Shown here in pieces: positions 1 to 64,000 of a stretch of 64,000 nucleotides of DNA. The translations under genes and the position numbers were made by a program. The DNA is from Candidatus Moanabacter tarae (GTDB taxonomy: Bacteria; Verrucomicrobiota; Verrucomicrobiia; Opitutales; UBA2987). How positions within the stretch are numbered: position 1 is the first letter of the stretch; every line of letters starts with the position of its first letter. Location: NCBI GenBank assembly GCA_003226295.1, contig CP029803.1, positions 1,607,477 through 1,671,476 on the forward strand, read 5' to 3'. The notes under the pieces were generated by a model. That model worked only from the letters and a program-made list of their open reading frames with translations, was not told where the DNA came from and made no database searches.

Positions 1-1795
1 TGATCCCAACTGTTTTTCCCGCAAAAATTCTTTCGATTTCGTCCGAACTGTGCTCAAGTAACCCACCATTCACATAGGTAGCCGATGCCAAGTAGGGAAG
101 CCCTCTTAATCCTTCAGGCGCCGAAAGTAAACCGCCTCCTAGGCGAATTTGGATATGGATCGTATCTTTTTCAAATTCCGTCTTCTTAAGATTAAGTCTA
201 ACATTATTTTTGAACCGAACCTGGCTCACATCGAGTTCTTCGAGGTAGACCCTTGAATCAATCTCGCCGAATTCTTCGTTGAACGAGTAAGCAAAGGCCT
301 TTAGTTCGCTCTCTTCCGGCCGCATAACAGGATCTCGCAGACTGGCTTCATACACAGCATTCACAACATCTTTCCCATCTTCAGCCTTGAGATTTCCCGC
401 CACAATCAATGACATGTTATTTAGGTTCCAGGCTCGTTTCAGCGCTCTCCGACATTCCTCAGGCGTCAGGTCACTTAGAACTGTTCGAACGAATTTAAGT
501 TCGTCTTCAGGACTCGTAAAGACTCGATGATTGCTGATGCTCCCCACCAAAGCCCTTGCCCTTTGCCGAGACTTTCGAGTAGGAGCTTCACGAACTGTTT
601 GCTCATGTGCATTGAGAATCTTTGCCTTTGCTTCCCCCATCTCTGCCTCTGTAAACCCGTGCTGGAGAGCCCTCCTACTTTCCCGCTCTGCCGTCTGCAA
701 GGCCCTTCGCCAATCCTTCTCTTTAGTAGTCAATTCCACACCCGTGATCTCAACAAAATCGAGCCAAGTGTAAGCATAGGACGATCCCTTGGAAAAGGGC
801 GCATCCTTCATTTTGGTCAGAATCTCGAAACGCCTCTCCAAAATGTTCGTGGCCATTTGCCGCAACAACTCTTCGCGCCTCCGCTTTGATGAATCCGGTT
901 GGAATACGAAAGGTCGCAAAGTCTGAATTGAAACCGTCACTGCCGGAGCCTCTGACTCTCTTATAAACTTCGCCCTTCGTCCGAATTCAGTTACTTGCCC
1001 CCAATCCGACTCCGGACTAACCAGTCGGTTTTTGAAAGTCGCGAAATGTTCCTCGATCTGTTTCTCAACTTCCAAAGGATCAACGTCACCAACCGCCACC
1101 AATACCATTCTCATGGGAGAATACCACTTGCTATAGAATCTTCGAAAATCCTTCTCGTTCAATTCTTCTAAAACCGCCTCTTCTCCAATGGGAAGCCGTT
1201 GTGATAGCTTTGCGTCTGGCAGCAAGAACATTATTTCTTTCTTGAAGAGCCGGAATTCAGCCGAATCACGCGATCGCTTTTCGCTTAAGATTACTCCACG
1301 TTCCCGGTCTATATGCTTAGATTCTAAGAGCAACCCGTCTGCATAATCCCGAAAAATGCGCAAGCCTTCATCCAGCATCTCCTTGTCGTTACTCGGCAGC
1401 TCCAGGTAATAAACCGTCTCGTCCCAAGAGGTGTGAGCGTTCGTGTCGGCACCAAAACTCATACCGAGTCTTTGAAGGTATTCAACTAATTCTCCGGCCT
1501 CGAAATTTCGAGAACCATTGAAAGCCATGTGTTCAAGAAAGTGGGCCAAACCTTTTTCGTCGTCTTTTTCCATAAGAGAGCCAACCTTAACTAGGAGCCG
1601 TAGACTCAACCTTTCTGGCGGCTCACCATGCGGCATGATAGCATACCGCATCCCGTTCTCTAACACCCCCCAATGTACCGCTTTATCGGCCTTTAAATCA
1701 CTTCCCTCATGAGCCCAATCTTTTTTTGCTTCCAGAATTGGTGCTAAGACAATGAAGATTGTTGTTGCCAGAACCAAACTCCGCTTTTTTTCCAT
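1..1795 (-). CDS. M16 family zinc metallopeptidase (insulinase/pitrilysin type), C-terminus cut by window edge
   Basis: The frame is open from the ATG at 1795 to base 1, so about 598 residues are visible and the C-terminus lies outside. A hydrophobic N-terminal segment (residues about 6-22) looks like a signal peptide, so the enzyme probably acts in the periplasm or outer membrane. The inverted zinc motif HxxEH appears as H85-F-L-E-H89, within KGLAHFLEHM, which defines the M16 catalytic half. Later segments look like the inactive M16 domains of the full-length family. An in-frame ATG at 1810 would add five residues (MKNDR). The ATG at 1795 is preferred because it falls one base after the stop of the upstream reading frame, which suggests translational coupling. 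Its specific peptide substrate is unknown. Confidence 0.88.
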   Translation of the reverse strand, partial: MEKKRSLVLATTIFIVLAPILEAKKDWAHEGSDLKADKAVHWGVLENGMRYAIMPHGEPPERLSLRLLVKVGSLMEKDDEKGLAHFLEHMAFNGSRNFEAGELVEYLQRLGMSFGADTNAHTSWDETVYYLELPSNDKEMLDEGLRIFRDYADGLLLESKHIDRERGVILSEKRSRDSAEFRLFKKEIMFLLPDAKLSQRLPIGEEAVLEELNEKDFRRFYSKWYSPMRMVLVAVGDVDPLEVEKQIEEHFATFKNRLVSPESDWGQVTEFGRRAKFIRESEAPAVTVSIQTLRPFVFQPDSSKRRREELLRQMATNILERRFEILTKMKDAPFSKGSSYAYTWLDFVEITGVELTTKEKDWRRALQTAERESRRALQHGFTEAEMGEAKAKILNAHEQTVREAPTRKSRQRARALVGSISNHRVFTSPEDELKFVRTVLSDLTPEECRRALKRAWNLNNMSLIVAGNLKAEDGKDVVNAVYEASLRDPVMRPEESELKAFAYSFNEEFGEIDSRVYLEELDVSQVRFKNNVRLNLKKTEFEKDTIHIQIRLGGGLLSAPEGLRGLPYLASATYVNGGLLEHSSDEIERIFAGKTVGI

Positions 1796-1796
1796 T

Positions 1797-2061
1797 CTAT
1801 CGTTCTTCATTGGTCTTTTTAGATACCTTGATCAAACGATCTACGGTTTCTTTTACAAAGCTTTTCCCTATACCCGGGATACCAAAACCCACACCTGAGA
1901 CTCTATCGTATGTAACGGTTAATTCCAGTCTTATAGCTATTCCCGTGCAAAGACACATCCATTTCTATCAATTTTGAATCTAGATCAATGATTCGGTCTA
2001 ATCTAAAATGTAAATTGCGTCGTCTGGCTTTCCAGCCTACACTCCTGAAAACGACTATTAA
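1797..2061 (-). pseudogene. Probable decayed small gene upstream of the M16 peptidase
   Basis: Two overlapping minus-strand frames each read like half of one protein. The upstream frame, from about 2061, contains LDRIIDLDSKLIEMDVSLHG and stops at 1903-1905. The downstream frame contains RLELTVTYDRVSGVGFG and then a basic, helical tail ending KKTNEER, with its stop at 1797-1799. Joined near 1925-1935 they would give a beta-strand-rich segment followed by a C-terminal helix, somewhat like the end of an SRPBCC/START-fold protein. That resemblance is only an impression. The stop is one base before the M16 ATG, as in an operon. It could be a frameshifted remnant, a 53-residue small protein (1797-1958), or chance. 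The remaining bases up to the waaA start at 2282 show nothing recognisable. Confidence 0.3.
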
Positions 2062-2281
2062 TTAAATCCGTGAAGTCACTTTAAAGTAAGGATGAAAAGA
2101 GAATAATCTGGGACCTCAAGCAACTGATTAATGAGAAAATTGGTGACGCAAAGATGCTTTAGTCACCTCAAGAAAAAGGTTACGCTATCTAGTACCCCAA
2201 ACGCACCAGATAATCAATCCCTTCATCCGCGAGCTGCAGAAATGAGTTACCGTAAATTCAAAATCTAAATCCGGCAGATAC

Positions 2282-3604
2282 TTGATCTGGTTTTACCGCA
2301 TACTATATTTCCCAACCTTAGCTCTGCTTCTACCTTCCTACCTTGTCCGTATGTGGCGGCGAGGTGGATATATCAAGGGATTCTTTGATCGTTTTGGGTT
2401 CATCCGTGTACCTGAACGAAACTCTGTCAAGGTGAAGCGAATCTGGCTTCAAGCCGTCAGTGTGGGCGAGCTACTAGCAATCCGACCCATTCTCGAATCC
2501 TTTGCAACGGATCCTACAATTGAGGTGGTCCTCACTACGACCACTAGCACCGGTATGAAAATTGCTCTCCAAAAATATTCTGGAATGGCCATCACCATCG
2601 GAATCTTCCCTCTGGACTTCTGGCTTTTCAGTCGTTCCGCTTGGTCCCATATACAGCCAGACACGGTAATCCTTACCGAAAGTGAACTTTGGCCCGAGCA
2701 CCTTCATCAAGCCCGAAGAAGAAGGGTCCCCGTAATCCTCATTAACGCTCGGCTTTCAGATCGATCCTACAAAATTTACAAAACTGTCCCTTTTTTAAGC
2801 AGAATACTTTTCAGACAAATTGATAAATTATTAGCTTCATCACAGCATGACTATGATCGGTTTCTCGATATTGGGGTGGAGTCCCCAAAAATTAGAGCTT
2901 TCGGAAATATCAAGTGCGATATACACGTTGAACCTCTCCTCTCTAAAGATAAGATCCGGAATTTGATGAGAGAATTCGGTTTTCAGACCGAAAATGAGGA
3001 AACCAGAACGCCCTTTATTATTCTCGGTGCTTCTACCTGGCCAGGCGAAGAAGAAGCGCTACTTGCGACATTAAAGACAGCCCTCAAAAATGGTATCAAC
3101 TGTCGCCTTGTCATCGTACCAAGACATCCCGAAAGACGAAAGGAGATCCAGACCGTCTTGGAAGGAAACAAACTTTCATTCCATTTCCGATCTGACACCA
3201 GAATAGCTCAGTCAAATACAATGATCTACGTAGGTGATACCATAGGAGAACTCAGATCCTTTATCCAAGCCTCCGATATTGTATTCGTTGGCCGAAGCCT
3301 TCCTCCCCATCGCGAAGGACAGACCCCGATCGAAGCTGCTGCGTATGGGAAACCTATTTTAACGGGTAAGGGGATGAGAAGTTTCCACGATATTAGTCAA
3401 TCTCTCATTGCCTGCGGTGGGGCACTCGAGGTTGAAAGCGCTCTTAACCTGAAGGAAGAAATCCTTCGCCTCCTGCAATCCGAGACTGAACGACGGGAAA
3501 TGGCAGAAGCCGCACTTCAATGGCATTCCTGCAATCAAGGCGCAACAATGAAGACAATCGACGAGGTCATGAATTTAATGCATTGCATAGACGTAAATAG
3601 ATGA
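2282..3604 (+). CDS. waaA: 3-deoxy-D-manno-octulosonic acid (Kdo) transferase
   Basis: This is a 440-residue protein of the GT30 family, which moves Kdo from CMP-Kdo onto lipid A precursors at the inner face of the cytoplasmic membrane. Family features seen are an N-terminal hydrophobic anchor (about residues 6-22), the GGYIKGFFDRFG segment, SVGELLA, TESELWPE, the NARLSDRSYK stretch, LGASTWPGEEE and VPRHPER in the C-terminal nucleotide-binding half. The length is typical (about 420-440). The start must be the TTG at 2282, because no ATG lies between it and the upstream in-frame stop at 2243. kdsD and kdsA, which make its substrate, lie at 34-36 kb rather than beside it. It stands alone, convergent with the aldolase gene, with a hairpin between the two. 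Confidence 0.93.
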   Translation: MIWFYRILYFPTLALLLPSYLVRMWRRGGYIKGFFDRFGFIRVPERNSVKVKRIWLQAVSVGELLAIRPILESFATDPTIEVVLTTTTSTGMKIALQKYSGMAITIGIFPLDFWLFSRSAWSHIQPDTVILTESELWPEHLHQARRRRVPVILINARLSDRSYKIYKTVPFLSRILFRQIDKLLASSQHDYDRFLDIGVESPKIRAFGNIKCDIHVEPLLSKDKIRNLMREFGFQTENEETRTPFIILGASTWPGEEEALLATLKTALKNGINCRLVIVPRHPERRKEIQTVLEGNKLSFHFRSDTRIAQSNTMIYVGDTIGELRSFIQASDIVFVGRSLPPHREGQTPIEAAAYGKPILTGKGMRSFHDISQSLIACGGALEVESALNLKEEILRLLQSETERREMAEAALQWHSCNQGATMKTIDEVMNLMHCIDVNR

Positions 3605-3720
3605 TTCGCAACTCGGTTTAATTCTTACGAAAACCCGTCTTTCAGGATGAAACTGATATTATCGCTTAGAAGGAATCTTCTGCGATCATTGCGAGACCAG
3701 ATGTTCCCTTTTCGACATAT

Positions 3721-3756
3721 GGCTCTGATTCTCCCCTAAATACAAGAATCAGAGCC
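3721..3756. terminator. Convergent hairpin terminator
   Basis: A perfect 12-bp inverted repeat (GGCTCTGATTCT at 3721-3732 with AGAATCAGAGCC at 3745-3756, loop of 12) lies between the ends of waaA (+) and the aldolase gene (-). It has no long T tract, so it is probably a shared bidirectional transcript end. Nothing else was seen in the 250-base gap. Confidence 0.6.
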
Positions 3757-3854
3757 AGTAGGTTTTCGATGGTGCCTGGAAATGTCTTTGGAGTGAAGGA
3801 TGTAAAGCTCTATTCTTCCAGGTTTTAGACGGGAAATCGCATGAGTTCGCTAGT

Positions 3855-5828
3855 CTAGATCACCCTTTCATTGCCCCCGTCTAAAGGAATTTGAGCACCC
3901 GTCGTCTTCGAGAACACAGGGCCAGCTACAGCACATACCATCCGAGCAACATCTTCGGCTAAAATCTCCGTCTTGAGCAAATTTCGTTTCTTATATTCCT
4001 CAATCGTGATTCCGTACCTATCGGCGGAACGCTGAAGCACCTCAGGTGTCCAAAGGTCAGTGTCAAATACCGCATCAGGATGGAGGACATTGACTCGAAT
4101 ACCGGAAGGTGCCAACTCAAGGGCTGCAACCCGCGCTAATTGGGTAAGTCCCGCTTTTGCAACCGAGTAGGAAGATGCGCCAGGACCAGGAGCATGAACA
4201 TTTCTCGAACCAATTATAACTACAGCTGATTCAATCCCATTCTTGAGGAAAGGAACGGCAAGTTGCAGCAACCTCTGATGGCTAGATAAATTCACCTCAA
4301 GGCTCTGCTCCCAACTCTCCTGAGTAAGGTCCTCGATCTCTGACCCAAGTGGGAATGCGCCTGCATTACTCACCAATATATCGAGACCTCCAAAAACGCG
4401 AATCGCTGTATCCACAGCAAATTGGAGGTCCTCTCTTTTAGTAACATCACAACGGAGCCCCAAGATGCCCGGTTCGGAAAAGAGCGATTCAATAACTGGG
4501 TTGATATCGAGTCCGACTACTACCGCTCCCTGAGCCTTCAATTCACGCGAGCAAGCTAAGCCGATCCCCGATGCGGCTCCTGTTATTAAAGCGATCTTGC
4601 CCTGCAGAGGAAACGCGCCACTTCTTTCCTTCAGTTTTGCCTGTTCGAGCTCCCAATACTCCATCTCGAAAAGTTCCTTTTCTGGCAGAGCTCGCCAACC
4701 ACCAACTGCCTCCGCCAATTGAATAGTAGGAACAGTATGAGCCACAATATCTCCAATGACCCGACACTCTTTGATGTCGTTACCAAAGACTACCGTTCCC
4801 CTCCTTTTCCAGATCGCGTAACGGGGTGCGGGATCGAGACGTTTCAATCTTCCATTACTATTTCGGTGAAAATACTCTTTATATCCATTAGCAAATGCCT
4901 CGATTGCGGAATCAATTTCGTCCTCAATAATAACAGGAATACTCTTCGTTCGTATAACATGATCCGGAGTCAGAGGCCCCCTAGTTGCTACCGATTCAAT
5001 ATTATCTAGACAACTGTATCCCACAGCTTCGGGACTATGTCCTAAAACTGCTAGAACGGGTTCTCCGCGTACTCTGGACACCGCCTTCCTCATCTGTGAA
5101 AGTCCGAGTAAGTCCTCCTCCATTTCTTCAACTAGGTGAATAAATTTACTCCCTGTCTTATCCCTGAGAAAATTCTCGGCCATCGAAACCAGATCGATCA
5201 TCATGTCGTAGCTTGTCTTTACATCGTCATGAAAGGTGAATATCCCATGCTTCATGAGGACGAGACCATCTAGTTTTGAGAAGTCGACACCTCGAGTCAT
5301 CTCGTATACTTTCCGCGCCAAATCAAACCCTGGCATCACGTAAGGTATGATCAAGACTCGATCACCATAAAGTTCCTCTACCCTCTTTTCTCCATCGTCA
5401 TTATTGGTGAGAGCAATGACAGCATCGGCGTGAGTATGATCGACAAACTTCTGTGGAATGATAGCATGAAGTATCGCCTCGACTGAAGGATTTGGTGCTT
5501 TAGGGTCGAGCATTGCTGCCCGTTGCTGAAGCACCATGTCAGCATCGCTGAGCTTTTGCAGTTTCACCATCCTGACCAGCACATCCATTCGTACCGGCGC
5601 GAAGCCCTCTGTCTCAATAGTCTCCAAATCCCACCCACTTCCTTTGACATAGAGAAGATTGATTGGGTCCCCAAAGAAATCCTTCTTGAGGATCTTCACT
5701 GAAGTATTCCCACCCCCATGAAGAACCAACTCTGATTCGCCCCCTAAAAGTCGGGATGTGTAGACCCGAAGTTTCAGTAAATCGCCTTCACAGAAAGCTG
5801 CTTCTTTTTCCACCCATCGATTTTTCAT
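3855..5828 (-). CDS. Bifunctional class II aldolase / short-chain dehydrogenase (RhaD-like)
   Basis: This 657-residue protein has two enzymes in one chain. The N-terminal class II aldolase domain (about 1-240) has the phosphate loop HGGGNTS at 37-43, the acid in PSVEAILHA (E117) and zinc histidines H131, H133 and H194. The C-terminal short-chain dehydrogenase (about 408-657) has the NAD(P) motif TGAASGIG at 416-423, NAG at 488-490 and the catalytic S541, Y554 and K558. This architecture is known from rhamnulose-phosphate aldolase/lactaldehyde dehydrogenase fusions, where the aldehyde released by the aldolase is oxidised. The exact sugar cannot be read from the sequence, and no rhamnose kinase or isomerase lies nearby. 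It has its own ATG start and is divergent from lexA. Confidence 0.9.
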   Translation of the reverse strand: MKNRWVEKEAAFCEGDLLKLRVYTSRLLGGESELVLHGGGNTSVKILKKDFFGDPINLLYVKGSGWDLETIETEGFAPVRMDVLVRMVKLQKLSDADMVLQQRAAMLDPKAPNPSVEAILHAIIPQKFVDHTHADAVIALTNNDDGEKRVEELYGDRVLIIPYVMPGFDLARKVYEMTRGVDFSKLDGLVLMKHGIFTFHDDVKTSYDMMIDLVSMAENFLRDKTGSKFIHLVEEMEEDLLGLSQMRKAVSRVRGEPVLAVLGHSPEAVGYSCLDNIESVATRGPLTPDHVIRTKSIPVIIEDEIDSAIEAFANGYKEYFHRNSNGRLKRLDPAPRYAIWKRRGTVVFGNDIKECRVIGDIVAHTVPTIQLAEAVGGWRALPEKELFEMEYWELEQAKLKERSGAFPLQGKIALITGAASGIGLACSRELKAQGAVVVGLDINPVIESLFSEPGILGLRCDVTKREDLQFAVDTAIRVFGGLDILVSNAGAFPLGSEIEDLTQESWEQSLEVNLSSHQRLLQLAVPFLKNGIESAVVIIGSRNVHAPGPGASSYSVAKAGLTQLARVAALELAPSGIRVNVLHPDAVFDTDLWTPEVLQRSADRYGITIEEYKKRNLLKTEILAEDVARMVCAVAGPVFSKTTGAQIPLDGGNERVI

Positions 5829-6211
5829 TTATCCATATCCTTGAGGGATAAGTTTAGTTCTATTGATACGCCTTCAACTCTTTTCAATCACCCACAATCT
5901 TAGGAATCAAACTCTAGTCCACAAGACCATCTGATAATCCATCTCATAATAAGGAATAATCACTTAGTCGGAAACAACACCCTCTCATTTACTCCTACAA
6001 GAAAGTTGCTTTAGAAGCCTACGCAACACACTCTCTGCTCAATAGTCTTATCACACCTACCTCAAGCGTATTCACATCATCGAAACAAATTTCAATTTCA
6101 GACCATACCTGAGACCCGGGAGACAACTGATGTCATTTCCAGGGCGAAAACACTAATTTCGATGTCACCCGTAACCGGAAAATAGAATTGAGGAGCTGAT
6201 ATTCTAGCCGC
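5829..6211. other. Divergent intergenic region, no gene seen
   Basis: The 383 bases between the aldolase gene (-) and lexA (+) are A+T-rich with stops in all frames and no convincing small ORF. They should hold the aldolase promoter. The lexA promoter begins right at the end of this stretch. Confidence 0.6.
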
Positions 6212-6240
6212 TTGACACTGAACAGTTGTTTATCTATACA
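6212..6240 (+). promoter_or_regulatory. lexA promoter with probable LexA operator inside the spacer
   Basis: A TTGACA -35 box (6212-6217) and a TATACA -10 box (6235-6240) are exactly 17 bases apart. The palindrome GAACA-GT-TGTTT (6220-6231) fills the spacer and matches the GAAC-N4-GTTC type of LexA box at all but the last base. A second reading, TGTTT-ATCT-ATACA (6227-6240), resembles the TGTTC-N4-GAACA motif I recall for Verrucomicrobiota, with three mismatches. Either would block RNA polymerase and give autorepression. The expected transcript start is near 6247, only about four bases before the ATG. Confidence 0.75.
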
Positions 6241-6250
6241 TTTGTCCATC

Positions 6251-6886
6251 ATGCAGGAATTGACAATTCGTCAACAGGAAATTCTTGGCTATATCCAACT
6301 CCACATGCGGACCCAAGGCACCTGGCCAAGCTTTCGCGAAATCCAGTCCCATTTTGGGTTCTCCAGCACCAACGCTGTTATGGGACACCTTCGTGCACTG
6401 GAGAAAAAAGGTTACATTAGCCGAGTACCCGGACAAGCTCGTACCTTCAGGATAACGATGGAACTAGAAGAAGATCATCTCCCCGTTGAAGCCAAGGAGG
6501 TCGTCGACATTCCAATCTTTGGGGCTATTGCTGCTGGTTATCCAGATGGGGTGGAGTCAAGCGGCGAAATTGGGAGGCTCCAAATCGATGCCGAAACGGC
6601 TGGGATACGTCGAGCCCGCCGAGCATTTGCCCTCAAGGTAGCGGGAATTAGTATGGTCGATGCTGGTATTCACGATGGGGATGTTGTTATCTTAGAACAA
6701 CGTCCTCCTCAAAATGGCGATATTGTGGCTGCACTTATAGACGGTGAAACCACCTTGAAGCGCTTTATCAAAAAAATTGGGCATGCTCCATATCTAAAGG
6801 CCGAGAATAAACGATATCCAAAACTGTACCCTGTCTCCGAATTGATCATCCAAGGGGTGGCTAAAGCCTTTGTAAGGAATTTGTGA
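6251..6886 (+). CDS. lexA: LexA SOS repressor
   Basis: This is a 211-residue repressor of the SOS response with self-cleavage activity. The N-terminal winged helix (1-70) includes the recognition region SFREIQSHFGFSST. The C-terminal S24 peptidase domain has the cleavage site A95-G96 in AIAAGYPDG, the nucleophile S134 in AGISMVDAG and the general base K170 in TTLKRF. The start was set at the ATG at 6251. An in-frame TTG at 6212 would add 13 residues, but it is the -35 box of the promoter and cannot be transcribed from there. No Shine-Dalgarno sequence precedes the ATG, which fits an almost leaderless message. No other SOS gene is adjacent. Confidence 0.95.
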   Translation: MQELTIRQQEILGYIQLHMRTQGTWPSFREIQSHFGFSSTNAVMGHLRALEKKGYISRVPGQARTFRITMELEEDHLPVEAKEVVDIPIFGAIAAGYPDGVESSGEIGRLQIDAETAGIRRARRAFALKVAGISMVDAGIHDGDVVILEQRPPQNGDIVAALIDGETTLKRFIKKIGHAPYLKAENKRYPKLYPVSELIIQGVAKAFVRNL

Positions 6887-6937
6887 GTTCAGATCTTTTC
6901 CGAAACCCCTATTTCTTGACGAATCATCTCGACAAAA

Positions 6938-6956
6938 TAGAACCTCATGGGTTCTA
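6938..6956 (+). terminator. Hairpin after lexA
   Basis: A perfect 7-bp stem, TAGAACC / GGTTCTA with a 5-base loop, lies 52 bases after the lexA stop. It lacks a T tract, so this is a weak terminator call. Confidence 0.35.
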
Positions 6957-7123
6957 ACCATCAGTTCCCGTCCATTCAGGCCCTAGAACCTGAACGCCTA
7001 AAGAATCCGTTTCCTGTACAGAACTATCAATACCTTACCGGATTTTAATTCTATCTTACAGGGGAGATGCACAATTCTGAGATCCTACCTATAGGAGCTC
7101 TGGTAAATTCTTTATTATACCGG

Positions 7124-8923
7124 ATGAAAAGACTCCTTTGGGCAGCCTTTCTGATTCTGGCAACTTCAGGCCTCTGGGCAACTAATGAAAAAAATTTTTC
7201 ATTACGAACTGAAAAGCACGCCTCACCAGAAATGGTCTTAAAGCAAGCTGAAAAAGCATTTCAGCTCGATCAGTATGAAGAGGTACGGCTTGCTCTGCAG
7301 GCCCTTTCCAAGATGCGGCATCCCCAAGCCCGGACCTGGCTAGGTTTCATGTTGGCCCTTGGGCTTGGCGGTGATATCGATCAAAAAAAGTCAAAAAAAC
7401 TTCTCATGGCAGCGGCGCGCTCCGGCAGTGCGCCTGCGGCCAGATATCTCATTTGGAAATTTGACGCTGGGGATATAGACTCTACAGACGAGGACGAAGC
7501 CGATGAGATTCGAACGCTCTCTCGTAAGAATACAAAAGGCTTAGGGATTACCCACTTTGGCTGGATGGTAGTCGACGGAGAGTCTTTTCGAAACAACTAC
7601 CAAAATACTCTCGATTATATCAGTGGGTTAGCGAAAAAGGACATTCGCTGGGCTCAGTACAACATGGGAGTTATCTATGAAGAAGGTAGAGGCGTTCCTA
7701 CAGATATGAAAGAAGCTCTAATCTGGTACAAAAAAGCGGCAGATAATGGGCACAATAAAGCTCAGTTCCGAATCGGCAAGTTCCACCAGGATGCCTATTT
7801 CGGCAAACCAGATTTCAAAGCAGCCGTCAAATGGTACAAAAAAGCAGCTAACCAGGACCACATTTCCGCCGATACTCATCTCGCCCATCTCTATGCGAAT
7901 GGTCGAGGGGTTGATCGGAGCGATCGTTTGGCCCTCCGACATTATCGAAAAGCAGCCATCCGAGGTGATGTAGAAGCACAGAGCGAATTAGGCTATTGGT
8001 ACAAAACCGGAAGAGAAGTTGATGAGGACCCACTTCAGTCGATCTATTGGCTCGAATTAGCAGCTAAAAATGGCGACCTCAGGTCTCAAACGCAGTTGGG
8101 CCAGCTCTACCTCGGAGGGCAAGGGGTAAATGGTGATTCTGACAAGGCGCTCTATTGGTTGGAGAAAGCCGCCAAAAGGAAATCCCCAGCCGCTCTCTAC
8201 GCCCTTGGTGAGATGTACTGGAGAGGTCTAGGAATCGGAGAGGACAAAGAAGCCGCTTTCGAACTTTATCTGCGTGCTGCCAAATTGGGTGAACCCGGAG
8301 CCCAGACGATGGTCGCCATCTATTATACCCAAAACTTGAATAATCCGCCAGCTATGGAAGAGGCGGTAAAATGGATGGAAAGAGCAGCCGGCCAGGGTTA
8401 CCCGGAAGCTGAGTACCAACTTGCCCTCTGGTTCCAACAGGGCTTTGGCCTTCCCAAAGACACTAGCCAATTTATCGAATTGCTTGACCGTGCCGCTACC
8501 CAAGGAGTCCTCCAAGCCCAGGTACTTCAGAAACATATTAATTTATCCGATAAGACTATCGACGAAGCAGTCGCTCAGCATTTCAAATTTATTCAGTCTC
8601 GCTACGCTTCCCAAAAATATCTGGAATTGACCGCCGAAGAAACTAAATTCAACGTAGATTTAAAAAATCGACCTCCTCAGCCCATTCATGTACACTCTCC
8701 CAGGTACCCAATTCATCTTGAAGGCACAGATCTCCACGGTACCGTTACAGTAATACTCCTCGTTAATGAAAATGGTTTCGTTTCGGAAGCCTCTGTGGAA
8801 AAATCTTTTCACCCCGACTTTGAGCAACCGACCCTTGATGCTATTAAACAATGGCGCTTTAACCCTGCCCTTCGTGACGGCACACCAATCGTCAAGGAAA
8901 TTCGCGTCCCAATCAAATTTTAG
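7124..8923 (+). CDS. Secreted Sel1-repeat protein with C-terminal TonB domain
   Basis: The ATG at 7124 gives 599 residues starting with a clear signal peptide (MKRLLWAAFLILATSGLWA). An ATG at 7067 would add 19 residues that spoil the signal, so 7124 is preferred. The middle is a long run of Sel1-like tetratricopeptide repeats of about 36 residues, recognised by repeated A-x-x-G-x-x-x-A-Q-x-x-L-G and W-Y-x-K-A-A patterns. The last 80 residues form a TonB_C domain (HGTVTVILLVNENG, then AIKQWRFNPAL). It is probably a periplasmic scaffold that contacts the envelope. TonB_C here lacks the usual N-terminal TonB transmembrane anchor, so classical energy coupling is unlikely. It stands alone between lexA and tRNA-His. 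Confidence 0.85.
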   Translation: MKRLLWAAFLILATSGLWATNEKNFSLRTEKHASPEMVLKQAEKAFQLDQYEEVRLALQALSKMRHPQARTWLGFMLALGLGGDIDQKKSKKLLMAAARSGSAPAARYLIWKFDAGDIDSTDEDEADEIRTLSRKNTKGLGITHFGWMVVDGESFRNNYQNTLDYISGLAKKDIRWAQYNMGVIYEEGRGVPTDMKEALIWYKKAADNGHNKAQFRIGKFHQDAYFGKPDFKAAVKWYKKAANQDHISADTHLAHLYANGRGVDRSDRLALRHYRKAAIRGDVEAQSELGYWYKTGREVDEDPLQSIYWLELAAKNGDLRSQTQLGQLYLGGQGVNGDSDKALYWLEKAAKRKSPAALYALGEMYWRGLGIGEDKEAAFELYLRAAKLGEPGAQTMVAIYYTQNLNNPPAMEEAVKWMERAAGQGYPEAEYQLALWFQQGFGLPKDTSQFIELLDRAATQGVLQAQVLQKHINLSDKTIDEAVAQHFKFIQSRYASQKYLELTAEETKFNVDLKNRPPQPIHVHSPRYPIHLEGTDLHGTVTVILLVNENGFVSEASVEKSFHPDFEQPTLDAIKQWRFNPALRDGTPIVKEIRVPIKF

Positions 8924-9087
8924 TAGTCGGTGTACTACCCTGATTAAATTGTTAGAAGCATACAAAAATAAGGTCAGCGTCATCTGGTGTCAGAGTATTC
9001 GTCGTAGAGGAATCCATCCTAGCTGCATGATTGACAAAGCCTCCATTTCCTATACCTCTCACCCCTTCGAACGGGAAAATCCGTAGT

Positions 9088-9116
9088 TTGAATGCTATAT
9101 TCTTTTCTGCTATTAT
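9088..9116 (+). promoter_or_regulatory. Promoter of tRNA-His
   Basis: TTGAAT (9088-9093), a 17-base spacer and TATTAT (9111-9116) form a good sigma-70 type promoter. The expected start near 9123 is about 36 bases before the mature tRNA. Confidence 0.6.
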
Positions 9117-9158
9117 ATTATTCTCCAATAAGGATCATTTAAGAGAAGAATACAATGT

Positions 9159-9236
<78 letters not shown>

Positions 9237-9473
9237 CCTAGGGTAAGGGAAGATCAAAATTTCAAATGCCCGATTCTCCTAGCTAGATCAGTTACAGCAG
9301 CGTCAATTGTTATTTCTTTGTCCCAAGACGGTCCTGCGCTAGAGCCTCTCACAGTGATAAGGAAACAATTTTAGTATCTGTAAATACCATCTCCAATTTG
9401 GAACGAGACGGATCTGCAGAACATTCTCCACCTTAATTTTCTCGACCATGATCGGATCATTCTGGGAGAATCT

Positions 9474-9923
9474 ATGAGCATGAGCAAATCTAACATCCGA
9501 CGTTACGAGGCCAAAGCCCAAACCACAAACACATTTGGACGCGTGCTCTGTAGTTGTCGCAATCATCATTTTATTGTTGATGGCCCTGTGCAAAACGGCT
9601 GCCCTGGAGAAGAAGTTACTCCTGGAGAATATTTTCTTGCCGGCATCGCCGCTTGCGGAGTCGAACTTCTTCAAGTATTGGCCCACCAAGAGGAAACCCA
9701 TCTCAAATCGGTGAACGTGGACATTGCGGGTGAGATGGACCGCAGCAGTCCGATACACCCTGAATTTACACTATTCAACTCTATCCGCCTAAAATTCCGC
9801 CTTGAAGGAGTCTCTATTGATCGAGGTCAACAACTCGTCGAATCTTTCAAGGGTCGCTGACCCCTGTACGGTTCGGTTGCAGTTGCGACCCCAGACGTTG
9901 AGGTGGAGGTAGAAATCGTGTGA
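9474..9923 (+). CDS. OsmC/Ohr-family peroxidase, probable selenoprotein read through TGA at 9858-9860
   Basis: The first 128 codons encode an OsmC-fold protein with GEYFLAGIAACGVELLQ carrying the first redox cysteine, C61. A TGA follows, but the same frame stays open for 20 more codons (PLYGSVAVATPDVEVEVEIV) to a second TGA at 9921. That tail is the usual final beta strand of the family, where the second cysteine stands as C-P-L/V-Y. Here TGA occupies that cysteine, residue 129 of a 149-residue protein, a normal OsmC length. A SECIS-like hairpin follows. OsmC proteins reduce hydroperoxides with a cysteine pair, so selenocysteine would be chemically sensible. Alternatives are a recent nonsense mutation or a TGC/TGT sequencing error. 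No selA, selB, selC or selD is in the window. Confidence 0.7.
9861..9903 (+). promoter_or_regulatory. Candidate bacterial SECIS element
   Basis: Fourteen bases after the TGA, GGTTGC (9875-9880) pairs with GCGACC (9885-9890) with one G-U wobble and closes the 4-base loop AGTT. The loop has a G at its second position, and the loop begins 20 bases after the TGA. Both agree with the known bacterial SECIS pattern. An irregular lower stem is possible (9863-9865 with 9901-9903, and 9868-9870 with 9896-9898). The upper stem resembles that of E. coli fdhF. The 3' arm can also pair with GGGTCGC at 9851-9857 just before the TGA, a competing fold. Confidence 0.55.
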
Positions 9924-10176
9924 GGGTCAATAGTTCCAAGTTTAGGCCCTGTCGCCACCAATCCCCGGCCATGGCCAAATCACTTTCACAAACCAAGCAA
10001 GGGAACCGATGGTATTCGTTGTCTCCTTTTAACTCAGCAAGGGAGCGTTAGCTAATAATTGGCCCCGATCTGGGGCGCAAAAATATCACATTTGATATCG
10101 GAAAATAAATACAATTTAATCTTCTTTCTCTATTCCTCCAAATGCAATAACCTGCGCGCGAGAAAGATCTTCTCCA

Positions 10177-12969
10177 TCACCCATCTACTGACGAAGTCGT
10201 TTCCTTCATTCGTTCAGCTCCTTCTTTGATATTCATCTCTTCGTTATCCCGAAGCACCTTTTCAAAATCAACTGCACTTACCTTGTACTCAGGACAGAGG
10301 CTTTCCTCATCTTTCTCTTCACTCGTGACATTATTCACAAGATGTTCAGGAAAATGGAAGGTTGTATAGAGGATTCCTGGTTTAACCTCCCCGGAAACCT
10401 TGGCGTGCAATTGAACCTCGCCCCGACTAGAAAATAATCGTACATAGTCTCCAGTCTCGATTCCCTTATCGGCCGCATCTCGGGGATTGATAGCGAGAAT
10501 ATCCTCGCCGCAGATGACGCGGTTTCCTGTTCTCCGCGTCATGGTTCCAGAATTATAATGCTCTAGAATTCGCCCAGTTGTCAAAATGAACGGATACTCT
10601 TCACTATTTTTCTCTATCTCTTGTGACTCTACCCAGTCCCAGAAATGAAATTTACCTCTACCCCGTTTAAAAGTCTCTTTATGGAGAATCTTCGTATCGG
10701 TCCCATCTTCTACAACTGGCCACTGCTTTCCATTCTCGCCTAGCTCACTCCATCGGATCCCTTTAAAAAAGGGCACCACTTCAGAGATTTCTCTTAAAAG
10801 GACAGCTGGATCATAGTCCTCTTGCTTATAGCCCATGCGGTTCATAACGTCGACAATGATTTGGCCGTCCACTTTGGTTCCTTTTAGCGGCTCGACCACG
10901 GCATTAACCCGTTGAACCCGCCTCTCTGCGCTGGTAAAAGTTCCACTCTTTTCTAAGAAGGAAGTCGCAGGTAAAATCACATCGGCATACTCCGCAGTTT
11001 CCGTCATAAAGATCTCCTGAACGACCAGGAAATCGAGACTTGTCATCGCCTTAATCACATCAGCTGAATTCGGATCTGACTGCACCACATCCTCTCCGAT
11101 GATCCAGAGCGATTTTAATTTTTTCTCCTTCGCTGCATCGAACATCTGCGGAATTTTATAGCCAATGTCTGTCGAAACCGAAACACCATAAGATTTCTCG
11201 TAGTACTCCTGTATCTCAGGCAGAGTTACGTTCAGGTAACCAGCACCTTGATGTGGTTGCACACCCATATCAGCTGCCCCTTGGACATTATTCTGCCCCC
11301 GTAACGGATTCACTCCCACTCCTTCGCGACCGATGTTCCCTGTCATCATCGCAAGATTCGAAATAAGCATGACAGTTTTGCTCCCCTGAGAGTGCTCCGT
11401 TACACCAAGGCCATGAAAACTCATGGCGCGTGAAACGGAGGCATAGGCAATCGCTGCCTCCCGAACAAGTTTTCGATCTACTCCAGTAACCCGTTCGAGT
11501 TCATCAATATCAAGTTGTTTTATCTTTTCCCTGAAGATTTCAAAATCTTCGCAGCGCTCATTTACAAAACTCTCGTCGACCAATCCTGCCTCTATGATGA
11601 AATAGGCAAACATATTGAGCAATGCCACATTTGTCCCAGGTCGAAGCTGCAAGTGGTATTGAGCGTATGGGACGAGCTCAATCTCACGCGGGTCTATCAC
11701 TATAAGAGGAACTCCCTTCATCACCCTTTGTTTAATTCGAGCCCCAGTTACCGGATGGCCATGGGTTGGGTTTGCCCCGACAATTAAGATTAGTTCCGTC
11801 TTTTCAAGATCGCTGGTTGAATTAGTTGCTGCACCGGTCCCAAAGCTCTGCTGCATACCCCAAGCAGTGGGGGCGTGACAAACCCGAGCACAACAATCAA
11901 TGTTGTTTGTCCCAATTACCGCACGAATGAATTTCTGCATCAGGTAGTTCTCTTCATTGGTGCATCTAGCGGACGAAATACCTGCGATCGCATCAGCACC
12001 CCACTTAGACCGAATCTCTCTGAAACGATCTACTATCGTTTCGTAGGCCTCATCCCACGAAACTTCCACAAATTCTCCCTTCCTTCGAATCAATGGGCTA
12101 CGCAAACGCTCAGGATGATTGTAAAACCGAAAGGCATATCTTCCCTTTAGGCAGGTGTGTGCGTGATTAACCTCAGCATCGACCGGCGCCTGGATGGATT
12201 GAACTTCATTATTCTTTGTCGACACCTCAAGATTACAACCCACCCCACAATAGGTGCAAACAGTCCTCGTCTTCGCAGTCGGCTCAATCGACTTCGAACG
12301 GAAAATATCTGAGATCGCTGAAGTGGGACAAGCCTGAGCACAGGCCCCACACGACACGCAGTCGGAGTTTGCGAATGAGGTGTCTAATCCTTTGATTATC
12401 CGGCTTTCAAACCCTCGGCCAAACATGCTGAGTACAAACTGACCCTGTACTTCATCGCAAGCTCGCACACATCGGCTACAATTGATGCATTTCGATAGAT
12501 CCGAGGTCATGTAAGGATGACTCAGGTCCTTCTCTCGATCCATATGATGCTTGCCCTCAGGGTAACGCACGCTTCGCATCCCCACCTTCGCCGCAACAGT
12601 CTGTAATTCACAATTTCCATTAACCTCGCAGGTCAGGCAATCAAGCGGATGATCCGTCAAAACGAGCTCAACGATATTACGCCGGAGACGCTGAACTCTA
12701 TCTGATTCCAGAAAAACATGAAGACTCTCGGTTAAGGGCGTATGACAAGCCGCTACTACACGGCGGGACCCATTCTCTGACTGAGCTATCTCCACCGAAC
12801 AAACTCGGCAAGCCCCATAGGATTCGAGCTGAGGCGCATCACAAAGTGTTGGAATATGACCCCGTCCGTGGAGCCGGTCGACCAGACTCAGAATTGTTTC
12901 CCCTTCCTCAAACTCGCAGGCTTGCCCATCTACGTAGGCTACCTTCGCTTCCCCTCTGATTTTTATCAT
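10177..12969 (-). CDS. fdsA: NAD-dependent formate dehydrogenase, molybdenum/tungsten catalytic subunit
   Basis: This is a 930-residue FdsA-type subunit oxidising formate to CO2. Domains in order are an N-terminal [2Fe-2S] ferredoxin (C43, C54, C57, C75), a NuoG-like His-Cys cluster (H107, C111, C114, C120), two [4Fe-4S] clusters (C161-C171 and C204-C214), then a molybdopterin oxidoreductase domain with its own cluster (C238, C241, C245, C273). The active-site ligand is C364 followed by H365 in ARVCHAPT. The codon is TGT, so this enzyme is the cysteine form and not the selenocysteine form. The C-terminal molydopterin dinucleotide domain closes the protein. Its ATG overlaps the stop of fdsB by four bases, so the two are cotranscribed. 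Confidence 0.93.
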   Translation of the reverse strand: MIKIRGEAKVAYVDGQACEFEEGETILSLVDRLHGRGHIPTLCDAPQLESYGACRVCSVEIAQSENGSRRVVAACHTPLTESLHVFLESDRVQRLRRNIVELVLTDHPLDCLTCEVNGNCELQTVAAKVGMRSVRYPEGKHHMDREKDLSHPYMTSDLSKCINCSRCVRACDEVQGQFVLSMFGRGFESRIIKGLDTSFANSDCVSCGACAQACPTSAISDIFRSKSIEPTAKTRTVCTYCGVGCNLEVSTKNNEVQSIQAPVDAEVNHAHTCLKGRYAFRFYNHPERLRSPLIRRKGEFVEVSWDEAYETIVDRFREIRSKWGADAIAGISSARCTNEENYLMQKFIRAVIGTNNIDCCARVCHAPTAWGMQQSFGTGAATNSTSDLEKTELILIVGANPTHGHPVTGARIKQRVMKGVPLIVIDPREIELVPYAQYHLQLRPGTNVALLNMFAYFIIEAGLVDESFVNERCEDFEIFREKIKQLDIDELERVTGVDRKLVREAAIAYASVSRAMSFHGLGVTEHSQGSKTVMLISNLAMMTGNIGREGVGVNPLRGQNNVQGAADMGVQPHQGAGYLNVTLPEIQEYYEKSYGVSVSTDIGYKIPQMFDAAKEKKLKSLWIIGEDVVQSDPNSADVIKAMTSLDFLVVQEIFMTETAEYADVILPATSFLEKSGTFTSAERRVQRVNAVVEPLKGTKVDGQIIVDVMNRMGYKQEDYDPAVLLREISEVVPFFKGIRWSELGENGKQWPVVEDGTDTKILHKETFKRGRGKFHFWDWVESQEIEKNSEEYPFILTTGRILEHYNSGTMTRRTGNRVICGEDILAINPRDAADKGIETGDYVRLFSSRGEVQLHAKVSGEVKPGILYTTFHFPEHLVNNVTSEEKDEESLCPEYKVSAVDFEKVLRDNEEMNIKEGAERMKETTSSVDG

Positions 12970-14618
12970 AGCTCGCCCCCGGGATTAAGGAGATTCGGCT
13001 TTAGTTCATCTCTAAAGTAGTGAATTGCGTTCTTTATGGGCAATGGAACCCCACCACCTAAAGCACACAACGATGTTGACTCCATAGTCTCTAACAAATC
13101 TGTGAGCAGCTCAAGGTCAATCTTGTAGTCACTGGTCCGAGCGCGCTCAACAAGTTCCTGTCCACGAACTGACCCCAACCGACACGGAAAACATTTTCCA
13201 CAAGATTCAGCAGCTGTAAATTCAAACAAATGCTCAATATATTGCAGCATCGAAAAATCTTCTGGTATGCTGACGATACTACCGTGCCCCAAAAGAAAAC
13301 CTTCCTCCCTGAATGATTCGAAATCAACCGTAAGATCAATGATTTTTTCCATGGGCACAATCCCCCCCAATGGCCCCCCCACTTGGACCGCCTTAACCGG
13401 GGCCTTGAAACCACCACCCATATCAAAAATCACCTCCGAAAGCGGAGAACCCATCTCAACTTCGTAAAGGCCAGGCCGATTGAATTTCCCGTCCAGGGAA
13501 AGAAGCTTTGGACCCGTAGAATCACTGGTTCCGATTTCCGCGAAGGCTTTCCCCCCGATTTCAAACAAGTAGTGTACACAGGAGAATGTCTCCACGTTAT
13601 TCACGATTGTTGGCCTGCCGAAGAGACCCGCCTCCGTAGGGAATGGAGGTCGGACTCCCACTTCAGGACGCCGTCCCTCAATGGAAGCCAGTAATGCGGT
13701 TTCTTCACCACATATATAAGCTCCAGCACCCTTAATCGTCTTAAAATGAAAGGAAAATCCACTTCCTAAGATATTCTCACCAATGAATCCTTGTTCCTGA
13801 AGCTCCTCGATCGTTTCCTCGATCGTTTTAATCGATTCAGGGTACTCGGCCCGGATGTAAAGTACTCCTATTCCCGATCCAACCAAGTACCCCGCCACCA
13901 TCATCCCAAACAGCACGGAGTGCGGCCTTTCCTCCATTAGATACCGATCGATATAGGCTCCCGGATCCCCTTCATCAGCATTACACACAATGTACTTAGG
14001 AGATCCCTTTGCTTTTCGACAGGATTCCCACTTGATTCCAGTCGGGAAACCCGCCCCTCCCCGGCCTCTCAATTTCGATGCCTTAAGCTCATCAATCAAA
14101 TCAGATGGATTTCGTTTCAAGATTTCCTTCAGCAATCCATAATATTCTTCGACCCCAGGAAAATCATCTAAAAGGATAGGAGACTCCATATTCGAGGCAG
14201 TTAAGTACTCGTCCGAAGTAGCACCCTCTCCTTCCGATAGAATCGTCGCCAGTTCTCCATCCTCTTTGCCGGAATAATTAACCCCGGCGTACTGGAAAGA
14301 TCCGTTCTCATGACATCGGCCCAAGCAACAAATCTCTCCAATTTCCTCCTCTTTAAGGTACTTCCCAATCTGATCCTTAAGGTTTGTCTGAGTGCCCGCG
14401 GTCATACAGGCTGTCCCATTGCAAATCAAAGCCTTCTTGCCCTTGTTCTCCTCTTTCAGAAAATCGTAAAATGAAACAGTTCCAAGAGTGGTCGCATCAC
14501 CAATCAAATACTCCTCGGATAATTCACTGAGATGTCCGTCTCCCGCCTCTACGAGACGTTCGAAGAGGTTTTTATCTAACCCCTTTCTGAAGGACAACGA
14601 ACTGATATTCTTTGACAT
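12966..14618 (-). CDS. fdsB: Formate dehydrogenase NADH-binding subunit with fused NuoE-like domain
   Basis: This 550-residue diaphorase subunit passes electrons from the catalytic subunit to NAD+. Residues about 40-125 are a thioredoxin-like [2Fe-2S] domain with all four NuoE-type cysteines (C66-x4-C71 and C98-x3-C102). The rest is NuoF-like: an FMN/NADH glycine-rich loop GRGGAGFPTG near 185-194, GAYICGEETALL, and a C-terminal [4Fe-4S] site SCGKCFPCR with a later CALG cysteine. Because the NuoE cysteines are intact, the fusion can replace a separate gamma subunit (FdsG). None is present nearby, and neither is FdsD. The gene begins the two-gene operon with fdsA. Confidence 0.9.
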   Translation of the reverse strand: MSKNISSLSFRKGLDKNLFERLVEAGDGHLSELSEEYLIGDATTLGTVSFYDFLKEENKGKKALICNGTACMTAGTQTNLKDQIGKYLKEEEIGEICCLGRCHENGSFQYAGVNYSGKEDGELATILSEGEGATSDEYLTASNMESPILLDDFPGVEEYYGLLKEILKRNPSDLIDELKASKLRGRGGAGFPTGIKWESCRKAKGSPKYIVCNADEGDPGAYIDRYLMEERPHSVLFGMMVAGYLVGSGIGVLYIRAEYPESIKTIEETIEELQEQGFIGENILGSGFSFHFKTIKGAGAYICGEETALLASIEGRRPEVGVRPPFPTEAGLFGRPTIVNNVETFSCVHYLFEIGGKAFAEIGTSDSTGPKLLSLDGKFNRPGLYEVEMGSPLSEVIFDMGGGFKAPVKAVQVGGPLGGIVPMEKIIDLTVDFESFREEGFLLGHGSIVSIPEDFSMLQYIEHLFEFTAAESCGKCFPCRLGSVRGQELVERARTSDYKIDLELLTDLLETMESTSLCALGGGVPLPIKNAIHYFRDELKPNLLNPGGEL

Positions 14619-15070
14619 TAGTCTTTTCCAAACCGCAACCCAACCTTTAACCGGAGGCCCAACTGATGTCGGCTTACTGAAAAGCTAGACCCATCAAACT
14701 TGGTTGCAAGGAATATCACCCAACTTCAGCGCCTATATCGTTGTATTTTCTACTACAAGAAGGAACATCGACTGATAGATGAAAACATGGCGGATACTTG
14801 AGCAAGGGACCTAGAATAAACTTGGGAATTACGGACAATCATGTACCGACCAAACGAAAAGTTGAGAAGAGCCCTCCCTAGTATAGCCAATCAAAAGGGA
14901 TCCTCGATCAAAATCGCTACGCTCCGAGGTCGAAAACTAATTGGACAAGTCAAAAGTGCAACTACTTATCTCGAAACCAATAAGCCTCCGTCAGCCTTAG
15001 ACCTCAACCTTCAGAATAGTGAGCGGCAAAAGTTATGCCTGGGAAGTCGATCGGGCATTGGGAAATACCG
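14619..15070. other. Intergenic region, no convincing gene
   Basis: The 452 bases between fdhD and fdsB, all on the minus strand, should carry the fdsB promoter. A plus-strand 87-codon frame (14841-15104) overlaps the fdhD end, resembles nothing known to me and has low-complexity, basic content. I do not call it a gene. Confidence 0.5.
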
Positions 15071-15922
15071 TTATTCGGCTACTATCCGTTCAGGAGAACT
15101 GTAAATATTGAATCGGTTATCCCGAACAAACCCCAACAGAGTCATTTTGAAAGAATTAGCCACCTCGACTGCAAGACTGGAAGGAGCACCGATCCCCGCT
15201 ACCAGCGGAATGCCAGCTGCAAGGGCTTTTTGAAGGATCTCGAAACTTGTCCTCCCGCTGACTAAAAGACAGAGATTAGAAAGAGGGATTCGTCCACTGA
15301 GGAGTTCGTGTCCTATAACTTTATCAACTGCGTTATGGCGGCCAACGTCCTCTCGTATTACTTGTTGATTTCCTTCTTGGTCAAATAATCCAGCAGCATG
15401 TAACCCCCCAGTGGATTCGAAAACAGACTGGGTTCTGTGCAGAATATTCGGAAGGCTATTTACGATTCGTGACTGAAAAACCGGCTGAGCAGGAATAATC
15501 GGGAATCTGTAAGTAATTTTAAGGGCTTCAAGAGAGGCCTTGCCGCATACTCCACAGCTAGAAGTCGTGTAGAAATGTCGGGCCAACCGCCCTAGGTCTA
15601 TCTTTTTGCCTGGAACAAGCTGCACACAGACGACGTTTTCTTCGCTGAATCCCCCTTTTTCACTGAAATCCTGGGAAACATCTTTAATCTCTTCCCGACT
15701 CGAAATGATGTTCTCAGTGTAAAGAAAGCCAACCGCCAATTCTGAGTCACTGCCCGGAGTACGCATGGTCACGGAAACGCTCCGCTGTACAGGAACTCCG
15801 TTCCGGTCATATGCGAGACGTATCTCCAGCGGTTCTTCAACTGCCAGAATATCCTTTTCTTTTTGGTCCCCCCCAGGCCGAACCTTCCTAACTATCGCCT
15901 CTACTGTATTTCGATCTACCAA
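15071..15922 (-). CDS. fdhD: Formate dehydrogenase accessory sulfurtransferase FdhD
   Basis: This 283-residue protein carries sulfur from the cysteine desulfurase to the molybdenum cofactor of formate dehydrogenase, which is needed for activity. The mobile-loop cysteines C123 and C126 sit in SSCGVCGK. Other family signatures are ELAVGFLYTEN, the DVGRHNAVDKVIG block and SGRTSFEILQKA. The length is typical. It lies 450 bases upstream of fdsB on the same strand, so the formate dehydrogenase and its maturation factor form one locus. The gap suggests separate transcripts. Confidence 0.95.
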   Translation of the reverse strand: MVDRNTVEAIVRKVRPGGDQKEKDILAVEEPLEIRLAYDRNGVPVQRSVSVTMRTPGSDSELAVGFLYTENIISSREEIKDVSQDFSEKGGFSEENVVCVQLVPGKKIDLGRLARHFYTTSSCGVCGKASLEALKITYRFPIIPAQPVFQSRIVNSLPNILHRTQSVFESTGGLHAAGLFDQEGNQQVIREDVGRHNAVDKVIGHELLSGRIPLSNLCLLVSGRTSFEILQKALAAGIPLVAGIGAPSSLAVEVANSFKMTLLGFVRDNRFNIYSSPERIVAE

Positions 15923-16010
15923 GTGCTTTTATGTATTTATCTTTCTCTTGAATCGATCCTAAAAACTGGATCACCATCACCTATGCTGATTAATCATATC
16001 CCGCGAGCAC

Positions 16011-18542
16011 CTAGGTTCCCATTGATTCCTGATTCAGTTTCCGCTTATCTTCTCCAGGCAAAAATGCGATAAGTTCACTTAAAGACCGAAAGTGCTGACG
16101 CAAGTTCGAAACATCACTGAGACTCCCCAAAACATCCTCGAAAATCTCTTTCTTGTATTCTTTTAGTCGTTGAACCCGTTCCTCAATCGTTCCCTGAGTA
16201 ACCATCCTATATACAAACACTGTCTTATCCTGGCCAATGCGATGTACCCTATCAATAGCCTGCTCTTCAACCGCTGGGTTCCACCAGGGATCGAGGAGGA
16301 AGACGTATTCCGCTGAGTGAAGAGTTACACCCGTTCCTCCGGCTCTAAGGCTAACCAAAATAACGGAAGGACCCTCTATATTCTGAAACTCTCGTACTGG
16401 CACTTCTCGATCAACAGTGCGACCAGTGAGCTCGAAAACATTGACGTGAGGAACCCTTTGTCGGAGCCCTTTTCTTACGCGTTTTAAAAGGGAAACGAAT
16501 TGGCTGAAGATGACAATTTTATGGTTTCCGGATACTGCTTCTTCCACTTTATTTAGGAGAAAGCTAACTTTCCCGCTTTGAGAAATTTCTGCATTTTGCC
16601 AAGGGAGCAAATCAGGATCGCAACAAACTTGCCGTAGGCGAGTCAGTAGAGTAAAAAGACTCGTGCCACTAGTTCTAAACGTTGCTTCGAGGTCTTCCCC
16701 AAATCTTCCAACTCCCTCTTCCGTTAGCCGTTTGTACTCTCTTTGCTGGAGATCACTCATTGGGCAGATCAACTCCATCTCAACTTTGGGGCGCAACTCT
16801 TTTGCTACCTCACGCTTAGTCCGACGCAAAACAAATGGAGAGATCTGTTGCTTCAAAAGAGCCGTTAGTTCTTTGGGTTCCTTTTCTAAGATGCTCTCAA
16901 ACTGACCTCGATGTCCGAGAAATCCTGGCATGAGAAACCGGAAAATAGTCCATAAGTCGAGCGTGGTATTCTCCAGAGGAGTTCCAGTGAGAACAAATCG
17001 GTGTTCCGCTCTGATGCTCAAGCAGGCAGTTGTCACCTTTGCATCGGGGTTTTTGATGAACTGCCCCTCATCGAGAATAGCGTAGCCAAACTCCCACCGG
17101 TCAAGAATCGATCTCTGTCTCCTTAATTGTGTGTAGCTACTCAGCCAAATGGCAGTTCCCGAAATATTATCAAAACTGTGATTACTCTTAAATATTTCTA
17201 CTCGAAGATGAGGGAAATGTCTCCCGATTTCACTTTGCCATACAGGCAAGACGCTTGCTGGGCAGACAATGAGATTATTCCTACCATCAAGAGGCCGGAC
17301 GGAAAGCAGAGACGCGATCTGTATAGTTTTTCCCAATCCCATCTCATCAGCAAGAAGACCATGACATTCAGACTCACAGATCCTGATCAACCACTCAAGT
17401 CCAAGCCTTTGGTAGGGTCTCAATACCTTCGGATGTGCCACCCGAAGAGACTTCTTCCCCAAGAGGCCCTGGCGCCACCTCTTCAACTCTGGACTGAGAT
17501 GGAGAGGAACATCGGCCTGCCCAAATAGTGAGAAAAGCATGTAGCGAGGTATCTTCCCTACCCCATCTACGCCTACCAAGAGCCTCCATTTTTCAAGAAC
17601 TGGAACTTGCTCCTTATCAACCTCAATGATTCCCAAATCCGGAACTATCATTCGGCGACCGGATTGCCTTAGAAGATAACCATATTCTTTTTCATTGAGT
17701 TCCCGACGGCCAATTTTGAAATTCCACTTCAAACTGAGTCCACCCTTCCCAGCTACCGCTTCAGCCTCGATACGAACTTGCTTTAACCCATCGCAAAGGG
17801 ATAAAACAGATTTGTCTGCTTGAATTGAACAACTCCGTTTCCAATCCTCAAAGTCGTTAGCAATAAAGGACTGGATCCGTTCAATGCCCCGCAAAAGAAA
17901 AGTCCGGTCATGGCTCTTATATTCAAAACCGGCCCGACGAGACATCATCATTAGTTGAATCAGTTTTTCTCTGTTCGGAAGGCTATCATTTTCTCCTTCT
18001 CGTACTACAGGTACCCGAGCGGCTATACCTCCTCCGTCATCCCCAATCCAAACGGCCTTAAAAACCAAACCCTGTGGGCAAACCGTGAAATCTAACCTGA
18101 GCCGACGCAATAATTTGCCCGTTTCGTTGGGATGGTCGCTCTCTAAAGAAGACCTATTCGGAAACATTTCCTTCTTTTTATCTTCTTCCCTCTCGTCATG
18201 GGGAAGAGCCGCTATCTCGTCCGCTACTAATTCCTCAATCTCGTAAAGTCCAGCGGCAGCGAGTGATTCGCCTAGGGTTCGATTATTCGAAGAAGTCCGA
18301 ACCGACGGCCGTCTGTCAACCCATTCTAAAAGGGAATAAAAGTCCCGCTTTCCAACCTTGCTGCGTACAATTGCGTCGCCAACGCTGAGTTCGAGCTCAC
18401 AGATATCACCCTTACGATAGAATTCGCGGGCCCGATGAAGTACCTCTAGATTAAAATATTGTTCCCAATCCCCGCAAAGACACTCGTACCAGAATTCCAA
18501 AGCAGCCTGGGTATAAGTCCTCTTCGGTATGCGAACAGCCAT
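16011..18542 (-). CDS. SNF2-family DNA-dependent ATPase/helicase
   Basis: This 843-residue protein has a poorly recognisable N-terminal half (1-350) and a two-lobed SNF2 motor. Motif I is DEMGLGKT at 399-406, motif II is DEGQ at 491-494, motif III is LTGTPLEN. The helicase C lobe contains VSLRAGGTGVTLHSAEYV and ends in the QAIDRVHRIGQ motif VI. DEGQ in place of DEAH is common in bacterial Snf2 proteins. The N-terminal half probably includes a bacterial SNF2-associated domain. The likely role is remodelling protein-DNA complexes, for example around transcription or repair. The specific target cannot be read. It ends 88 bases before the fdhD start on the same strand. Confidence 0.9.
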   Translation of the reverse strand: MAVRIPKRTYTQAALEFWYECLCGDWEQYFNLEVLHRAREFYRKGDICELELSVGDAIVRSKVGKRDFYSLLEWVDRRPSVRTSSNNRTLGESLAAAGLYEIEELVADEIAALPHDEREEDKKKEMFPNRSSLESDHPNETGKLLRRLRLDFTVCPQGLVFKAVWIGDDGGGIAARVPVVREGENDSLPNREKLIQLMMMSRRAGFEYKSHDRTFLLRGIERIQSFIANDFEDWKRSCSIQADKSVLSLCDGLKQVRIEAEAVAGKGGLSLKWNFKIGRRELNEKEYGYLLRQSGRRMIVPDLGIIEVDKEQVPVLEKWRLLVGVDGVGKIPRYMLFSLFGQADVPLHLSPELKRWRQGLLGKKSLRVAHPKVLRPYQRLGLEWLIRICESECHGLLADEMGLGKTIQIASLLSVRPLDGRNNLIVCPASVLPVWQSEIGRHFPHLRVEIFKSNHSFDNISGTAIWLSSYTQLRRQRSILDRWEFGYAILDEGQFIKNPDAKVTTACLSIRAEHRFVLTGTPLENTTLDLWTIFRFLMPGFLGHRGQFESILEKEPKELTALLKQQISPFVLRRTKREVAKELRPKVEMELICPMSDLQQREYKRLTEEGVGRFGEDLEATFRTSGTSLFTLLTRLRQVCCDPDLLPWQNAEISQSGKVSFLLNKVEEAVSGNHKIVIFSQFVSLLKRVRKGLRQRVPHVNVFELTGRTVDREVPVREFQNIEGPSVILVSLRAGGTGVTLHSAEYVFLLDPWWNPAVEEQAIDRVHRIGQDKTVFVYRMVTQGTIEERVQRLKEYKKEIFEDVLGSLSDVSNLRQHFRSLSELIAFLPGEDKRKLNQESMGT

Positions 18543-18913
18543 AAAACCCTCGATTCTGCATCATCAGTGTAGTGCAATCAAGGTTATTGGCTGGAAATTA
18601 GGAATGACCTTCCGTTGACAATCCGGCATGTAGCACCAAAATTAAAATTCTTAGTTAGGAATAACAGTATTCGTATAAGTGGCATCCTGCCCACCAGAAT
18701 TTTTCAACTTCAGGACGCAAGCACGAGATATAGTACTCTTTGCCCAGAATTTAACAGCAACACCACATTTCCTTTTCTTTAAAATTAAGAGCACACTAAC
18801 CGATGGCAAAGACCATAAGGCAAACTACCGAAATCTAAATAACTTTATAAATTTGGAAATCGCATCACCTACCAAAATTACACATCTCTATTGGTCCGTA
18901 ATTAAATGACTGC
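18543..18913. other. Divergent intergenic region, no gene seen
   Basis: A+T-rich bases between the SNF2 gene (-) and the hairpin cluster at 18914. A TTGACA at 18616-18621 is not followed by a good -10 box. No convincing coding frame was seen on either strand. Confidence 0.5.
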
Positions 18914-19041
18914 GAGAAATTCTTATCTTGACGAATTTCTCTTCTAGCCCCGTATGTACTGGGCTACTGATCAGGGCGAACAGGTAAGACCTGGATATTG
19001 CCCCCTTAGTTCCCCATAAAGTTTCCCTGACCCTTGAGGGT
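18914..19041 (+). ncRNA. Structured 5' leader or small RNA ahead of the exonuclease gene (unidentified)
   Basis: Four inverted repeats follow each other in 128 bases. They are GAGAAATTC/GAATTTCTC (18914-18922, 18933-18941, 9 bp perfect), TAGCCC/GGGCTA (18945-18950, 18961-18966), CAGGT/ACCTG (18981-18985, 18989-18993) nested inside GGGC/GCCC (18974-18977, 19000-19003), and ACCC/GGGT (19030-19033, 19038-19041). A GTTTCCC is repeated directly at 19021 and 19040. It does not match a tmRNA, SRP, 6S, RNase P or riboswitch consensus that I can recall. It ends 27 bases before the exonuclease ATG, so a cis-acting leader is the simplest reading. Confidence 0.35.
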
Positions 19042-19068
19042 TTCCCAATCAAGATCTGATTTCCAGTC

Positions 19069-19704
19069 ATGCTGCAAAGTAAAGAATCCGAGAGATTACT
19101 CAACCCCACCATTTCGAAAGAGGAAGTGAACCGACTGCCTCTTATCCGTTACAGTGGGAAAGTTGAAGTCGTGGCGAACTGTAAAGATGTCTCCACCGCC
19201 CTAAAGTCTATAAGACAGGAGAAACTTCTTGGATTTGATACCGAAACTCGGCCCACTTTTCGAAAAGGAGAAAACCACCATCCCGCGTTGGTTCAACTAG
19301 CAACCTCAGATGCCGTGTACCTGTTTCAATTACAACGCCTTGCTTCGCTTTCGACATTAATGGAGTTACTCTCCAATGGAGCCATCACGAAGGCAGGGGT
19401 CGCAATCGAAAATGATATTCGCAAGCTCAATCAACTTTGTCCTTTTACTCCGTCCGGATTCATTGAACTAAGTACTCTCTCTAAGCAGATTGGTATCAAG
19501 AATACCGGTTTAAGGAATCTGGCCGCCATCGTCCTTAATTTTCGCGTCTCCAAAGGAGCTCAAATTACCAATTGGAGCCGCAACGAACTAACCGATTCTC
19601 AGATTCTCTATGCCGCCACCGATGCATGGATCTGTCGTTTGCTCTACATCTATCTCGCCCCTAGAGTCGATTCAACCCCAACCGGGACTTCTAATGAGAA
19701 CTAA
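19069..19704 (+). CDS. RNase D-like 3'-5' exonuclease
   Basis: This 211-residue protein is a single DEDDy exonuclease domain. It has the D57-T-E59 motif in [10 protein letters not shown], an internal D in AIENDIRKL, and the final Y-x3-D motif in LYAATDAW. It lacks the HRDC domains of full RNase D, like many compact bacterial 3'-5' exonucleases acting on RNA or DNA ends. No Shine-Dalgarno is visible before the ATG. A hairpin-rich leader precedes it, which could allow control at the RNA level. The ferredoxin gene behind it overlaps its last 11 bases, so the two are translated together. Confidence 0.85.
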
Positions 19705-20107
19705 TTCAAAATCCGAGAACAATTTCAGAAAAGATTCGGCCCCTCCAGAGGCAGACCTCGAGCGCCTCGCACAGAGTTTTGGTGTGAATCATATCCGGAG
19801 ACATATTTTCCTCTGCAGCGACCAGACCAAACCAAAATGTTGTGACAAGGAAGTCGGACTCGAATCCTGGGAGTTCCTTAAAAATCGCCTTAAGGAATTA
19901 AATCTATCGGAACAAGGAGGAATTTACCGAACAAAAACAAACTGCCTTCGACTTTGCCAAAAAGGTCCGATTGCCGTTATCTATCCCGATGGAATCTGGT
20001 ACCATTCCTGTACAGTCGAAGTCCTCGAAAGAATTATCACCGAACATCTCGTTGGAGGAAATCCAGTCGAGGAGTTCATCATTACTAAGAATCCCCTTCA
20101 ATTGTAG
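19694..20107 (+). CDS. Thioredoxin-like [2Fe-2S] ferredoxin domain protein
   Basis: The ATG at 19694 lies inside the end of the exonuclease gene, giving a 137-residue protein. It has the order F-L-C-S ([14 protein letters not shown]) and then [17 protein letters not shown] with a later C in WYHSCT, the pattern of small (2Fe-2S) ferredoxins related to NuoE and to CobW-neighbour ferredoxins. The first cysteine, the CxxxC pair and YPDG-WY are family hallmarks. It probably carries electrons in the cytoplasm, with an unknown partner. A longer frame from 19610 would read through exonuclease codons and is not used. The pairing with an exonuclease has no obvious biochemical reason. Confidence 0.8.
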
Positions 20108-20207
20108 GCTTTGACGAATCCTGAGTACCTAACTCTTTTTCGAAATATATGCCCATCCCGAAAAAGAGCTCTTATGGATAGTAGATCTAAAATTGCAACC
20201 TCCAGGA

Positions 20208-20699
20208 ATGACTAAAAGAAATCACACCCTCGATACGGGAAATAAGGGAATCAGCCGCATTGATTCAGGATCAACACATGGTTGGTTCGTAAGAGGTTAC
20301 AAGAACGGAAAAACGTATTCAAAACTATTCAGCGATACGAATTACGGTAGTAAACAAAAATCGCAACAAAAAGCACGTAAACACAGGGATGAACTCCATG
20401 CTGATCTGGCCCAGATCCCGACCAAACCACGAGAGAGGAGGATCGTCTATCGGGACTCGAGGAACGCGACTGGAGTTCTCGGCGTCTGCCGCACTTCCAA
20501 ACGTAGTGTCTCTGGCACAGTGAACGAGTGTTATTCTGTGAGTTGGCGACCATCTCCCGGGGAGCAAAAGTGTACTTCCTTTTCGATCCACAAGTACGGA
20601 GAGAGAAAGGCTTTCCAATTAGCTGTAGCTCATCGGAGAAAAATGATGAAAGATATCTATGGTACCGGAATCTTCAGAAAACTTGCCTCACGGAAATAA
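20208..20699 (+). CDS. Double AP2-like domain protein
   Basis: This 163-residue basic protein starts at the ATG at 20208; a TTG at 20193 would add five residues. Residues about 12-60 (GISRID, HGWFVRGYKNGK, YSKLFSD) and about 88-155 (TGVLGVCRTSKR, CYSVSWRP, TSFSIHKYGERKAFQLAV) both look like the AP2/ERF DNA-binding fold: three strands with a W or V-x-W core, then an amphipathic helix. In bacteria this fold is best known next to homing endonucleases, but no HNH or LAGLIDADG motif is present. It is probably a small sequence-specific DNA-binding protein, target unknown. It ends 65 bases before the convergent antiporter gene. Confidence 0.65.
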   Translation: MTKRNHTLDTGNKGISRIDSGSTHGWFVRGYKNGKTYSKLFSDTNYGSKQKSQQKARKHRDELHADLAQIPTKPRERRIVYRDSRNATGVLGVCRTSKRSVSGTVNECYSVSWRPSPGEQKCTSFSIHKYGERKAFQLAVAHRRKMMKDIYGTGIFRKLASRK

Positions 20700-20763
20700 C
20701 CCTCGCCCACTTCCCGTTGAAGCTAAAAAGAAAAGTCCATGAGGAATTCTTGCCGGACAGAAA

Positions 20764-23091
20764 TCAAGAATTCGCAGAAGCTTCAAATTGTCTTATCGTA
20801 TCCTTCTCTCCTACAATGTACAGAACATCCCCTCCATTCATTATTTCCGAGGGACCAGGAGCTGTGATCCTTTCAGATCCTCTCTGAATCCCAACTACCG
20901 TGACACCCTCCTTTCGTCGCAAATCAGCATTAGCAAGAGTCGCTCCACGCAAGCAAGAATCGGGACTGAGGTAAACCTTTCCGACCTCGAAAGGAACCGA
21001 CATCACACCCTCGTCAACCGGGACTGTCCCATTAAGCAGTCGATCAGCCTTGGTGTGTTGTGATTTACTCCCCAAAAGGACCAAACGATCTCCCGAAAAA
21101 AGTGGAACTTCAGGTGCTGGATTGAGCTTATGTTCATTCCCCCTGGCTAAAGCAAGGACCGAACACCCTGTTTCCTCACGTAGTTTAAGGTCCGCAATTC
21201 GTTTACCATTAGCAAAAGTACCCGGACAAATTGTAATTTCGTGCAACTCAATAGGCCATGGATACTTTTCCACGATTTCCCTCAAGACAAACCGGCTTTT
21301 CCTCTCTTCACGATCACTCCATTGCCGATTGAAATTCCTCATAAACATCCATTCTAGCTGGCTTTCCCAAAAGCTTACTCGTTTCCAGAAAATGAGGATG
21401 GAGAGGAAGGAGAGAGAGAAAAAAAGTACCAAAGAGAGCCCACTTGGAAAGTAGGGAGCAGCTGCTGCTAAAAAAATTGCTGCAATTAGCATTAAGACGA
21501 CAAGATAAACAACCAAATTAAAGAAGTTACGGATCTTCCCTTGCACCAAATTCTCCGCCGAAAGCAGTTTCAATACTTCGCTGGTAATAATCATTACCAT
21601 AGCATTTAGATTTCTTAGCAGCGCAACGATCAGAGGAACTATCAGAAATCCGGCCAAAAGCCAGATCCCGATACGGTACGAAACAGTCTCATGAACCGCC
21701 TCGTTTGAACCCAAATTATTTGCAATCAATGAAGCTAGCCCGATTATTCCGCTAATCAGTATGAAATAGACTATATTTTGGATAATCGGCCTTTTTAGTA
21801 GCCGAAGAAACCGACTATTTCCCAATGATTCACGAACAGCCCTGCTCAAATTCAGGAGAAATTTTCCCAGCAACACCAAAGTTCCTGGCGCCCGCCGAAG
21901 CAGATTTCGATGGAGAGTCTCTGTATCCCTCGTTAGAAAAACAGTCGGCAGCATCGTGATTGTGGCCACAGCAACAAGAAGAGTCGGCAGGACACGATCG
22001 AAGAAGCCGAGGGAAAAACCGATACCCGCGATGATAAAACTGAATTCTCCAATTTGGCTCTTTGATACGGCGGCGCTAAAACTATGAACTGAGTTTTCAC
22101 CGGAAAAAAATAGACCCGCCCAGCAACTGGTGATCTTGCCAATAATTACCAGAAATGAAATGACCAGAATCAAAATCCAATTCTGAAAGACCACGGTTAA
22201 GTCTACCGACATCCCTACAACCACAAAAAAAAGAGCTCCAAAGAATCCGCGAAGGGAAGCCGTGTTCCTGTCAATTACTTCGGCCAATTCCGACTGAGAG
22301 AGAAGAGCCCCCGCTAAAAATGCCCCTAGTGCTATTGGAAACTCCTTGAAATTTGCTAGAGCAACTACTGCGAGGAGCATTCCTATGGCGAATATCGTCA
22401 CGAGTTCGCTCCTTCCAATAAGATGCAACCCCTTCAAAACAACCGGTAAAAGAATTTTTCCGAAAATGAAAATCAGAAGGACGGATACTCCTACCGCAAA
22501 TATGACAACCCACTCAGACCCCCAGTCCAGATTCTCAGCCAATGAAAACCCGGAAAGAATAATTAAACCAATAAGAGCAAAAACACTTTCCAGATTAAGG
22601 ATTCCCGAAGCAATCTCACCATCAGGACGATCGAGTCGATCCTCACCCTCAAGAATTTTTCTAGCAACGGCAGAAGAGCTGAGAATCAAGAGCAGACCGA
22701 AATGAAGACTGCCGAGCAATGTCAACCCCATGATCGGCCCAAAGAACATACCCAGGAGCACCATCGCACCTGCCTGGCAAAAAAGGGCTGAAAAGGAAGC
22801 CCCTGCAAGACGGCGAATCTGCTGGGGATCGAATCGGAGGCCGATTCCGAAGAGGAGAAATGAAACACCCAATTCTCCCATTAATCGCATCGTCTCTGGA
22901 TGAGCACCCTTGAATGGAACCGACAACCCCGCCCCTAGGACAATGCCAGTAAGCAAATATCCAGCAATAACGGGCAATCGCAATAAGTTAAAGAAGACTG
23001 AGGCCACGACAATTCCCACTGCCACTAAACCAAAGTCGAGAATCAAGCGGCCTCCTACGATTGACACCATCTGCCCCACTGTCGGATCCAT
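20764..23091 (-). CDS. Kef-type cation/proton antiporter with TrkA-C domains
   Basis: This 775-residue membrane protein has a CPA2 sodium/proton-exchanger module (about residues 10-390, roughly 12 helices, with GYLLTGIVLGAGLS and the SSSAVARKIL stretch). A second set of about four helices follows (420-570). Two cytoplasmic TrkA-C (RCK-C) domains come last (about 615-690 and 700-775), which usually bind a regulatory ligand. There is no full TrkA-N nucleotide-binding domain, so it is not a classic KefB or KefC. The likely role is K+ or Na+ efflux and pH or stress control. The ATG at 23091 is clear. Confidence 0.88.
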   Translation of the reverse strand: MDPTVGQMVSIVGGRLILDFGLVAVGIVVASVFFNLLRLPVIAGYLLTGIVLGAGLSVPFKGAHPETMRLMGELGVSFLLFGIGLRFDPQQIRRLAGASFSALFCQAGAMVLLGMFFGPIMGLTLLGSLHFGLLLILSSSAVARKILEGEDRLDRPDGEIASGILNLESVFALIGLIILSGFSLAENLDWGSEWVVIFAVGVSVLLIFIFGKILLPVVLKGLHLIGRSELVTIFAIGMLLAVVALANFKEFPIALGAFLAGALLSQSELAEVIDRNTASLRGFFGALFFVVVGMSVDLTVVFQNWILILVISFLVIIGKITSCWAGLFFSGENSVHSFSAAVSKSQIGEFSFIIAGIGFSLGFFDRVLPTLLVAVATITMLPTVFLTRDTETLHRNLLRRAPGTLVLLGKFLLNLSRAVRESLGNSRFLRLLKRPIIQNIVYFILISGIIGLASLIANNLGSNEAVHETVSYRIGIWLLAGFLIVPLIVALLRNLNAMVMIITSEVLKLLSAENLVQGKIRNFFNLVVYLVVLMLIAAIFLAAAAPYFPSGLSLVLFFSLSFLSILIFWKRVSFWESQLEWMFMRNFNRQWSDREERKSRFVLREIVEKYPWPIELHEITICPGTFANGKRIADLKLREETGCSVLALARGNEHKLNPAPEVPLFSGDRLVLLGSKSQHTKADRLLNGTVPVDEGVMSVPFEVGKVYLSPDSCLRGATLANADLRRKEGVTVVGIQRGSERITAPGPSEIMNGGDVLYIVGEKDTIRQFEASANS

Positions 23092-23462
23092 CTCCCGTTA
23101 GGTAAACCGGTTCTATCAAATTGTAAAGTACTTCAAGGTAGTATTAAAGAGTTTCGATACTCGGAAGTTGGTAATTTCGGGGCCAACACCCTCATCCGTA
23201 ATGCTGCCATAAGAACTAGTCAGAGGGATTGATCCCAATTATACTTTTGACATTCAGTCCGGTTCGGTAAGATTGAAACTTGGATTGGCCAGTTACCCAT
23301 TAGAACCATGTAAAATGAGTTATATTGAATCTTGCACGTATATGAAAATTATAGGCCACCGACAGATGCTTCCATGGTTGAAAAAAGGAACCCATTCACC
23401 TGTAGTTTCCTCTCGGAGGAGGGTCTTTAGGGAAGTGTAAAAGGGAGAAAAGCACCGGAATC
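23092..23462. other. Promoter region between the antiporter gene and mreB
   Basis: The 371 bases should hold two divergent promoters. A TTGACA at 23247-23252 has a TAAGAT after 15 bases, a possible but short-spaced mreB promoter. GGAGGAGGG near 23417 and AAAGGGAG near 23443 are purine-rich, the latter near the mreB start. No small gene was seen. Confidence 0.4.
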
Positions 23463-24485
23463 ATGATAGGAAAATTTTTCGGCTTATTCTCGAACGATAT
23501 CGGGATCGATTTAGGAACTGCCAATACCCTTGTCTTCGTTAGAGATCAGGGAATCGTCCTCCGTGAACCAAGCGTTGTCGCTATCAACGCATCAACACGG
23601 AAAATGATCGCCGTCGGAGAAGAGGCGAAAAGAATGTTAGGGAGGACTCCAGGAAGCATCAGGGCACTGCGCCCGATGAAAGACGGCGTCATAGCTGACT
23701 TCGAAATCACGGAAGGAATGCTGCGTTACTTCATTGGAAAGGTTAGTAAGAATCTGAAATTTGCTCCTCCTCGGGTGGTGGTGGCCGTACCATCCGGCAT
23801 CACTGAAGTTGAGCGACGCGCGGTCAAAGAGTCGGCTACCCATGCAGGGGCACGAGAAGTTATGCTCCTCGATGAACCCATGGCAGCAGCCATCGGAGTT
23901 GGAATGCCAATCGATGAACCAACAGCAAACATGATCGTTGACATTGGGGGGGGGACAACCGAAGTGGCAATCATCTCATATGCAGACGTAGTTTTCACTA
24001 GAAGTGTTAGAGTGGGTGGTGACGAAATGGATGACGCGATCAGAAATTATATTAAACGCGCTTACAATCTAATGATCGGAGAGAGGACATCTGAAGAAAT
24101 TAAGATTGTAATCGGGTCTGCCATACCCCTAAGCGAGGAATTAACTCTAGAAATAAAAGGACGAGATTCCGTAGCCGGACTCCCCAAAACACTTCATATT
24201 TCTTCCCAAGAAATCCGAGAGGCCCTAGACGATACCCTCAGCTCGATTATTGATCTGGTGCGCAGCGCCCTCGAACGATGCCCACCCGAACTCTCGGCTG
24301 ACCTCGTCGATCGCGGTTTCCTCCTCGCTGGAGGGGGAGCACTCATCCGTGGCATCGACACCCTCTTAAGTGATGCCACTGGGCTCCCTGTGATGGTGGC
24401 TGAGGATCCTCTCAGTGCCGTCGCAAATGGTACTGGCGTTGTACTGCAAAATCTCAATTGGCTGATTAAGCAGCGGGCTAATTGA
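23463..24485 (+). CDS. mreB: Rod-shape protein MreB
   Basis: This 340-residue bacterial actin forms membrane-associated filaments that guide sidewall peptidoglycan synthesis. Actin-family motifs are GIDLGTANTLV (phosphate 1, residues about 14-24), the connect regions, DIGGGTTEVAI (phosphate 2, about 161-171) and AGGGALIRG near the C-terminus (adenosine). The length is typical. A 9-base G run at 23946-23954 encodes the GGG of phosphate 2. The reading frame is intact. It is the first gene of the mre-mrdA block. A 211-base gap separates it from mreC, so it may also have its own transcript. Confidence 0.97.
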   Translation: MIGKFFGLFSNDIGIDLGTANTLVFVRDQGIVLREPSVVAINASTRKMIAVGEEAKRMLGRTPGSIRALRPMKDGVIADFEITEGMLRYFIGKVSKNLKFAPPRVVVAVPSGITEVERRAVKESATHAGAREVMLLDEPMAAAIGVGMPIDEPTANMIVDIGGGTTEVAIISYADVVFTRSVRVGGDEMDDAIRNYIKRAYNLMIGERTSEEIKIVIGSAIPLSEELTLEIKGRDSVAGLPKTLHISSQEIREALDDTLSSIIDLVRSALERCPPELSADLVDRGFLLAGGGALIRGIDTLLSDATGLPVMVAEDPLSAVANGTGVVLQNLNWLIKQRAN

Positions 24486-24696
24486 CTTATGTATCGGGTT
24501 TCCCGAGGGCATAGTCTCTCGTCGTCGAATATAAGACTTCAATTCCGAAAGGGGAACTGCTATCTAGCGCCAAAGATAAACTTCCAATGCCTCGGCGAAA
24601 GATCTCTCAAATCTGATACCACTCCTCAACATCCCCCTCGACATAAAACTAGGCGCGTTCAAGTATGCATGACTTCGAGAATTTCGGAGACCCCGA

Positions 24697-25551
24697 ATGA
24701 GAGCGATCCTAATATTCCTCCGCTCATGGAAACCAGCCAAACCACTGGTGCTCCTGTTCAGTATTCTAATAATTTGGGGATTTATGCCGGTCGCCGCCAA
24801 GTCATTCCTGCGAATCAGTTTCTTCGAGTTCCAGGCGCCAGTCTGGACCGGAATCTCATTTCTCGAAGGGCTCCAGGGATTCTGGAGCAAGCGTAACCAC
24901 ACCAAACTCGAGCTTTACGAGGCTGGGAAAAACCTTGCCCGCCTAAATGCTTCCTATGAATTGCGTCTACAGGAAGTCGAAGCGCTCCGCGCTGAGAATT
25001 CCCGTCTCGAGACGCTTCTGGGGCTTCCTTCACATACAGAATACAGGTATGAACTGGCTAGAGTCATTCACAGAGACTTAAGTGGCTGGTGGCAACAGAT
25101 TATCATTCGCAAAGGCTCAATGCACAACATTCCAAAAGGGGCAGGAGTGGTTTATAGTGGTGGGATTGTCGGTCGAGTGAAAGAGGTTTTCGCCTACACT
25201 TCAGTTGTAGAACTTGTCTCAAGCAGATCCTTCAGAATTGCGGCCTACTTCGAAGGAGATAATCGACCCGTCACCTATCAAGGGGGTATAAATCTTCCCT
25301 TTCTGCCGCCTGGAGGGGAGATCTTGAATATTCAACCAGATGTCCTTATGCCGAGCTCTGGGGGGAAACGTCTTGTATCAACAAATCTTGGTGGTATTTT
25401 TCCTGAAGGACTCACTATCGGCTGGTCAAATAAGCTCAGCCCTAATACCGATGGACTCCTATTGAGGGGAAAGGTAAGTTTGAATAAGAGGCTATTAAGT
25501 CTTCAAGAAGTCGCCGTCCTCATTCCTCTTGAGCCGGCCCTCCAACTGTGA
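24697..25551 (+). CDS. mreC: Rod-shape protein MreC
   Basis: This 284-residue bitopic protein has an N-terminal transmembrane helix (about residues 14-34), then a coiled coil (about 65-105, with LYEAGKNLARLNASYELRL) and the periplasmic beta domain (SGWWQQIIIRKGSMHNIPKG, GGIVGRVKEV, SSRSFRIAAYF). MreC links MreB to the PBP2-RodA synthase. The C-terminal domain is degenerate, as usual. The start is the ATG at 24697. The stop overlaps the GTG of mreD (GTGA), indicating coupling. Confidence 0.92.
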   Translation: MRAILIFLRSWKPAKPLVLLFSILIIWGFMPVAAKSFLRISFFEFQAPVWTGISFLEGLQGFWSKRNHTKLELYEAGKNLARLNASYELRLQEVEALRAENSRLETLLGLPSHTEYRYELARVIHRDLSGWWQQIIIRKGSMHNIPKGAGVVYSGGIVGRVKEVFAYTSVVELVSSRSFRIAAYFEGDNRPVTYQGGINLPFLPPGGEILNIQPDVLMPSSGGKRLVSTNLGGIFPEGLTIGWSNKLSPNTDGLLLRGKVSLNKRLLSLQEVAVLIPLEPALQL

Positions 25552-26075
25552 ATCGCGACCACAGAGTATTTCTTGCTCTCGCCCTTAATGCTACCCTTTG
25601 TTTTCTTCTCAGCGAAGTTAACAGTGTCCTCTCACGCATTTCTCTTCATCTCACTCTTGACGTACTCTATTTACTCTTCGCTGTCCTCTATTTCCGTGTT
25701 CATCATGGTCTGATCGTGGTAATGATTTCGGCTCTCGCGGTAGACTCGCTAGTACAAATTCCTTTTGGCCAAAGCATCTTCGTCTATTCATTCGCTTACC
25801 TCATCGCCCTTAGAATGCGATTCGGCATGCGGCGTGAAAACTACTATCATGTAATGATTATCGCGCTCACCGCCAATGCTGCCATTTACGTAGCCAACAC
25901 TCTTGCCGCGATTGGGGAAGGATTCCCAGGTAGCACTTACTGGATTCGCTGTACTTCTGATTTTCTTCTTTCCGAACTGTTGATTGCACTTATTGCCAGT
26001 CTATATGTTCGATTCCAAAAGAACCTTTTCTACCATGTTGGTATCGATCTAGCCTCTGAACTTCAATTACTCTAG
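25548..26075 (+). CDS. mreD: Rod-shape protein MreD
   Basis: This 175-residue protein with five or six predicted helices matches MreD by size, hydropathy and position (mreC-mreD-mrdA). The sequence itself is weakly conserved, as in the family. The start is GTG at 25548, overlapping the mreC stop by four bases. It is an inner-membrane member of the elongasome, 51 bases ahead of mrdA. Confidence 0.85.
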   Translation: MNRDHRVFLALALNATLCFLLSEVNSVLSRISLHLTLDVLYLLFAVLYFRVHHGLIVVMISALAVDSLVQIPFGQSIFVYSFAYLIALRMRFGMRRENYYHVMIIALTANAAIYVANTLAAIGEGFPGSTYWIRCTSDFLLSELLIALIASLYVRFQKNLFYHVGIDLASELQLL

Positions 26076-26126
26076 AGGTCACTCGATCAGATTTTGCTTT
26101 CTATATGAAAATGACAGGTTCCCAGA

Positions 26127-28022
26127 ATGTTTGAAATCCACAGAAATTATGACCCGAGACTGCGGATTTTCTATCTTATTTTCGGGATTTTATTTTGTGT
26201 CCTCATCGCGATGCTCGCCTTTCGCCAACTGGTGAAAGGGGGAGAATATAGAGATGAGGAGAAACGACAAAGCCTCCGCAGAATTCTTATTCCAGGACCT
26301 AGGGGCAATATCTACGATCGAGAGGGACGACTCTTAGTTGGGAACCGGCCCCGCTTTTCCGCAGTAGTTTACCTAGGGGAATTGCGCCCTGAATTTCGAT
26401 CTAAATACATCGAAATGGTTATAGAAGCTCGGCAACGAAGCGAGAGTATAGATCGCTATGAACTTAACATCGAAGCGCGAAGACAGGTCGTGCAAGGATA
26501 CCTTGATCTCATCAACGAAATTCTCGATCGAGAGGAAACCGTTTCGAGACATGAAATCGAACGTCACTTCCGGCAAAATCTACTCCTCCCCTTCCCCCTT
26601 ATCGCCGACCTCCACCCTGATCAGTATGCCCGACTTATCGAACTCATCCCCGTAGAATCGCCCATCCAAATCCAAACTGGCAGCACCCGATATTTCCCCT
26701 ACGGATCAGCAGCCTGCCACACTATAGGCTTCGTCGGTTCGACCTGGGAGGTCTCGGAGGATGGACTTCCAGGTGCTGATCTTACCACCCTCACATTCAA
26801 AGGGAATGAGGGCCGGACCGGTATCGAGTACCACTTTGATAAACACCTACAAGGCTCCACCGGAGGAGAGTTTTGGATCGTTGATCCCTCGGGTTTTCAG
26901 TACAAACAAACAGCGTTCAAGTTACCTCTAAAGGGAAATAATCTCTCCCTTACAATCGATATCGACTTACAGACCGTAGCCGAACGAGAGATGGGCAACC
27001 GAGTAGGAGGAATCGTTGCACTAGATGTTAAGACGGGCGAGGTTCTAGTTCTCGCAAGCAAACCCAATTTTGATCTTAATCGCCTGTCTCCTTTCATCCC
27101 GAACCGGGTCTACCGCGAAATCACAGCTTCGGGTGCCTGGTTGAATCGCGCTGTTTCCGGTCTCTACCCACCTGGATCAACCTTCAAGATTGTTACCGCA
27201 ACTGCCGGTCTAACATCCGGAGCGATCACCGCCAGCACCGAATTCGAATGCCACGGAGAACTAAAGGTGGGAAAACGCAACTTTGTGTGCCGAAATCATA
27301 AGGAACACGGAGAATTCTCTCTCGATTGGGCCCTTTTAAAAAGCTGTAATGTCTACTTCTATCGGCTGGGATTAAAGACAGGCGTCGACATGATCAGCCA
27401 AACCGCACTCAGCTTCGGCCTTAACCAACCCACTGGAATCGAGCTTCCTAACGAAACAAAGAAAATGATTATTCCGGACCGAAAATGGAAACAGTCTCGA
27501 CGCTACGACCGTTGGTATCCCGGAGATACTGCCAACCTATCTATCGGCCAGGGTTATCTCCGAGTGACGCCGTTACAGTTCGCCTGTCTCACCGCTTCCT
27601 TAGCTAGAGGCGAGACTCGCACTCAGCCCACTTTGATTTTCGATCAGGCCCGCGACCACCGAGCAATCGACCACGGTGGGAAACCAATACCTCTCCCATC
27701 GGAAGAATATCGGAGAATTATTGATGGAATGGAACAAGCGACCCTAGTGGGAAGTGCACGGTTAGCGAGAATTCCAGGACTTCGAATTGCTTCCAAGACC
27801 GGAACTCCTCAGGTAATAGTGAAAGGTAAGACCCTTTCCTTTGGGGCTTTCATAGCATTCGCTCCTATCGAAGATCCACAGATTGCTCTCTCGGTATTTA
27901 TTGAAGCGACTTCGCGGGATGACCAATATAGCGGTGGAATCACCGCCGCGCCAATCGGTAGAGCAATTCTTGAAGCCTATTTTGAAAAGAAAGAAAAAAG
28001 ACTAAAAGTAGCTGGGCTTTAG
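26127..28022 (+). CDS. mrdA: Penicillin-binding protein 2 (transpeptidase of the elongasome)
   Basis: This 631-residue class B PBP has an N-terminal membrane anchor (about residues 12-34), a PBP dimerisation/pedestal domain with the typical RGNIYDREGRLL start (59-70), and a transpeptidase domain. Catalytic motifs are S351-T-F-K354, S406-C-N408 and K557-T-G559. It cross-links peptidoglycan during cylindrical growth with RodA. The normal neighbour rodA is not in the window. The next gene, phoD, is separated by 235 bases with nothing recognisable in them. Confidence 0.95.
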   Translation: MFEIHRNYDPRLRIFYLIFGILFCVLIAMLAFRQLVKGGEYRDEEKRQSLRRILIPGPRGNIYDREGRLLVGNRPRFSAVVYLGELRPEFRSKYIEMVIEARQRSESIDRYELNIEARRQVVQGYLDLINEILDREETVSRHEIERHFRQNLLLPFPLIADLHPDQYARLIELIPVESPIQIQTGSTRYFPYGSAACHTIGFVGSTWEVSEDGLPGADLTTLTFKGNEGRTGIEYHFDKHLQGSTGGEFWIVDPSGFQYKQTAFKLPLKGNNLSLTIDIDLQTVAEREMGNRVGGIVALDVKTGEVLVLASKPNFDLNRLSPFIPNRVYREITASGAWLNRAVSGLYPPGSTFKIVTATAGLTSGAITASTEFECHGELKVGKRNFVCRNHKEHGEFSLDWALLKSCNVYFYRLGLKTGVDMISQTALSFGLNQPTGIELPNETKKMIIPDRKWKQSRRYDRWYPGDTANLSIGQGYLRVTPLQFACLTASLARGETRTQPTLIFDQARDHRAIDHGGKPIPLPSEEYRRIIDGMEQATLVGSARLARIPGLRIASKTGTPQVIVKGKTLSFGAFIAFAPIEDPQIALSVFIEATSRDDQYSGGITAAPIGRAILEAYFEKKEKRLKVAGL

Positions 28023-28257
28023 GAAAAATTGCTACCTTTAGACTATACCATAAGCAACTCTCTTACCTTTCGAATAAACAGCCTAGAAAACAAGCTTACC
28101 CTGATTCTTTCGTTACGGAAAACTAACAAACCACGTGGGATTTTCTAGCCTAGAAAATCACCGTAAGAACCCAGAAACAAAGCAATATCAATCTTCCAAA
28201 ATCAGTTGTAAGACTCGAGAGACTAGCCTTTACTTATCTTCTCCGTAGATCTCTGGG

Positions 28258-29766
28258 ATGAAATTGAGAGGTTACCTGACTCCCCTAGCAGCTGGATTAC
28301 TGGTTTCGTTGTTAACTGTGCACGGAGCCAATCTTAGATCGGGCCCCATGCTCGGCTATAGTACAATGAAGGAAGTTCTAGTATGGGTGCAAACCGATGT
28401 TCCGGCAGACGTTAAAATTAAATATTGGGAGCAAGATCTTCCAGAAACCGCTCAGTTCACAGATGTTGTAAGGACAAATAAGCAAACCGCTTTTGTTGCT
28501 CAGTGTATAGCCGATAAAGTTACCTGGAGTCGCGTCTATGAATACTCTGTGATAATAGATGGACAAAAGGTTATCCCTAGATTCCGAAAAGGTTATGCAG
28601 AAAAGGGCCCGATCCCTCTCTCCTTCCAAACCCAACCCCGTTGGCGCCATGCCGAGGCAGCCGACTTCAGCCCACCTGACTTTAGTGTCGCCCTAGGTAG
28701 TTGTGCTTACTTCACGGAGAAGGGTTACAATTGGGAAGAAAGCAAAACCCCATATGGAGACCATTACGAAATCTTTGAATCAATCTACGAACATGATCCG
28801 GATTTAATGATTTGGTTGGGAGATCAAATCTATCTGCGCGAAGCGGATTGGACTTCAAGGACGGGAATCTTTCATCGCTACAATCACTTCCGTTCATTTC
28901 CATATCTCCGTGCCCTCTTCGCAACGGTTCATCAATACGCTATCTGGGACGACCATGACTTCGGGCCCAACGACATCGGTCGCACCTTTTGGAACAAAGA
29001 GGCAACTTTAGAAGCCTTCAAACTCTATTGGGGAAATCCATCATATGGGTTTAAGGATATGCCTGGAATCACCACTTTTTTCAATTGGGGAGACGCTAAT
29101 TTTTATCTTCTCGACAATCGATATTATCGAGTGGCGGCGGATGATGATCCTGAACCTTTTGGAGGCCCGAAAAGTCATCACGGAAAGGAGCAAATTGATT
29201 GGCTTGTCGAGACAATGCGCCACCAACAAGGCCAGGATGACTTTGCCTATCCCTCCTCCTTTAATATCGTCGTTACTGGGAACCAAGTGCTCAGCGACAG
29301 CCCTAACCCGGAAGGATTTCGCAATTATCACAGTGAATGGCAATACATGATAGACCGAATTATTCACGCTAAAATCGATGGCGTAATCTTCCTCACAGGT
29401 GACGTGCATTTTACCGAATTCAGCAAAGAGGTGCACATCAGTGGGGCGAAGTCCAGTACTCCAGGTAACCCTGGTGCTTCCTATCCCTTTCATGATCTCA
29501 CCATCTCACCTCTGACCTCAGCTGCCTTTCTTGACCCATGGGATAATTCTTACCGCGTCGATATTTTCCCCGACTCAAATGACGATTTCATCACCAAACG
29601 TAATTTCGCTATTCTCGACTTCAAGGGACCGAAAAGCGACCGTCGAATCGAGATTCGTATCTTTGATAGCGAGGGCAATCTGATTAACCAAAAACATGAT
29701 GGGAAGAAGGGCCAAATCGACGGTCTCTGGATACTTAAAGCTAACGATCTTAAAGCTCCGAAATAA
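28258..29766 (+). CDS. phoD: PhoD-like alkaline phosphatase/phosphodiesterase
   Basis: This 502-residue secreted enzyme has a signal peptide (residues about 1-23, ending VHGA). It has a N-terminal PhoD domain, then the metallophosphatase core: FSVALGSCAYF, LMIWLGDQIYLREADW, YAIWDDHDFGPND, LDNRYYR, and IFLTGDVHFTEF near 380. These residues bind iron and calcium in PhoD-family enzymes, which release phosphate from organic mono- and diesters. No Tat RR pair is seen at the N-terminus, unlike classic PhoD, so it may use the Sec route. It is preceded by CTCTGGG and its own ATG. Confidence 0.88.
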   Translation: MKLRGYLTPLAAGLLVSLLTVHGANLRSGPMLGYSTMKEVLVWVQTDVPADVKIKYWEQDLPETAQFTDVVRTNKQTAFVAQCIADKVTWSRVYEYSVIIDGQKVIPRFRKGYAEKGPIPLSFQTQPRWRHAEAADFSPPDFSVALGSCAYFTEKGYNWEESKTPYGDHYEIFESIYEHDPDLMIWLGDQIYLREADWTSRTGIFHRYNHFRSFPYLRALFATVHQYAIWDDHDFGPNDIGRTFWNKEATLEAFKLYWGNPSYGFKDMPGITTFFNWGDANFYLLDNRYYRVAADDDPEPFGGPKSHHGKEQIDWLVETMRHQQGQDDFAYPSSFNIVVTGNQVLSDSPNPEGFRNYHSEWQYMIDRIIHAKIDGVIFLTGDVHFTEFSKEVHISGAKSSTPGNPGASYPFHDLTISPLTSAAFLDPWDNSYRVDIFPDSNDDFITKRNFAILDFKGPKSDRRIEIRIFDSEGNLINQKHDGKKGQIDGLWILKANDLKAPK

Positions 29767-29823
29767 ATCTCGAGTTTCAGTAACCGATCTAAAGTTAGGA
29801 CCCCTACTTGTCCCCTAAGAGCA

Positions 29824-30462
29824 TTGAATCCCAACATCGGATCCCTAAAATTTTGTTTGTCCCTTTTCCTCGTCCTGACTGTCCTCACCCTCTCAGGATG
29901 CCGCTGGGGATCTAAACTTGCATCTGAACTTGACCCACAGTCAGTTCTTGAAAATTACAGGACTTTTGCTGTCATGCCCCTACCAGCTGCGATTCCAGGT
30001 GCTCCGCCCGGAACTGTTCCCCGGTACGGTGGAATGATCAAGGAAACAGTCGAAGGTATTCTGAATTCGAAAGGATACAAACGGTCAAAGCTTGAAACAG
30101 CAGACTTTGCCGTTAAGATAGGCGGCTATGTCATCCCCGAAATCGACGTTAAAGAATGGGGCTATTCCGACTACGGGGAACCGGATGGTCATCAGTGGTG
30201 GGAATCGTATCCTTATAGTGAAATCGAAATTGGATCCTACGTCTATGGTACCCTTCTCATCGAAATCTTTGATCGCAGCTCGAAGCAGATGGTATGGGTC
30301 GCTTGGGTCACCGGGAAAAGGAAATTCAAGCCACCCGACCCCGTTAAAATTAAAAAGGCCATCAGTAAAATGTTGACCGACTTTCCCAATGGCGAATCAG
30401 TCACCAATCCTATCAGAAAATCCCGGAATCTTAAGAGACTCTGGTCTTTGATTAAACGATGA
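29824..30462 (+). CDS. DUF4136-like outer-membrane lipoprotein
   Basis: This 212-residue protein starts at TTG 29824. A signal region ends in the lipobox LTLSGC (cysteine about residue 26), so it should be lipidated. The mature part begins with the DPQSVLENYRTFAV pattern and continues with GGMIKETVEGILNSKGYK, VYGTLLIEIFDRSSKQMVWVAW and VKIKKAISKMLTDFP. These are the features of DUF4136, a family without a known function. It lies 58 bases behind phoD on the same strand and may be cotranscribed. A phosphate role is only a guess. Confidence 0.8.
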   Translation: MNPNIGSLKFCLSLFLVLTVLTLSGCRWGSKLASELDPQSVLENYRTFAVMPLPAAIPGAPPGTVPRYGGMIKETVEGILNSKGYKRSKLETADFAVKIGGYVIPEIDVKEWGYSDYGEPDGHQWWESYPYSEIEIGSYVYGTLLIEIFDRSSKQMVWVAWVTGKRKFKPPDPVKIKKAISKMLTDFPNGESVTNPIRKSRNLKRLWSLIKR

Positions 30463-30605
30463 AAACGGAATCGTACTCAGGGTTAATCTTTTATGCGAAA
30501 TAAATACGAAATCAGATTTCCACTGGGATGGGAAACCTCCCATCATTTTTAAAGATTGTGCTTTGTAAGTAGGGACACATAGACTCCCGTCAAACTCTTA
30601 AATAT

Positions 30606-30905
30606 ATGTACGTTATAATTGCTCCGATCCAAATCAAAGAGGGTAAAAAAGCAGAATTCATCCAAGAGATGATTCTCGACTCCAAAGGTTCAATTGAGAA
30701 CGAACCCGGCTGCCTAACATTCGATATCATTCAAGACCCTGATGATCTAAACCGAATCTGGCTCTATGAAGTGTATGAAGATGAGGCAGCCTTCAAGATT
30801 CATACCGAAACTCCTCATTTTATAAAGTGGAGAGATACTGTCAAAGACTGGTCTGTTGAATGCCCAGTTAAAACTGTTATCGGCGGCTCTAAAATTTACC
30901 CATGA
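30606..30905 (+). CDS. Antibiotic biosynthesis monooxygenase (ABM) domain protein
   Basis: This 99-residue ferredoxin-like alpha-beta barrel protein of the quinol monooxygenase/YgiN type has the typical VIIAPIQIKEGKKAEF, GSIENEPGCLTFDI and the LYEVYEDEAAFKIHTETPHF helix. Such proteins usually act as small cofactor-free oxygenases, but many are of unknown substrate. Its stop overlaps the ATG of the next gene (ATGA, 30902-30905), so the two are translationally coupled. Confidence 0.88.
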   Translation: MYVIIAPIQIKEGKKAEFIQEMILDSKGSIENEPGCLTFDIIQDPDDLNRIWLYEVYEDEAAFKIHTETPHFIKWRDTVKDWSVECPVKTVIGGSKIYP

Positions 30906-31447
30906 ATAACTACAACTATCAAAAAGGACTGAAGATCGTCTGGGAAAAGGCGGTTGGACTTTATCGGGAAGGCAAGCGCAATTCTTCCTCTTTTTTTAAC
31001 ATTTCAGAAAGAGAATTCCTAAAATCAATTGGAGCTTCTGCCCAGGAGATCTACGATTTCGCAGAAGACTATGTTGGAGGAGAAGAACCAGACTTTACCA
31101 CCTTTGCTCTGATTCAAAGCATCCGCCGACAGTATTTTTTGGAAGAACAAAAGGCAGTCGTTTCCAAGCGGAAAGTAGTTACCAATGATCTACCTCCTAA
31201 AGAAGCTGAAGTAGAAGGTATCGAATGGCTTCCCCGTATAATCCCCAAAGCTTTGGCCAAATTACGCGGTGAGATGCCCGACGATCTCATGTACTGCTGC
31301 GGTGGAGACCGCCGGTTCTTCAAACAGCACGATATCCACCCAGCCGAGTTCCTCCAACTCGCCTGGAAACACGAGAATAATGAAAGCGCCGTCGTCAGTT
31401 GGGTTTCCCGGCAGTCGAAATCTGCGAATCAGACCGTTCCCTCTTAG
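30902..31447 (+). CDS. DUF5069 domain protein
   Basis: This 181-residue protein has the DUF5069 features NISEREFLKSIGASAQEIYDFAEDYV and, later, GEMPDDLMYCCGGDRRFFKQHDIHPAEFLQLAW. DUF5069 is found mainly in Verrucomicrobiota and Planctomycetota and has no assigned function. A C-C-G-G-D stretch suggests a metal or redox site, but this is inference. Overlap with the ABM gene by four bases links the pair and suggests a shared pathway. Confidence 0.8.
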   Translation: MNNYNYQKGLKIVWEKAVGLYREGKRNSSSFFNISEREFLKSIGASAQEIYDFAEDYVGGEEPDFTTFALIQSIRRQYFLEEQKAVVSKRKVVTNDLPPKEAEVEGIEWLPRIIPKALAKLRGEMPDDLMYCCGGDRRFFKQHDIHPAEFLQLAWKHENNESAVVSWVSRQSKSANQTVPS

Positions 31448-31738
31448 GAAACCTACCACCAAAAGCAAGCTCTCATCACCTCCTTAATTGCTCTTTCAAA
31501 CTATACCTCTTCTGCTGTATTTGGAGGTGAGGGAGGTAATCCTAACGTTACCAGTGGTAATACCTGACAGGGATTAGAATAAACTGGGGAAATCGCCTGG
31601 AGGAAGAATCCCTTTATGGCAGCTAAGACTAAACTCTCTCCACCGCTCTAATGGGTCTCAACTAGATGATCACATCTTCCACAATCATGTGGTACTTCCA
31701 AAAAAATCGTGAGCATGCTAATAAAATAACCTAAATTT

Positions 31739-32260
31739 TTGGTGACTGAATTAGAAAGAACTACCTCAGAAAACCCCTTCAAATTTCTCGAAACAGGCCC
31801 TCTGGCTGAGGAAGAATTGTCTCTTGAATTAGTTGAAAGACTCACTGAGGACCCTTACCACGGTCTCGTCCCCTGTTACAAATTCGATATGGTCCACAGG
31901 GAAAAACGCACCAAGATGGGAAACATTTCACTCCGCATCGGGAACAGCGATCTGCTAGTCAGAAATTCCGGACAAATAGGTTATGACGTATTATTCGGAT
32001 ATCGAGGAAACCGATATGCGGCAAGAAGTTGCCGGCTTCTATTACCTCTGGCCCATATGCATGGCCTTAATCCCCTCTGGATAACATGCGATCCAGATAA
32101 CATTGCATCTAGAAAGTCCTGCGTAATCGCCGGCGCTAAATACGTTGATACAATAAGACACCGAACCTCGGATTCAACGAACCTGTCAGGCTTTTTCGAA
32201 AAATGCCGCTACCGAATCGATCTCCACCTATTACTCTCATGCAAGCAAACTTCCAGTTAG
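31739..32260 (+). CDS. GNAT-family N-acetyltransferase
   Basis: This 173-residue protein carries the GNAT acetyl-CoA features: IGYDVLFGYRGNRYAARSCRLLLPLAHMHGLNPLWITCDPDNIASRKSC, here split as a strand, the R/Q-x-x-G-x-G/A-like loop (GYRGNRYA), and the DPDNIASRKSC helix that binds the coenzyme. Similar single-domain proteins acetylate small molecules or protein N-termini; the substrate is not readable. Start is TTG at 31739 or GTG at 31742. Its last 24 bases overlap the end of the convergent quinone reductase gene. Confidence 0.75.
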   Translation: MVTELERTTSENPFKFLETGPLAEEELSLELVERLTEDPYHGLVPCYKFDMVHREKRTKMGNISLRIGNSDLLVRNSGQIGYDVLFGYRGNRYAARSCRLLLPLAHMHGLNPLWITCDPDNIASRKSCVIAGAKYVDTIRHRTSDSTNLSGFFEKCRYRIDLHLLLSCKQTSS

Positions 32261-33229
32261 AATGACCTTTCCCATGGTTCGATTCGCTTCTAGATACTCG
32301 TGCGCATCGGTCGCTTCATCAAAGGGAACCGTCCGATCAATGATGGGCTGCAATTCTCCGGTCATAAAACCTTTGTAGCAATCCTTCTCAAAGGCCTTCA
32401 CTAACCTAACCTTGTAATCAAGTGACCGGTTCCTCAAGGTTGAACCAATAATTTTCAGACGCTTAAGTAGAACCTTACTAACGTCCACTCCTCTTAACTC
32501 TTTACTTCCCAAAAGAGCGAGCATAACCAGACAACCATCGGGCGCAAGGCACTCAAGGTTACGATCAAAATAGTCACCCCCAATAAAATCAAGAATGATG
32601 TCAACTCCTCGATTGTTGGTGAATCTCTTCACAGAATCTACAAATTTTTCCTCTCGGTAATTCGTTGCAAATGCAGCTCCCAGGCTCTTGCAAAACTCTA
32701 ATTTCTGAGTGCTCCCCACTGTTACAATCGCAGAGCAATCAAAATATCTGACTAATTGGACAGCCGCCGTTCCAACTCCACTTGCTCCGGCATGGATCAG
32801 TACCTTATTACCCTTTTCTATTCCCGCCAGCCACCGTAGCGCCTGGTACGCAGTAAGAAAGACCTCGGCAATTCCAGCTGCTTTAACAAAGTCCATATTC
32901 TCCGGAATCGGGAGCGCTAGCCTCTCGTCGACAGCCACATATTCTGCATAGCCACCACCGGCCAACAGTGCAAATACCGAATCGCCCTTCTGGAATTTCG
33001 AGCATGCACTACCAGCCTCTTCCACCTTGCCCGCCATTTCCAAACCCAATATTGGACTCGCACCCAACGGTGGCGGATATAATCCTTCCCTTTGCATCGC
33101 GTCGGCACGATTCACTCCAGCTGCTTCTATCCGGACTAAAATTTCCTTCTCTCCGATTTCCGGTCTCTCCGCTTCTCCAACATATAAAGCGCTGGGCGGC
33201 CCGGGTTCATCTATCAAAATTGCCTTCAT
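32237..33229 (-). CDS. NAD(P)H quinone oxidoreductase (zinc-free MDR)
   Basis: This 330-residue medium-chain reductase of the PIG3/QOR type has the VNRADAMQREGLYPPP motif, GLEMAGKVEEAG, NKVLIHAGASGVGTAAVQL (NADPH loop about 140-158), and DIILDFIGGDYFDRNLECLAPDG. Zinc cysteines are absent, as expected. PIG3-type enzymes reduce quinones or enones with NADPH. The C-terminal end overlaps the GNAT end head-on. Confidence 0.92.
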   Translation of the reverse strand: MKAILIDEPGPPSALYVGEAERPEIGEKEILVRIEAAGVNRADAMQREGLYPPPLGASPILGLEMAGKVEEAGSACSKFQKGDSVFALLAGGGYAEYVAVDERLALPIPENMDFVKAAGIAEVFLTAYQALRWLAGIEKGNKVLIHAGASGVGTAAVQLVRYFDCSAIVTVGSTQKLEFCKSLGAAFATNYREEKFVDSVKRFTNNRGVDIILDFIGGDYFDRNLECLAPDGCLVMLALLGSKELRGVDVSKVLLKRLKIIGSTLRNRSLDYKVRLVKAFEKDCYKGFMTGELQPIIDRTVPFDEATDAHEYLEANRTMGKVILTGSLLA

Positions 33230-33419
33230 GTCTGGGCCAATTCTTACTACTTCCTCTTGTTAACGAATTTCCTCAAAACCGGGGCCTTAAAGTAGTGAGG
33301 CAATACACTCTCTAAAGTCTTTCATAGCATGTGGCAATCCCCCATTGCGGCTAACAAAAACCTCGAAACGCAAAACAATTAAAATTGATCGTTCTCCTCT
33401 ATTTAGCATCATATCCTTG

Positions 33420-34178
33420 GTGAACACAAAACAAGCGCTCTTTGAATTAGGAGTATGTGGGAATACTATCTCAAAACAAGAAAAGAAGTTTTTAGATGAG
33501 AACGGCTATTTAATTCTCCATGATGTTCTTTCCTCCGAATTCATTCTCCGAATGAAACAACGTCTCGACGAACTGACTCACACGGAAGGAGACAGGGCTG
33601 GGACAGAGGTCCACCAGGAAGAGGGAACCGATCGCCTCAGTAACCTCATTAATAAAGACCCTGTTTTCGATATTTGCTTCACTCATCCAAAAGTTCTGGC
33701 CTCAATCGCCCACGTTTTACAGGACGATCTTAAACTTTCCTCTCTCAACTACCGGGCCGCTCACCCCGGAAGTGGTCTTCAGAAACTCCACGCTGACTGG
33801 AAAGAGGCAGTCCCGCCTTGGGACTTTCAAGTCTGCAATTCGATTTGGCTACTTGACGACTTCGTCTCTAACAACGGACCCACCAGGGTGGTACCTGGTT
33901 CACACATGAGTGGAAAGCTGCCTACTGATGTGATGGAGGATCATATGGCTTCCCACCCTGATGAGACCTATCTTATTGCTCCGGCTGGAAACGTCGTTGT
34001 GTTTAATTCACACACCTGGCACGGTGGAACCTTGAACCTTTCTCAAAAACCCCGCCGCGGCCTGCACTCTTACTTCTGTCGCCGCCAACATCACCAGCAA
34101 CTGAACCAAAAAAAATTCATCATTCCTGAAACTCTCATGCGCCTAAGTCCGGCTACTCGTTTTATTTTAGATGTTTGA
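33420..34178 (+). CDS. Phytanoyl-CoA dioxygenase (PhyH) family oxygenase
   Basis: This is a 252-residue Fe(II)/2-oxoglutarate oxygenase. The iron-binding triad is H and D in LHADWKEA plus the distal H in SHTWHGGTLNLS. The following R in PRRGLHSYF binds the co-substrate. PGSHMSGKLP is a typical PhyH stretch. A GTG at 33420 starts the folded part. Upstream TTG codons (33345, 33417) would give longer forms with a basic, non-homologous N-terminus. Substrate is unknown; many marine bacteria use such enzymes in small-molecule catabolism. Confidence 0.85.
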   Translation: MNTKQALFELGVCGNTISKQEKKFLDENGYLILHDVLSSEFILRMKQRLDELTHTEGDRAGTEVHQEEGTDRLSNLINKDPVFDICFTHPKVLASIAHVLQDDLKLSSLNYRAAHPGSGLQKLHADWKEAVPPWDFQVCNSIWLLDDFVSNNGPTRVVPGSHMSGKLPTDVMEDHMASHPDETYLIAPAGNVVVFNSHTWHGGTLNLSQKPRRGLHSYFCRRQHHQQLNQKKFIIPETLMRLSPATRFILDV

Positions 34179-34302
34179 AATAGAACTATTCATAACTACC
34201 ATCTAGACATTTCGAGGCGCAACTCATAGCACAATCAGCCCCTATCGTGATCATCCTCCTTCCTCAGAGTTTTTTATATAGTCTAGTAACATCTGATTCA
34301 AT

Positions 34303-34932
34303 ATGAGAGATGCAAATCGTGCCACTGGTAATTCAACCGTCACTCGGATAATACGGGCCGAGTCTGAAGCGATATCCAATATACCCGAAGACAATGATTT
34401 CGAACTCGCCTTGGATCTAATCTATGAGAGGGTTCATCGCCAAAACGGAAAGGTGATCACAAGCGGCATAGGGAAGGCAGGACATGTTGCGCTGAATCTC
34501 TCCTCGACTTTTGCGGCTACTGGAACTCCTGCAACTTTTCTTCATCCCGCTGAAGCACAACACGGGGACCTTGGGCTGGTTCACAAAAACGATATCCTGC
34601 TCCTCGTCTCAAACTCCGGGAAAACCCGAGAATTACTAGAACTAGTTCAGCTAACACGTAATCTGCACGCGGACCACCCCGTAATGGTCATCACCGGAAA
34701 TCGGGAGAGCCCTCTTGCTAAGAAGGCAATCGTTATTCTCTATACCGGAGGTCCTCCAGAAGTCTGTCCACTTAATTTGACTCCCACCAGCTCGATTACG
34801 ACTATGATGGTCATTGGGCACATCCTAACCATACTCCTGATGATGAAAATTGAATTTCCCCGTGAGGCTTTCTATATGAGGCACCACGGGGGCTATTTAG
34901 GCTCCCTAGCTAAAGCTGAAAAGAGCGATTGA
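34303..34932 (+). CDS. kdsD: Arabinose-5-phosphate isomerase, SIS domain only
   Basis: This 209-residue SIS-domain protein interconverts ribulose-5-phosphate and arabinose-5-phosphate, the first step of Kdo synthesis. Signatures are VITSGIGKAGHVALNLSSTF, FLHPAEAQHGDLG, VSNSGKTRELLEL and the C-terminal LNLTPTSSITTMMVIGH. It stops after the SIS domain and lacks the pair of CBS domains found in many KdsD/KpsF proteins. It lies immediately ahead of kdsA, which supports the assignment. Confidence 0.9.
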   Translation: MRDANRATGNSTVTRIIRAESEAISNIPEDNDFELALDLIYERVHRQNGKVITSGIGKAGHVALNLSSTFAATGTPATFLHPAEAQHGDLGLVHKNDILLLVSNSGKTRELLELVQLTRNLHADHPVMVITGNRESPLAKKAIVILYTGGPPEVCPLNLTPTSSITTMMVIGHILTILLMMKIEFPREAFYMRHHGGYLGSLAKAEKSD

Positions 34933-34943
34933 TTTTCAAAGCC

Positions 34944-35729
34944 ATGAATCATCTATTCCTTATAGCAGGACCGTGCGCTATTGAAGACGAGCAAATGCCT
35001 CGCATCATCGCGAAGAAAGTCAAAGATCTCACCGATCAACTCGAGATACCGTTTGTTTTTAAAGCATCATACCGTAAAGCGAACCGTACCCGCCTAGATA
35101 GTTTCGTTGGTTTACCCAGAACCGTCGCGTTGGAAACTCTAGGGTCTATAAAGGAAGAATTCGGCGTTCCAGTACTAACAGATGTCCACGAGAGTTGGGA
35201 ATGTGATGAAGTCGCGGAGTACGTAGATTATCTACAAATTCCAGCATTTCTGTGCCGCCAAACCGACCTTCTTATAGCAGCGGCAAATACGGGGAAAGGG
35301 ATCAATATTAAGAAAGGCCAGTTTCTCTCGCCTGATGCAGTAGAATTTATTTTGGAGAAGATCCACTCTACCGGGAATTCGAGCATCTGGTTGACAGAAC
35401 GAGGCTCGAGTTTCGGATACGAATCTCTAATCGTCGATATGACGGGAATCCCTCGGATGAAGGAATTTGGATTCCCAGTTGTAGTTGACTGTACTCATTC
35501 TGTGCAGAAACCCAATCAGAGATCAGGTGTAACAGGCGGTGATGCAACCCACATTGAAACGCTAGCTCTTGCATCAGTGGCGGCTGGGGCTGACGGCCTA
35601 TTCATCGAAGTTCATCCGTCACCGAATCATGCAAAAAGCGATGCTGCCAGTATGCTGTTGTTGGAAAAACTTGAACCACTTTTAGTAAAGGCGAAAAAAT
35701 TTTTTGATTTAAGAAAAGAGGAGCAATAA
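34944..35729 (+). CDS. kdsA: 3-deoxy-8-phosphooctulonate synthase
   Basis: This 261-residue enzyme joins arabinose-5-phosphate and phosphoenolpyruvate to Kdo-8-phosphate. It is a DAHP-synthase-type TIM barrel with FLIAGPCAIED, FKASYRKANRTRLDSF, DVHESWECDEV, LQIPAFLCRQTDLL, IKKGQFLSPDAV, ERGSSFGYESLIVDM and DCTHSVQKPN. The ATG at 34944 gives the normal N-terminus. A TTG at 34929 overlapping kdsD would add five residues. The cysteine in LCRQTDLL position and the C-terminal D motif are within the usual range. It forms a pair with kdsD; waaA uses their product. Confidence 0.96.
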   Translation: MNHLFLIAGPCAIEDEQMPRIIAKKVKDLTDQLEIPFVFKASYRKANRTRLDSFVGLPRTVALETLGSIKEEFGVPVLTDVHESWECDEVAEYVDYLQIPAFLCRQTDLLIAAANTGKGINIKKGQFLSPDAVEFILEKIHSTGNSSIWLTERGSSFGYESLIVDMTGIPRMKEFGFPVVVDCTHSVQKPNQRSGVTGGDATHIETLALASVAAGADGLFIEVHPSPNHAKSDAASMLLLEKLEPLLVKAKKFFDLRKEEQ

Positions 35730-35755
35730 CAGAAACTAAGACATCCTACCACAAT

Positions 35756-37036
35756 ATGGAGAATCCTAAAATCAGTCATCTGCTTTCCAATAATCAAAGT
35801 TCCATGCGTGCACTCGTCCTCGATGGAATCGGCTTCACTCACAGCAAAGTGATTGATATTCCAATCCCGCGCCCTGGCCCCAATGAGCTTCTAGCCCGTG
35901 TTGATGCGGCCGGAATTTGTGCGTCACTGATTAAGATCATCGAGCAGGGCGCAAACCATCCTACCATCTATGGATGGGACTTAAGCCAATTTCCCCTTAT
36001 CCTCGGCGACGAGGGTTCCATTACACTTGTGGAAATCGGTGAAAACCTCATTGATTCCTACCATTCAGGAGAGCGTTACACCATTCAACCCGCGGTCTAT
36101 CACGCCCCAATCAGACATCGAGAGCGGTATCGCAATCATGCACAAGGCGTTGATAAGATGGGAGTTGGCTATACATTACCCGGGTTTCTGGCTGAGTATA
36201 TCATCGTGGGTGAGGAGGTCTTGGCGGCCAATTGCCTCATCCCTCTCCCCGATGATTCCCTACCTTATGCCCACGTGGCCATGGCAGAACCGTTCTCCTG
36301 TGTCGTAGCCTCCCACGAACACCATCTTCACTTGGTTCAAGTAAAAGCTACCCATCCTCGCAAAGTGACAAAGGGCATCAAGAAGAACGGTATCACCCTT
36401 ATCATCGGGGCAGGAGCAATGGGCAGAATGCACATCGACCAAGCTTTATCAGCCCATCCCAAAGCAATAATTGTTAGCGATCTAATACAAAACCGATTGG
36501 ACCGCGCCCAGTTACTTTTCCAACTTCGGGCTGAGCAACTCGGCATCGAGCTTCATTTTATTAATCCCACAAAGTCCAACATCAAGAACCTCGTGAACAA
36601 GGTATCTGACGTCCAGGGCGCTGACGACGTCATCGTCGCTGTTGGTGCGCCCGAAGCCGTGGAGAGCGGTCAACACTTGGTTGGACGCGATGGGGTTCTC
36701 AATATTTTCGGAGGGCTGAAAAGTGGAAATGCAACTGTTCAGCTAGACGCCAACATCGTCCACTACAGAGAAACATACGTCACGGGATCCTCCGGCGGCC
36801 AAATCTGGGACATCGTCCGTTCCCTTGAGCTCATAGCCTCCAAAGATATTGATCCCAGCGCTCATGTCACTCGCATCGGAGACCTATATCATGCCCCTAC
36901 CCTTATCCAACAAATTAAAGCTTGTGAGCTCGACGGAAAAGCCGTCATTTATCCTCACCGTCATAGCAAAGAAATCCTTTCAGTCGATCGTTGGAGTGCC
37001 GACGACGAGACCGCTTACCTTAGCGATTCAGAATAG
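35756..37036 (+). CDS. Atypical zinc-type alcohol dehydrogenase (MDR family)
   Basis: This 426-residue dehydrogenase resembles sugar/polyol dehydrogenases of the SorE type. Rossmann motif is TLIIGAGAMGRMH (about 220-232). The catalytic zinc site looks altered: the usual C-G-S-D reads C-A-S-L in AAGICASLIK and the usual G-H-E reads G-D-E in LILGDEGSITLVE. The structural zinc cysteine cluster is also missing. The N-terminus may start at M17 (MRALVLDGIG), which fits the family better. It begins 26 bases after kdsA and may be cotranscribed with it. Function is unknown. Confidence 0.75.
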   Translation: MENPKISHLLSNNQSSMRALVLDGIGFTHSKVIDIPIPRPGPNELLARVDAAGICASLIKIIEQGANHPTIYGWDLSQFPLILGDEGSITLVEIGENLIDSYHSGERYTIQPAVYHAPIRHRERYRNHAQGVDKMGVGYTLPGFLAEYIIVGEEVLAANCLIPLPDDSLPYAHVAMAEPFSCVVASHEHHLHLVQVKATHPRKVTKGIKKNGITLIIGAGAMGRMHIDQALSAHPKAIIVSDLIQNRLDRAQLLFQLRAEQLGIELHFINPTKSNIKNLVNKVSDVQGADDVIVAVGAPEAVESGQHLVGRDGVLNIFGGLKSGNATVQLDANIVHYRETYVTGSSGGQIWDIVRSLELIASKDIDPSAHVTRIGDLYHAPTLIQQIKACELDGKAVIYPHRHSKEILSVDRWSADDETAYLSDSE

Positions 37037-37349
37037 TTTTGACTGGCATTAGTTAAGCAAAGATTTCGAGCAAATACTATGGGTAAACTTTACTTCCGCT
37101 AATAAAAAAATTTCAAAATACTCCATCTTAAAACCTCACCTCCTAAGTTGATGAAAGGCACACTACTCGATGATCCGAGGTTACTCAAAGTAAGCTTGGA
37201 TCGATCGCATGAAATGTCTAAATCAAATTATTTCCCCTCCGGGGCTCGTTAATTCCTCTTCGTAGGATTCCGATTTTTACCACGCTCATCCCTAAACACA
37301 AAGCGGGCAAATTACGACTGGAAGTTTACCCATTTGATAACGACCCTTC

Positions 37350-37379
37350 TTGACACGTTGGGTAACAGTAAACTATGAT
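37350..37379 (+). promoter_or_regulatory. Probable promoter of the molybdenum hydroxylase gene
   Basis: TTGACA (37350-37355), an 18-base spacer and TATGAT (37374-37379) make a strong sigma-70 promoter, with a leader of about 90 bases to the ATG at 37477. The rest of the 440-base gap before it (37037-37349) is A+T-rich and shows no gene. Confidence 0.6.
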
Positions 37380-37476
37380 TTTCCCGTCGTCTCGCTTGGC
37401 ATCCGGTTACTAATTCGGCGGCAGGTTTTCACATAATTACGCCTAAACCTTAGAAATTCGATCAAGGAAAATTCAG

Positions 37477-39780
37477 ATGGCAGACAGTTCAAAAAATGGA
37501 ACCTACAAAGTAATAGGCACCCGACCCATCCGTCACGATGGAACAGAGAAGGTGATTGGGAAGGCAATCTATGGGGGCGACACCCGGCTACCAGGCATGC
37601 TACACGGCCAGGTTCTCCGCAGCCCCCATGCCCATGCCCGGATAAAATCCATAGACACTAGTGAGGCGGAAGCTCTCGCCGGAGTACGTGCTGTGGTGAC
37701 CTCGGAAGATTTACCATCCACAAACCCAAACGACATGGTAGATCTCGGAGAAGGGATGACAAAACTCAAATTCCTTCGTGATAATGTCTTGGCCAGCGAC
37801 AAGGCCCTCTATCGGGGTCACGCCATCGTGGGAGTAGCGGCAATTAATCAGCAAACTGCGGATGAAGCGCTCTCGTTAATCAAGGTTGACTACGAAATTC
37901 TACCCCCTGTAGTCGGTGTCCGAGATGCCATGAGGGAGGATGCTCCTCTTCTTCACGATGATTTGACAACAGAAGAATTGGGTGAGGATACCGGGAAACA
38001 CAGCAACATTGCAGCAATTCTTTCCCACAAGCTTGGAGACATCGAAAAAGGATTTGCCGAAGCTGATATCGTAGTCGAACGCGAATTTGATACCGCAACC
38101 GTACATCAGGGATACATAGAGCCCCACAATGGGACCGCAGTGTGGAATCCTGATGGTCAGATAACGGTATGGACTAGCACCCAAGGTGCCTTTGTGGTTC
38201 AAAAACAAACGGCCGCAGTCCTCGATCAACCAATTTCGAAAATAAAGGTGGTTCCCCAGGAAATCGGAGGTGGGTTCGGAGGCAAGATTCCACTCTACCT
38301 GGAACCAGTCGCTGCGCTCCTCTCGCGAAAGACACAATGTCCAGTGAAATTACTTATGACTCGGGCAGGATGCTTTGAGGGAACAGGCCCAACGCCTGGA
38401 ACGTATATTCGGCTTAAGTTGGGTGCAAGTAATTCCGGAAAACTGGTTGCGGCTGATGGGTTTATGGCCTTTGAGGCAGGCGCCTATCCGGGATCACCAG
38501 TTTTCTGCGGCTTGATGTGTATCTTCTCTTGCTATGAAATACCTAATGCGGAGGTCGTTGGATATGATGTGGTTGTAAACAAGCCTAAGACAGCTCCTTA
38601 TCGAGCTCCAGGTTCTACCCAGGTTGCATTCGCATTTGAGACGATGTTGAACGAAATTGCGGAAAAATTGGAGATGGATCAATTCGATATCCGGCTCCTT
38701 AATGCGGCAAAAGAGGGTACCCGCCGCGTAGACGGCCTCGTTTATCCTCCAATCGGTTGCGAAGAAACCATTTCTGCAGGAAAAAACCACGATCATTATA
38801 AGACTCCACTCAAGGGGCCCTACCGGGGCCGCGGAGTTGCAACTGGTTTCTGGTTTAACATTGGATTCAAATCCAGTGTCACAGCAAATGTGAATGAAGA
38901 TGGAACAGTCAATCTGATGGAGGGGTCAACCGATATCGGAGGCTCACGAACTTCTATTGCGATGCAATTTGCAGAAGTTTTAAAAATCTCTGCGGAGGAT
39001 ATAATTCCACGCGTCGGGGATACGGGCGAAGTAGGTTATACCGACGTTACCGGAGGTAGTCGGACCACCTACGCTACCGGGTGGGCAGCTCACGATGCAG
39101 CTCAAGATGTAAAAGCTCAAATGATTGAACGAGCCGCTAATCATTGGGAGACTCCAGCTGATAATGTGGAATTCGATGATGGTGTTTATCGCAACAAAAG
39201 TGACTCGTCGAAATCCCTCAACTTTAAAGAACTTGCTGCAATAATCAGCGAGTCCGATTCTCCTGTAATAGGACGCGCATCGGTCAACCTGGGATTTGGT
39301 GTTGGCGGCTCATTTGCCACAAACATCGTCGACGTAGAAGTTGATCCTGAAACGGGAAAGGTGAAAATTCTTCGGTTTACGGTTATACAGGACGCCGGGA
39401 AGGCAATCCATCCCAGCTATGTTGAAGGCCAGATGCAAGGAGGCAGCGTCCAGGGGATTGGGTGGGCACTGAATGAGGAATACTTCTACAATAAGGAAGG
39501 CGTTATGGAGAATTCGACTTTCCTAGATTATCGCATCCCTACTGCTCTTGATCTCCCATTAATCGATACCGTCATTGTGGAAAAGAATAACCCGGACCAT
39601 CCCTTCGGGGTACGAGGAATCGGTGAGTCGAGCATTGTTCCCCCACCGGCTGCCATCGCCAATGCGATCTATAATGCTATCGGCGTCCGGTTTCGTGAAC
39701 TGCCGATTCGCCCTGACCGAATCGTAGCTGCCATCACTTTGAAGGAAGGATCGAAAAGCGAGGAAGCTGTAGCCGGTTAA
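37477..39780 (+). CDS. Xanthine dehydrogenase-family molybdopterin subunit without partner genes
   Basis: This 767-residue large subunit of the xanthine oxidase/aldehyde oxidase family has MoCo motifs QEIGGGFGGK (261-270), RAPGSTQVAFAFE and the catalytic Glu in RGIGESS (E717). The Cox-type AYXCSFR loop is absent, so it is not a carbon monoxide dehydrogenase. The FAD subunit and the 2Fe-2S subunit normally encoded beside it are missing on both sides. It may combine with subunits encoded elsewhere or act with a different electron acceptor. It has its own promoter and terminator, so it is a single-gene unit. Substrate is unknown. Confidence 0.9.
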   Translation: MADSSKNGTYKVIGTRPIRHDGTEKVIGKAIYGGDTRLPGMLHGQVLRSPHAHARIKSIDTSEAEALAGVRAVVTSEDLPSTNPNDMVDLGEGMTKLKFLRDNVLASDKALYRGHAIVGVAAINQQTADEALSLIKVDYEILPPVVGVRDAMREDAPLLHDDLTTEELGEDTGKHSNIAAILSHKLGDIEKGFAEADIVVEREFDTATVHQGYIEPHNGTAVWNPDGQITVWTSTQGAFVVQKQTAAVLDQPISKIKVVPQEIGGGFGGKIPLYLEPVAALLSRKTQCPVKLLMTRAGCFEGTGPTPGTYIRLKLGASNSGKLVAADGFMAFEAGAYPGSPVFCGLMCIFSCYEIPNAEVVGYDVVVNKPKTAPYRAPGSTQVAFAFETMLNEIAEKLEMDQFDIRLLNAAKEGTRRVDGLVYPPIGCEETISAGKNHDHYKTPLKGPYRGRGVATGFWFNIGFKSSVTANVNEDGTVNLMEGSTDIGGSRTSIAMQFAEVLKISAEDIIPRVGDTGEVGYTDVTGGSRTTYATGWAAHDAAQDVKAQMIERAANHWETPADNVEFDDGVYRNKSDSSKSLNFKELAAIISESDSPVIGRASVNLGFGVGGSFATNIVDVEVDPETGKVKILRFTVIQDAGKAIHPSYVEGQMQGGSVQGIGWALNEEYFYNKEGVMENSTFLDYRIPTALDLPLIDTVIVEKNNPDHPFGVRGIGESSIVPPPAAIANAIYNAIGVRFRELPIRPDRIVAAITLKEGSKSEEAVAG

Positions 39781-40332
39781 GTTGATAAACTTTCCCTTCT
39801 AGAGGCAGAACGTCTTTGCCCCTCAGGTGAATACTTTAGTGAAGGGCAATGTTAGGACGCCAACATTTGGAGTCTTAGGAAAACTTTTAGCCCTAAAAGT
39901 TTCAGGCCCTCATACGAGGGCCTGTTTAGGTAAAAGACTCTTTAGGCAGTTCTGAAGGCCCAGATGCGAACCTCCCAATGTTGATGTTCAGTTGAGATAC
40001 ACTGAACAAAGATAGATATTATGAATAGCCTACAAAACCAACTCGAACTTGGTCTGAATTATTAAATCTGATGCGTTTGGATTAGACTAACAAACGCGTT
40101 TAAAAACTTCAGTCTGCTTGCTTGCAGTGCGGATTCTAACGATCAAAGATTCACTTTGTTATCATCTCTATATTCCATTTTCATTCTACATTCGCTCTCT
40201 TCATTGATCGTTCTCGATTTCTCCATTTTCCTTTAATCGTTAGTTGCTGAAATACTGCTCGCGCTTCTCCGGGATTTCTTAGATCGATGCGAAGATCGTT
40301 CATGCCCTACCAGATAACTCTTCAAGACCATC
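39781..40332. other. Long intergenic region with hairpins, no gene seen
   Basis: The 552 bases after the molybdenum hydroxylase gene hold the two tandem hairpins at 39881-39924 and a weaker one, GCGTTTG/CAAACGC (40073-40079, 40091-40097). Otherwise it is A+T-rich, with no coding frame and no recognised RNA. Confidence 0.5.
39881..39924 (+). terminator. Tandem hairpins, terminator of the molybdenum hydroxylase gene
   Basis: Two perfect inverted repeats abut each other. AAACTTTTAG/CTAAAAGTTT (39881-39890, 39893-39902, only two bases between) and CAGGCCCTC/GAGGGCCTG (39903-39911, 39916-39924, loop ATAC), then TTTAGG. The second, G+C-rich, behaves like a Rho-independent terminator. The first is nearly a perfect palindrome and could also be a protein-binding site. 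Confidence 0.6.
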
Positions 40333-40803
40333 GTGACAAAAATCTTAGAAACTCTTAGTCACATACTCCAAAAACGGCGTGAAACAATTGCCGTGGCTGA
40401 AACAACAACTGGAGGACTAATTTGTTCAAAAATTGTCGCGATTCCGGGAAGTTCCTTATACTTTAGCCAGGGAATTGTGGCCTACAGCAAATACTCAAAA
40501 ATTCGAACTTTAAATCTGGATCCAGAGTTTCTTGATCGATTCGGCGAAGTTAGTAGGGAAACGGCACAAGCACTAGCTATAGCGGTTCGATCAACGAGCA
40601 AAACCACCCACGGTTTAGCCGAAACAGGAATAGCGGGTCCTGTTATTGGAAAATCATCTAAACCCCTTGGTACCACATATATCGCTCTAGCTAGTCCCAG
40701 TGGAACATACATAGCCGATTTTAGGCTATGCGGCAATCGGCGGCAAATCCAGGAAGGCATAGCCAAGAAAGCTTTGGAATTTGTTATCGAGTCTCTAACA
40801 TAG
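40333..40803 (+). CDS. CinA C-terminal domain protein (nicotinamide-nucleotide amidohydrolase type)
   Basis: This 156-residue protein corresponds to the CinA_C domain only (PncC type), which deamidates nicotinamide mononucleotide to nicotinate mononucleotide in NAD salvage. Signatures are AVAETTTGGLICSKI (about 20-34), SLYFSQGIVAYSKYSKI and LAETGIAGP. The common S of the ESCTGG motif reads T (AETTTGGL), which should be checked for activity. Start is GTG at 40333. It stands alone. With nadA-nadC-nadB at 57-61 kb, it would add a salvage step to the de novo NAD route. Confidence 0.8.
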   Translation: MTKILETLSHILQKRRETIAVAETTTGGLICSKIVAIPGSSLYFSQGIVAYSKYSKIRTLNLDPEFLDRFGEVSRETAQALAIAVRSTSKTTHGLAETGIAGPVIGKSSKPLGTTYIALASPSGTYIADFRLCGNRRQIQEGIAKKALEFVIESLT

Positions 40804-40886
40804 CAGACTGCCGGACTTTACTCTAGCGGACAGTAAAACTCAATAATTCAAGCCACACAATTCCTGTTCAAGGGGATAGCCCCATG

Positions 40887-40915
40887 ATCGAGGAATCCAT
40901 ATGGATTCTCTCGAT
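40887..40915. terminator. Hairpin between convergent genes
   Basis: ATCGAGGAATCC (40887-40898) pairs with GGATTCTCTCGAT (40903-40915) with one bulged base and a 4-base loop. It lies between the CinA-type gene (+) and the epimerase genes (-). No long T tract, so shared terminator is a moderate call. Nothing else is seen in 40804-41093. Confidence 0.5.
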
Positions 40916-41093
40916 TGGATAGTTCAATCTCTGATTTAAAAAATTATACTCTGCTTTTTTAAACAGACTACACCAATCATCTCTTTTCGTATATCCCGGA
41001 AAGATGACGAAGGAAAATTTGTTTACCTATTCTTAAATCTTGGAGAATTTCAGTCGTACTATTAACCAATCCAACACGATTTTTTCCTTAGGG

Positions 41094-41855
41094 CTATTTT
41101 GACCCCAACCATTTCGTCCACAGCGTTTCAAGATGATAGCGAGGATTAAAACCCAAAATTTTACGAATTTTATCATTTCGGATCTTATCGTGGGGTAGAT
41201 CGGTGGAGATGAAGAAGGTTTCACATTTGGACGGAAGCTTGTGAGAGTCGATCTCCAAAGCACACCTAATGGCATCGCCCGCATCGGGCCAGGCAACAGA
41301 CTGAGGGCAGAGATCGGCATGTAGTAATCGGGTACAATTTTGCCCTCCCAGCAAATGATCAGGATGTACCATGTGGTAGTAAAGAAGAGTTAGTAATTCG
41401 ATATCGTAATGCTCGCTAAAGATCCGACATATCTCCTGCCCCAGTGCCTTTGATAAAGGATAAAGGCGGGTACCCGGGGCTGGAGGCATCTCAGGGTTCA
41501 AATGAAAATCCCAATCTTCATACTGGGGTCCAACCATTTGAAAATGAGGGCCCGTATTGATGACACGCCTGATGCCCCATTCCCGAGCTGCAACCATCAT
41601 GTTATAGTTGCCCTGGGTACTAACATCGAAGGCCAACTTCCGGTCGTCACGCAAAACAGAAAGGTTGATAATCGCGTCCATTCCTTCGGCAGCAGCTATC
41701 ACCCCCTCTAAATCGGAAACATCAAGCTGAACAAACTCATGGGACCCTGAAGGCAATTCATTGATATCTGTAACCCTCAGCTGGTGGCGCCCCTCCAGGG
41801 CTTTGACAACCCAGGGGCCTAGCATACCATTGCCTCCAAGAATAAGAACCTTCAT
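41094..41855 (-). CDS. NAD-dependent epimerase/dehydratase
   Basis: This 253-residue extended SDR protein has the nucleotide motif GGNGMLG (7-13) at the N-terminus, DVSDLEG, and a Y-x3-K type region YPLSKALG (about 132-139). The fold is complete but shorter than classic sugar epimerases (about 310 residues). It overlaps the preceding epimerase-like gene by four bases (ATGA at 41852-41855) and is transcribed after it. Similar to uronate dehydrogenases and 3-beta HSD-type enzymes; the substrate cannot be read. Confidence 0.85.
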   Translation of the reverse strand: MKVLILGGNGMLGPWVVKALEGRHQLRVTDINELPSGSHEFVQLDVSDLEGVIAAAEGMDAIINLSVLRDDRKLAFDVSTQGNYNMMVAAREWGIRRVINTGPHFQMVGPQYEDWDFHLNPEMPPAPGTRLYPLSKALGQEICRIFSEHYDIELLTLLYYHMVHPDHLLGGQNCTRLLHADLCPQSVAWPDAGDAIRCALEIDSHKLPSKCETFFISTDLPHDKIRNDKIRKILGFNPRYHLETLWTKWLGSK

Positions 41856-42541
41856 TTATCGTCGTCTTCCGGAAACTTTAGCAAACTCTGGGCACATTTC
41901 ATGAGAAACCGCTGGTTTGGCATTGGAGATTGCACATGAACATCTTGCCAAGAGGCAATCTCAGCAGTTAACGCCCTTCTCACGACGAGACAGGCATCTT
42001 CTGAAGATAAAGCAGCAAGATCTTCTAATCCAATCGCATCACGCCCACCATCAATGACCGGAAAACCCAATCGAATATTCGCAACCTTAATTAGCCGGTC
42101 CCTAGCAAACTCTTTACATACTATTTCCCCAAGATGACAGGAGAGCAGAAGAGAATTCTCAGCCGGAGGCAAACTTCGCCACTGCTCAGTCACGGTAAGA
42201 ATCTCATCGTAGTCGTCTAATAACCTCAAGGTGCTGATGTAAAGGCAGCGTTCAACCCCTGAAGCAACGGCTGCCTGAAGAAGGTTATAGGTCCTACGCG
42301 TGTGATAATCGATCAGTGACGTGGCGTCACCACACTGTCCTTCAAAGCCAATGTGAATGAGGGCGTCGATTCCATCTACCAATTCGTTGGTGGCTTCGTC
42401 GTGATTGAGGTCTGAATAGGATATATTCCCCTCTCCTTTGTTTCCCGGTAAATCTGTCAAAAAAACGTCATGGCAGTCTTTGATACCCGCTGCAAGCAAC
42501 TGAGCCGTCCTGGAGGCTGCCGATGTAATAAGAATTTTAAT
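41852..42541 (-). CDS. NAD-dependent epimerase-like protein, probably starting with ATT
   Basis: The first conventional start in this frame is a TTG at 42499, which would remove the first beta strand of the Rossmann fold. The frame in front of it reads IKILITSAASRTAQLLAAGI, a good N-terminus, and begins with ATT at 42541, where relatives begin with ATG. Using ATT gives 229 residues. The glycine motif is degraded (TSAASRTA instead of TGAAGRxG). The nucleotide-binding sugar epimerase fold continues with DALIHIGFEG and RRTYNLLQAAVASGVERCLYISTL. It is followed by the second epimerase, overlapped by four bases. An ATG-to-ATT change is the likely origin. It may be translated weakly or be a decaying gene. 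Confidence 0.6.
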   Translation of the reverse strand: MKILITSAASRTAQLLAAGIKDCHDVFLTDLPGNKGEGNISYSDLNHDEATNELVDGIDALIHIGFEGQCGDATSLIDYHTRRTYNLLQAAVASGVERCLYISTLRLLDDYDEILTVTEQWRSLPPAENSLLLSCHLGEIVCKEFARDRLIKVANIRLGFPVIDGGRDAIGLEDLAALSSEDACLVVRRALTAEIASWQDVHVQSPMPNQRFLMKCAQSLLKFPEDDDK

Positions 42542-42666
42542 GTTGCCGAAAACTTGAGGCCGGATATCACACCGACTTTAGGGTTAGATTTTGCCGATAC
42601 CGCAGAAGATTCTCATAACCAACCTAGAGGTCTGTCAAGTCTCTGATTCAGATTACTATTAAACCT

Positions 42667-43686
42667 ATGAAAGCAGTCCAAATCATCTCTCCAAAAAGCA
42701 TAGAGATCGTTGAGACCAAGGAACCCCAACTCCCAAGTAATGGAAACGGATTTGTCAAAGTGCGTATGCTGCGCGGATGTCTATGCGGTAGTGATATGCC
42801 TTTCTTTTCCTTGAACTTTGACCGCGAACCAGAACGAGCTAAATCTCTGATCGGCGAACTAGAATCGGGGCAAGATTCCTATTACCCTTTGCTCATTGGT
42901 CAGTCGATGCACGAGTGTGTGGGCCGAATAGTGGAGTCAAACTCCGATCAGATCAAAGTGGGAACGCTAGCAATCGCAGGACCGCCAAAAATGAGTGGTT
43001 TCCAAGAATATTTCTGTACCAGAGAGGAATCTGTCTTTCCCCTACCAGAAGGGTCAGTCCCCGTTGAGCAACTGCTTATGAGCCAACCTCTGGGAACCGT
43101 TATTTGGGCTATGCGAAAGCTCGGAAATTTATTCCACTCTGATTGCGTAGTAGTTGGTCAAGGACCTATGGGACAACTTTTTGCGCACATGCTTTCTAAC
43201 CTCGGAGCCCGTACTATCACCGTTATGGACAAGATTGACGAGCGTCTTTCCGTCTCTCCTAAAATGAGAGCCACTCACACCGTCAACGTGGACAGGCATG
43301 ATCCAATCGGAGCAATAAAGGAGATAACCGACGGGAGGATGGCTGATCTCGTAGTTGAAGCAGTTGGCCATGAACAAGACACCATTGACCTCTGCACCGC
43401 ACTTGTGAAGCGTCAGGGCACAATATTAGGATTTGGAGTTCCTGAGGTTAGTTACGGAACCAAAATTAACTACCGTGAGCTCTTTCGGAAAAACATCACC
43501 TTTATCGGCTCAGTTGGGCCAGAATATCGCCGGGACGGCTCCCTTGCCCGTGACATGATTGTACAAAACCGGGTCAACGTCTCCCCTATCATTACTCATT
43601 CTTACCCTCTCGAGGATGCCCAAATTGCTTACGAACAATTTGCCAATCGTAAGAATGGGATATTAAAGGTTATTATTGAATTTTAA
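42667..43686 (+). CDS. Zinc-binding dehydrogenase (MDR family)
   Basis: This 339-residue alcohol dehydrogenase-like protein keeps the catalytic zinc cysteine in CLCGSDMPFF (about residues 36-45) and the histidine-glutamate in QSMHECVGRIVES. The NAD-binding loop is VVGQGPMGQLFAHML. The structural zinc four-cysteine loop is not visible. It is divergent from the two epimerase genes and shares their region, suggesting a common sugar or polyol pathway. The exact substrate is unknown. Confidence 0.85.
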   Translation: MKAVQIISPKSIEIVETKEPQLPSNGNGFVKVRMLRGCLCGSDMPFFSLNFDREPERAKSLIGELESGQDSYYPLLIGQSMHECVGRIVESNSDQIKVGTLAIAGPPKMSGFQEYFCTREESVFPLPEGSVPVEQLLMSQPLGTVIWAMRKLGNLFHSDCVVVGQGPMGQLFAHMLSNLGARTITVMDKIDERLSVSPKMRATHTVNVDRHDPIGAIKEITDGRMADLVVEAVGHEQDTIDLCTALVKRQGTILGFGVPEVSYGTKINYRELFRKNITFIGSVGPEYRRDGSLARDMIVQNRVNVSPIITHSYPLEDAQIAYEQFANRKNGILKVIIEF

Positions 43687-43906
43687 GAGTATTGATTCTC
43701 CTCACTTCGGCGCACTTGTTTGCCTACAGAGTCGCAATCGAGAAAAGAAACGAAGGTTGAATGAATTCGGAGTCCTCCTATGCAGAATCAGTTGCCCACT
43801 CGTTATCGTCCTTCTGCTTCTTACTTCACTAGTATGTCCCGCTCGCTTCGTAGAATGCACGGATTAGTTCCTGATTCATATCAACGCATAAAAACCCCTA
43901 TTTCCA

Positions 43907-45061
43907 ATGAGAGTTTCCTACGCAAATAAAAAGCCAAGTATCGCCGACTATTATCCTTCCCCTCATCAATGGGAGCAGATCGATCCCAGCAACGCTGGTT
44001 TTGATCCTAGAAAACTAGCCGAGAGCTTGGTGTTTGCGGCAGAAACCGAAACAGATTTTCCAACTGACTTGCGCAAGAAAATCCCTAACGGGAAACGCCA
44101 CCCATTCGACCGACAACTTGGTCCCATTAAAGACCGTAGCGCTCCTTCGGGAGTCATTCTAAAAGGAGGCTACCTCCTCGGTCAATTCGGCCCCGTTGAC
44201 AGTATAGAAGTCACTTTCAGTGTGACCAAAAGTTACATATCAGCAGCAGCTGGTCTCGCCTACGACGACGGCTTGATCAACGACCTCGATGACCGCGTTG
44301 GAAGTTCTATTTCGGACGGTGGATTCGATTCATCTCAGAATATTGATATAACGTGGCGCCAACTTCTACAACAAACAAGTGAGTGGGAGGGGGAACTCTT
44401 CGGCATACCCGACTGGATAGATCGCGGGCGACAGGTGAACTCAGCTTCTAGCATGGAAGCCGGCACAATAGGGGAGTCCGCATCAAAAAATGAAACTTTA
44501 AATGCCCTAGAACCTCCTGGTACCTTCTGGGAGTACAACGACGTTCGGGTCAATAGAACTGCACTTAGCCTCCTACGCCTATTTCATACTTCTTTGCCAG
44601 AAATCATCAGTTCACGAATTATGACACCCATTGGCGCATCACAATCATGGGAATGGCACGGATACGATACTTCGTGGGTTGAAGAAGGTGGACGGAATAT
44701 CCAATCTGTGTCGGGTGGCGGCCATTGGGGTGGTGGCATCTGGATCAACGCTTTCGACCATGCTCGCTTTGGATTATTATATCTTAGGCGTGGGCGCTGG
44801 CGCAATCTTCAGCTGCTCTCCCAAGATTGGATCGGAAAGACCCTCACCCCTTGCCTAATAAACCAAGATTACGGACTTCTTTGGTGGCTCAACCAGAATA
44901 ACACTATATCGGATCTCGCCTCTCCCCAAAGCTTCGCTGCACGTGGAGCAGGGGGAAACATCATTTTTGTCGTACCCGAGCGTGATTTAGTCATCGTTCT
45001 ACGCTGGTGTGGCGATTCAAAAATCGTCATCGACCGGATTCTCAACAGCCAAAACAATTAA
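43907..45061 (+). CDS. Serine hydrolase (beta-lactamase/esterase family)
   Basis: This 384-residue class C-like serine hydrolase has the S-x-x-K motif in TFSVTKSYISAA and a Y-x-N-type motif in WEYNDVRVNR. The third motif region is GGHWGGGIWIN and RGAGGNIIFVVPERDLV. These proteins are esterases, peptidases or lactonases in marine bacteria, and no signal peptide is visible, so this one is likely cytoplasmic. Start is the ATG at 43907; a 63-codon frame in the preceding gap is not believed. It ends 88 bases before the UlaG-like gene. Confidence 0.85.
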   Translation: MRVSYANKKPSIADYYPSPHQWEQIDPSNAGFDPRKLAESLVFAAETETDFPTDLRKKIPNGKRHPFDRQLGPIKDRSAPSGVILKGGYLLGQFGPVDSIEVTFSVTKSYISAAAGLAYDDGLINDLDDRVGSSISDGGFDSSQNIDITWRQLLQQTSEWEGELFGIPDWIDRGRQVNSASSMEAGTIGESASKNETLNALEPPGTFWEYNDVRVNRTALSLLRLFHTSLPEIISSRIMTPIGASQSWEWHGYDTSWVEEGGRNIQSVSGGGHWGGGIWINAFDHARFGLLYLRRGRWRNLQLLSQDWIGKTLTPCLINQDYGLLWWLNQNNTISDLASPQSFAARGAGGNIIFVVPERDLVIVLRWCGDSKIVIDRILNSQNN

Positions 45062-45149
45062 TTTTAACCTTCTTGGACGTCATACTTTTAACAACAACCG
45101 CAAATTATCTAAATCCCAGCAGTCAGAAATCAGCCCTACCATTCAACAC

Positions 45150-45968
45150 ATGACAAATACACACCTGTTTGATAGTCTTGATGCCTTCAGAAATGAGCCC
45201 GTCCCGAGCGGGAAAGTCCGCCTTCATTGGTTCGGACAACTCTCAGTCGGAATTAAGGACGAAACTGGAGTAATCATACTGGTCGATCCCTATTTTCCGC
45301 ATGACCGCCCAGATGACCGATATATCTACTCCAATCCTCCTCTTAAAGAATCTGACCTCCACGTCGACCACGTCCTCCTTACCCATGATCATGGTGATCA
45401 CACCTGCCCAGAGACTCTAACAAGAATTCACACCGCTCATCCTAACTGCGAATACACGGGCACAAAAGCAAGCGCTCAGAGAATCGTGCAACAAATTGGT
45501 GTGCCGGAAGATAAAGTTCGCTCTATCACTGCCGGTCAATCATACCAGCTTGGAACAATGACCGCCCATGCGGTTTATGCTAAACCTCCCCGAAGTTTAC
45601 CTGATGATAATATCGAAGCTCCAGACACCGAACATCTTGGCTACGTTGTCGAAACTAAGAGTATTCGGGTCTACATCTCTGGAGATCCGATTAATACATT
45701 TCCAAAATACCCTGACCTGATCAATCCAGTTGCCGCCCTGAAACCAGATATTGGATTTCTCGTCACCCATCCGAATGAAGGAGAATTTCCCTATTTTGCA
45801 GAGTCAGCCGAAATGGCGACAAAGATTGGCCTCAAGGCAGCAGCTCCAGCCCACTACGAGTGCTTTACTCAAAGAACCTTCGACCCATATGAATGGTCGA
45901 ACTCTTTCCCCAAAGACTTACCCGAGCGAATTATCATTCCCTACAACCGCGGAATTCTATACCCATGA
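45150..45968 (+). CDS. UlaG-like metallo-beta-lactamase-fold hydrolase
   Basis: The ATG at 45150 gives 272 residues and fits the family start. A frame opening at 45009 would overlap the serine hydrolase. The metal motif H-x-H-x-D-H is THDHGDH, followed by later VYISGDPI and APAHYECFTQ regions. The family includes L-ascorbate-6-phosphate lactonase (UlaG) and many unassigned hydrolases. It follows the serine hydrolase on the same strand at short spacing, so the two probably form an operon of hydrolases. Confidence 0.88.
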   Translation: MTNTHLFDSLDAFRNEPVPSGKVRLHWFGQLSVGIKDETGVIILVDPYFPHDRPDDRYIYSNPPLKESDLHVDHVLLTHDHGDHTCPETLTRIHTAHPNCEYTGTKASAQRIVQQIGVPEDKVRSITAGQSYQLGTMTAHAVYAKPPRSLPDDNIEAPDTEHLGYVVETKSIRVYISGDPINTFPKYPDLINPVAALKPDIGFLVTHPNEGEFPYFAESAEMATKIGLKAAAPAHYECFTQRTFDPYEWSNSFPKDLPERIIIPYNRGILYP

Positions 45969-46017
45969 GATGATGGTAAACTCCGTTATAAAACTGCCCA
46001 AAGTTAAATATAACTAA

Positions 46018-46396
46018 GTTCATCAAGAGAAGTCGAAAGCATCGATACAGCAAAGCTTAAATCGAAGTGTATGAGCATTTCAATTTAAGCTTTTACACGG
46101 GAACGTTGGTCGCACGGGACAGAACACAAGTATTTTGTTCTTTGGATCCGGGAAGTCTTAACTTCGTTTAATCTATTTGGATTTATAGGCTTTCCTATTC
46201 TCAGCAGGAACTGGTTGGCCTCTAACGTAGTCAATAATAATCTTTTTGATTGAATCTCTATTCTCTAGACTAGTTCATGGCATATTGAGCAGTATTTTAA
46301 CCCAAATTTTTTCGGAAAAATTGCCCGAAATGCCGTTATACCTCTAGTCAAACCTCAAGCTTGTTGTAGCAATCAAAGTCTGAAAGATTCCCCTAA
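46018..46396. other. Intergenic region with a possible gene remnant
   Basis: A 33-codon minus-strand frame (46173-46274) reads DSIKKIIIDYVRGQPVPAEN and looks like the C-terminus of a dehydrogenase-type protein, perhaps a D-2-hydroxyacid dehydrogenase. The bases around it have stops in all frames. It may be the last trace of a deleted gene or chance. No other feature was seen. Confidence 0.25.
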
Positions 46397-47536
46397 ATGA
46401 AAACTTATAGATTCACCGGAGGAAATACTGCTCCAGAAACTTTTCCCGTTAAAGGGTTAATCAAAGCCGCAGAGAAAGGCATATCCCAAGTCGGGACTGG
46501 TTTTATCTCATATCCCGGCGAACTGGGGCATCAAGGGCTCAGAGAGGTCATTGCTCAGCGCGAAATGGACCGGGAGGGTGTAGAGGTTTCGCCTGCCTAC
46601 ATCTCATTAACCAACGGATCGATGCAGGCAGTAACTTTGATGGCAGAAACCTTTATGAAAGGTCCGGGAGATGTTGTCGTCACGGAAGAGCTCACCTACA
46701 TGGGAACGATTGGCGCCTACAAACGACTGGGCGCCCAGCTGGTTGGGGTTCCAATGGATAAAAACGGAATGGATCTCGACAAGTTGGAAGAGACTCTAGA
46801 ACGATTGCACGAAAACGGAACGCCCCCAGCTTTCATCTACACAATCCCGACCTACCATAACCCAACTGGGATCGTCATGCCCAAGGAGCGGCGTCTCCGC
46901 TTGATCGATATCGCCCGTTGTTTTGATACTATTGTGGTAGAAGACAACTGCTACGGGGATGTCCACTACGAAGGGGAAAAACCACCTGCCTTCTACGCTT
47001 TAGACGATGATCCCCGTCATATATATATCTGCTCGCTATCTAAGATCCTTGGCCCAGGAGTAAGGCAAGGGTACTTTTACGCACGCCCACCCTACCTGGA
47101 GAGAATCCTGGATCGTCGATATGACGGCGGCTGCAGTCTCCTATCTGGAAGTATCCTGGCCGCGTACTTTAAGGATAATTTCTGGGAGCACTGCAAAATG
47201 ACTAATGCACTTCTCAAAGAAAAACGCGACGCTACAATCGATGCGCTTCAAAGGGATCTTAGTGGCATTTGTTCCTGGACTCAGCCTATTGGAGGACTCT
47301 TCATCTGGATAAAGTTCCCGGATGATGTAGACCAAGTTGAACTCGATGCCCTCCTGGCCAAAAGGCAATTCATCCATTCACCCGGTAGAATTCTTCACGT
47401 CGAAGGAAAGGATATCCCTTACTTGCGAATTTCCTTTGGAGCCGTCCCATTGGATGATATTTCTGAAGGTATTGCCATTCTTGCCGATTGCATTCAAGCT
47501 GCCAGAAGGTTAAAACCAGCCGTAAGTGCTATTTAA
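46397..47536 (+). CDS. PLP-dependent class I/II aminotransferase
   Basis: This 379-residue aminotransferase has the fold-type I features AYISLTNGSMQAV, IPTYHNPTGIVMP, EDNCYGDVHYEG and the Schiff-base lysine in CSLSKILGPGVRQGYF. It resembles the enzyme domain of MocR/2-aminoadipate transaminases without the HTH. A clean ATG at 46397. It is convergent with hyuB, 78 bases apart. Substrate cannot be assigned. Confidence 0.92.
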   Translation: MKTYRFTGGNTAPETFPVKGLIKAAEKGISQVGTGFISYPGELGHQGLREVIAQREMDREGVEVSPAYISLTNGSMQAVTLMAETFMKGPGDVVVTEELTYMGTIGAYKRLGAQLVGVPMDKNGMDLDKLEETLERLHENGTPPAFIYTIPTYHNPTGIVMPKERRLRLIDIARCFDTIVVEDNCYGDVHYEGEKPPAFYALDDDPRHIYICSLSKILGPGVRQGYFYARPPYLERILDRRYDGGCSLLSGSILAAYFKDNFWEHCKMTNALLKEKRDATIDALQRDLSGICSWTQPIGGLFIWIKFPDDVDQVELDALLAKRQFIHSPGRILHVEGKDIPYLRISFGAVPLDDISEGIAILADCIQAARRLKPAVSAI

Positions 47537-47614
47537 ATGCCCTTACGCTAGTTACCTTCCTTGGCGCTCCCCGAGAATTTAGAAAACTTTATTTCCCCCA
47601 GAGGCCTCTCCTGA

Positions 47615-49330
47615 TCATTCCGCATTATGCACTTCCCGCAACAACACTGTTGCTGGCTCATCGACATCAGAAAGATCCTCCTTGATAACGACGCGGTACT
47701 CCGTTAGAGCCGCCTCTCTCGAAACCCTACCCTGTCTCACGTCTTCAAGCACCGCACTCAAAGCCCTCTCTTCAGGCCGAAAAAAACCGCCACCACCTGG
47801 TAACTTGAGTATAACCGATTGGCCGGGTTGAAGTTCATATTTGCCCTTTGGATGAGGGCGGGTTCCGTCCTGAAGAAACAACTCACCAGGGGCACCATCC
47901 TTTCCGCCTTGAAATCCTCGCGCAGCAAAGCGGGTCCGATCATACATACACGAATGGAGAACGGGGGCCTCCGAATCAACCATAAGCACCATCTCCTGAC
48001 CTAGTCCTCCACGAAACTTTCCTGCGCCTCCGGAATCGGTACGCAGTGCCCGTCTCAGCATAAGAACGGGAGACACCGCTTCAATCGCTTCTACCGGCAC
48101 TCCTTGAATCCCACTCGGAAAGGCTGTAGCTGAAAGTCCATCAGAAGTCGGCCGTGCACCCATTCCCCCGGCGGAAAAAAAGACATAAGAAAAAAGACAT
48201 CCCTCCCGATCATAACCTTCAAACTGCGTGTTCCACAATCCGGCCGATCCATCGGCTATCAAACGATCAGGAATAACATGTCCTAGGGCACCAAACACCG
48301 CTTGTGTCAGAAAATGTCCGATCAGGTGTCGTGCACCCACCGCACATGGATGAAGAGCATTCAACATACAACCCTCCGGAGCCTTCACCGTAACAGGTCG
48401 AAAATTGCCTTCATTCTGAGGCAAAGAAGGACTAATTACACAAGATAGAGGATATGTCGTGTAAGCATGGGTGTAATTGTACACTACATTAATTCCACGG
48501 TCGACCTGGGGCGAACTTCCAGCGTAATCAACCGTGAGATCGCTCCCGATTATGGAAATCGTAATACAGATCTTGAGCGGTTCATTAAATCCATCAACAC
48601 TAACCTCGTCTCGGTAGATTCCGTCAGGGATTTCGGATATGGCAGCTCGGGTAGCCGCCTCTGTTCGATCGAGAATCTCATCTGAAATCACCGTCAAATC
48701 CTCTAGCCCGCATTCACTTAGTAGTTCACATAGTTTTGTAGCACCAACATCGTTACCAGCTTGTTGTGCGTATAGATCCCCTACCACCAAATCCGGCATT
48801 CGGACGTTGGCTCGGACGATTTCAATGAGATCATGATTAAGCTCCCCTTCTTTAAATAGCCGCATGAAGGGAATGTGGAGTCCCTCTTCAAAAACCTCTC
48901 GTGCATCAGCTCCTAGCGTACGTCCTCCTATATCCATAGCATGGCATGTATTGGCAAACCAGCCGATTCCTTTGCCGCTATAAAAAACCGGAGTTACCAC
49001 TGTGATGTCATGAAGATGTCCAGAAGCTAGCCATGGATCGTTTGTTAGGAGGCTGTCCCCTGGTTTCCATTTCTCGATTGGGTGCTGCCGGACAAATGCC
49101 CTCACACAGTTAGCCATTGTATTAATATGCCCAGGAGTTCCTGTAACCGCTTGTGCAAGCATTCTTCCTTTTGCATCAAAGACACCAGCCGAGAGATCGC
49201 CTGCTTCCCTAACAACCGTTGTAAAAGATGCATGCATCAGAGCCGCTGCCTGCTCATCTACAATCGAAATGAGCCGATTCCAAAGCACCTCCAATAGGAT
49301 TGAGTCAATTTTCAATTTGCCAGATTCCAT
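47615..49330 (-). CDS. hyuB: Hydantoinase B / 5-oxoprolinase subunit B
   Basis: The ATG at 49330 (MESGKLKIDSILLEVLWNRL) gives 571 residues and matches the family start. An upstream ATG at 49423 would add a non-homologous tail. HyuB motifs are LLTNDPWLASGHLHDI, the YAGSSPQVDRGINVVYNYT stretch and, near the end, GAGKFRGGLGQEMV. With HyuA it forms the ATP-dependent N-methylhydantoinase/oxoprolinase complex that opens cyclic amides. Located 143 bases behind hyuA. Confidence 0.93.
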   Translation of the reverse strand: MESGKLKIDSILLEVLWNRLISIVDEQAAALMHASFTTVVREAGDLSAGVFDAKGRMLAQAVTGTPGHINTMANCVRAFVRQHPIEKWKPGDSLLTNDPWLASGHLHDITVVTPVFYSGKGIGWFANTCHAMDIGGRTLGADAREVFEEGLHIPFMRLFKEGELNHDLIEIVRANVRMPDLVVGDLYAQQAGNDVGATKLCELLSECGLEDLTVISDEILDRTEAATRAAISEIPDGIYRDEVSVDGFNEPLKICITISIIGSDLTVDYAGSSPQVDRGINVVYNYTHAYTTYPLSCVISPSLPQNEGNFRPVTVKAPEGCMLNALHPCAVGARHLIGHFLTQAVFGALGHVIPDRLIADGSAGLWNTQFEGYDREGCLFSYVFFSAGGMGARPTSDGLSATAFPSGIQGVPVEAIEAVSPVLMLRRALRTDSGGAGKFRGGLGQEMVLMVDSEAPVLHSCMYDRTRFAARGFQGGKDGAPGELFLQDGTRPHPKGKYELQPGQSVILKLPGGGGFFRPEERALSAVLEDVRQGRVSREAALTEYRVVIKEDLSDVDEPATVLLREVHNAE

Positions 49331-49473
49331 GGACTTCCAAGCCTTATTCGCAGTTTGAATTCTTCTACTCTCCAGTTGGATCTCATTCGTTAGTTTCAGA
49401 AAATCTCCCACGCTTGCTACCATCCATAACCTGAACTCTGGACAAGATTCTCACTCCGCCATTCACATTCTGC

Positions 49474-51564
49474 CTAGTCATTGGTATCCTTAGAGAGAAT
49501 GAGACAACCAGACCGACAAAGGGAGAGTTCCCAACCAGGCGGCACCACCGTTGTTGCTTCCTCCTCTTCAATAATTACGGGACCTGAAACGCGAAAGCCC
49601 GTCTCTAGAAAATACCGATTGAAGACAGAAGTTTTTCTGGGCTTATTATCGCCCTGGAAAAAAGCAAAACGATCCCCTTTTTTCGTTCCCTTATGATTCG
49701 AAGATGGTAATGCCTTGACCTTTTCGATTATCGGGTCCGGTCCAGACGCGGTCACACGCCAATGGACAACCTCAACTGAAACATCCGGACAGTTCCGCCC
49801 ATAAATCCGCCTGTATTCGCCTTCGAAAGCTAGAATGAGCTCTTTGTTTACCGATTCATCCGTTAGATTCTCCGGAATATTGACACGGATCTCGTGCCCC
49901 TGCCCCGCATATCGCATATCAGCAGTACGTCTCAACATGACTTCGTTGGGATCTACCCCAGCACCAACCACAATCTTCCGGCCCTCCTTCTCCAGTTCCG
50001 AAAAGATAGTATGCACATCCTCTGAATTCAGGTTTTCTAGGCGCGAGACAAAACTCCTCGAGAATTCGAAAGAAATCGGTGCCAACATCAAACCGAAAGC
50101 GGAACCTACACCAGCTACCGGAGGTACCACAACTTTCCTCACTCCAAGCAAGTCTGCAACCCCGCAAGAATGTATAGGGCCTGCGCCACCCGTAGCCACC
50201 ATAGTAAAGCCCTGCAATGCGACACCTGTCTCGGTAGCATGGACACGGGCTGCATTGGCCATATTCTCGTTCACCAATCGGTGAATCCCCCATGCCGTCC
50301 GATAAATGTCGATGTTCAATTTTTTTGCAAGTTTGGACAACGCGCTTTCAGAAGCATCCATGTTGAGGTGCATTCGACCACCTAGAAAAAAAGAAGGATT
50401 AAGGTACCCAAGGAAAAGATCAGCATCCGTCACAGTCGGCTCCTCCATCCCGGCCCCATAGCAAGCGGGTCCTGGCTCCGAACCGGCGCTCTCAGGACCG
50501 ACTTCTGGAAGACCCAGGTCATTCACTCGAGCTAAACTTCCCCCTCCAGCTCCAATCTCAATCAGATCGAGGACCGGGACCAATAGGGGCAAACCACTAC
50601 CTCTCTTGAAACGATAAATTCGTGCAACCTCTGAGCTCCCTGATATACGGAACTCTCCTCTTTCGATTAATACTGCTTTCGCCGTCGTCCCACCCATATC
50701 AAAGGCTAGAATCTTTTCTTCACCCGTCGCCCGACCCCAGTACTTAGCTGCCAAAGCACCACCGCAAGGACCTGACTCGATCAAACGGACAGGAAACTGT
50801 TTGGCTATTTCAACCGAACAAGTACCCGCATTTGATAACATAATGTGTAGAGGCCCCTTCAGTCCACTTGAGCTGAGTCCCTCTTCGAGGCCAGTGAGAT
50901 AACGGTCCGCTAACGGCTGAACGTAAGCGTTCGCAACCGTAGTTGAGGTCCGCTCGTACTCCCTCATCTCAGGTGCCACCTGATGGGAAATTGATAATGC
51001 AGTGTCCACCATTATCTCTTGCGTAATTTGAGCTGCTCGCTGCTCATGCGCTGAATAAATGTAACTATGAAGAAAACAAATCGCAATAGCTTCAACGCCT
51101 TCTTCCTTCAGTCCCTCGCAAGCTTTCCTCACCATAGATTCGTCAAGATCAAGTAGGATCTCCCCCGTAACCTTTACCCGTTCTGGGATTTCAAATCTTA
51201 ATCGTCTTTGAACCAGGGGCACTGGGAGTTCGAGGAAAAGGTCATAGATATCGTAGCGCCCTTCCCTACCTATATCGAGGGTATCGCGAAAACCTTCGGT
51301 CGTGATGAGACCTGTTTTCGCTCCCCTTCTCTCGATCAAGGTGTTTGTAACAAGGGTTGTCCCGTGTATCGTTCGGCTAACCTCTTCGGCTTGAAAAACT
51401 CTTTCCTGCAAGAGCCGGTGAACCCCTTCCAATACCGCCTCCGAGGGATCTGGATAGCTTGTAAGTACTTTCACGACGCGCAGGGCACCAGTTCCGTGCT
51501 CCAAAACTACCAGATCGGTAAACGTTCCTCCAATATCAACCGATAGCAGATAGCGCTTATTCAC
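49474..51564 (-). CDS. hyuA: Hydantoinase A / 5-oxoprolinase subunit A
   Basis: This 696-residue ATPase subunit begins with SVDIGGTFTDLVV, the N-terminal phosphate loop of the actin-like fold, and has TTLVTNTLIERRGAKTGLITTEGFRD, AFDMGGTTAKAVL, GPACYG and GGAGPIHSCGVADLLG. The full length supports an N-methylhydantoinase or acetophenone carboxylase-like enzyme. It is second in an amidohydrolase-hyuA-hyuB operon. Substrate is uncertain, as these subunits are used for several cyclic amides. Confidence 0.94.
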   Translation of the reverse strand: MNKRYLLSVDIGGTFTDLVVLEHGTGALRVVKVLTSYPDPSEAVLEGVHRLLQERVFQAEEVSRTIHGTTLVTNTLIERRGAKTGLITTEGFRDTLDIGREGRYDIYDLFLELPVPLVQRRLRFEIPERVKVTGEILLDLDESMVRKACEGLKEEGVEAIAICFLHSYIYSAHEQRAAQITQEIMVDTALSISHQVAPEMREYERTSTTVANAYVQPLADRYLTGLEEGLSSSGLKGPLHIMLSNAGTCSVEIAKQFPVRLIESGPCGGALAAKYWGRATGEEKILAFDMGGTTAKAVLIERGEFRISGSSEVARIYRFKRGSGLPLLVPVLDLIEIGAGGGSLARVNDLGLPEVGPESAGSEPGPACYGAGMEEPTVTDADLFLGYLNPSFFLGGRMHLNMDASESALSKLAKKLNIDIYRTAWGIHRLVNENMANAARVHATETGVALQGFTMVATGGAGPIHSCGVADLLGVRKVVVPPVAGVGSAFGLMLAPISFEFSRSFVSRLENLNSEDVHTIFSELEKEGRKIVVGAGVDPNEVMLRRTADMRYAGQGHEIRVNIPENLTDESVNKELILAFEGEYRRIYGRNCPDVSVEVVHWRVTASGPDPIIEKVKALPSSNHKGTKKGDRFAFFQGDNKPRKTSVFNRYFLETGFRVSGPVIIEEEEATTVVPPGWELSLCRSGCLILSKDTND

Positions 51565-51739
51565 CGTATCTAAATGCGATTAAGCGAAGCAGTAACGAAC
51601 TTCTCAAATCAATCGCTGGACAACTCAGCAATCTCCAATTTAATATGAATTTTATCAGTAAACCTGTACGTGAGCAGGAGAATTAGCCTAAAAGTATTTA
51701 GGCCCGACTTCTTTCAATTGCTCAATCATCAAAATCCTC

Positions 51740-52585
51740 TTACTGATTTCTAACCTCCCAGTGATATGCCTCCTTGGAGTTTTTCCAAAGTATTTTCTCA
51801 AGCACCTCTTCACCCGTATCTTTGAAATATTCCCGAACAATATTCAGAGTCAAAGTATACTCACCATACAATTCACACGGGGTCCAATTGCTCGAATAAA
51901 GGAGACGGTCATTTCCTAAAGCCTCCACTAAAGCATCAATTGTCGGACGATAGTAGTTTACATCGGTCGGCGCTGGCTGTTTAGCCGTACATTCCACCAT
52001 TCCTGATAGTTTGCAGTAGACATTAAGACATTCAGCCAATTCATTAATCCCCTCCATCCAAACCGGATCGGGTGTTTTTCCATCCACTAATACAAGTGCA
52101 GTATGATTCACAACCAGCCGAAGAGAAGAATGCCCACGGACAAACCCGGCAAGCTCACTGAGTTCCTCGGGACGGACCATCAAATCCATAGATAGATTCC
52201 GCTCCATGAGCATCTTTGCACAATCATCAAGACTCCTACTCCCATACGAATTCGGTCCTCTTGTATTAACACGGATACCGCGGAAGAGAGGGTTCTCAGC
52301 AAAACGGTTAAGGTTCGATTCAAAATTTTCATCTGCCGGATCAAGGTTGCCAACAAAGCCCTTAACCATCGGCTCATCCTTTGCTAAATCGAGGATCCAT
52401 TGATTATCCTCAAGCCAAGGACTGGCCTCAACCACAATGACACCAGTTACCCCTTTCGGTTCTGCTAGAGCTTTATAGCGATCTGGCATACTCGGCTGGT
52501 AGATTGACCCACTCTCCGGGCTCGGCCAGGGGACTCCTTGCTCTCGTTCCGTATCATAAAAATGAATATGCGTATCAATGATCAT
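51740..52585 (-). CDS. Amidohydrolase-2 family hydrolase (lactonase-like)
   Basis: This 281-residue TIM-barrel hydrolase has an N-terminal H-x-H in IIDTHIHFYDTE, GVIVVEASPWLEDNQWIL, RGIRVNTRGP, LVVNHTA, and near the end RLLYSSNWTPCELYGEY (the conserved S-N-W replaces the more common S-D-W). Similar to 2-pyrone-4,6-dicarboxylate hydrolases and L-rhamnono-gamma-lactonases. It precedes hyuA by 175 bases on the same strand. The D-to-N change at the catalytic-acid position is notable. Confidence 0.88.
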   Translation of the reverse strand: MIIDTHIHFYDTEREQGVPWPSPESGSIYQPSMPDRYKALAEPKGVTGVIVVEASPWLEDNQWILDLAKDEPMVKGFVGNLDPADENFESNLNRFAENPLFRGIRVNTRGPNSYGSRSLDDCAKMLMERNLSMDLMVRPEELSELAGFVRGHSSLRLVVNHTALVLVDGKTPDPVWMEGINELAECLNVYCKLSGMVECTAKQPAPTDVNYYRPTIDALVEALGNDRLLYSSNWTPCELYGEYTLTLNIVREYFKDTGEEVLEKILWKNSKEAYHWEVRNQ

Positions 52586-53087
52586 GGTAATGAAATCTAT
52601 CGAGGAAGATCGTCTATTCCAGCTCTATTTAAGGAGAGTTTACGATTAAAATAGAGTAGAAGAAAAAGCTTCTTCTTGTTGAATTGCCCTATTTCCGCTA
52701 CTCCACTGGCCCCAATTCTCTTTCAATCGAATTGCTGTTCCAAATAACTCTACACAAGAGAGACGGCTCAACGCCATAACAAAATGGATCTCTCCATTTC
52801 CTCATTCGAAGCGTTAGAATTCGAGAATTACATGACAGAGGGGCGAAAACATGCTACCTTTTATGGAAGAAAATATCACGACATTGTGACTGTCTGAATG
52901 TATCTTCTCCAAATGCTATAAGTTGTTCTGATTTCACCTGAAGAACTAAAGGAATTACTATCCTAAAACGAATAAGAGCCCTGATGATCCAATAGAGCAT
53001 TTAGTTTGACAAATCCCTACTGTGGGAACGGGAGTAAGAACGCATACCAACTGGTTTGTTTCAGCCTAGCAACCACTCTTCCTAAAT
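52586..53087. other. Divergent intergenic region, no gene seen
   Basis: The 502 bases between the amidohydrolase (-) and RraA-like gene (+) are A+T-rich with no coding frame, probably carrying both promoters. I see no regulator gene nearby and no clear operator repeats. Confidence 0.5.
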
Positions 53088-53783
53088 ATGAGTAAATCAA
53101 ATTCATTTCTAAAAGTAGATCCATCGATCCTCAATGATTTGGCGGATTACGATTCCGCCACCGTACAGAATGCAGCTATTCTTGTTCGTGGATATGTCCC
53201 AGCTGGGGAAGACTACACGGGACCTGATCTTGAGCAACTGCTTCCAAAGAAAGGTGGTGTAACTGTCGGCTACGCGATGACCTCGGTATGGACCCCAATT
53301 ACGGAACCTGCCAGCCAGCCTCTGGATCAGAATATACTTTGGGATATGATAGCAGACACCACCGCACCAATCGTTGTTGTATTGAAAGATGGTGATCCAC
53401 AGCCGAACAGAGGCGCTCTCATTGGCGATGGAATGGCCTACTTGATGAAAGCTTTGGGAACAGTCGGAGCAATCGTGGCCGGAAATGCGCGCGACATTCC
53501 GGGCATTGCGAAATCTGGGATTGGACTATGGGCAACCGGGACAGTACCTGGACATGGCCCCTTCGGGATCCAGCAGATCGGTGATACTGTAGAAGTAGCC
53601 CAACTGAAGATTAAACATGGAGATATTCTAGTCTGTGACCAAGATGGCGTGGCTCGTGTTCCAATAGAAATCGCGGCCGACGTGGCAAAAGCCTGCGCTG
53701 AGGTGCGGGCGAAAGAGTCAAGGTTTCATGCAACATTCAAAAACGAGAGTTTTTCTATTGAGGAGTGGCGGGCCACTCGATAG
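53088..53783 (+). CDS. RraA-family aldolase/hydrolase-like protein
   Basis: This 231-residue protein has LADYDSATVQNAAILVRGY, PTVGYAMTSVWT-like strands, GDGMAYLMKALGTVGAIVAGNARDI and CDQDGVARVPIEIA. RraA-fold members are divalent-metal aldolases such as HMG/CHA aldolase, as well as E. coli RraA. The GDG and R-D-I-like motifs support a metal-dependent aldolase more than a ribonuclease regulator. It is followed 51 bases later by a PLP dehydratase, both perhaps in one unit. Confidence 0.85.
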   Translation: MSKSNSFLKVDPSILNDLADYDSATVQNAAILVRGYVPAGEDYTGPDLEQLLPKKGGVTVGYAMTSVWTPITEPASQPLDQNILWDMIADTTAPIVVVLKDGDPQPNRGALIGDGMAYLMKALGTVGAIVAGNARDIPGIAKSGIGLWATGTVPGHGPFGIQQIGDTVEVAQLKIKHGDILVCDQDGVARVPIEIAADVAKACAEVRAKESRFHATFKNESFSIEEWRATR

Positions 53784-53834
53784 TCAAAGCCCTTTTAAAA
53801 GATCCTGGGGAATAAGATCCATTTCAGAGTTCAC

Positions 53835-54827
53835 TTGAGGGCGAAAGGCACAGAGGCACTCGGATTTACACTAGCCGATTTTGAAACGGCCGCGGCAGCG
53901 TTCAGTGGGATCTTATCTCCGACTCCTCAGATCTCGTGGCCTCTATTGAACCAAAGATGTGGATGCGAGGTATGGGTTAAACATGAAAATCACCTTCCAA
54001 CGGGTTCCTTCAAACTTAGAGGGGGCATCTGGTATACCGAAAAAATGCTCAAGTCCAGGAACGGAAGCAACGGCGTAATAGCCGCCACCCGCGGCAATCA
54101 TGGTCAGAGCGTGGCCTTATCTGCACTTAGCTATAGAATTCCAGCCTCGGTTGTAGTCCCCTTCGGGAACAGTATAGAAAAAAATAGAGCCATGGTCGCC
54201 TATGGGGCGAAATTAATTCAATTCGGTACCGATTTTGACGATTCGTTGCAACGTGCTTACCAGTTGGCCTCGGAACGGGATCTTAGCTTCTTCCCTTCGT
54301 TCCATCCTCTCTTGGTCCAGGGCGTTGGAACCTACGCTATTGAATTCTTCAGGGGAGCACCGGACCTACACACTGTTTACGTGCCAATCGGGTTGGGTTC
54401 CGGAATTTGTGGAATGATTGCAGCTCGTAATGCCCTGAATTTGCAGACTGACATCGTTGGAGTCGTAGCTGAAAAGGCCCCAGCATATGCTCTTTCCTTT
54501 GCCCGAGGAAAATCCATCGATACTAAATCATCAGGTACTATAGCCGACGGATTAGCGGTCCGGAAACCCCACCCCGCAGCGTTGGAATTCATTCTCAACG
54601 GAGCGTCACGCATTGTAGCTGTGACAGAGAAACAAATTCTTGATGCAATTGGTTTTCTCTTTCGTGATACACACAATATCGCGGAAGGAGCCGGCGCCGG
54701 GCCTTTAGCCGCATTGCTCAAGGAGAGAGAAAATATGCAGGGTCGAAGAGTAGGATTAGTGCTCTCAGGAGGAAACATTGATTGGGAACTTTTTCTCTGC
54801 GCAAATGAGCAAGCATCTACTTCGTAA
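53835..54827 (+). CDS. Threonine/serine dehydratase-like PLP enzyme
   Basis: This 330-residue fold-type II PLP enzyme has the lysine in LPTGSFKLRGG (about residues 57-67), the glycine-rich phosphate loop GLGSGICGMIA, and ATRGNHGQSVA near 90. These match catabolic threonine dehydratase or related hydroxyectoine/hydroxyaspartate dehydratases. The C-terminal ACT regulatory domain is absent, so it is a catabolic type. Start is TTG at 53835 with no nearby ATG. It sits behind the RraA-like gene. Confidence 0.88.
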   Translation: MRAKGTEALGFTLADFETAAAAFSGILSPTPQISWPLLNQRCGCEVWVKHENHLPTGSFKLRGGIWYTEKMLKSRNGSNGVIAATRGNHGQSVALSALSYRIPASVVVPFGNSIEKNRAMVAYGAKLIQFGTDFDDSLQRAYQLASERDLSFFPSFHPLLVQGVGTYAIEFFRGAPDLHTVYVPIGLGSGICGMIAARNALNLQTDIVGVVAEKAPAYALSFARGKSIDTKSSGTIADGLAVRKPHPAALEFILNGASRIVAVTEKQILDAIGFLFRDTHNIAEGAGAGPLAALLKERENMQGRRVGLVLSGGNIDWELFLCANEQASTS

Positions 54828-55264
54828 AAGGATATTAAGTAGGCTGAAATATTCGACAAGTCGCAGGATCTTAGGTTACAAGAATTCCGGACTGCGTATG
54901 CTAGTCTAGAAGTAAACGTCCTTTAGGTTAGATCCAGCAATTTCTGGATTAACCTTATTTATAACGTATTTGAATCTGCTTACTCATTCCAACAAACAAC
55001 TAGCTCACAATCCTGTCAAAATCCTTAAACAGATGCAGAAAAAAACAGAGATTGTACAAATCCCGACCAATACTTAACCGTACAACCAATCACTGACGGA
55101 TTTTTATGGCAGTAGATTCTCGTTTACAAATATCGGCAAATAGCACAGTAAGAAGCCTAATTCCCAATATCGTTGCATCATAAAGGCAACTAGAACCTTG
55201 GTGCTGGAAACCGTAGAATCATAGGAGCTAGGCTCCGTTCGTCAGCTAGGAAAGGGTAGAATCA
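54828..55264. other. Intergenic region, no gene seen
   Basis: The 437 bases are A+T-rich with stops in every frame. No clear hairpin or RNA gene was recognised. It should hold the promoter of the glycosyltransferase-acyltransferase pair. Confidence 0.5.
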
Positions 55265-55957
55265 ATGAAACTTTCGGTCGTGGTTCCATGCTATAACGAA
55301 GAACCGACTATCCGTAAGATTTTACATCGGGTTGAGGCTTCACCACTTGACATCATCGAAGTGATTGTGATTGACGACAATTCAACGGATGGGACTAGAG
55401 AAACTCTACTTAGAGAATTCCAACGGCCGCCCTTTCGACTCATCATGCACAGGGAAAACAAGGGTAAGGGAGCGGCGCTCCGATCCGGCTTCAAGTGCGC
55501 TAAGGGCGATGTTGTTGTCATTCAGGACGCCGATCTCGAATATGATCCGGATGACTATGGAAAACTTCTCAAACCAATTCTTGAGGGAGAAACCGAAGTT
55601 GCTTATGGCTCCCGATTCAAAAGCCCAAATAATCATACCCGTAGTCTCAGTTTTTGCTACTTGGTTAACTCGATGCTTACCCGATTGTCTAATATCGTGT
55701 CGGCTACCAAACTGACGGATATGGAAACCTGTATGAAAATGCTCACCAAAAGGACCCTGGACCAGATCACGATCGAGGAAGACGGTTTTGGAGTAGAACC
55801 CGAGATCACGGCAAAGATCGCTCGCCTGAATCTGCCTATACGGGAAGTAGGAATCTCCTATCAGCGAAGGACACACAAGCAGGGGAAAAAAATCCGATGG
55901 AAAGACGGAATCGATACTCTCTGGTGTATTTTTAAATACAATCTTCGTCCCTCTTGA
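55265..55957 (+). CDS. Family 2 glycosyltransferase
   Basis: This 230-residue GT2 enzyme has LSVVVPCYNEEPTIRKIL at the N-terminus, VIDDNSTDGT, ENKGKGAALRSGF and the metal-binding VIQDADLEYDP motif (about residues 90-97). It resembles dolichyl- or undecaprenyl-phosphate sugar transferases (DPM1-like) without a membrane anchor. The C-terminus KQGKKIRWKDGI is typical. It is 13 bases before the acyltransferase gene, so both are likely in one envelope-lipid operon. Confidence 0.9.
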   Translation: MKLSVVVPCYNEEPTIRKILHRVEASPLDIIEVIVIDDNSTDGTRETLLREFQRPPFRLIMHRENKGKGAALRSGFKCAKGDVVVIQDADLEYDPDDYGKLLKPILEGETEVAYGSRFKSPNNHTRSLSFCYLVNSMLTRLSNIVSATKLTDMETCMKMLTKRTLDQITIEEDGFGVEPEITAKIARLNLPIREVGISYQRRTHKQGKKIRWKDGIDTLWCIFKYNLRPS

Positions 55958-55970
55958 GGGAAGTTAAAAC

Positions 55971-56660
55971 ATGAAGTCCTTCGAGAATGCTCTACCCGCG
56001 GCGAGCAACGAGAAAAACCCGCATATCAACCGGATTTCCGGTTGGCGCCGTGTTCTTCTTTGGCCGCTCAGCATCCTGATCCGAGTCTGGTCTGCTACTA
56101 CAGAGATAGTCATCAGCACTGAGGATAAGGCCCTCCTTTCTGATATTTCCCAACCTGTTGTCATCCTCCTTTGGCATAACAGGCTTTTTCTCGCCACTCA
56201 AATATTCCAGAAATTCAGGAGACAAAGCAAAATCTGGGGACTGGTTAGCACCAGTCAAGACGGAGCCTGGCTGGCCGCTTTTTTCTCTCTTGTTGGGATC
56301 GGATCCGTCCGCGGCTCAACCAGTCACCGTGCTTTTGGCGCAACCAGAGAGTTGCTTGCCAGGTTTAATTGCGGAAGCGACATAGGTATAACTCCTGACG
56401 GCCCGAAAGGTCCTCGATACAAATTCGGGAGGGGTGTTGTTCGCATTGTCCGAAAGACTGGCGCTCCTCTCCTTCTCATTTCCGGAAAAATCGATAGGTT
56501 CTGGAGCTTTAATAGCTGGGACGGCTTCCTCCTCCCAAAGCCTTTCTCGAAGATCTACCTCCGGGTCTCACGGATTGAGAGCTTTGATGATCTGCAGGCG
56601 AAATCTGAACCTGAAGCAGCTGAGATTCTCCGCCAAAAATTAAATGATTTATCTCTTTAG
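55971..56660 (+). CDS. DUF374-type lysophospholipid acyltransferase-like protein
   Basis: This 229-residue protein has the pattern VVILLWHNRLFLATQ (H-x-x-x-x-F/D type), TSQDGAWLAAFFSLVGIGSVRGST, GITPDGPKGPRYKFGRGVVRI and GAPLLLISG, typical of DUF374 members of the acyltransferase superfamily. A hydrophobic N-terminal stretch (RVLLWPLSILIRVWS) suggests membrane association. Function could be lipid A or glycerolipid acylation. It is directly behind the GT2 gene. Confidence 0.82.
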   Translation: MKSFENALPAASNEKNPHINRISGWRRVLLWPLSILIRVWSATTEIVISTEDKALLSDISQPVVILLWHNRLFLATQIFQKFRRQSKIWGLVSTSQDGAWLAAFFSLVGIGSVRGSTSHRAFGATRELLARFNCGSDIGITPDGPKGPRYKFGRGVVRIVRKTGAPLLLISGKIDRFWSFNSWDGFLLPKPFSKIYLRVSRIESFDDLQAKSEPEAAEILRQKLNDLSL

Positions 56661-56844
56661 CAATAATAGAATCGCAACTGACTTATCCTCTACCTCACTT
56701 AAACTAGTCTCTTATTTTCCGAACACACCTAAATCCTGAACCGAAGGTAGCACTAATAATTATATCGATCGATTCAATCTTCTTTGAGTAGCTTAATAAA
56801 GCTAAATTAGAAAGATGACTTTCTTCCCAGCGACAGAAGAAACT

Positions 56845-56917
56845 TGGAGCCGAGCGGGATCGAACCGCCGACCTCGTGAGTGCGATTCACGCGCTCTTCC
56901 AGCTGAGCTACGGCCCC
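56845..56917 (-). tRNA. tRNA-Ala (CGC)
   Basis: On the minus strand the acceptor stem GGGGCCG pairs with CGGCTCC with the alanine identity pair G3:U70. The anticodon arm CGTGA-ATCGCAC-TCACG gives anticodon CGC, reading GCG codons. The discriminator is A and the CCA is not encoded. A short hairpin TAGCTT/AAGCTA (56789-56804) lies downstream. Confidence 0.95.
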
Positions 56918-57201
56918 TTATCCATGGAAAATCGGAAAATTAACCATTGCACCAAGTGAGTCAAGGACCGTCCAACGCTCTTGAGACTAATGACCACAGG
57001 CGGCCTATTTCTAGCAGTTAGCATAGGATGTTCCTAGTTCAACTAAATCCGTCGCATGATCGAAACCCACTGGATTAGGAGTATTATTAATCTTAATCCG
57101 GGAGATTCCTAAGGCTTTACATTCCGAGGTAGCCATTAGAGAATCCACCCTGTTAATTATTACACCCTACAATTTGAGTCTGATATTGACCGAAACTCAA
57201 A

Positions 57202-58269
57202 ATGGCCAGCGAGACATATACTCTGGCTCAATCAGCAGTCGAGGAAGAGGCTGAACGCCTTTTTAAACACCTCATTAGTGTTGATTGTTCAAGTGAGAAG
57301 AAGTGGACTCTGGATGCTTGCCAAGAGATCGCACCTCAGACCCTTGCGATCAATAGGCTGAAGGAGGAAAAGAATGCCATCATCCTAGCTCACTCCTATG
57401 TCGAGCCTGAGATCATATATGGAGTCTCGGACTTCGTGGGTGATTCCTACAAACTAAGCGTTGACGCATCAAGAGCGGAAGCCGAGATAATCATTTTTGC
57501 AGGAGTCGTGTTCATGGCTGAAAGCGCTAAGATTCTCTCTCCTCAATCCAAAGTCTTTGTTCCCGACCGAGAATCGGGATGTTCTCTAGCCGACTCACTA
57601 AACGGTGATCAACTACGTTCACTCAAGGCTCAATACCCAGAAGCCGCCACGGTTTGCTACGTAAATTGCAATGCTGACGTAAAAGCCGAGTCGGACGTCT
57701 GCGTCACATCAACGAACGTTTATGACATTATCTCTCTTCTCAAGGAGGAAGAAGTTCTCTTTGTTCCCGACCGCTTAATGGCTGAGAATATTCGTACCGA
57801 ACTTCGCCGGCGAGAGATCGAAAAGCGAATCCTTACATCAGACGGAACCTGTATCGTCCACGACAGATTCTCAGTTGATCTAATAGCAAAAGCTCGAGCC
57901 CAATATCCAGGACTGGCAGTTGTTTCGCATCCTGAATGTACCACCCAAATAACGGCCCAGAGTGACTTTGTTGGATCTACTGGGGCAATGATGGAATATG
58001 TCAAAACAACAGAAGCTCCCTACTATATGATGCTGACTGAGTGTGGGTTAGTCAGCCGATTGGAAGTAGAGAACCCCGAGAAACGTTTCATTGCATCCTG
58101 TAAACTCTGTCCTTACATGAAGTTGAACTCTCTCGAAAAGATTCAAGAGGTCTTGACGAACCCACAACCAGAACAAGAGATTCGTCTGGAAGAAAGCCTG
58201 AGGCGCCGTGCCGAACATTCCCTCCGCAGAATGATTGAGATGACGGAGAAAATTCGTACTGAAAACTGA
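57202..58269 (+). CDS. nadA: Quinolinate synthase
   Basis: This 355-residue NadA condenses iminoaspartate with dihydroxyacetone phosphate to quinolinate. The three [4Fe-4S] ligands are C127 (GCSLADS), C246 (HPECTT) and C303 (LCPYMKLN). Motifs AHSYVEPEI and SDFVGDSY bind substrate. It is slightly longer at the N-terminus than E. coli NadA, as in other long-form NadA. The stop overlaps the nadC ATG by one base (TGATG). Confidence 0.96.
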   Translation: MASETYTLAQSAVEEEAERLFKHLISVDCSSEKKWTLDACQEIAPQTLAINRLKEEKNAIILAHSYVEPEIIYGVSDFVGDSYKLSVDASRAEAEIIIFAGVVFMAESAKILSPQSKVFVPDRESGCSLADSLNGDQLRSLKAQYPEAATVCYVNCNADVKAESDVCVTSTNVYDIISLLKEEEVLFVPDRLMAENIRTELRRREIEKRILTSDGTCIVHDRFSVDLIAKARAQYPGLAVVSHPECTTQITAQSDFVGSTGAMMEYVKTTEAPYYMMLTECGLVSRLEVENPEKRFIASCKLCPYMKLNSLEKIQEVLTNPQPEQEIRLEESLRRRAEHSLRRMIEMTEKIRTEN

Positions 58270-59105
58270 TGTCGCTCAGAGACCTTATTAAGCTGGCTCT
58301 AGACGAAGATACGGGATTGGGTGATCTGACGAGCGAGACCACCATCGATGTAAATTTGGAATCTCGAGCTGAAATCGTCGCTAAAGAGCCTCTCGTCCTC
58401 TGTGGAATTGAAGCTGTCTGCTTGGTATTCGAAACCGTGGATCCGAAAACCGTGATTGAGAGTGTTTCTGCCGATGGAGCTAGAATAACATCGGGCACCC
58501 GTGTTGCTCTGATGAGGGGTCGAACAAGAAGCCTGCTTAAGGCAGAGCGAACCGCGCTTAATTTTCTTCAGCACCTTTCCGGCATAGCAACTTTCTCTCA
58601 AAAATTTTCCCGTATCGCAAAAAAGCATAATATCCGTATCGCGGATACGAGGAAGACAATCCCAGGGTACCGTGCTCTTGCTAAATATGCGGTTCGATGC
58701 GGGGGCTGCTATAACCATCGTGCTTCTCTCGCCGAACATATTTTAATCAAGGACAACCATCTTGCTGCTTCAGGTTCAATAAGTGAAGCAGTGAACAGGG
58801 CAAAAGATTCAGCACCCCACACCTGCAAAATTGAAGTCGAGGTCACAACCCCTGATATGGCACTGGAAGCAGTCGAAGCTGGAGCCGATGCTATTCTATT
58901 GGACAACATGTCTCCTTCAGAAGTTGAAGCCGCGAAGGAACTGATCGGGAATCGCGCTCTCATCGAAGTTTCCGGTGGAGTCTCCATCAAAAACATAGAG
59001 GCCTACGCCCAAGTGGGAGTCGACATCATCAGTATTGGAACCCTAACCCACTCTGCACCGGCTGTGGATCTCAGTATGAGATTTCTAAATGAAAAAAGTG
59101 ATTGA
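58269..59105 (+). CDS. nadC: Nicotinate-nucleotide pyrophosphorylase (carboxylating)
   Basis: This 278-residue enzyme converts quinolinate and PRPP to nicotinate mononucleotide. Motifs are EDTGLGDLTSE, RTALNFLQHLSGIAT, IADTRKTIPGYRALAKYAVRCGGCYNHR, ILIKDNHL, KIEVEVTT and DAILLDNMSP. The length and order are standard. Coupled to nadA by a one-base overlap. Confidence 0.96.
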   Translation: MSLRDLIKLALDEDTGLGDLTSETTIDVNLESRAEIVAKEPLVLCGIEAVCLVFETVDPKTVIESVSADGARITSGTRVALMRGRTRSLLKAERTALNFLQHLSGIATFSQKFSRIAKKHNIRIADTRKTIPGYRALAKYAVRCGGCYNHRASLAEHILIKDNHLAASGSISEAVNRAKDSAPHTCKIEVEVTTPDMALEAVEAGADAILLDNMSPSEVEAAKELIGNRALIEVSGGVSIKNIEAYAQVGVDIISIGTLTHSAPAVDLSMRFLNEKSD

Positions 59106-59282
59106 AATTCCGTCAAACGGGATTAGCCCGGTTCGCCCCAAGGAGATCTTCTGTCCTTTTGTGATGGGCATAGCGTAAATTAGCATCTTGCTATAATTCT
59201 TTCAGATAGCTTCGGCTTCCCGCTTTATCGATCAGACCATAATTTAATTTACTCCATGCCTCTCTGATCCATTTCTGTCCAC

Positions 59283-59317
59283 TTCTGGCTTCTCTTTAAT
59301 CTGAAGAGAAACCAGAA
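59283..59317 (+). promoter_or_regulatory. Stem-loop ahead of nadB
   Basis: TTCTGGCTTCTCTT (59283-59296) pairs with AAGAGAAACCAGAA (59304-59317), 13 pairs with one C-A mismatch and a 7-base loop. It lies 24 bases before the nadB ATG, after nadC. It could be the nadA-nadC terminator or a control element of nadB. It does not match the NAD riboswitch I can recall. Confidence 0.45.
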
Positions 59318-59341
59318 TATAATAAATGCCCCTAATTAATA

Positions 59342-60937
59342 ATGGAAATTCGCCAAACTGACTGTCTCATAATTGGGTCCGGGCTCGCTGGTTCCGCCTT
59401 CGCCCATTACGCAGTCCAAAACGGCTTAGAGTGTTCTATTGTCTCGCCAGACTCACTTGTTACAACTGCCAATAGTGATTGGGCTCAGGGCGGAATTATA
59501 TTTCACGACTCAGATGATGATGCCCAATTATCAGAGGATATCATGCGAGCTGCGGATGGAGCCGCTAATCAGGAGGCAATTAACTCATTAATCAAATTTG
59601 GTCCTGGTCTTGTTAAGTCCTTCCTGATCGATGAGCTGGATGTAGATTTTGATCGTGAAGCCTCTGGTACTTTGAAGTACACTACAGAAGGAGGACATTC
59701 AAAAGCACGTATCATCTATTCGAAGGATCACACCGGTCACTCAATTCTCCAGGCAGTTCATCAGAAACTTTCCAAAACACCTGGGATCGATCAGATCAAC
59801 GAAACAGCCGCCGTTGATCTTTTGACACTTTCCCATAGTTCGGTTGATTATTCCGACCGTTTCCAACCTCTTACTTGCATTGGGGCCTATGTTCTCGATT
59901 TAAAGACTGGGCAAATCGGTGGAATAGTAGCTCGCAGCACAATTCTCGCAACTGGCGGCCTAGGGCAGATTTTTTCCCACACCACAAATCAAGATGACAC
60001 CTACGGTCATGGAGTAGCGATGGCTTACCGGGTCGGCGCCAGACTGATGGACATGGAATATGTTCAGTTTCACCCTACCGCATTCTACAAAAAAGGAGCT
60101 CCGACCTTTCTAATTTCAGAAGCCCTTCGGGGAGAAGGAGGGATTCTTGTCAACAGCAAAGGCGAAGCTTTCATGGATTCGCTACACCCCTCCAAGTCGC
60201 TCGCACCGCGTGATTTTGTCTCTCGGTCGATTCACAATGAAATGATGCGTGAGGGCAACAACTCTGTTTTCCTGGAAATGTCTCACCTTGATGCTGAGAC
60301 CGTCCGACAACGATTCCCTGATCTCTATAGCCGCTGCCTACAATACGGAGTCGATATAACCGATAATCCCATCCCGGTGACACCCGCCGCCCATTACCTC
60401 TGCGGAGGAGTTCACACTGATCTTCACGGGCGCACCAATATACGAAATCTATATGCTATTGGTGAAACCGCCTGCACTGGACTACACGGTGCTAATCGTT
60501 TGGCTAGCACCTCACTGCTCGAATGCCTAACTTCGGCCAAATTTGCTGCTCAGGCTGTGGCCGAAGAAACAACCACATCCGATTACGCCTTGCTGGATAT
60601 ACGAGCTTGGGAAAGTCCCACTGCTGATGCAGATATGACACTCATCAATCAGGACATTGACCTTGTTAAGAGCACCATGACCAACTACGCAGGTCTGGTC
60701 AGATCCTTCGAGCGCCTGAATCGGGCCCGCAACCTTTTACGTGAACTCAAGATTGAAATCGACGAATTCTACGCCGGCTGTAAATTGACCAAGGCTATGC
60801 TCAACTTACGCAGCGCGGTTCAATCTGCTCTACTCGTAGTCCATGCTGCCACCCTTAATCACCGAAGCCTAGGCTGCCACTACCGTGAAGATGAATCCGA
60901 AATCGTTAATCATTCACCACTGACTTCAATGGATTGA
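59342..60937 (+). CDS. nadB: L-aspartate oxidase
   Basis: This 531-residue flavoprotein oxidises aspartate to iminoaspartate, the substrate of NadA. FAD motif IIGSGLAGSAFA starts at residue 11; SDWAQGGI, MEYVQFHPTAF, ISEALRGEGGIL, FVSRSIHNEM, PAAHYLCGGVHTD and ANRLASTSLLECL are all typical. Ends with the FAD-dependent reductase C-terminal helix. Together with nadA and nadC it completes de novo quinolinate synthesis from aspartate in one locus. Confidence 0.95.
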   Translation: MEIRQTDCLIIGSGLAGSAFAHYAVQNGLECSIVSPDSLVTTANSDWAQGGIIFHDSDDDAQLSEDIMRAADGAANQEAINSLIKFGPGLVKSFLIDELDVDFDREASGTLKYTTEGGHSKARIIYSKDHTGHSILQAVHQKLSKTPGIDQINETAAVDLLTLSHSSVDYSDRFQPLTCIGAYVLDLKTGQIGGIVARSTILATGGLGQIFSHTTNQDDTYGHGVAMAYRVGARLMDMEYVQFHPTAFYKKGAPTFLISEALRGEGGILVNSKGEAFMDSLHPSKSLAPRDFVSRSIHNEMMREGNNSVFLEMSHLDAETVRQRFPDLYSRCLQYGVDITDNPIPVTPAAHYLCGGVHTDLHGRTNIRNLYAIGETACTGLHGANRLASTSLLECLTSAKFAAQAVAEETTTSDYALLDIRAWESPTADADMTLINQDIDLVKSTMTNYAGLVRSFERLNRARNLLRELKIEIDEFYAGCKLTKAMLNLRSAVQSALLVVHAATLNHRSLGCHYREDESEIVNHSPLTSMD

Positions 60938-61054
60938 TTTAAGTTTTCCTGCTTCTAATTAATTCCTAGAAAAATATAGGCATAAACCCTCGCTATCCCA
61001 TCTCTTGCGTCGGATTGAAAGGATACTTTTGGAGAAAGGCCCCTTAATCACCAC

Positions 61055-61082
61055 TTGACAGTATTTGAAATCGAAATACCTT
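61055..61082 (+). promoter_or_regulatory. Possible promoter of tRNA-Asp
   Basis: TTGACA at 61055-61060, 16 bases, then a poor -10 box TACCTT at 61077-61082, about 20 bases before the mature tRNA. The -35 is consensus but the -10 is weak. Confidence 0.35.
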
Positions 61083-61101
61083 CTATGCTCTTCCGCTGCA
61101 A

Positions 61102-61179
<78 letters not shown>

Positions 61180-61383
61180 TCCTTTCACCAAGTTTCCCGA
61201 TCCTTCGTTCCGATGAAAGATGCTTCGACATGTATTTTAAGTGTTCAAGACACCCTAATTGTTGCCGGAAAAGAAAATTAGGTGCTTTATCAAATTAAAG
61301 CTTTAGAAACCAGATTCTAGATTACGATCCGTCAGGAACCGGCAGGCAAAGATTGTATACCTTATATCAAATAATAATTAAAG

Positions 61384-62571
61384 GTGGGCCGCATCATACG
61401 AATTATAAAAAACTATGAGATTGTGCTTTGTGTGCTTCTAACGGTAGTTTTCGTCACGCTCGTTTCAGCTCAAGAAGTAAAACCTAAAAGCAAAAAAGTG
61501 ACGGAATTAAAGCTATCCGGACGCTTACAAGCTCAGTGGGACCACATTGAGTCCGATGAAACCGACGCCGATCGCAACCACTTTTATTTCCGCCGCCTCT
61601 TCTTTGGCGGGCATGCCAAGCTGGGAGACAATTGGGGAGGGGACGTGGTACTGGACTTCGCCGCCTCTCCTAACTCGGAAAGCAGCGGCAAGGCTGATCA
61701 GGTCTTCATTGACGGAGCTTCAGCTTGGTACAAGGTCAACGATTTTATCCGACTCGACTTTGGCCAGCTTAAAGTTCCCTTCGGGATGGAGGAAACATCC
61801 TCATCCTCCAAGATCAAGGCAATCGAGCGCTCGGCAATGAACCGCCAATTTGCAGAACACCTCAAGTTCCATGCCCGCCATATGGGCATTTTTGCCAAAG
61901 GAAATCTCAGCAAATCGGGTTTCTCCTATAATGCCGCTATCGTAAACGCAGGACAAAACCACAACTCTAAGGATTCTGCCCTAAGGAAAGGGCTCTACGG
62001 ATACAAACGCAACGAATTCGCCTACTTCGGACGAATTGCCTATTCTAACTACGATGCGGAACTCCGCCACGTCTTCGGATTGGCTGCAGGCTTACAGCCT
62101 AACACTGAATATAAAGGATTAAACTCCACCGTGGACGTTGACAAAACAACTGCTTTAAACTTCTTCGCTCATCTCGGGTACGGGACTTTCAATCTGGACA
62201 CTGAGTATATGTTCGGCGAAGCCGACGTGACGGGTGGCAACCACAAACACAACGGTTATGCCGTGCAGGCGTCCTATACATTCAACAACGCACCCAAAGG
62301 AGTTTGGGAATTCGTTTACCGCTACTCTGCAGTGGACGGAACAGGAGCTAATGATCTTGTCTCAACTAAGGAAATTATCCGCAGAGCGAATATTTCCTCA
62401 AAGTTCGACGAGGCTAATAAACTCGATCAGCACTACTTCGGCGTTAACTACCAATTCCAGGGACACGACGCAAAACTCATGCTTGGGTATGAATCGAACA
62501 AGGCTACGGATACTACCTACGGCTCCCGTAACTTTTCCGGTTTCCGAACTCGCGTCCAAGTTCTCTTCTAA
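61384..62571 (+). CDS. Phosphate-selective porin O/P-type outer-membrane channel
   Basis: This 395-residue protein starts at GTG 61384, preceded by AAGG; the signal region (IVLCVLLTVVFVTLVSAQ) follows. The remainder is beta-barrel-like with LSGRLQAQWDHIESDE, FYFRRLFFGGHAKLGDNWGGDVVLDF, FRLDFGQLKVPFGMEE and a C-terminal FRTRVQVLF ending in an aromatic residue, as outer-membrane barrels do. This is the OprO/OprP (phosphate or polyphosphate porin) type. Directly behind it is a dead pstS, so phosphate uptake genes once stood together. Confidence 0.85.
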   Translation: MGRIIRIIKNYEIVLCVLLTVVFVTLVSAQEVKPKSKKVTELKLSGRLQAQWDHIESDETDADRNHFYFRRLFFGGHAKLGDNWGGDVVLDFAASPNSESSGKADQVFIDGASAWYKVNDFIRLDFGQLKVPFGMEETSSSSKIKAIERSAMNRQFAEHLKFHARHMGIFAKGNLSKSGFSYNAAIVNAGQNHNSKDSALRKGLYGYKRNEFAYFGRIAYSNYDAELRHVFGLAAGLQPNTEYKGLNSTVDVDKTTALNFFAHLGYGTFNLDTEYMFGEADVTGGNHKHNGYAVQASYTFNNAPKGVWEFVYRYSAVDGTGANDLVSTKEIIRRANISSKFDEANKLDQHYFGVNYQFQGHDAKLMLGYESNKATDTTYGSRNFSGFRTRVQVLF

Positions 62572-62619
62572 GCCTAAGGATTTTTCGAAACTAGATTAAG
62601 ATATGTTACGTTAAAGAAT

Positions 62620-62854
62620 ATGAAACGATCGCATATCATCATTACGCTTGTGACAGCCTCCGTCGCAACAACCTACAGCACCTTGTCATAGACCAAGCTT
62701 GTCATCAAAGGCTCATATACTCTAGGAGCCAAGATGATCCCGAAGCTAGCCGAGACATATGAAAAAATATCCAGGCACCAAGTTCGGAATCGCCCCTATC
62801 ATTAATGGCACAGCCCATATAGGAATGTCTAGCTGTGAACTTAAGGGATCTTGA
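62620..62854 (+). pseudogene. pstS: Degenerate phosphate-binding protein PstS
   Basis: The frame from ATG 62620 reads a signal peptide (MKRSHIIITLVTASVATTYS), then meets TAG at 62689. Beyond the stop it continues as TKLVIKGSYTLGAKMIPKLA, the canonical mature N-terminus of PstS. In an A-run at 62762-62767 the frame shifts by +1. After the shift YPGTKFGIAP, GTAHIGMSS and ELKGS follow before a stop at 62852. The AEGSTTGI loop that normally lies between FGIA and the INGTAHIGMSS segment is missing. Premature stop, frameshift, internal deletion and loss of the C-terminal three quarters make it a clear pseudogene. Confidence 0.85.
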
Positions 62855-63256
62855 CCCTCTTTAGCATTCGGAATCGCTTGTGGATAGTCTCCCTCTGAAA
62901 GAGGGCCAAAAGTGAATAAATTGAGTCTATAGAGATTATTCTTAGATCAACAACTCGCCTAGGATATTCTGGTCAATCTCAGCCGTATGATGATTAACTC
63001 TTAAGCCTCCAGGTAAGATCAGAAATCGAACACTGGAATGAATGACCGAATAATTAATCCTCCGGATTCGGTTTGAATTTAGAAGTCATTGGCTGGCTCC
63101 TACATCAACAAAACATTTAGAACAGAATTGGGAATCTCAAGCTGTGTTAACGAGTGGTCAATTGAGACTATCCGGATCTTCTCCACTCGAATTTGCTAGC
63201 TTGGTTTGCGTAATTAGACTTTACTGAGTCCATTAGTCCAATTCTCGGATGCAAAC
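62855..63256. other. Intergenic region after the pstS remnant
   Basis: The 402 bases have stops in every frame and no match to the rest of PstS that I can read. Probably deleted or heavily decayed sequence plus the promoter of the next gene. Confidence 0.4.
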
Positions 63257-64000
63257 ATGAAACTCCTCGAACAGATCTGTATGCTCGATTACTCCGGGAC
63301 ACTTCCTTCCTCTTTCCTTGAAGTTCGACAAGATTTCGATGCCCCGAGAATCAGAGATATTTCTCGGAGAGTACAATCTGCCCTTCAAGAGGGTAAAATC
63401 TTAAACCAGATGCGAAAAGGAGACAGTGTCGCCGTAGCACTTGGAAGCCGAGGGATCGCAAATATTGCTGAAATCGCTAAATCAACAATTGATTGCCTAC
63501 GACTAGCCGGTCTGAAGCCGTTTGTAGTTCCTGCCATGGGAAGCCATGGTGGGGCCAGAGCCAACGGCCAAAAGGAAGTTCTATCGCATCTCGGCATTAC
63601 GACGCAAACGGTGGGGGCCGAAATCCGAGCCTCGATGGAAGTGAAAGAGATTGGGAAAATTGATGGCGGCCCGTCCCTTTTCCAAGGAGCGGCTTCCGCC
63701 GAAGCTGATCACACTCTCCTGGTCAACCGGATCAAACCGCACACTGCATTTCGAGGTAAACTGGAGAGTGGCCTTGCCAAAATGGAAGTCATTGGCCTGG
63801 GATGTCAACGGGGTGCTTCACTAATGCACAATCTTGGAATTCCCGCCTTCCAGAAGTTTCTCGGCCCATCTGCACGAATATATGAAAAGAACTCCAATGT
63901 AGTTGGCGGTGTGGCGATTCTGGAAAACGCTTATGAAGAGACCGCCCAGATTTCAGGACTTTCAAAAACTGAAATCGGCACCACGAAGGAGTCTGATCTA
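63257..64000 (+). CDS. DUF2088/LarA N-terminal-like protein, C-terminus cut by window edge
   Basis: The frame is open from ATG 63257 to the last base, 248 residues. It reads PRIRDISRRVQ, AVALGSRGIANI, VVPAMGSHGGARANGQ, VNRIKPHTAFRGKLESGLAKM and GLGCQRGA. This is the DUF2088 fold related to the N-terminal domain of nickel-dependent lactate racemase (LarA). The GSHGG and H-T-x-F-R-G motifs match. LarA-type active sites need a C-terminal part outside this window, so the catalytic class remains open. Confidence 0.82.
   Translation, partial: MKLLEQICMLDYSGTLPSSFLEVRQDFDAPRIRDISRRVQSALQEGKILNQMRKGDSVAVALGSRGIANIAEIAKSTIDCLRLAGLKPFVVPAMGSHGGARANGQKEVLSHLGITTQTVGAEIRASMEVKEIGKIDGGPSLFQGAASAEADHTLLVNRIKPHTAFRGKLESGLAKMEVIGLGCQRGASLMHNLGIPAFQKFLGPSARIYEKNSNVVGGVAILENAYEETAQISGLSKTEIGTTKESDL

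Follow-up and report, generated by a model that had tools for sequence, protein, structure and literature searches.

An OsmC-like gene with an in-frame TGA codon

The window, by which we mean the whole analysed stretch of 64,000 nucleotides of the Candidatus Moanabacter tarae genome, carries an OsmC-like gene on its plus strand. The frame (9474-9923) begins with an ATG at 9474, an alternative ATG at 9480 fits the N-termini of relatives equally well, and a single in-frame TGA at 9858-9860 corresponds to residue 129. The locus comprises the following features, with U denoting selenocysteine (Sec).

9474..9923, plus strand: predicted selenoprotein gene, 149 residues with Sec129 (translation with TGA as U; PF02566 spans the TGA; homology over the full length)
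9654..9656, plus strand: Cys61 codon, for the first of the two OsmC cysteines (invariant in 35/35 homologues; equivalent in alignments to the peroxidatic cysteine in Ohr and to the Sec of NF041052 members)
9858..9860, plus strand: predicted selenocysteine codon TGA for residue 129 in the motif R-U-P-L-Y-G (Ohr has its second Cys, in VCPYS, at the aligned place; TGA in 32/35 homologues, TGC in 3/35, nothing else)
9861..9920, plus strand: post-TGA tail of 20 codons, predicted to be translated (residues kept through synonymous codons)
9875..9890, plus strand: SECIS hairpin, 6-bp stem, loop AGUU (stem fully paired in 32/32 TGA genes; the two outer loop bases covary)
9921..9923, plus strand: true stop TGA (the conserved protein ends here; relatives end at the same place or a few codons off)

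The original prediction had described a frame running 20 codons past the TGA to a second stop, with a tail that completes the OsmC fold. The two stops were seen at 9858-9860 and 9921-9923, and the Pfam OsmC domain PF02566 matched residues 45-144, across the TGA, with 40.8 bits (cut-off 27.5). PF02566 was also matched by 17/17 sequences of the family alignment A2. The predicted fold resembles OsmC/Ohr structures of the PDB (best 6mjn, Foldseek E 4e-4) in a structure model of moderate quality (pLDDT 77; residues 24-46 poor).

Removal of duplicates left a homologue set of 35 distinct genes from Burkholderiales/Betaproteobacteria, Gemmatimonadota, Acidobacteriota and Myxococcota MAGs and from the Candidatus Moanabacter tarae genome; according to their record titles, several relatives are groundwater or soil MAGs. 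A GTDB genome search yielded 16 relatives with 51-63% identity over the full length of the product, 15 of them with TGA at the exact codon; the sixteenth, which comes from a Myxococcota MAG, has TGC. In a survey of 74 genomes of a betaproteobacterial family, all 19 full-length matches contained one TGA, and additional weaker or partial matches were found; the 346 Gemmatimonadota genomes surveyed gave ten matches, eight with a TGA and two without. No relatives were detected in viral contigs by pattern search or in plasmids by tblastn. One locus (L057, minus strand) holds a fused remnant, in which 25 tail residues including RUPLYG and the hairpin follow an unrelated frame resembling a thiamine-diphosphate enzyme.

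As predicted, the TGA stands at the second cysteine of the family: residue 129 aligns with the second Cys of Ohr, and alignment of the homologues placed Cys, encoded by TGC, there in three relatives. Relatives with a stop and an unconserved tail would have spoken against this reading; in the 32 TGA genes, however, the tail is conserved. In all of them Leu131 is constant through five different codons and Val142 through four, and Pro130 is coded by three codons. Judged by this codon usage, the 20-codon tail is translated.

The SECIS hairpin

The predicted hairpin 14 bases downstream of the TGA, with a 4-base loop and G at its second position, was recovered exactly. The spacing comprises 9861-9874, and the stem GGUUGC/GCGACC pairs 9875-9880 with 9885-9890 in 6 bp around the loop AGUU. 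The published bSECIS model asks for a loop of 3-9 nt located 16-37 nt after the UGA, a stem of 4-16 bp, a G at loop position 1 or 2 and an MFE of -7.5 or lower, and includes an N1-N2 loop base pair (PMC13188914). The hairpin conforms to these rules with its 4-nt loop, 6 bp, G at position 2 and a distance of 20 nt from the UGA. The folding energy is -8.6 kcal/mol for the 22-nt core and approximately -7.5 for the bare 16-nt helix, i.e. about at the limit. The core folds with z = -3.7, and the whole 43 nt with z = -0.4, which is not significant. Since the folding energy of the 43 nt is unremarkable, the case for a SECIS element rests on comparison and not on energy.

The likeness of the upper stem to that of fdhF was borne out by a 10-mer of the 5' arm, TCGGTTGCAG, which is identical to the SECIS of E. 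coli fdhF (sequence from NC_000913). Both elements have a 4-base loop with G. The fdhF loop, however, begins 18 nt after the UGA compared with 20 nt here, the bulged U of the fdhF upper stem is absent, and the protein is a different one. When the 64 kb window was passed in its six frames through a crude bSECIS-plus-readthrough filter, two TGAs remained, those at 9858-9860 and at 61838 (plus strand); the latter lies in an unremarkable frame and looks like a chance hit. The former is conserved in 31 further genomes, far more than chance would give. A search of 9400-10000 against Rfam at a permissive threshold returned chance matches only.

All six stem pairs are intact in 32/32 TGA genes. In an alignment of 16 sequences pairing along the helix is complete (100%), and it was lost when the partner columns were shifted by one to three. 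Changes on both sides were found at three pairs, if the two outer loop bases are included as a pair, and the covariation score was reached by none of 500 shuffles. At this loop pair, 22 of the 32 TGA genes have G-C and the other 10 have A-U, without exception. One compensatory pair involves purely synonymous sites, namely the third base of an Ala codon and that of a Val codon; thus, the loop covariation is not explained by the amino acids. In the three Cys forms (L068, L063 and L024) the hairpin has decayed, the helix being broken by one to four pairs in each, as expected because Sec is no longer needed there.

Selenocysteine machinery and distribution of the gene

The host genome (2.63 Mb, single contig, 98% complete) was searched for selA, selB, selC (tRNA-Sec) and selD, and all four were found within about 6 kb. 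Coordinates refer to the genome contig C1.

199980-201899: selB, 300 bits, above the curated cut-off
201993-203315: selA, 505 bits, above the curated cut-off
203408-205717 (G000; L105 9409-11718): selD, C-terminal half of a 769-residue fusion, 269 bits versus a cut-off of 125
205937-206029: tRNA-Sec, anticodon UCA

The fusion partner of SelD is a pyridine-nucleotide oxidoreductase-like N-terminus, and the fusion gene adjoins tRNA-Sec, selA and selB. Other selenoproteins were looked for in the window, in 19 kb surrounding the sel genes and in Fdh-alpha. Genes for an NAD-dependent formate dehydrogenase are located at window positions 10177-14618 on the minus strand, convergent with the selenoprotein gene, and encode a NuoF-like protein together with an Fdh-alpha that has a fused NuoG-like N-terminus. 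A Sec-containing formate dehydrogenase as neighbour was rejected: where Sec usually stands, this Fdh-alpha, for which the genome has no second match, carries Cys (RVCHAPT).

Among the 16 relative genomes, 14 have selA above cut-off and the remaining two contain selA fragments at contig ends. For the Cys forms, selA is missing in the genome of L068 and present in those of L063 and L024. Within the phylum of Candidatus Moanabacter tarae, 388 genomes were sampled and the gene was found in this genome only. Three genomes of the same family have neither the selenoprotein gene nor selA, and SelB scored above cut-off in 4/132 relatives. In several small-genome relatives (G121, G028, G014, G109 and others), TGA or TAA codons occur inside EF-Tu-like matches to the selB model; these are probably match ends overrunning the gene's stop. 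A horizontal gain of the gene in this lineage is likely, and the donor does not emerge from the tree (support 81/58). Cys forms nest within Sec forms in the tree with modest support, which suggests, at that same level of support, at least two Sec-to-Cys changes.

Recoding, catalysis and relation to known OsmC proteins

The TGA/TGC pattern at codon 129, the conserved helix, the sel genes and the constrained tail together indicate selenocysteine at residue 129, and the gene very probably encodes a selenoprotein whose Sec occupies the second redox position. From the sequence comparison, recoding, the SECIS element, the machinery and the position can be regarded as established. A lone in-frame stop near the 3' end, with TGC at codon 129 in three homologues, might also be expected of a pseudogene or of a TGT or TGC misread, i.e. 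of a nonsense mutation or a sequencing error. This explanation is refuted by the relatives and deserves practically no weight, since the TGA is common to 31 other genomes from at least three phyla together with a covarying hairpin, in agreement with the initial view that a random nonsense mutation is unlikely here, and since the tail is constrained at the protein level. It is extremely improbable, too, that the TGA is a real stop and the tail behind a 128-residue protein vestigial or only rarely reached by readthrough. Elsewhere UGA does act as a stop, and a second TGA at 9921 ends the gene, but the tail residues are invariant despite synonymous change (Leu131, Val142), tRNA-Sec and SelB are present and the Pfam domain crosses the TGA. 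Reading of TGA as Trp was rejected on account of Cys in homologues at that codon and the tRNA-Sec of the genome. Finally, the gene might belong to the known OsmC-like selenoproteins with the motif UxxT from the Sargasso Sea/GOS data (PMC1088965, PMC2398784, PMC13188914). The original prediction had pointed to such a family in marine metagenomes and considered it plausible here, though possibly rare in this lineage; the family is real (PMC1088965, PMC2398784), but the Sec of UxxT proteins sits at the first cysteine and the window gene is therefore of a different kind and no rare member of that family. Fold and Pfam family are common to both, both are predicted selenoproteins, and the UxxT model NF041052 is the best NCBIfam match of the window protein; however, its score is 34.4 bits versus a cut-off of 95 and the identity is about 18%. 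Three NF041052 members above cut-off have the TGA in AF-U-LLTQL, i.e. at the first cysteine, and Cys at the second, whereas the window protein has Cys61 and U-P-L-Y at 129. Membership in this family is thus very unlikely.

Profile alignment with solved Ohr structures equates Cys61 with the peroxidatic and residue 129 with the resolving Cys; the redox cysteines of X. fastidiosa Ohr are Cys61 and Cys125, and its catalytic Glu is Glu51 (PMC5962072). In the homologues, Gly, Ala or Pro is aligned with this Glu, and an invariant Glu52 follows one residue later, as does a Glu in the YhfA-like L056. The Ohr Glu, which directly follows a Pro ahead of the first Cys, holds a catalytic Arg of the N-terminal loop; Arg9, Arg23 and Arg29 are invariant in the homologues, but this loop is poorly modelled in the predicted structure. 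Since the Ohr Glu is not at its aligned place, peroxidase chemistry of the Ohr type cannot be taken for granted. YhfA proteins are without the Ohr Arg and Glu, and no activity has been assigned to them (PMC8945050). Inspection of the open frames flanking 13 relatives revealed no conserved gene neighbourhood and no hint at a substrate. The product is most likely a YhfA/Ohr-like thiol/selenol redox enzyme of the 2-Cys type. For its synthesis, SelB with Sec-tRNA would bind the hairpin directly after the UGA (9858-9860) and insert Sec at residue 129; without this insertion, a 128-residue product missing the last strand would result. Sec129, at the second Cys of the OsmC/Ohr active site, would pair with Cys61 on the central helix. 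Cys61 would be oxidised by a peroxide, probably an organic one, and Sec129 would resolve the oxidised Cys61 to a C61-U129 selenenylsulfide, which a thiol reductant (in Ohr, a lipoylated protein) might recycle. We infer peroxidase-type chemistry, the attacking residue and the reductant, and such a C61-U129 peroxide cycle would be the most economical reading; the chances that the cycle runs as written appear evenly balanced. Most selenoenzymes attack with their Sec. Together with the loss of the Ohr Glu close to the first cysteine, this speaks for swapped roles, in which Sec129 attacks and Cys61 resolves, or else the protein may be a disulfide or sulfur-transfer enzyme and not a peroxidase. Homology, on the other hand, places the attacking Cys of Ohr at position 61 (PMC5962072). 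We consider these alternatives possible, if somewhat doubtful; they rival the enzymatic half of the Sec129 selenoprotein explanation only.

Overall, the gene probably represents an undescribed family with Sec at the OsmC/Ohr resolving position, a mirror of the UxxT proteins, in which Sec would have been acquired independently at either end of the redox pair of one fold, and in this genome the gene would be horizontally gained. In the accessible part of the literature on OsmC-like selenoproteins we found the UxxT form only, and a listing of the family in the groundwater MAG survey cited by PMC13188914 is possible. The deep-Sep list of new selenoprotein families contains no OsmC protein. These genes lie beyond the reach of the existing model NF041052, and automatic annotation is therefore expected to call them truncated 128-residue proteins or pseudogenes. 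The family would be a new selenium client for Burkholderiales, Gemmatimonadota and Acidobacteriota. The two kinds of OsmC selenoproteins amount to a natural experiment that asks at which member of a redox pair selenium is of advantage, with selenium presumed at the attacking residue in the UxxT kind and at the resolving residue in the UPLYG kind. Given 32 Sec and three Cys forms and the suggested minimum of two conversions, this question is directly testable with natural variants.

Compared with known systems, the window protein shares with Ohr (organic hydroperoxide reductase), for instance that of X. fastidiosa (PDB 1ZB8/4XX2), the fold and both redox positions, aligned with Cys61 and U129. 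Ohr differs in having a resolving Cys where the window protein has the predicted Sec, in its catalytic Glu, which is without counterpart at the aligned position, and in overall sequence (16-26% identity); against the Ohr model TIGR03561 the window protein scored 29.2 bits, below the cut-off of 88.85. The YhfA/COG1765 group likewise keeps both redox positions and lacks the Ohr Glu at its place, and it has a P-x-E ahead of the first Cys and a CPLH-like second motif, as seen in the YhfA-like L056; its second position, however, is Cys and not Sec. With the UxxT proteins (NF041052) the window protein has in common the OsmC fold, the predicted recoding by a bacterial SECIS element and the two redox positions, but the arrangement is reversed, the UxxT Sec being at the central-helix Cys. 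Two distant OsmC branches therefore appear to differ in which end of the redox pair bears the selenium.
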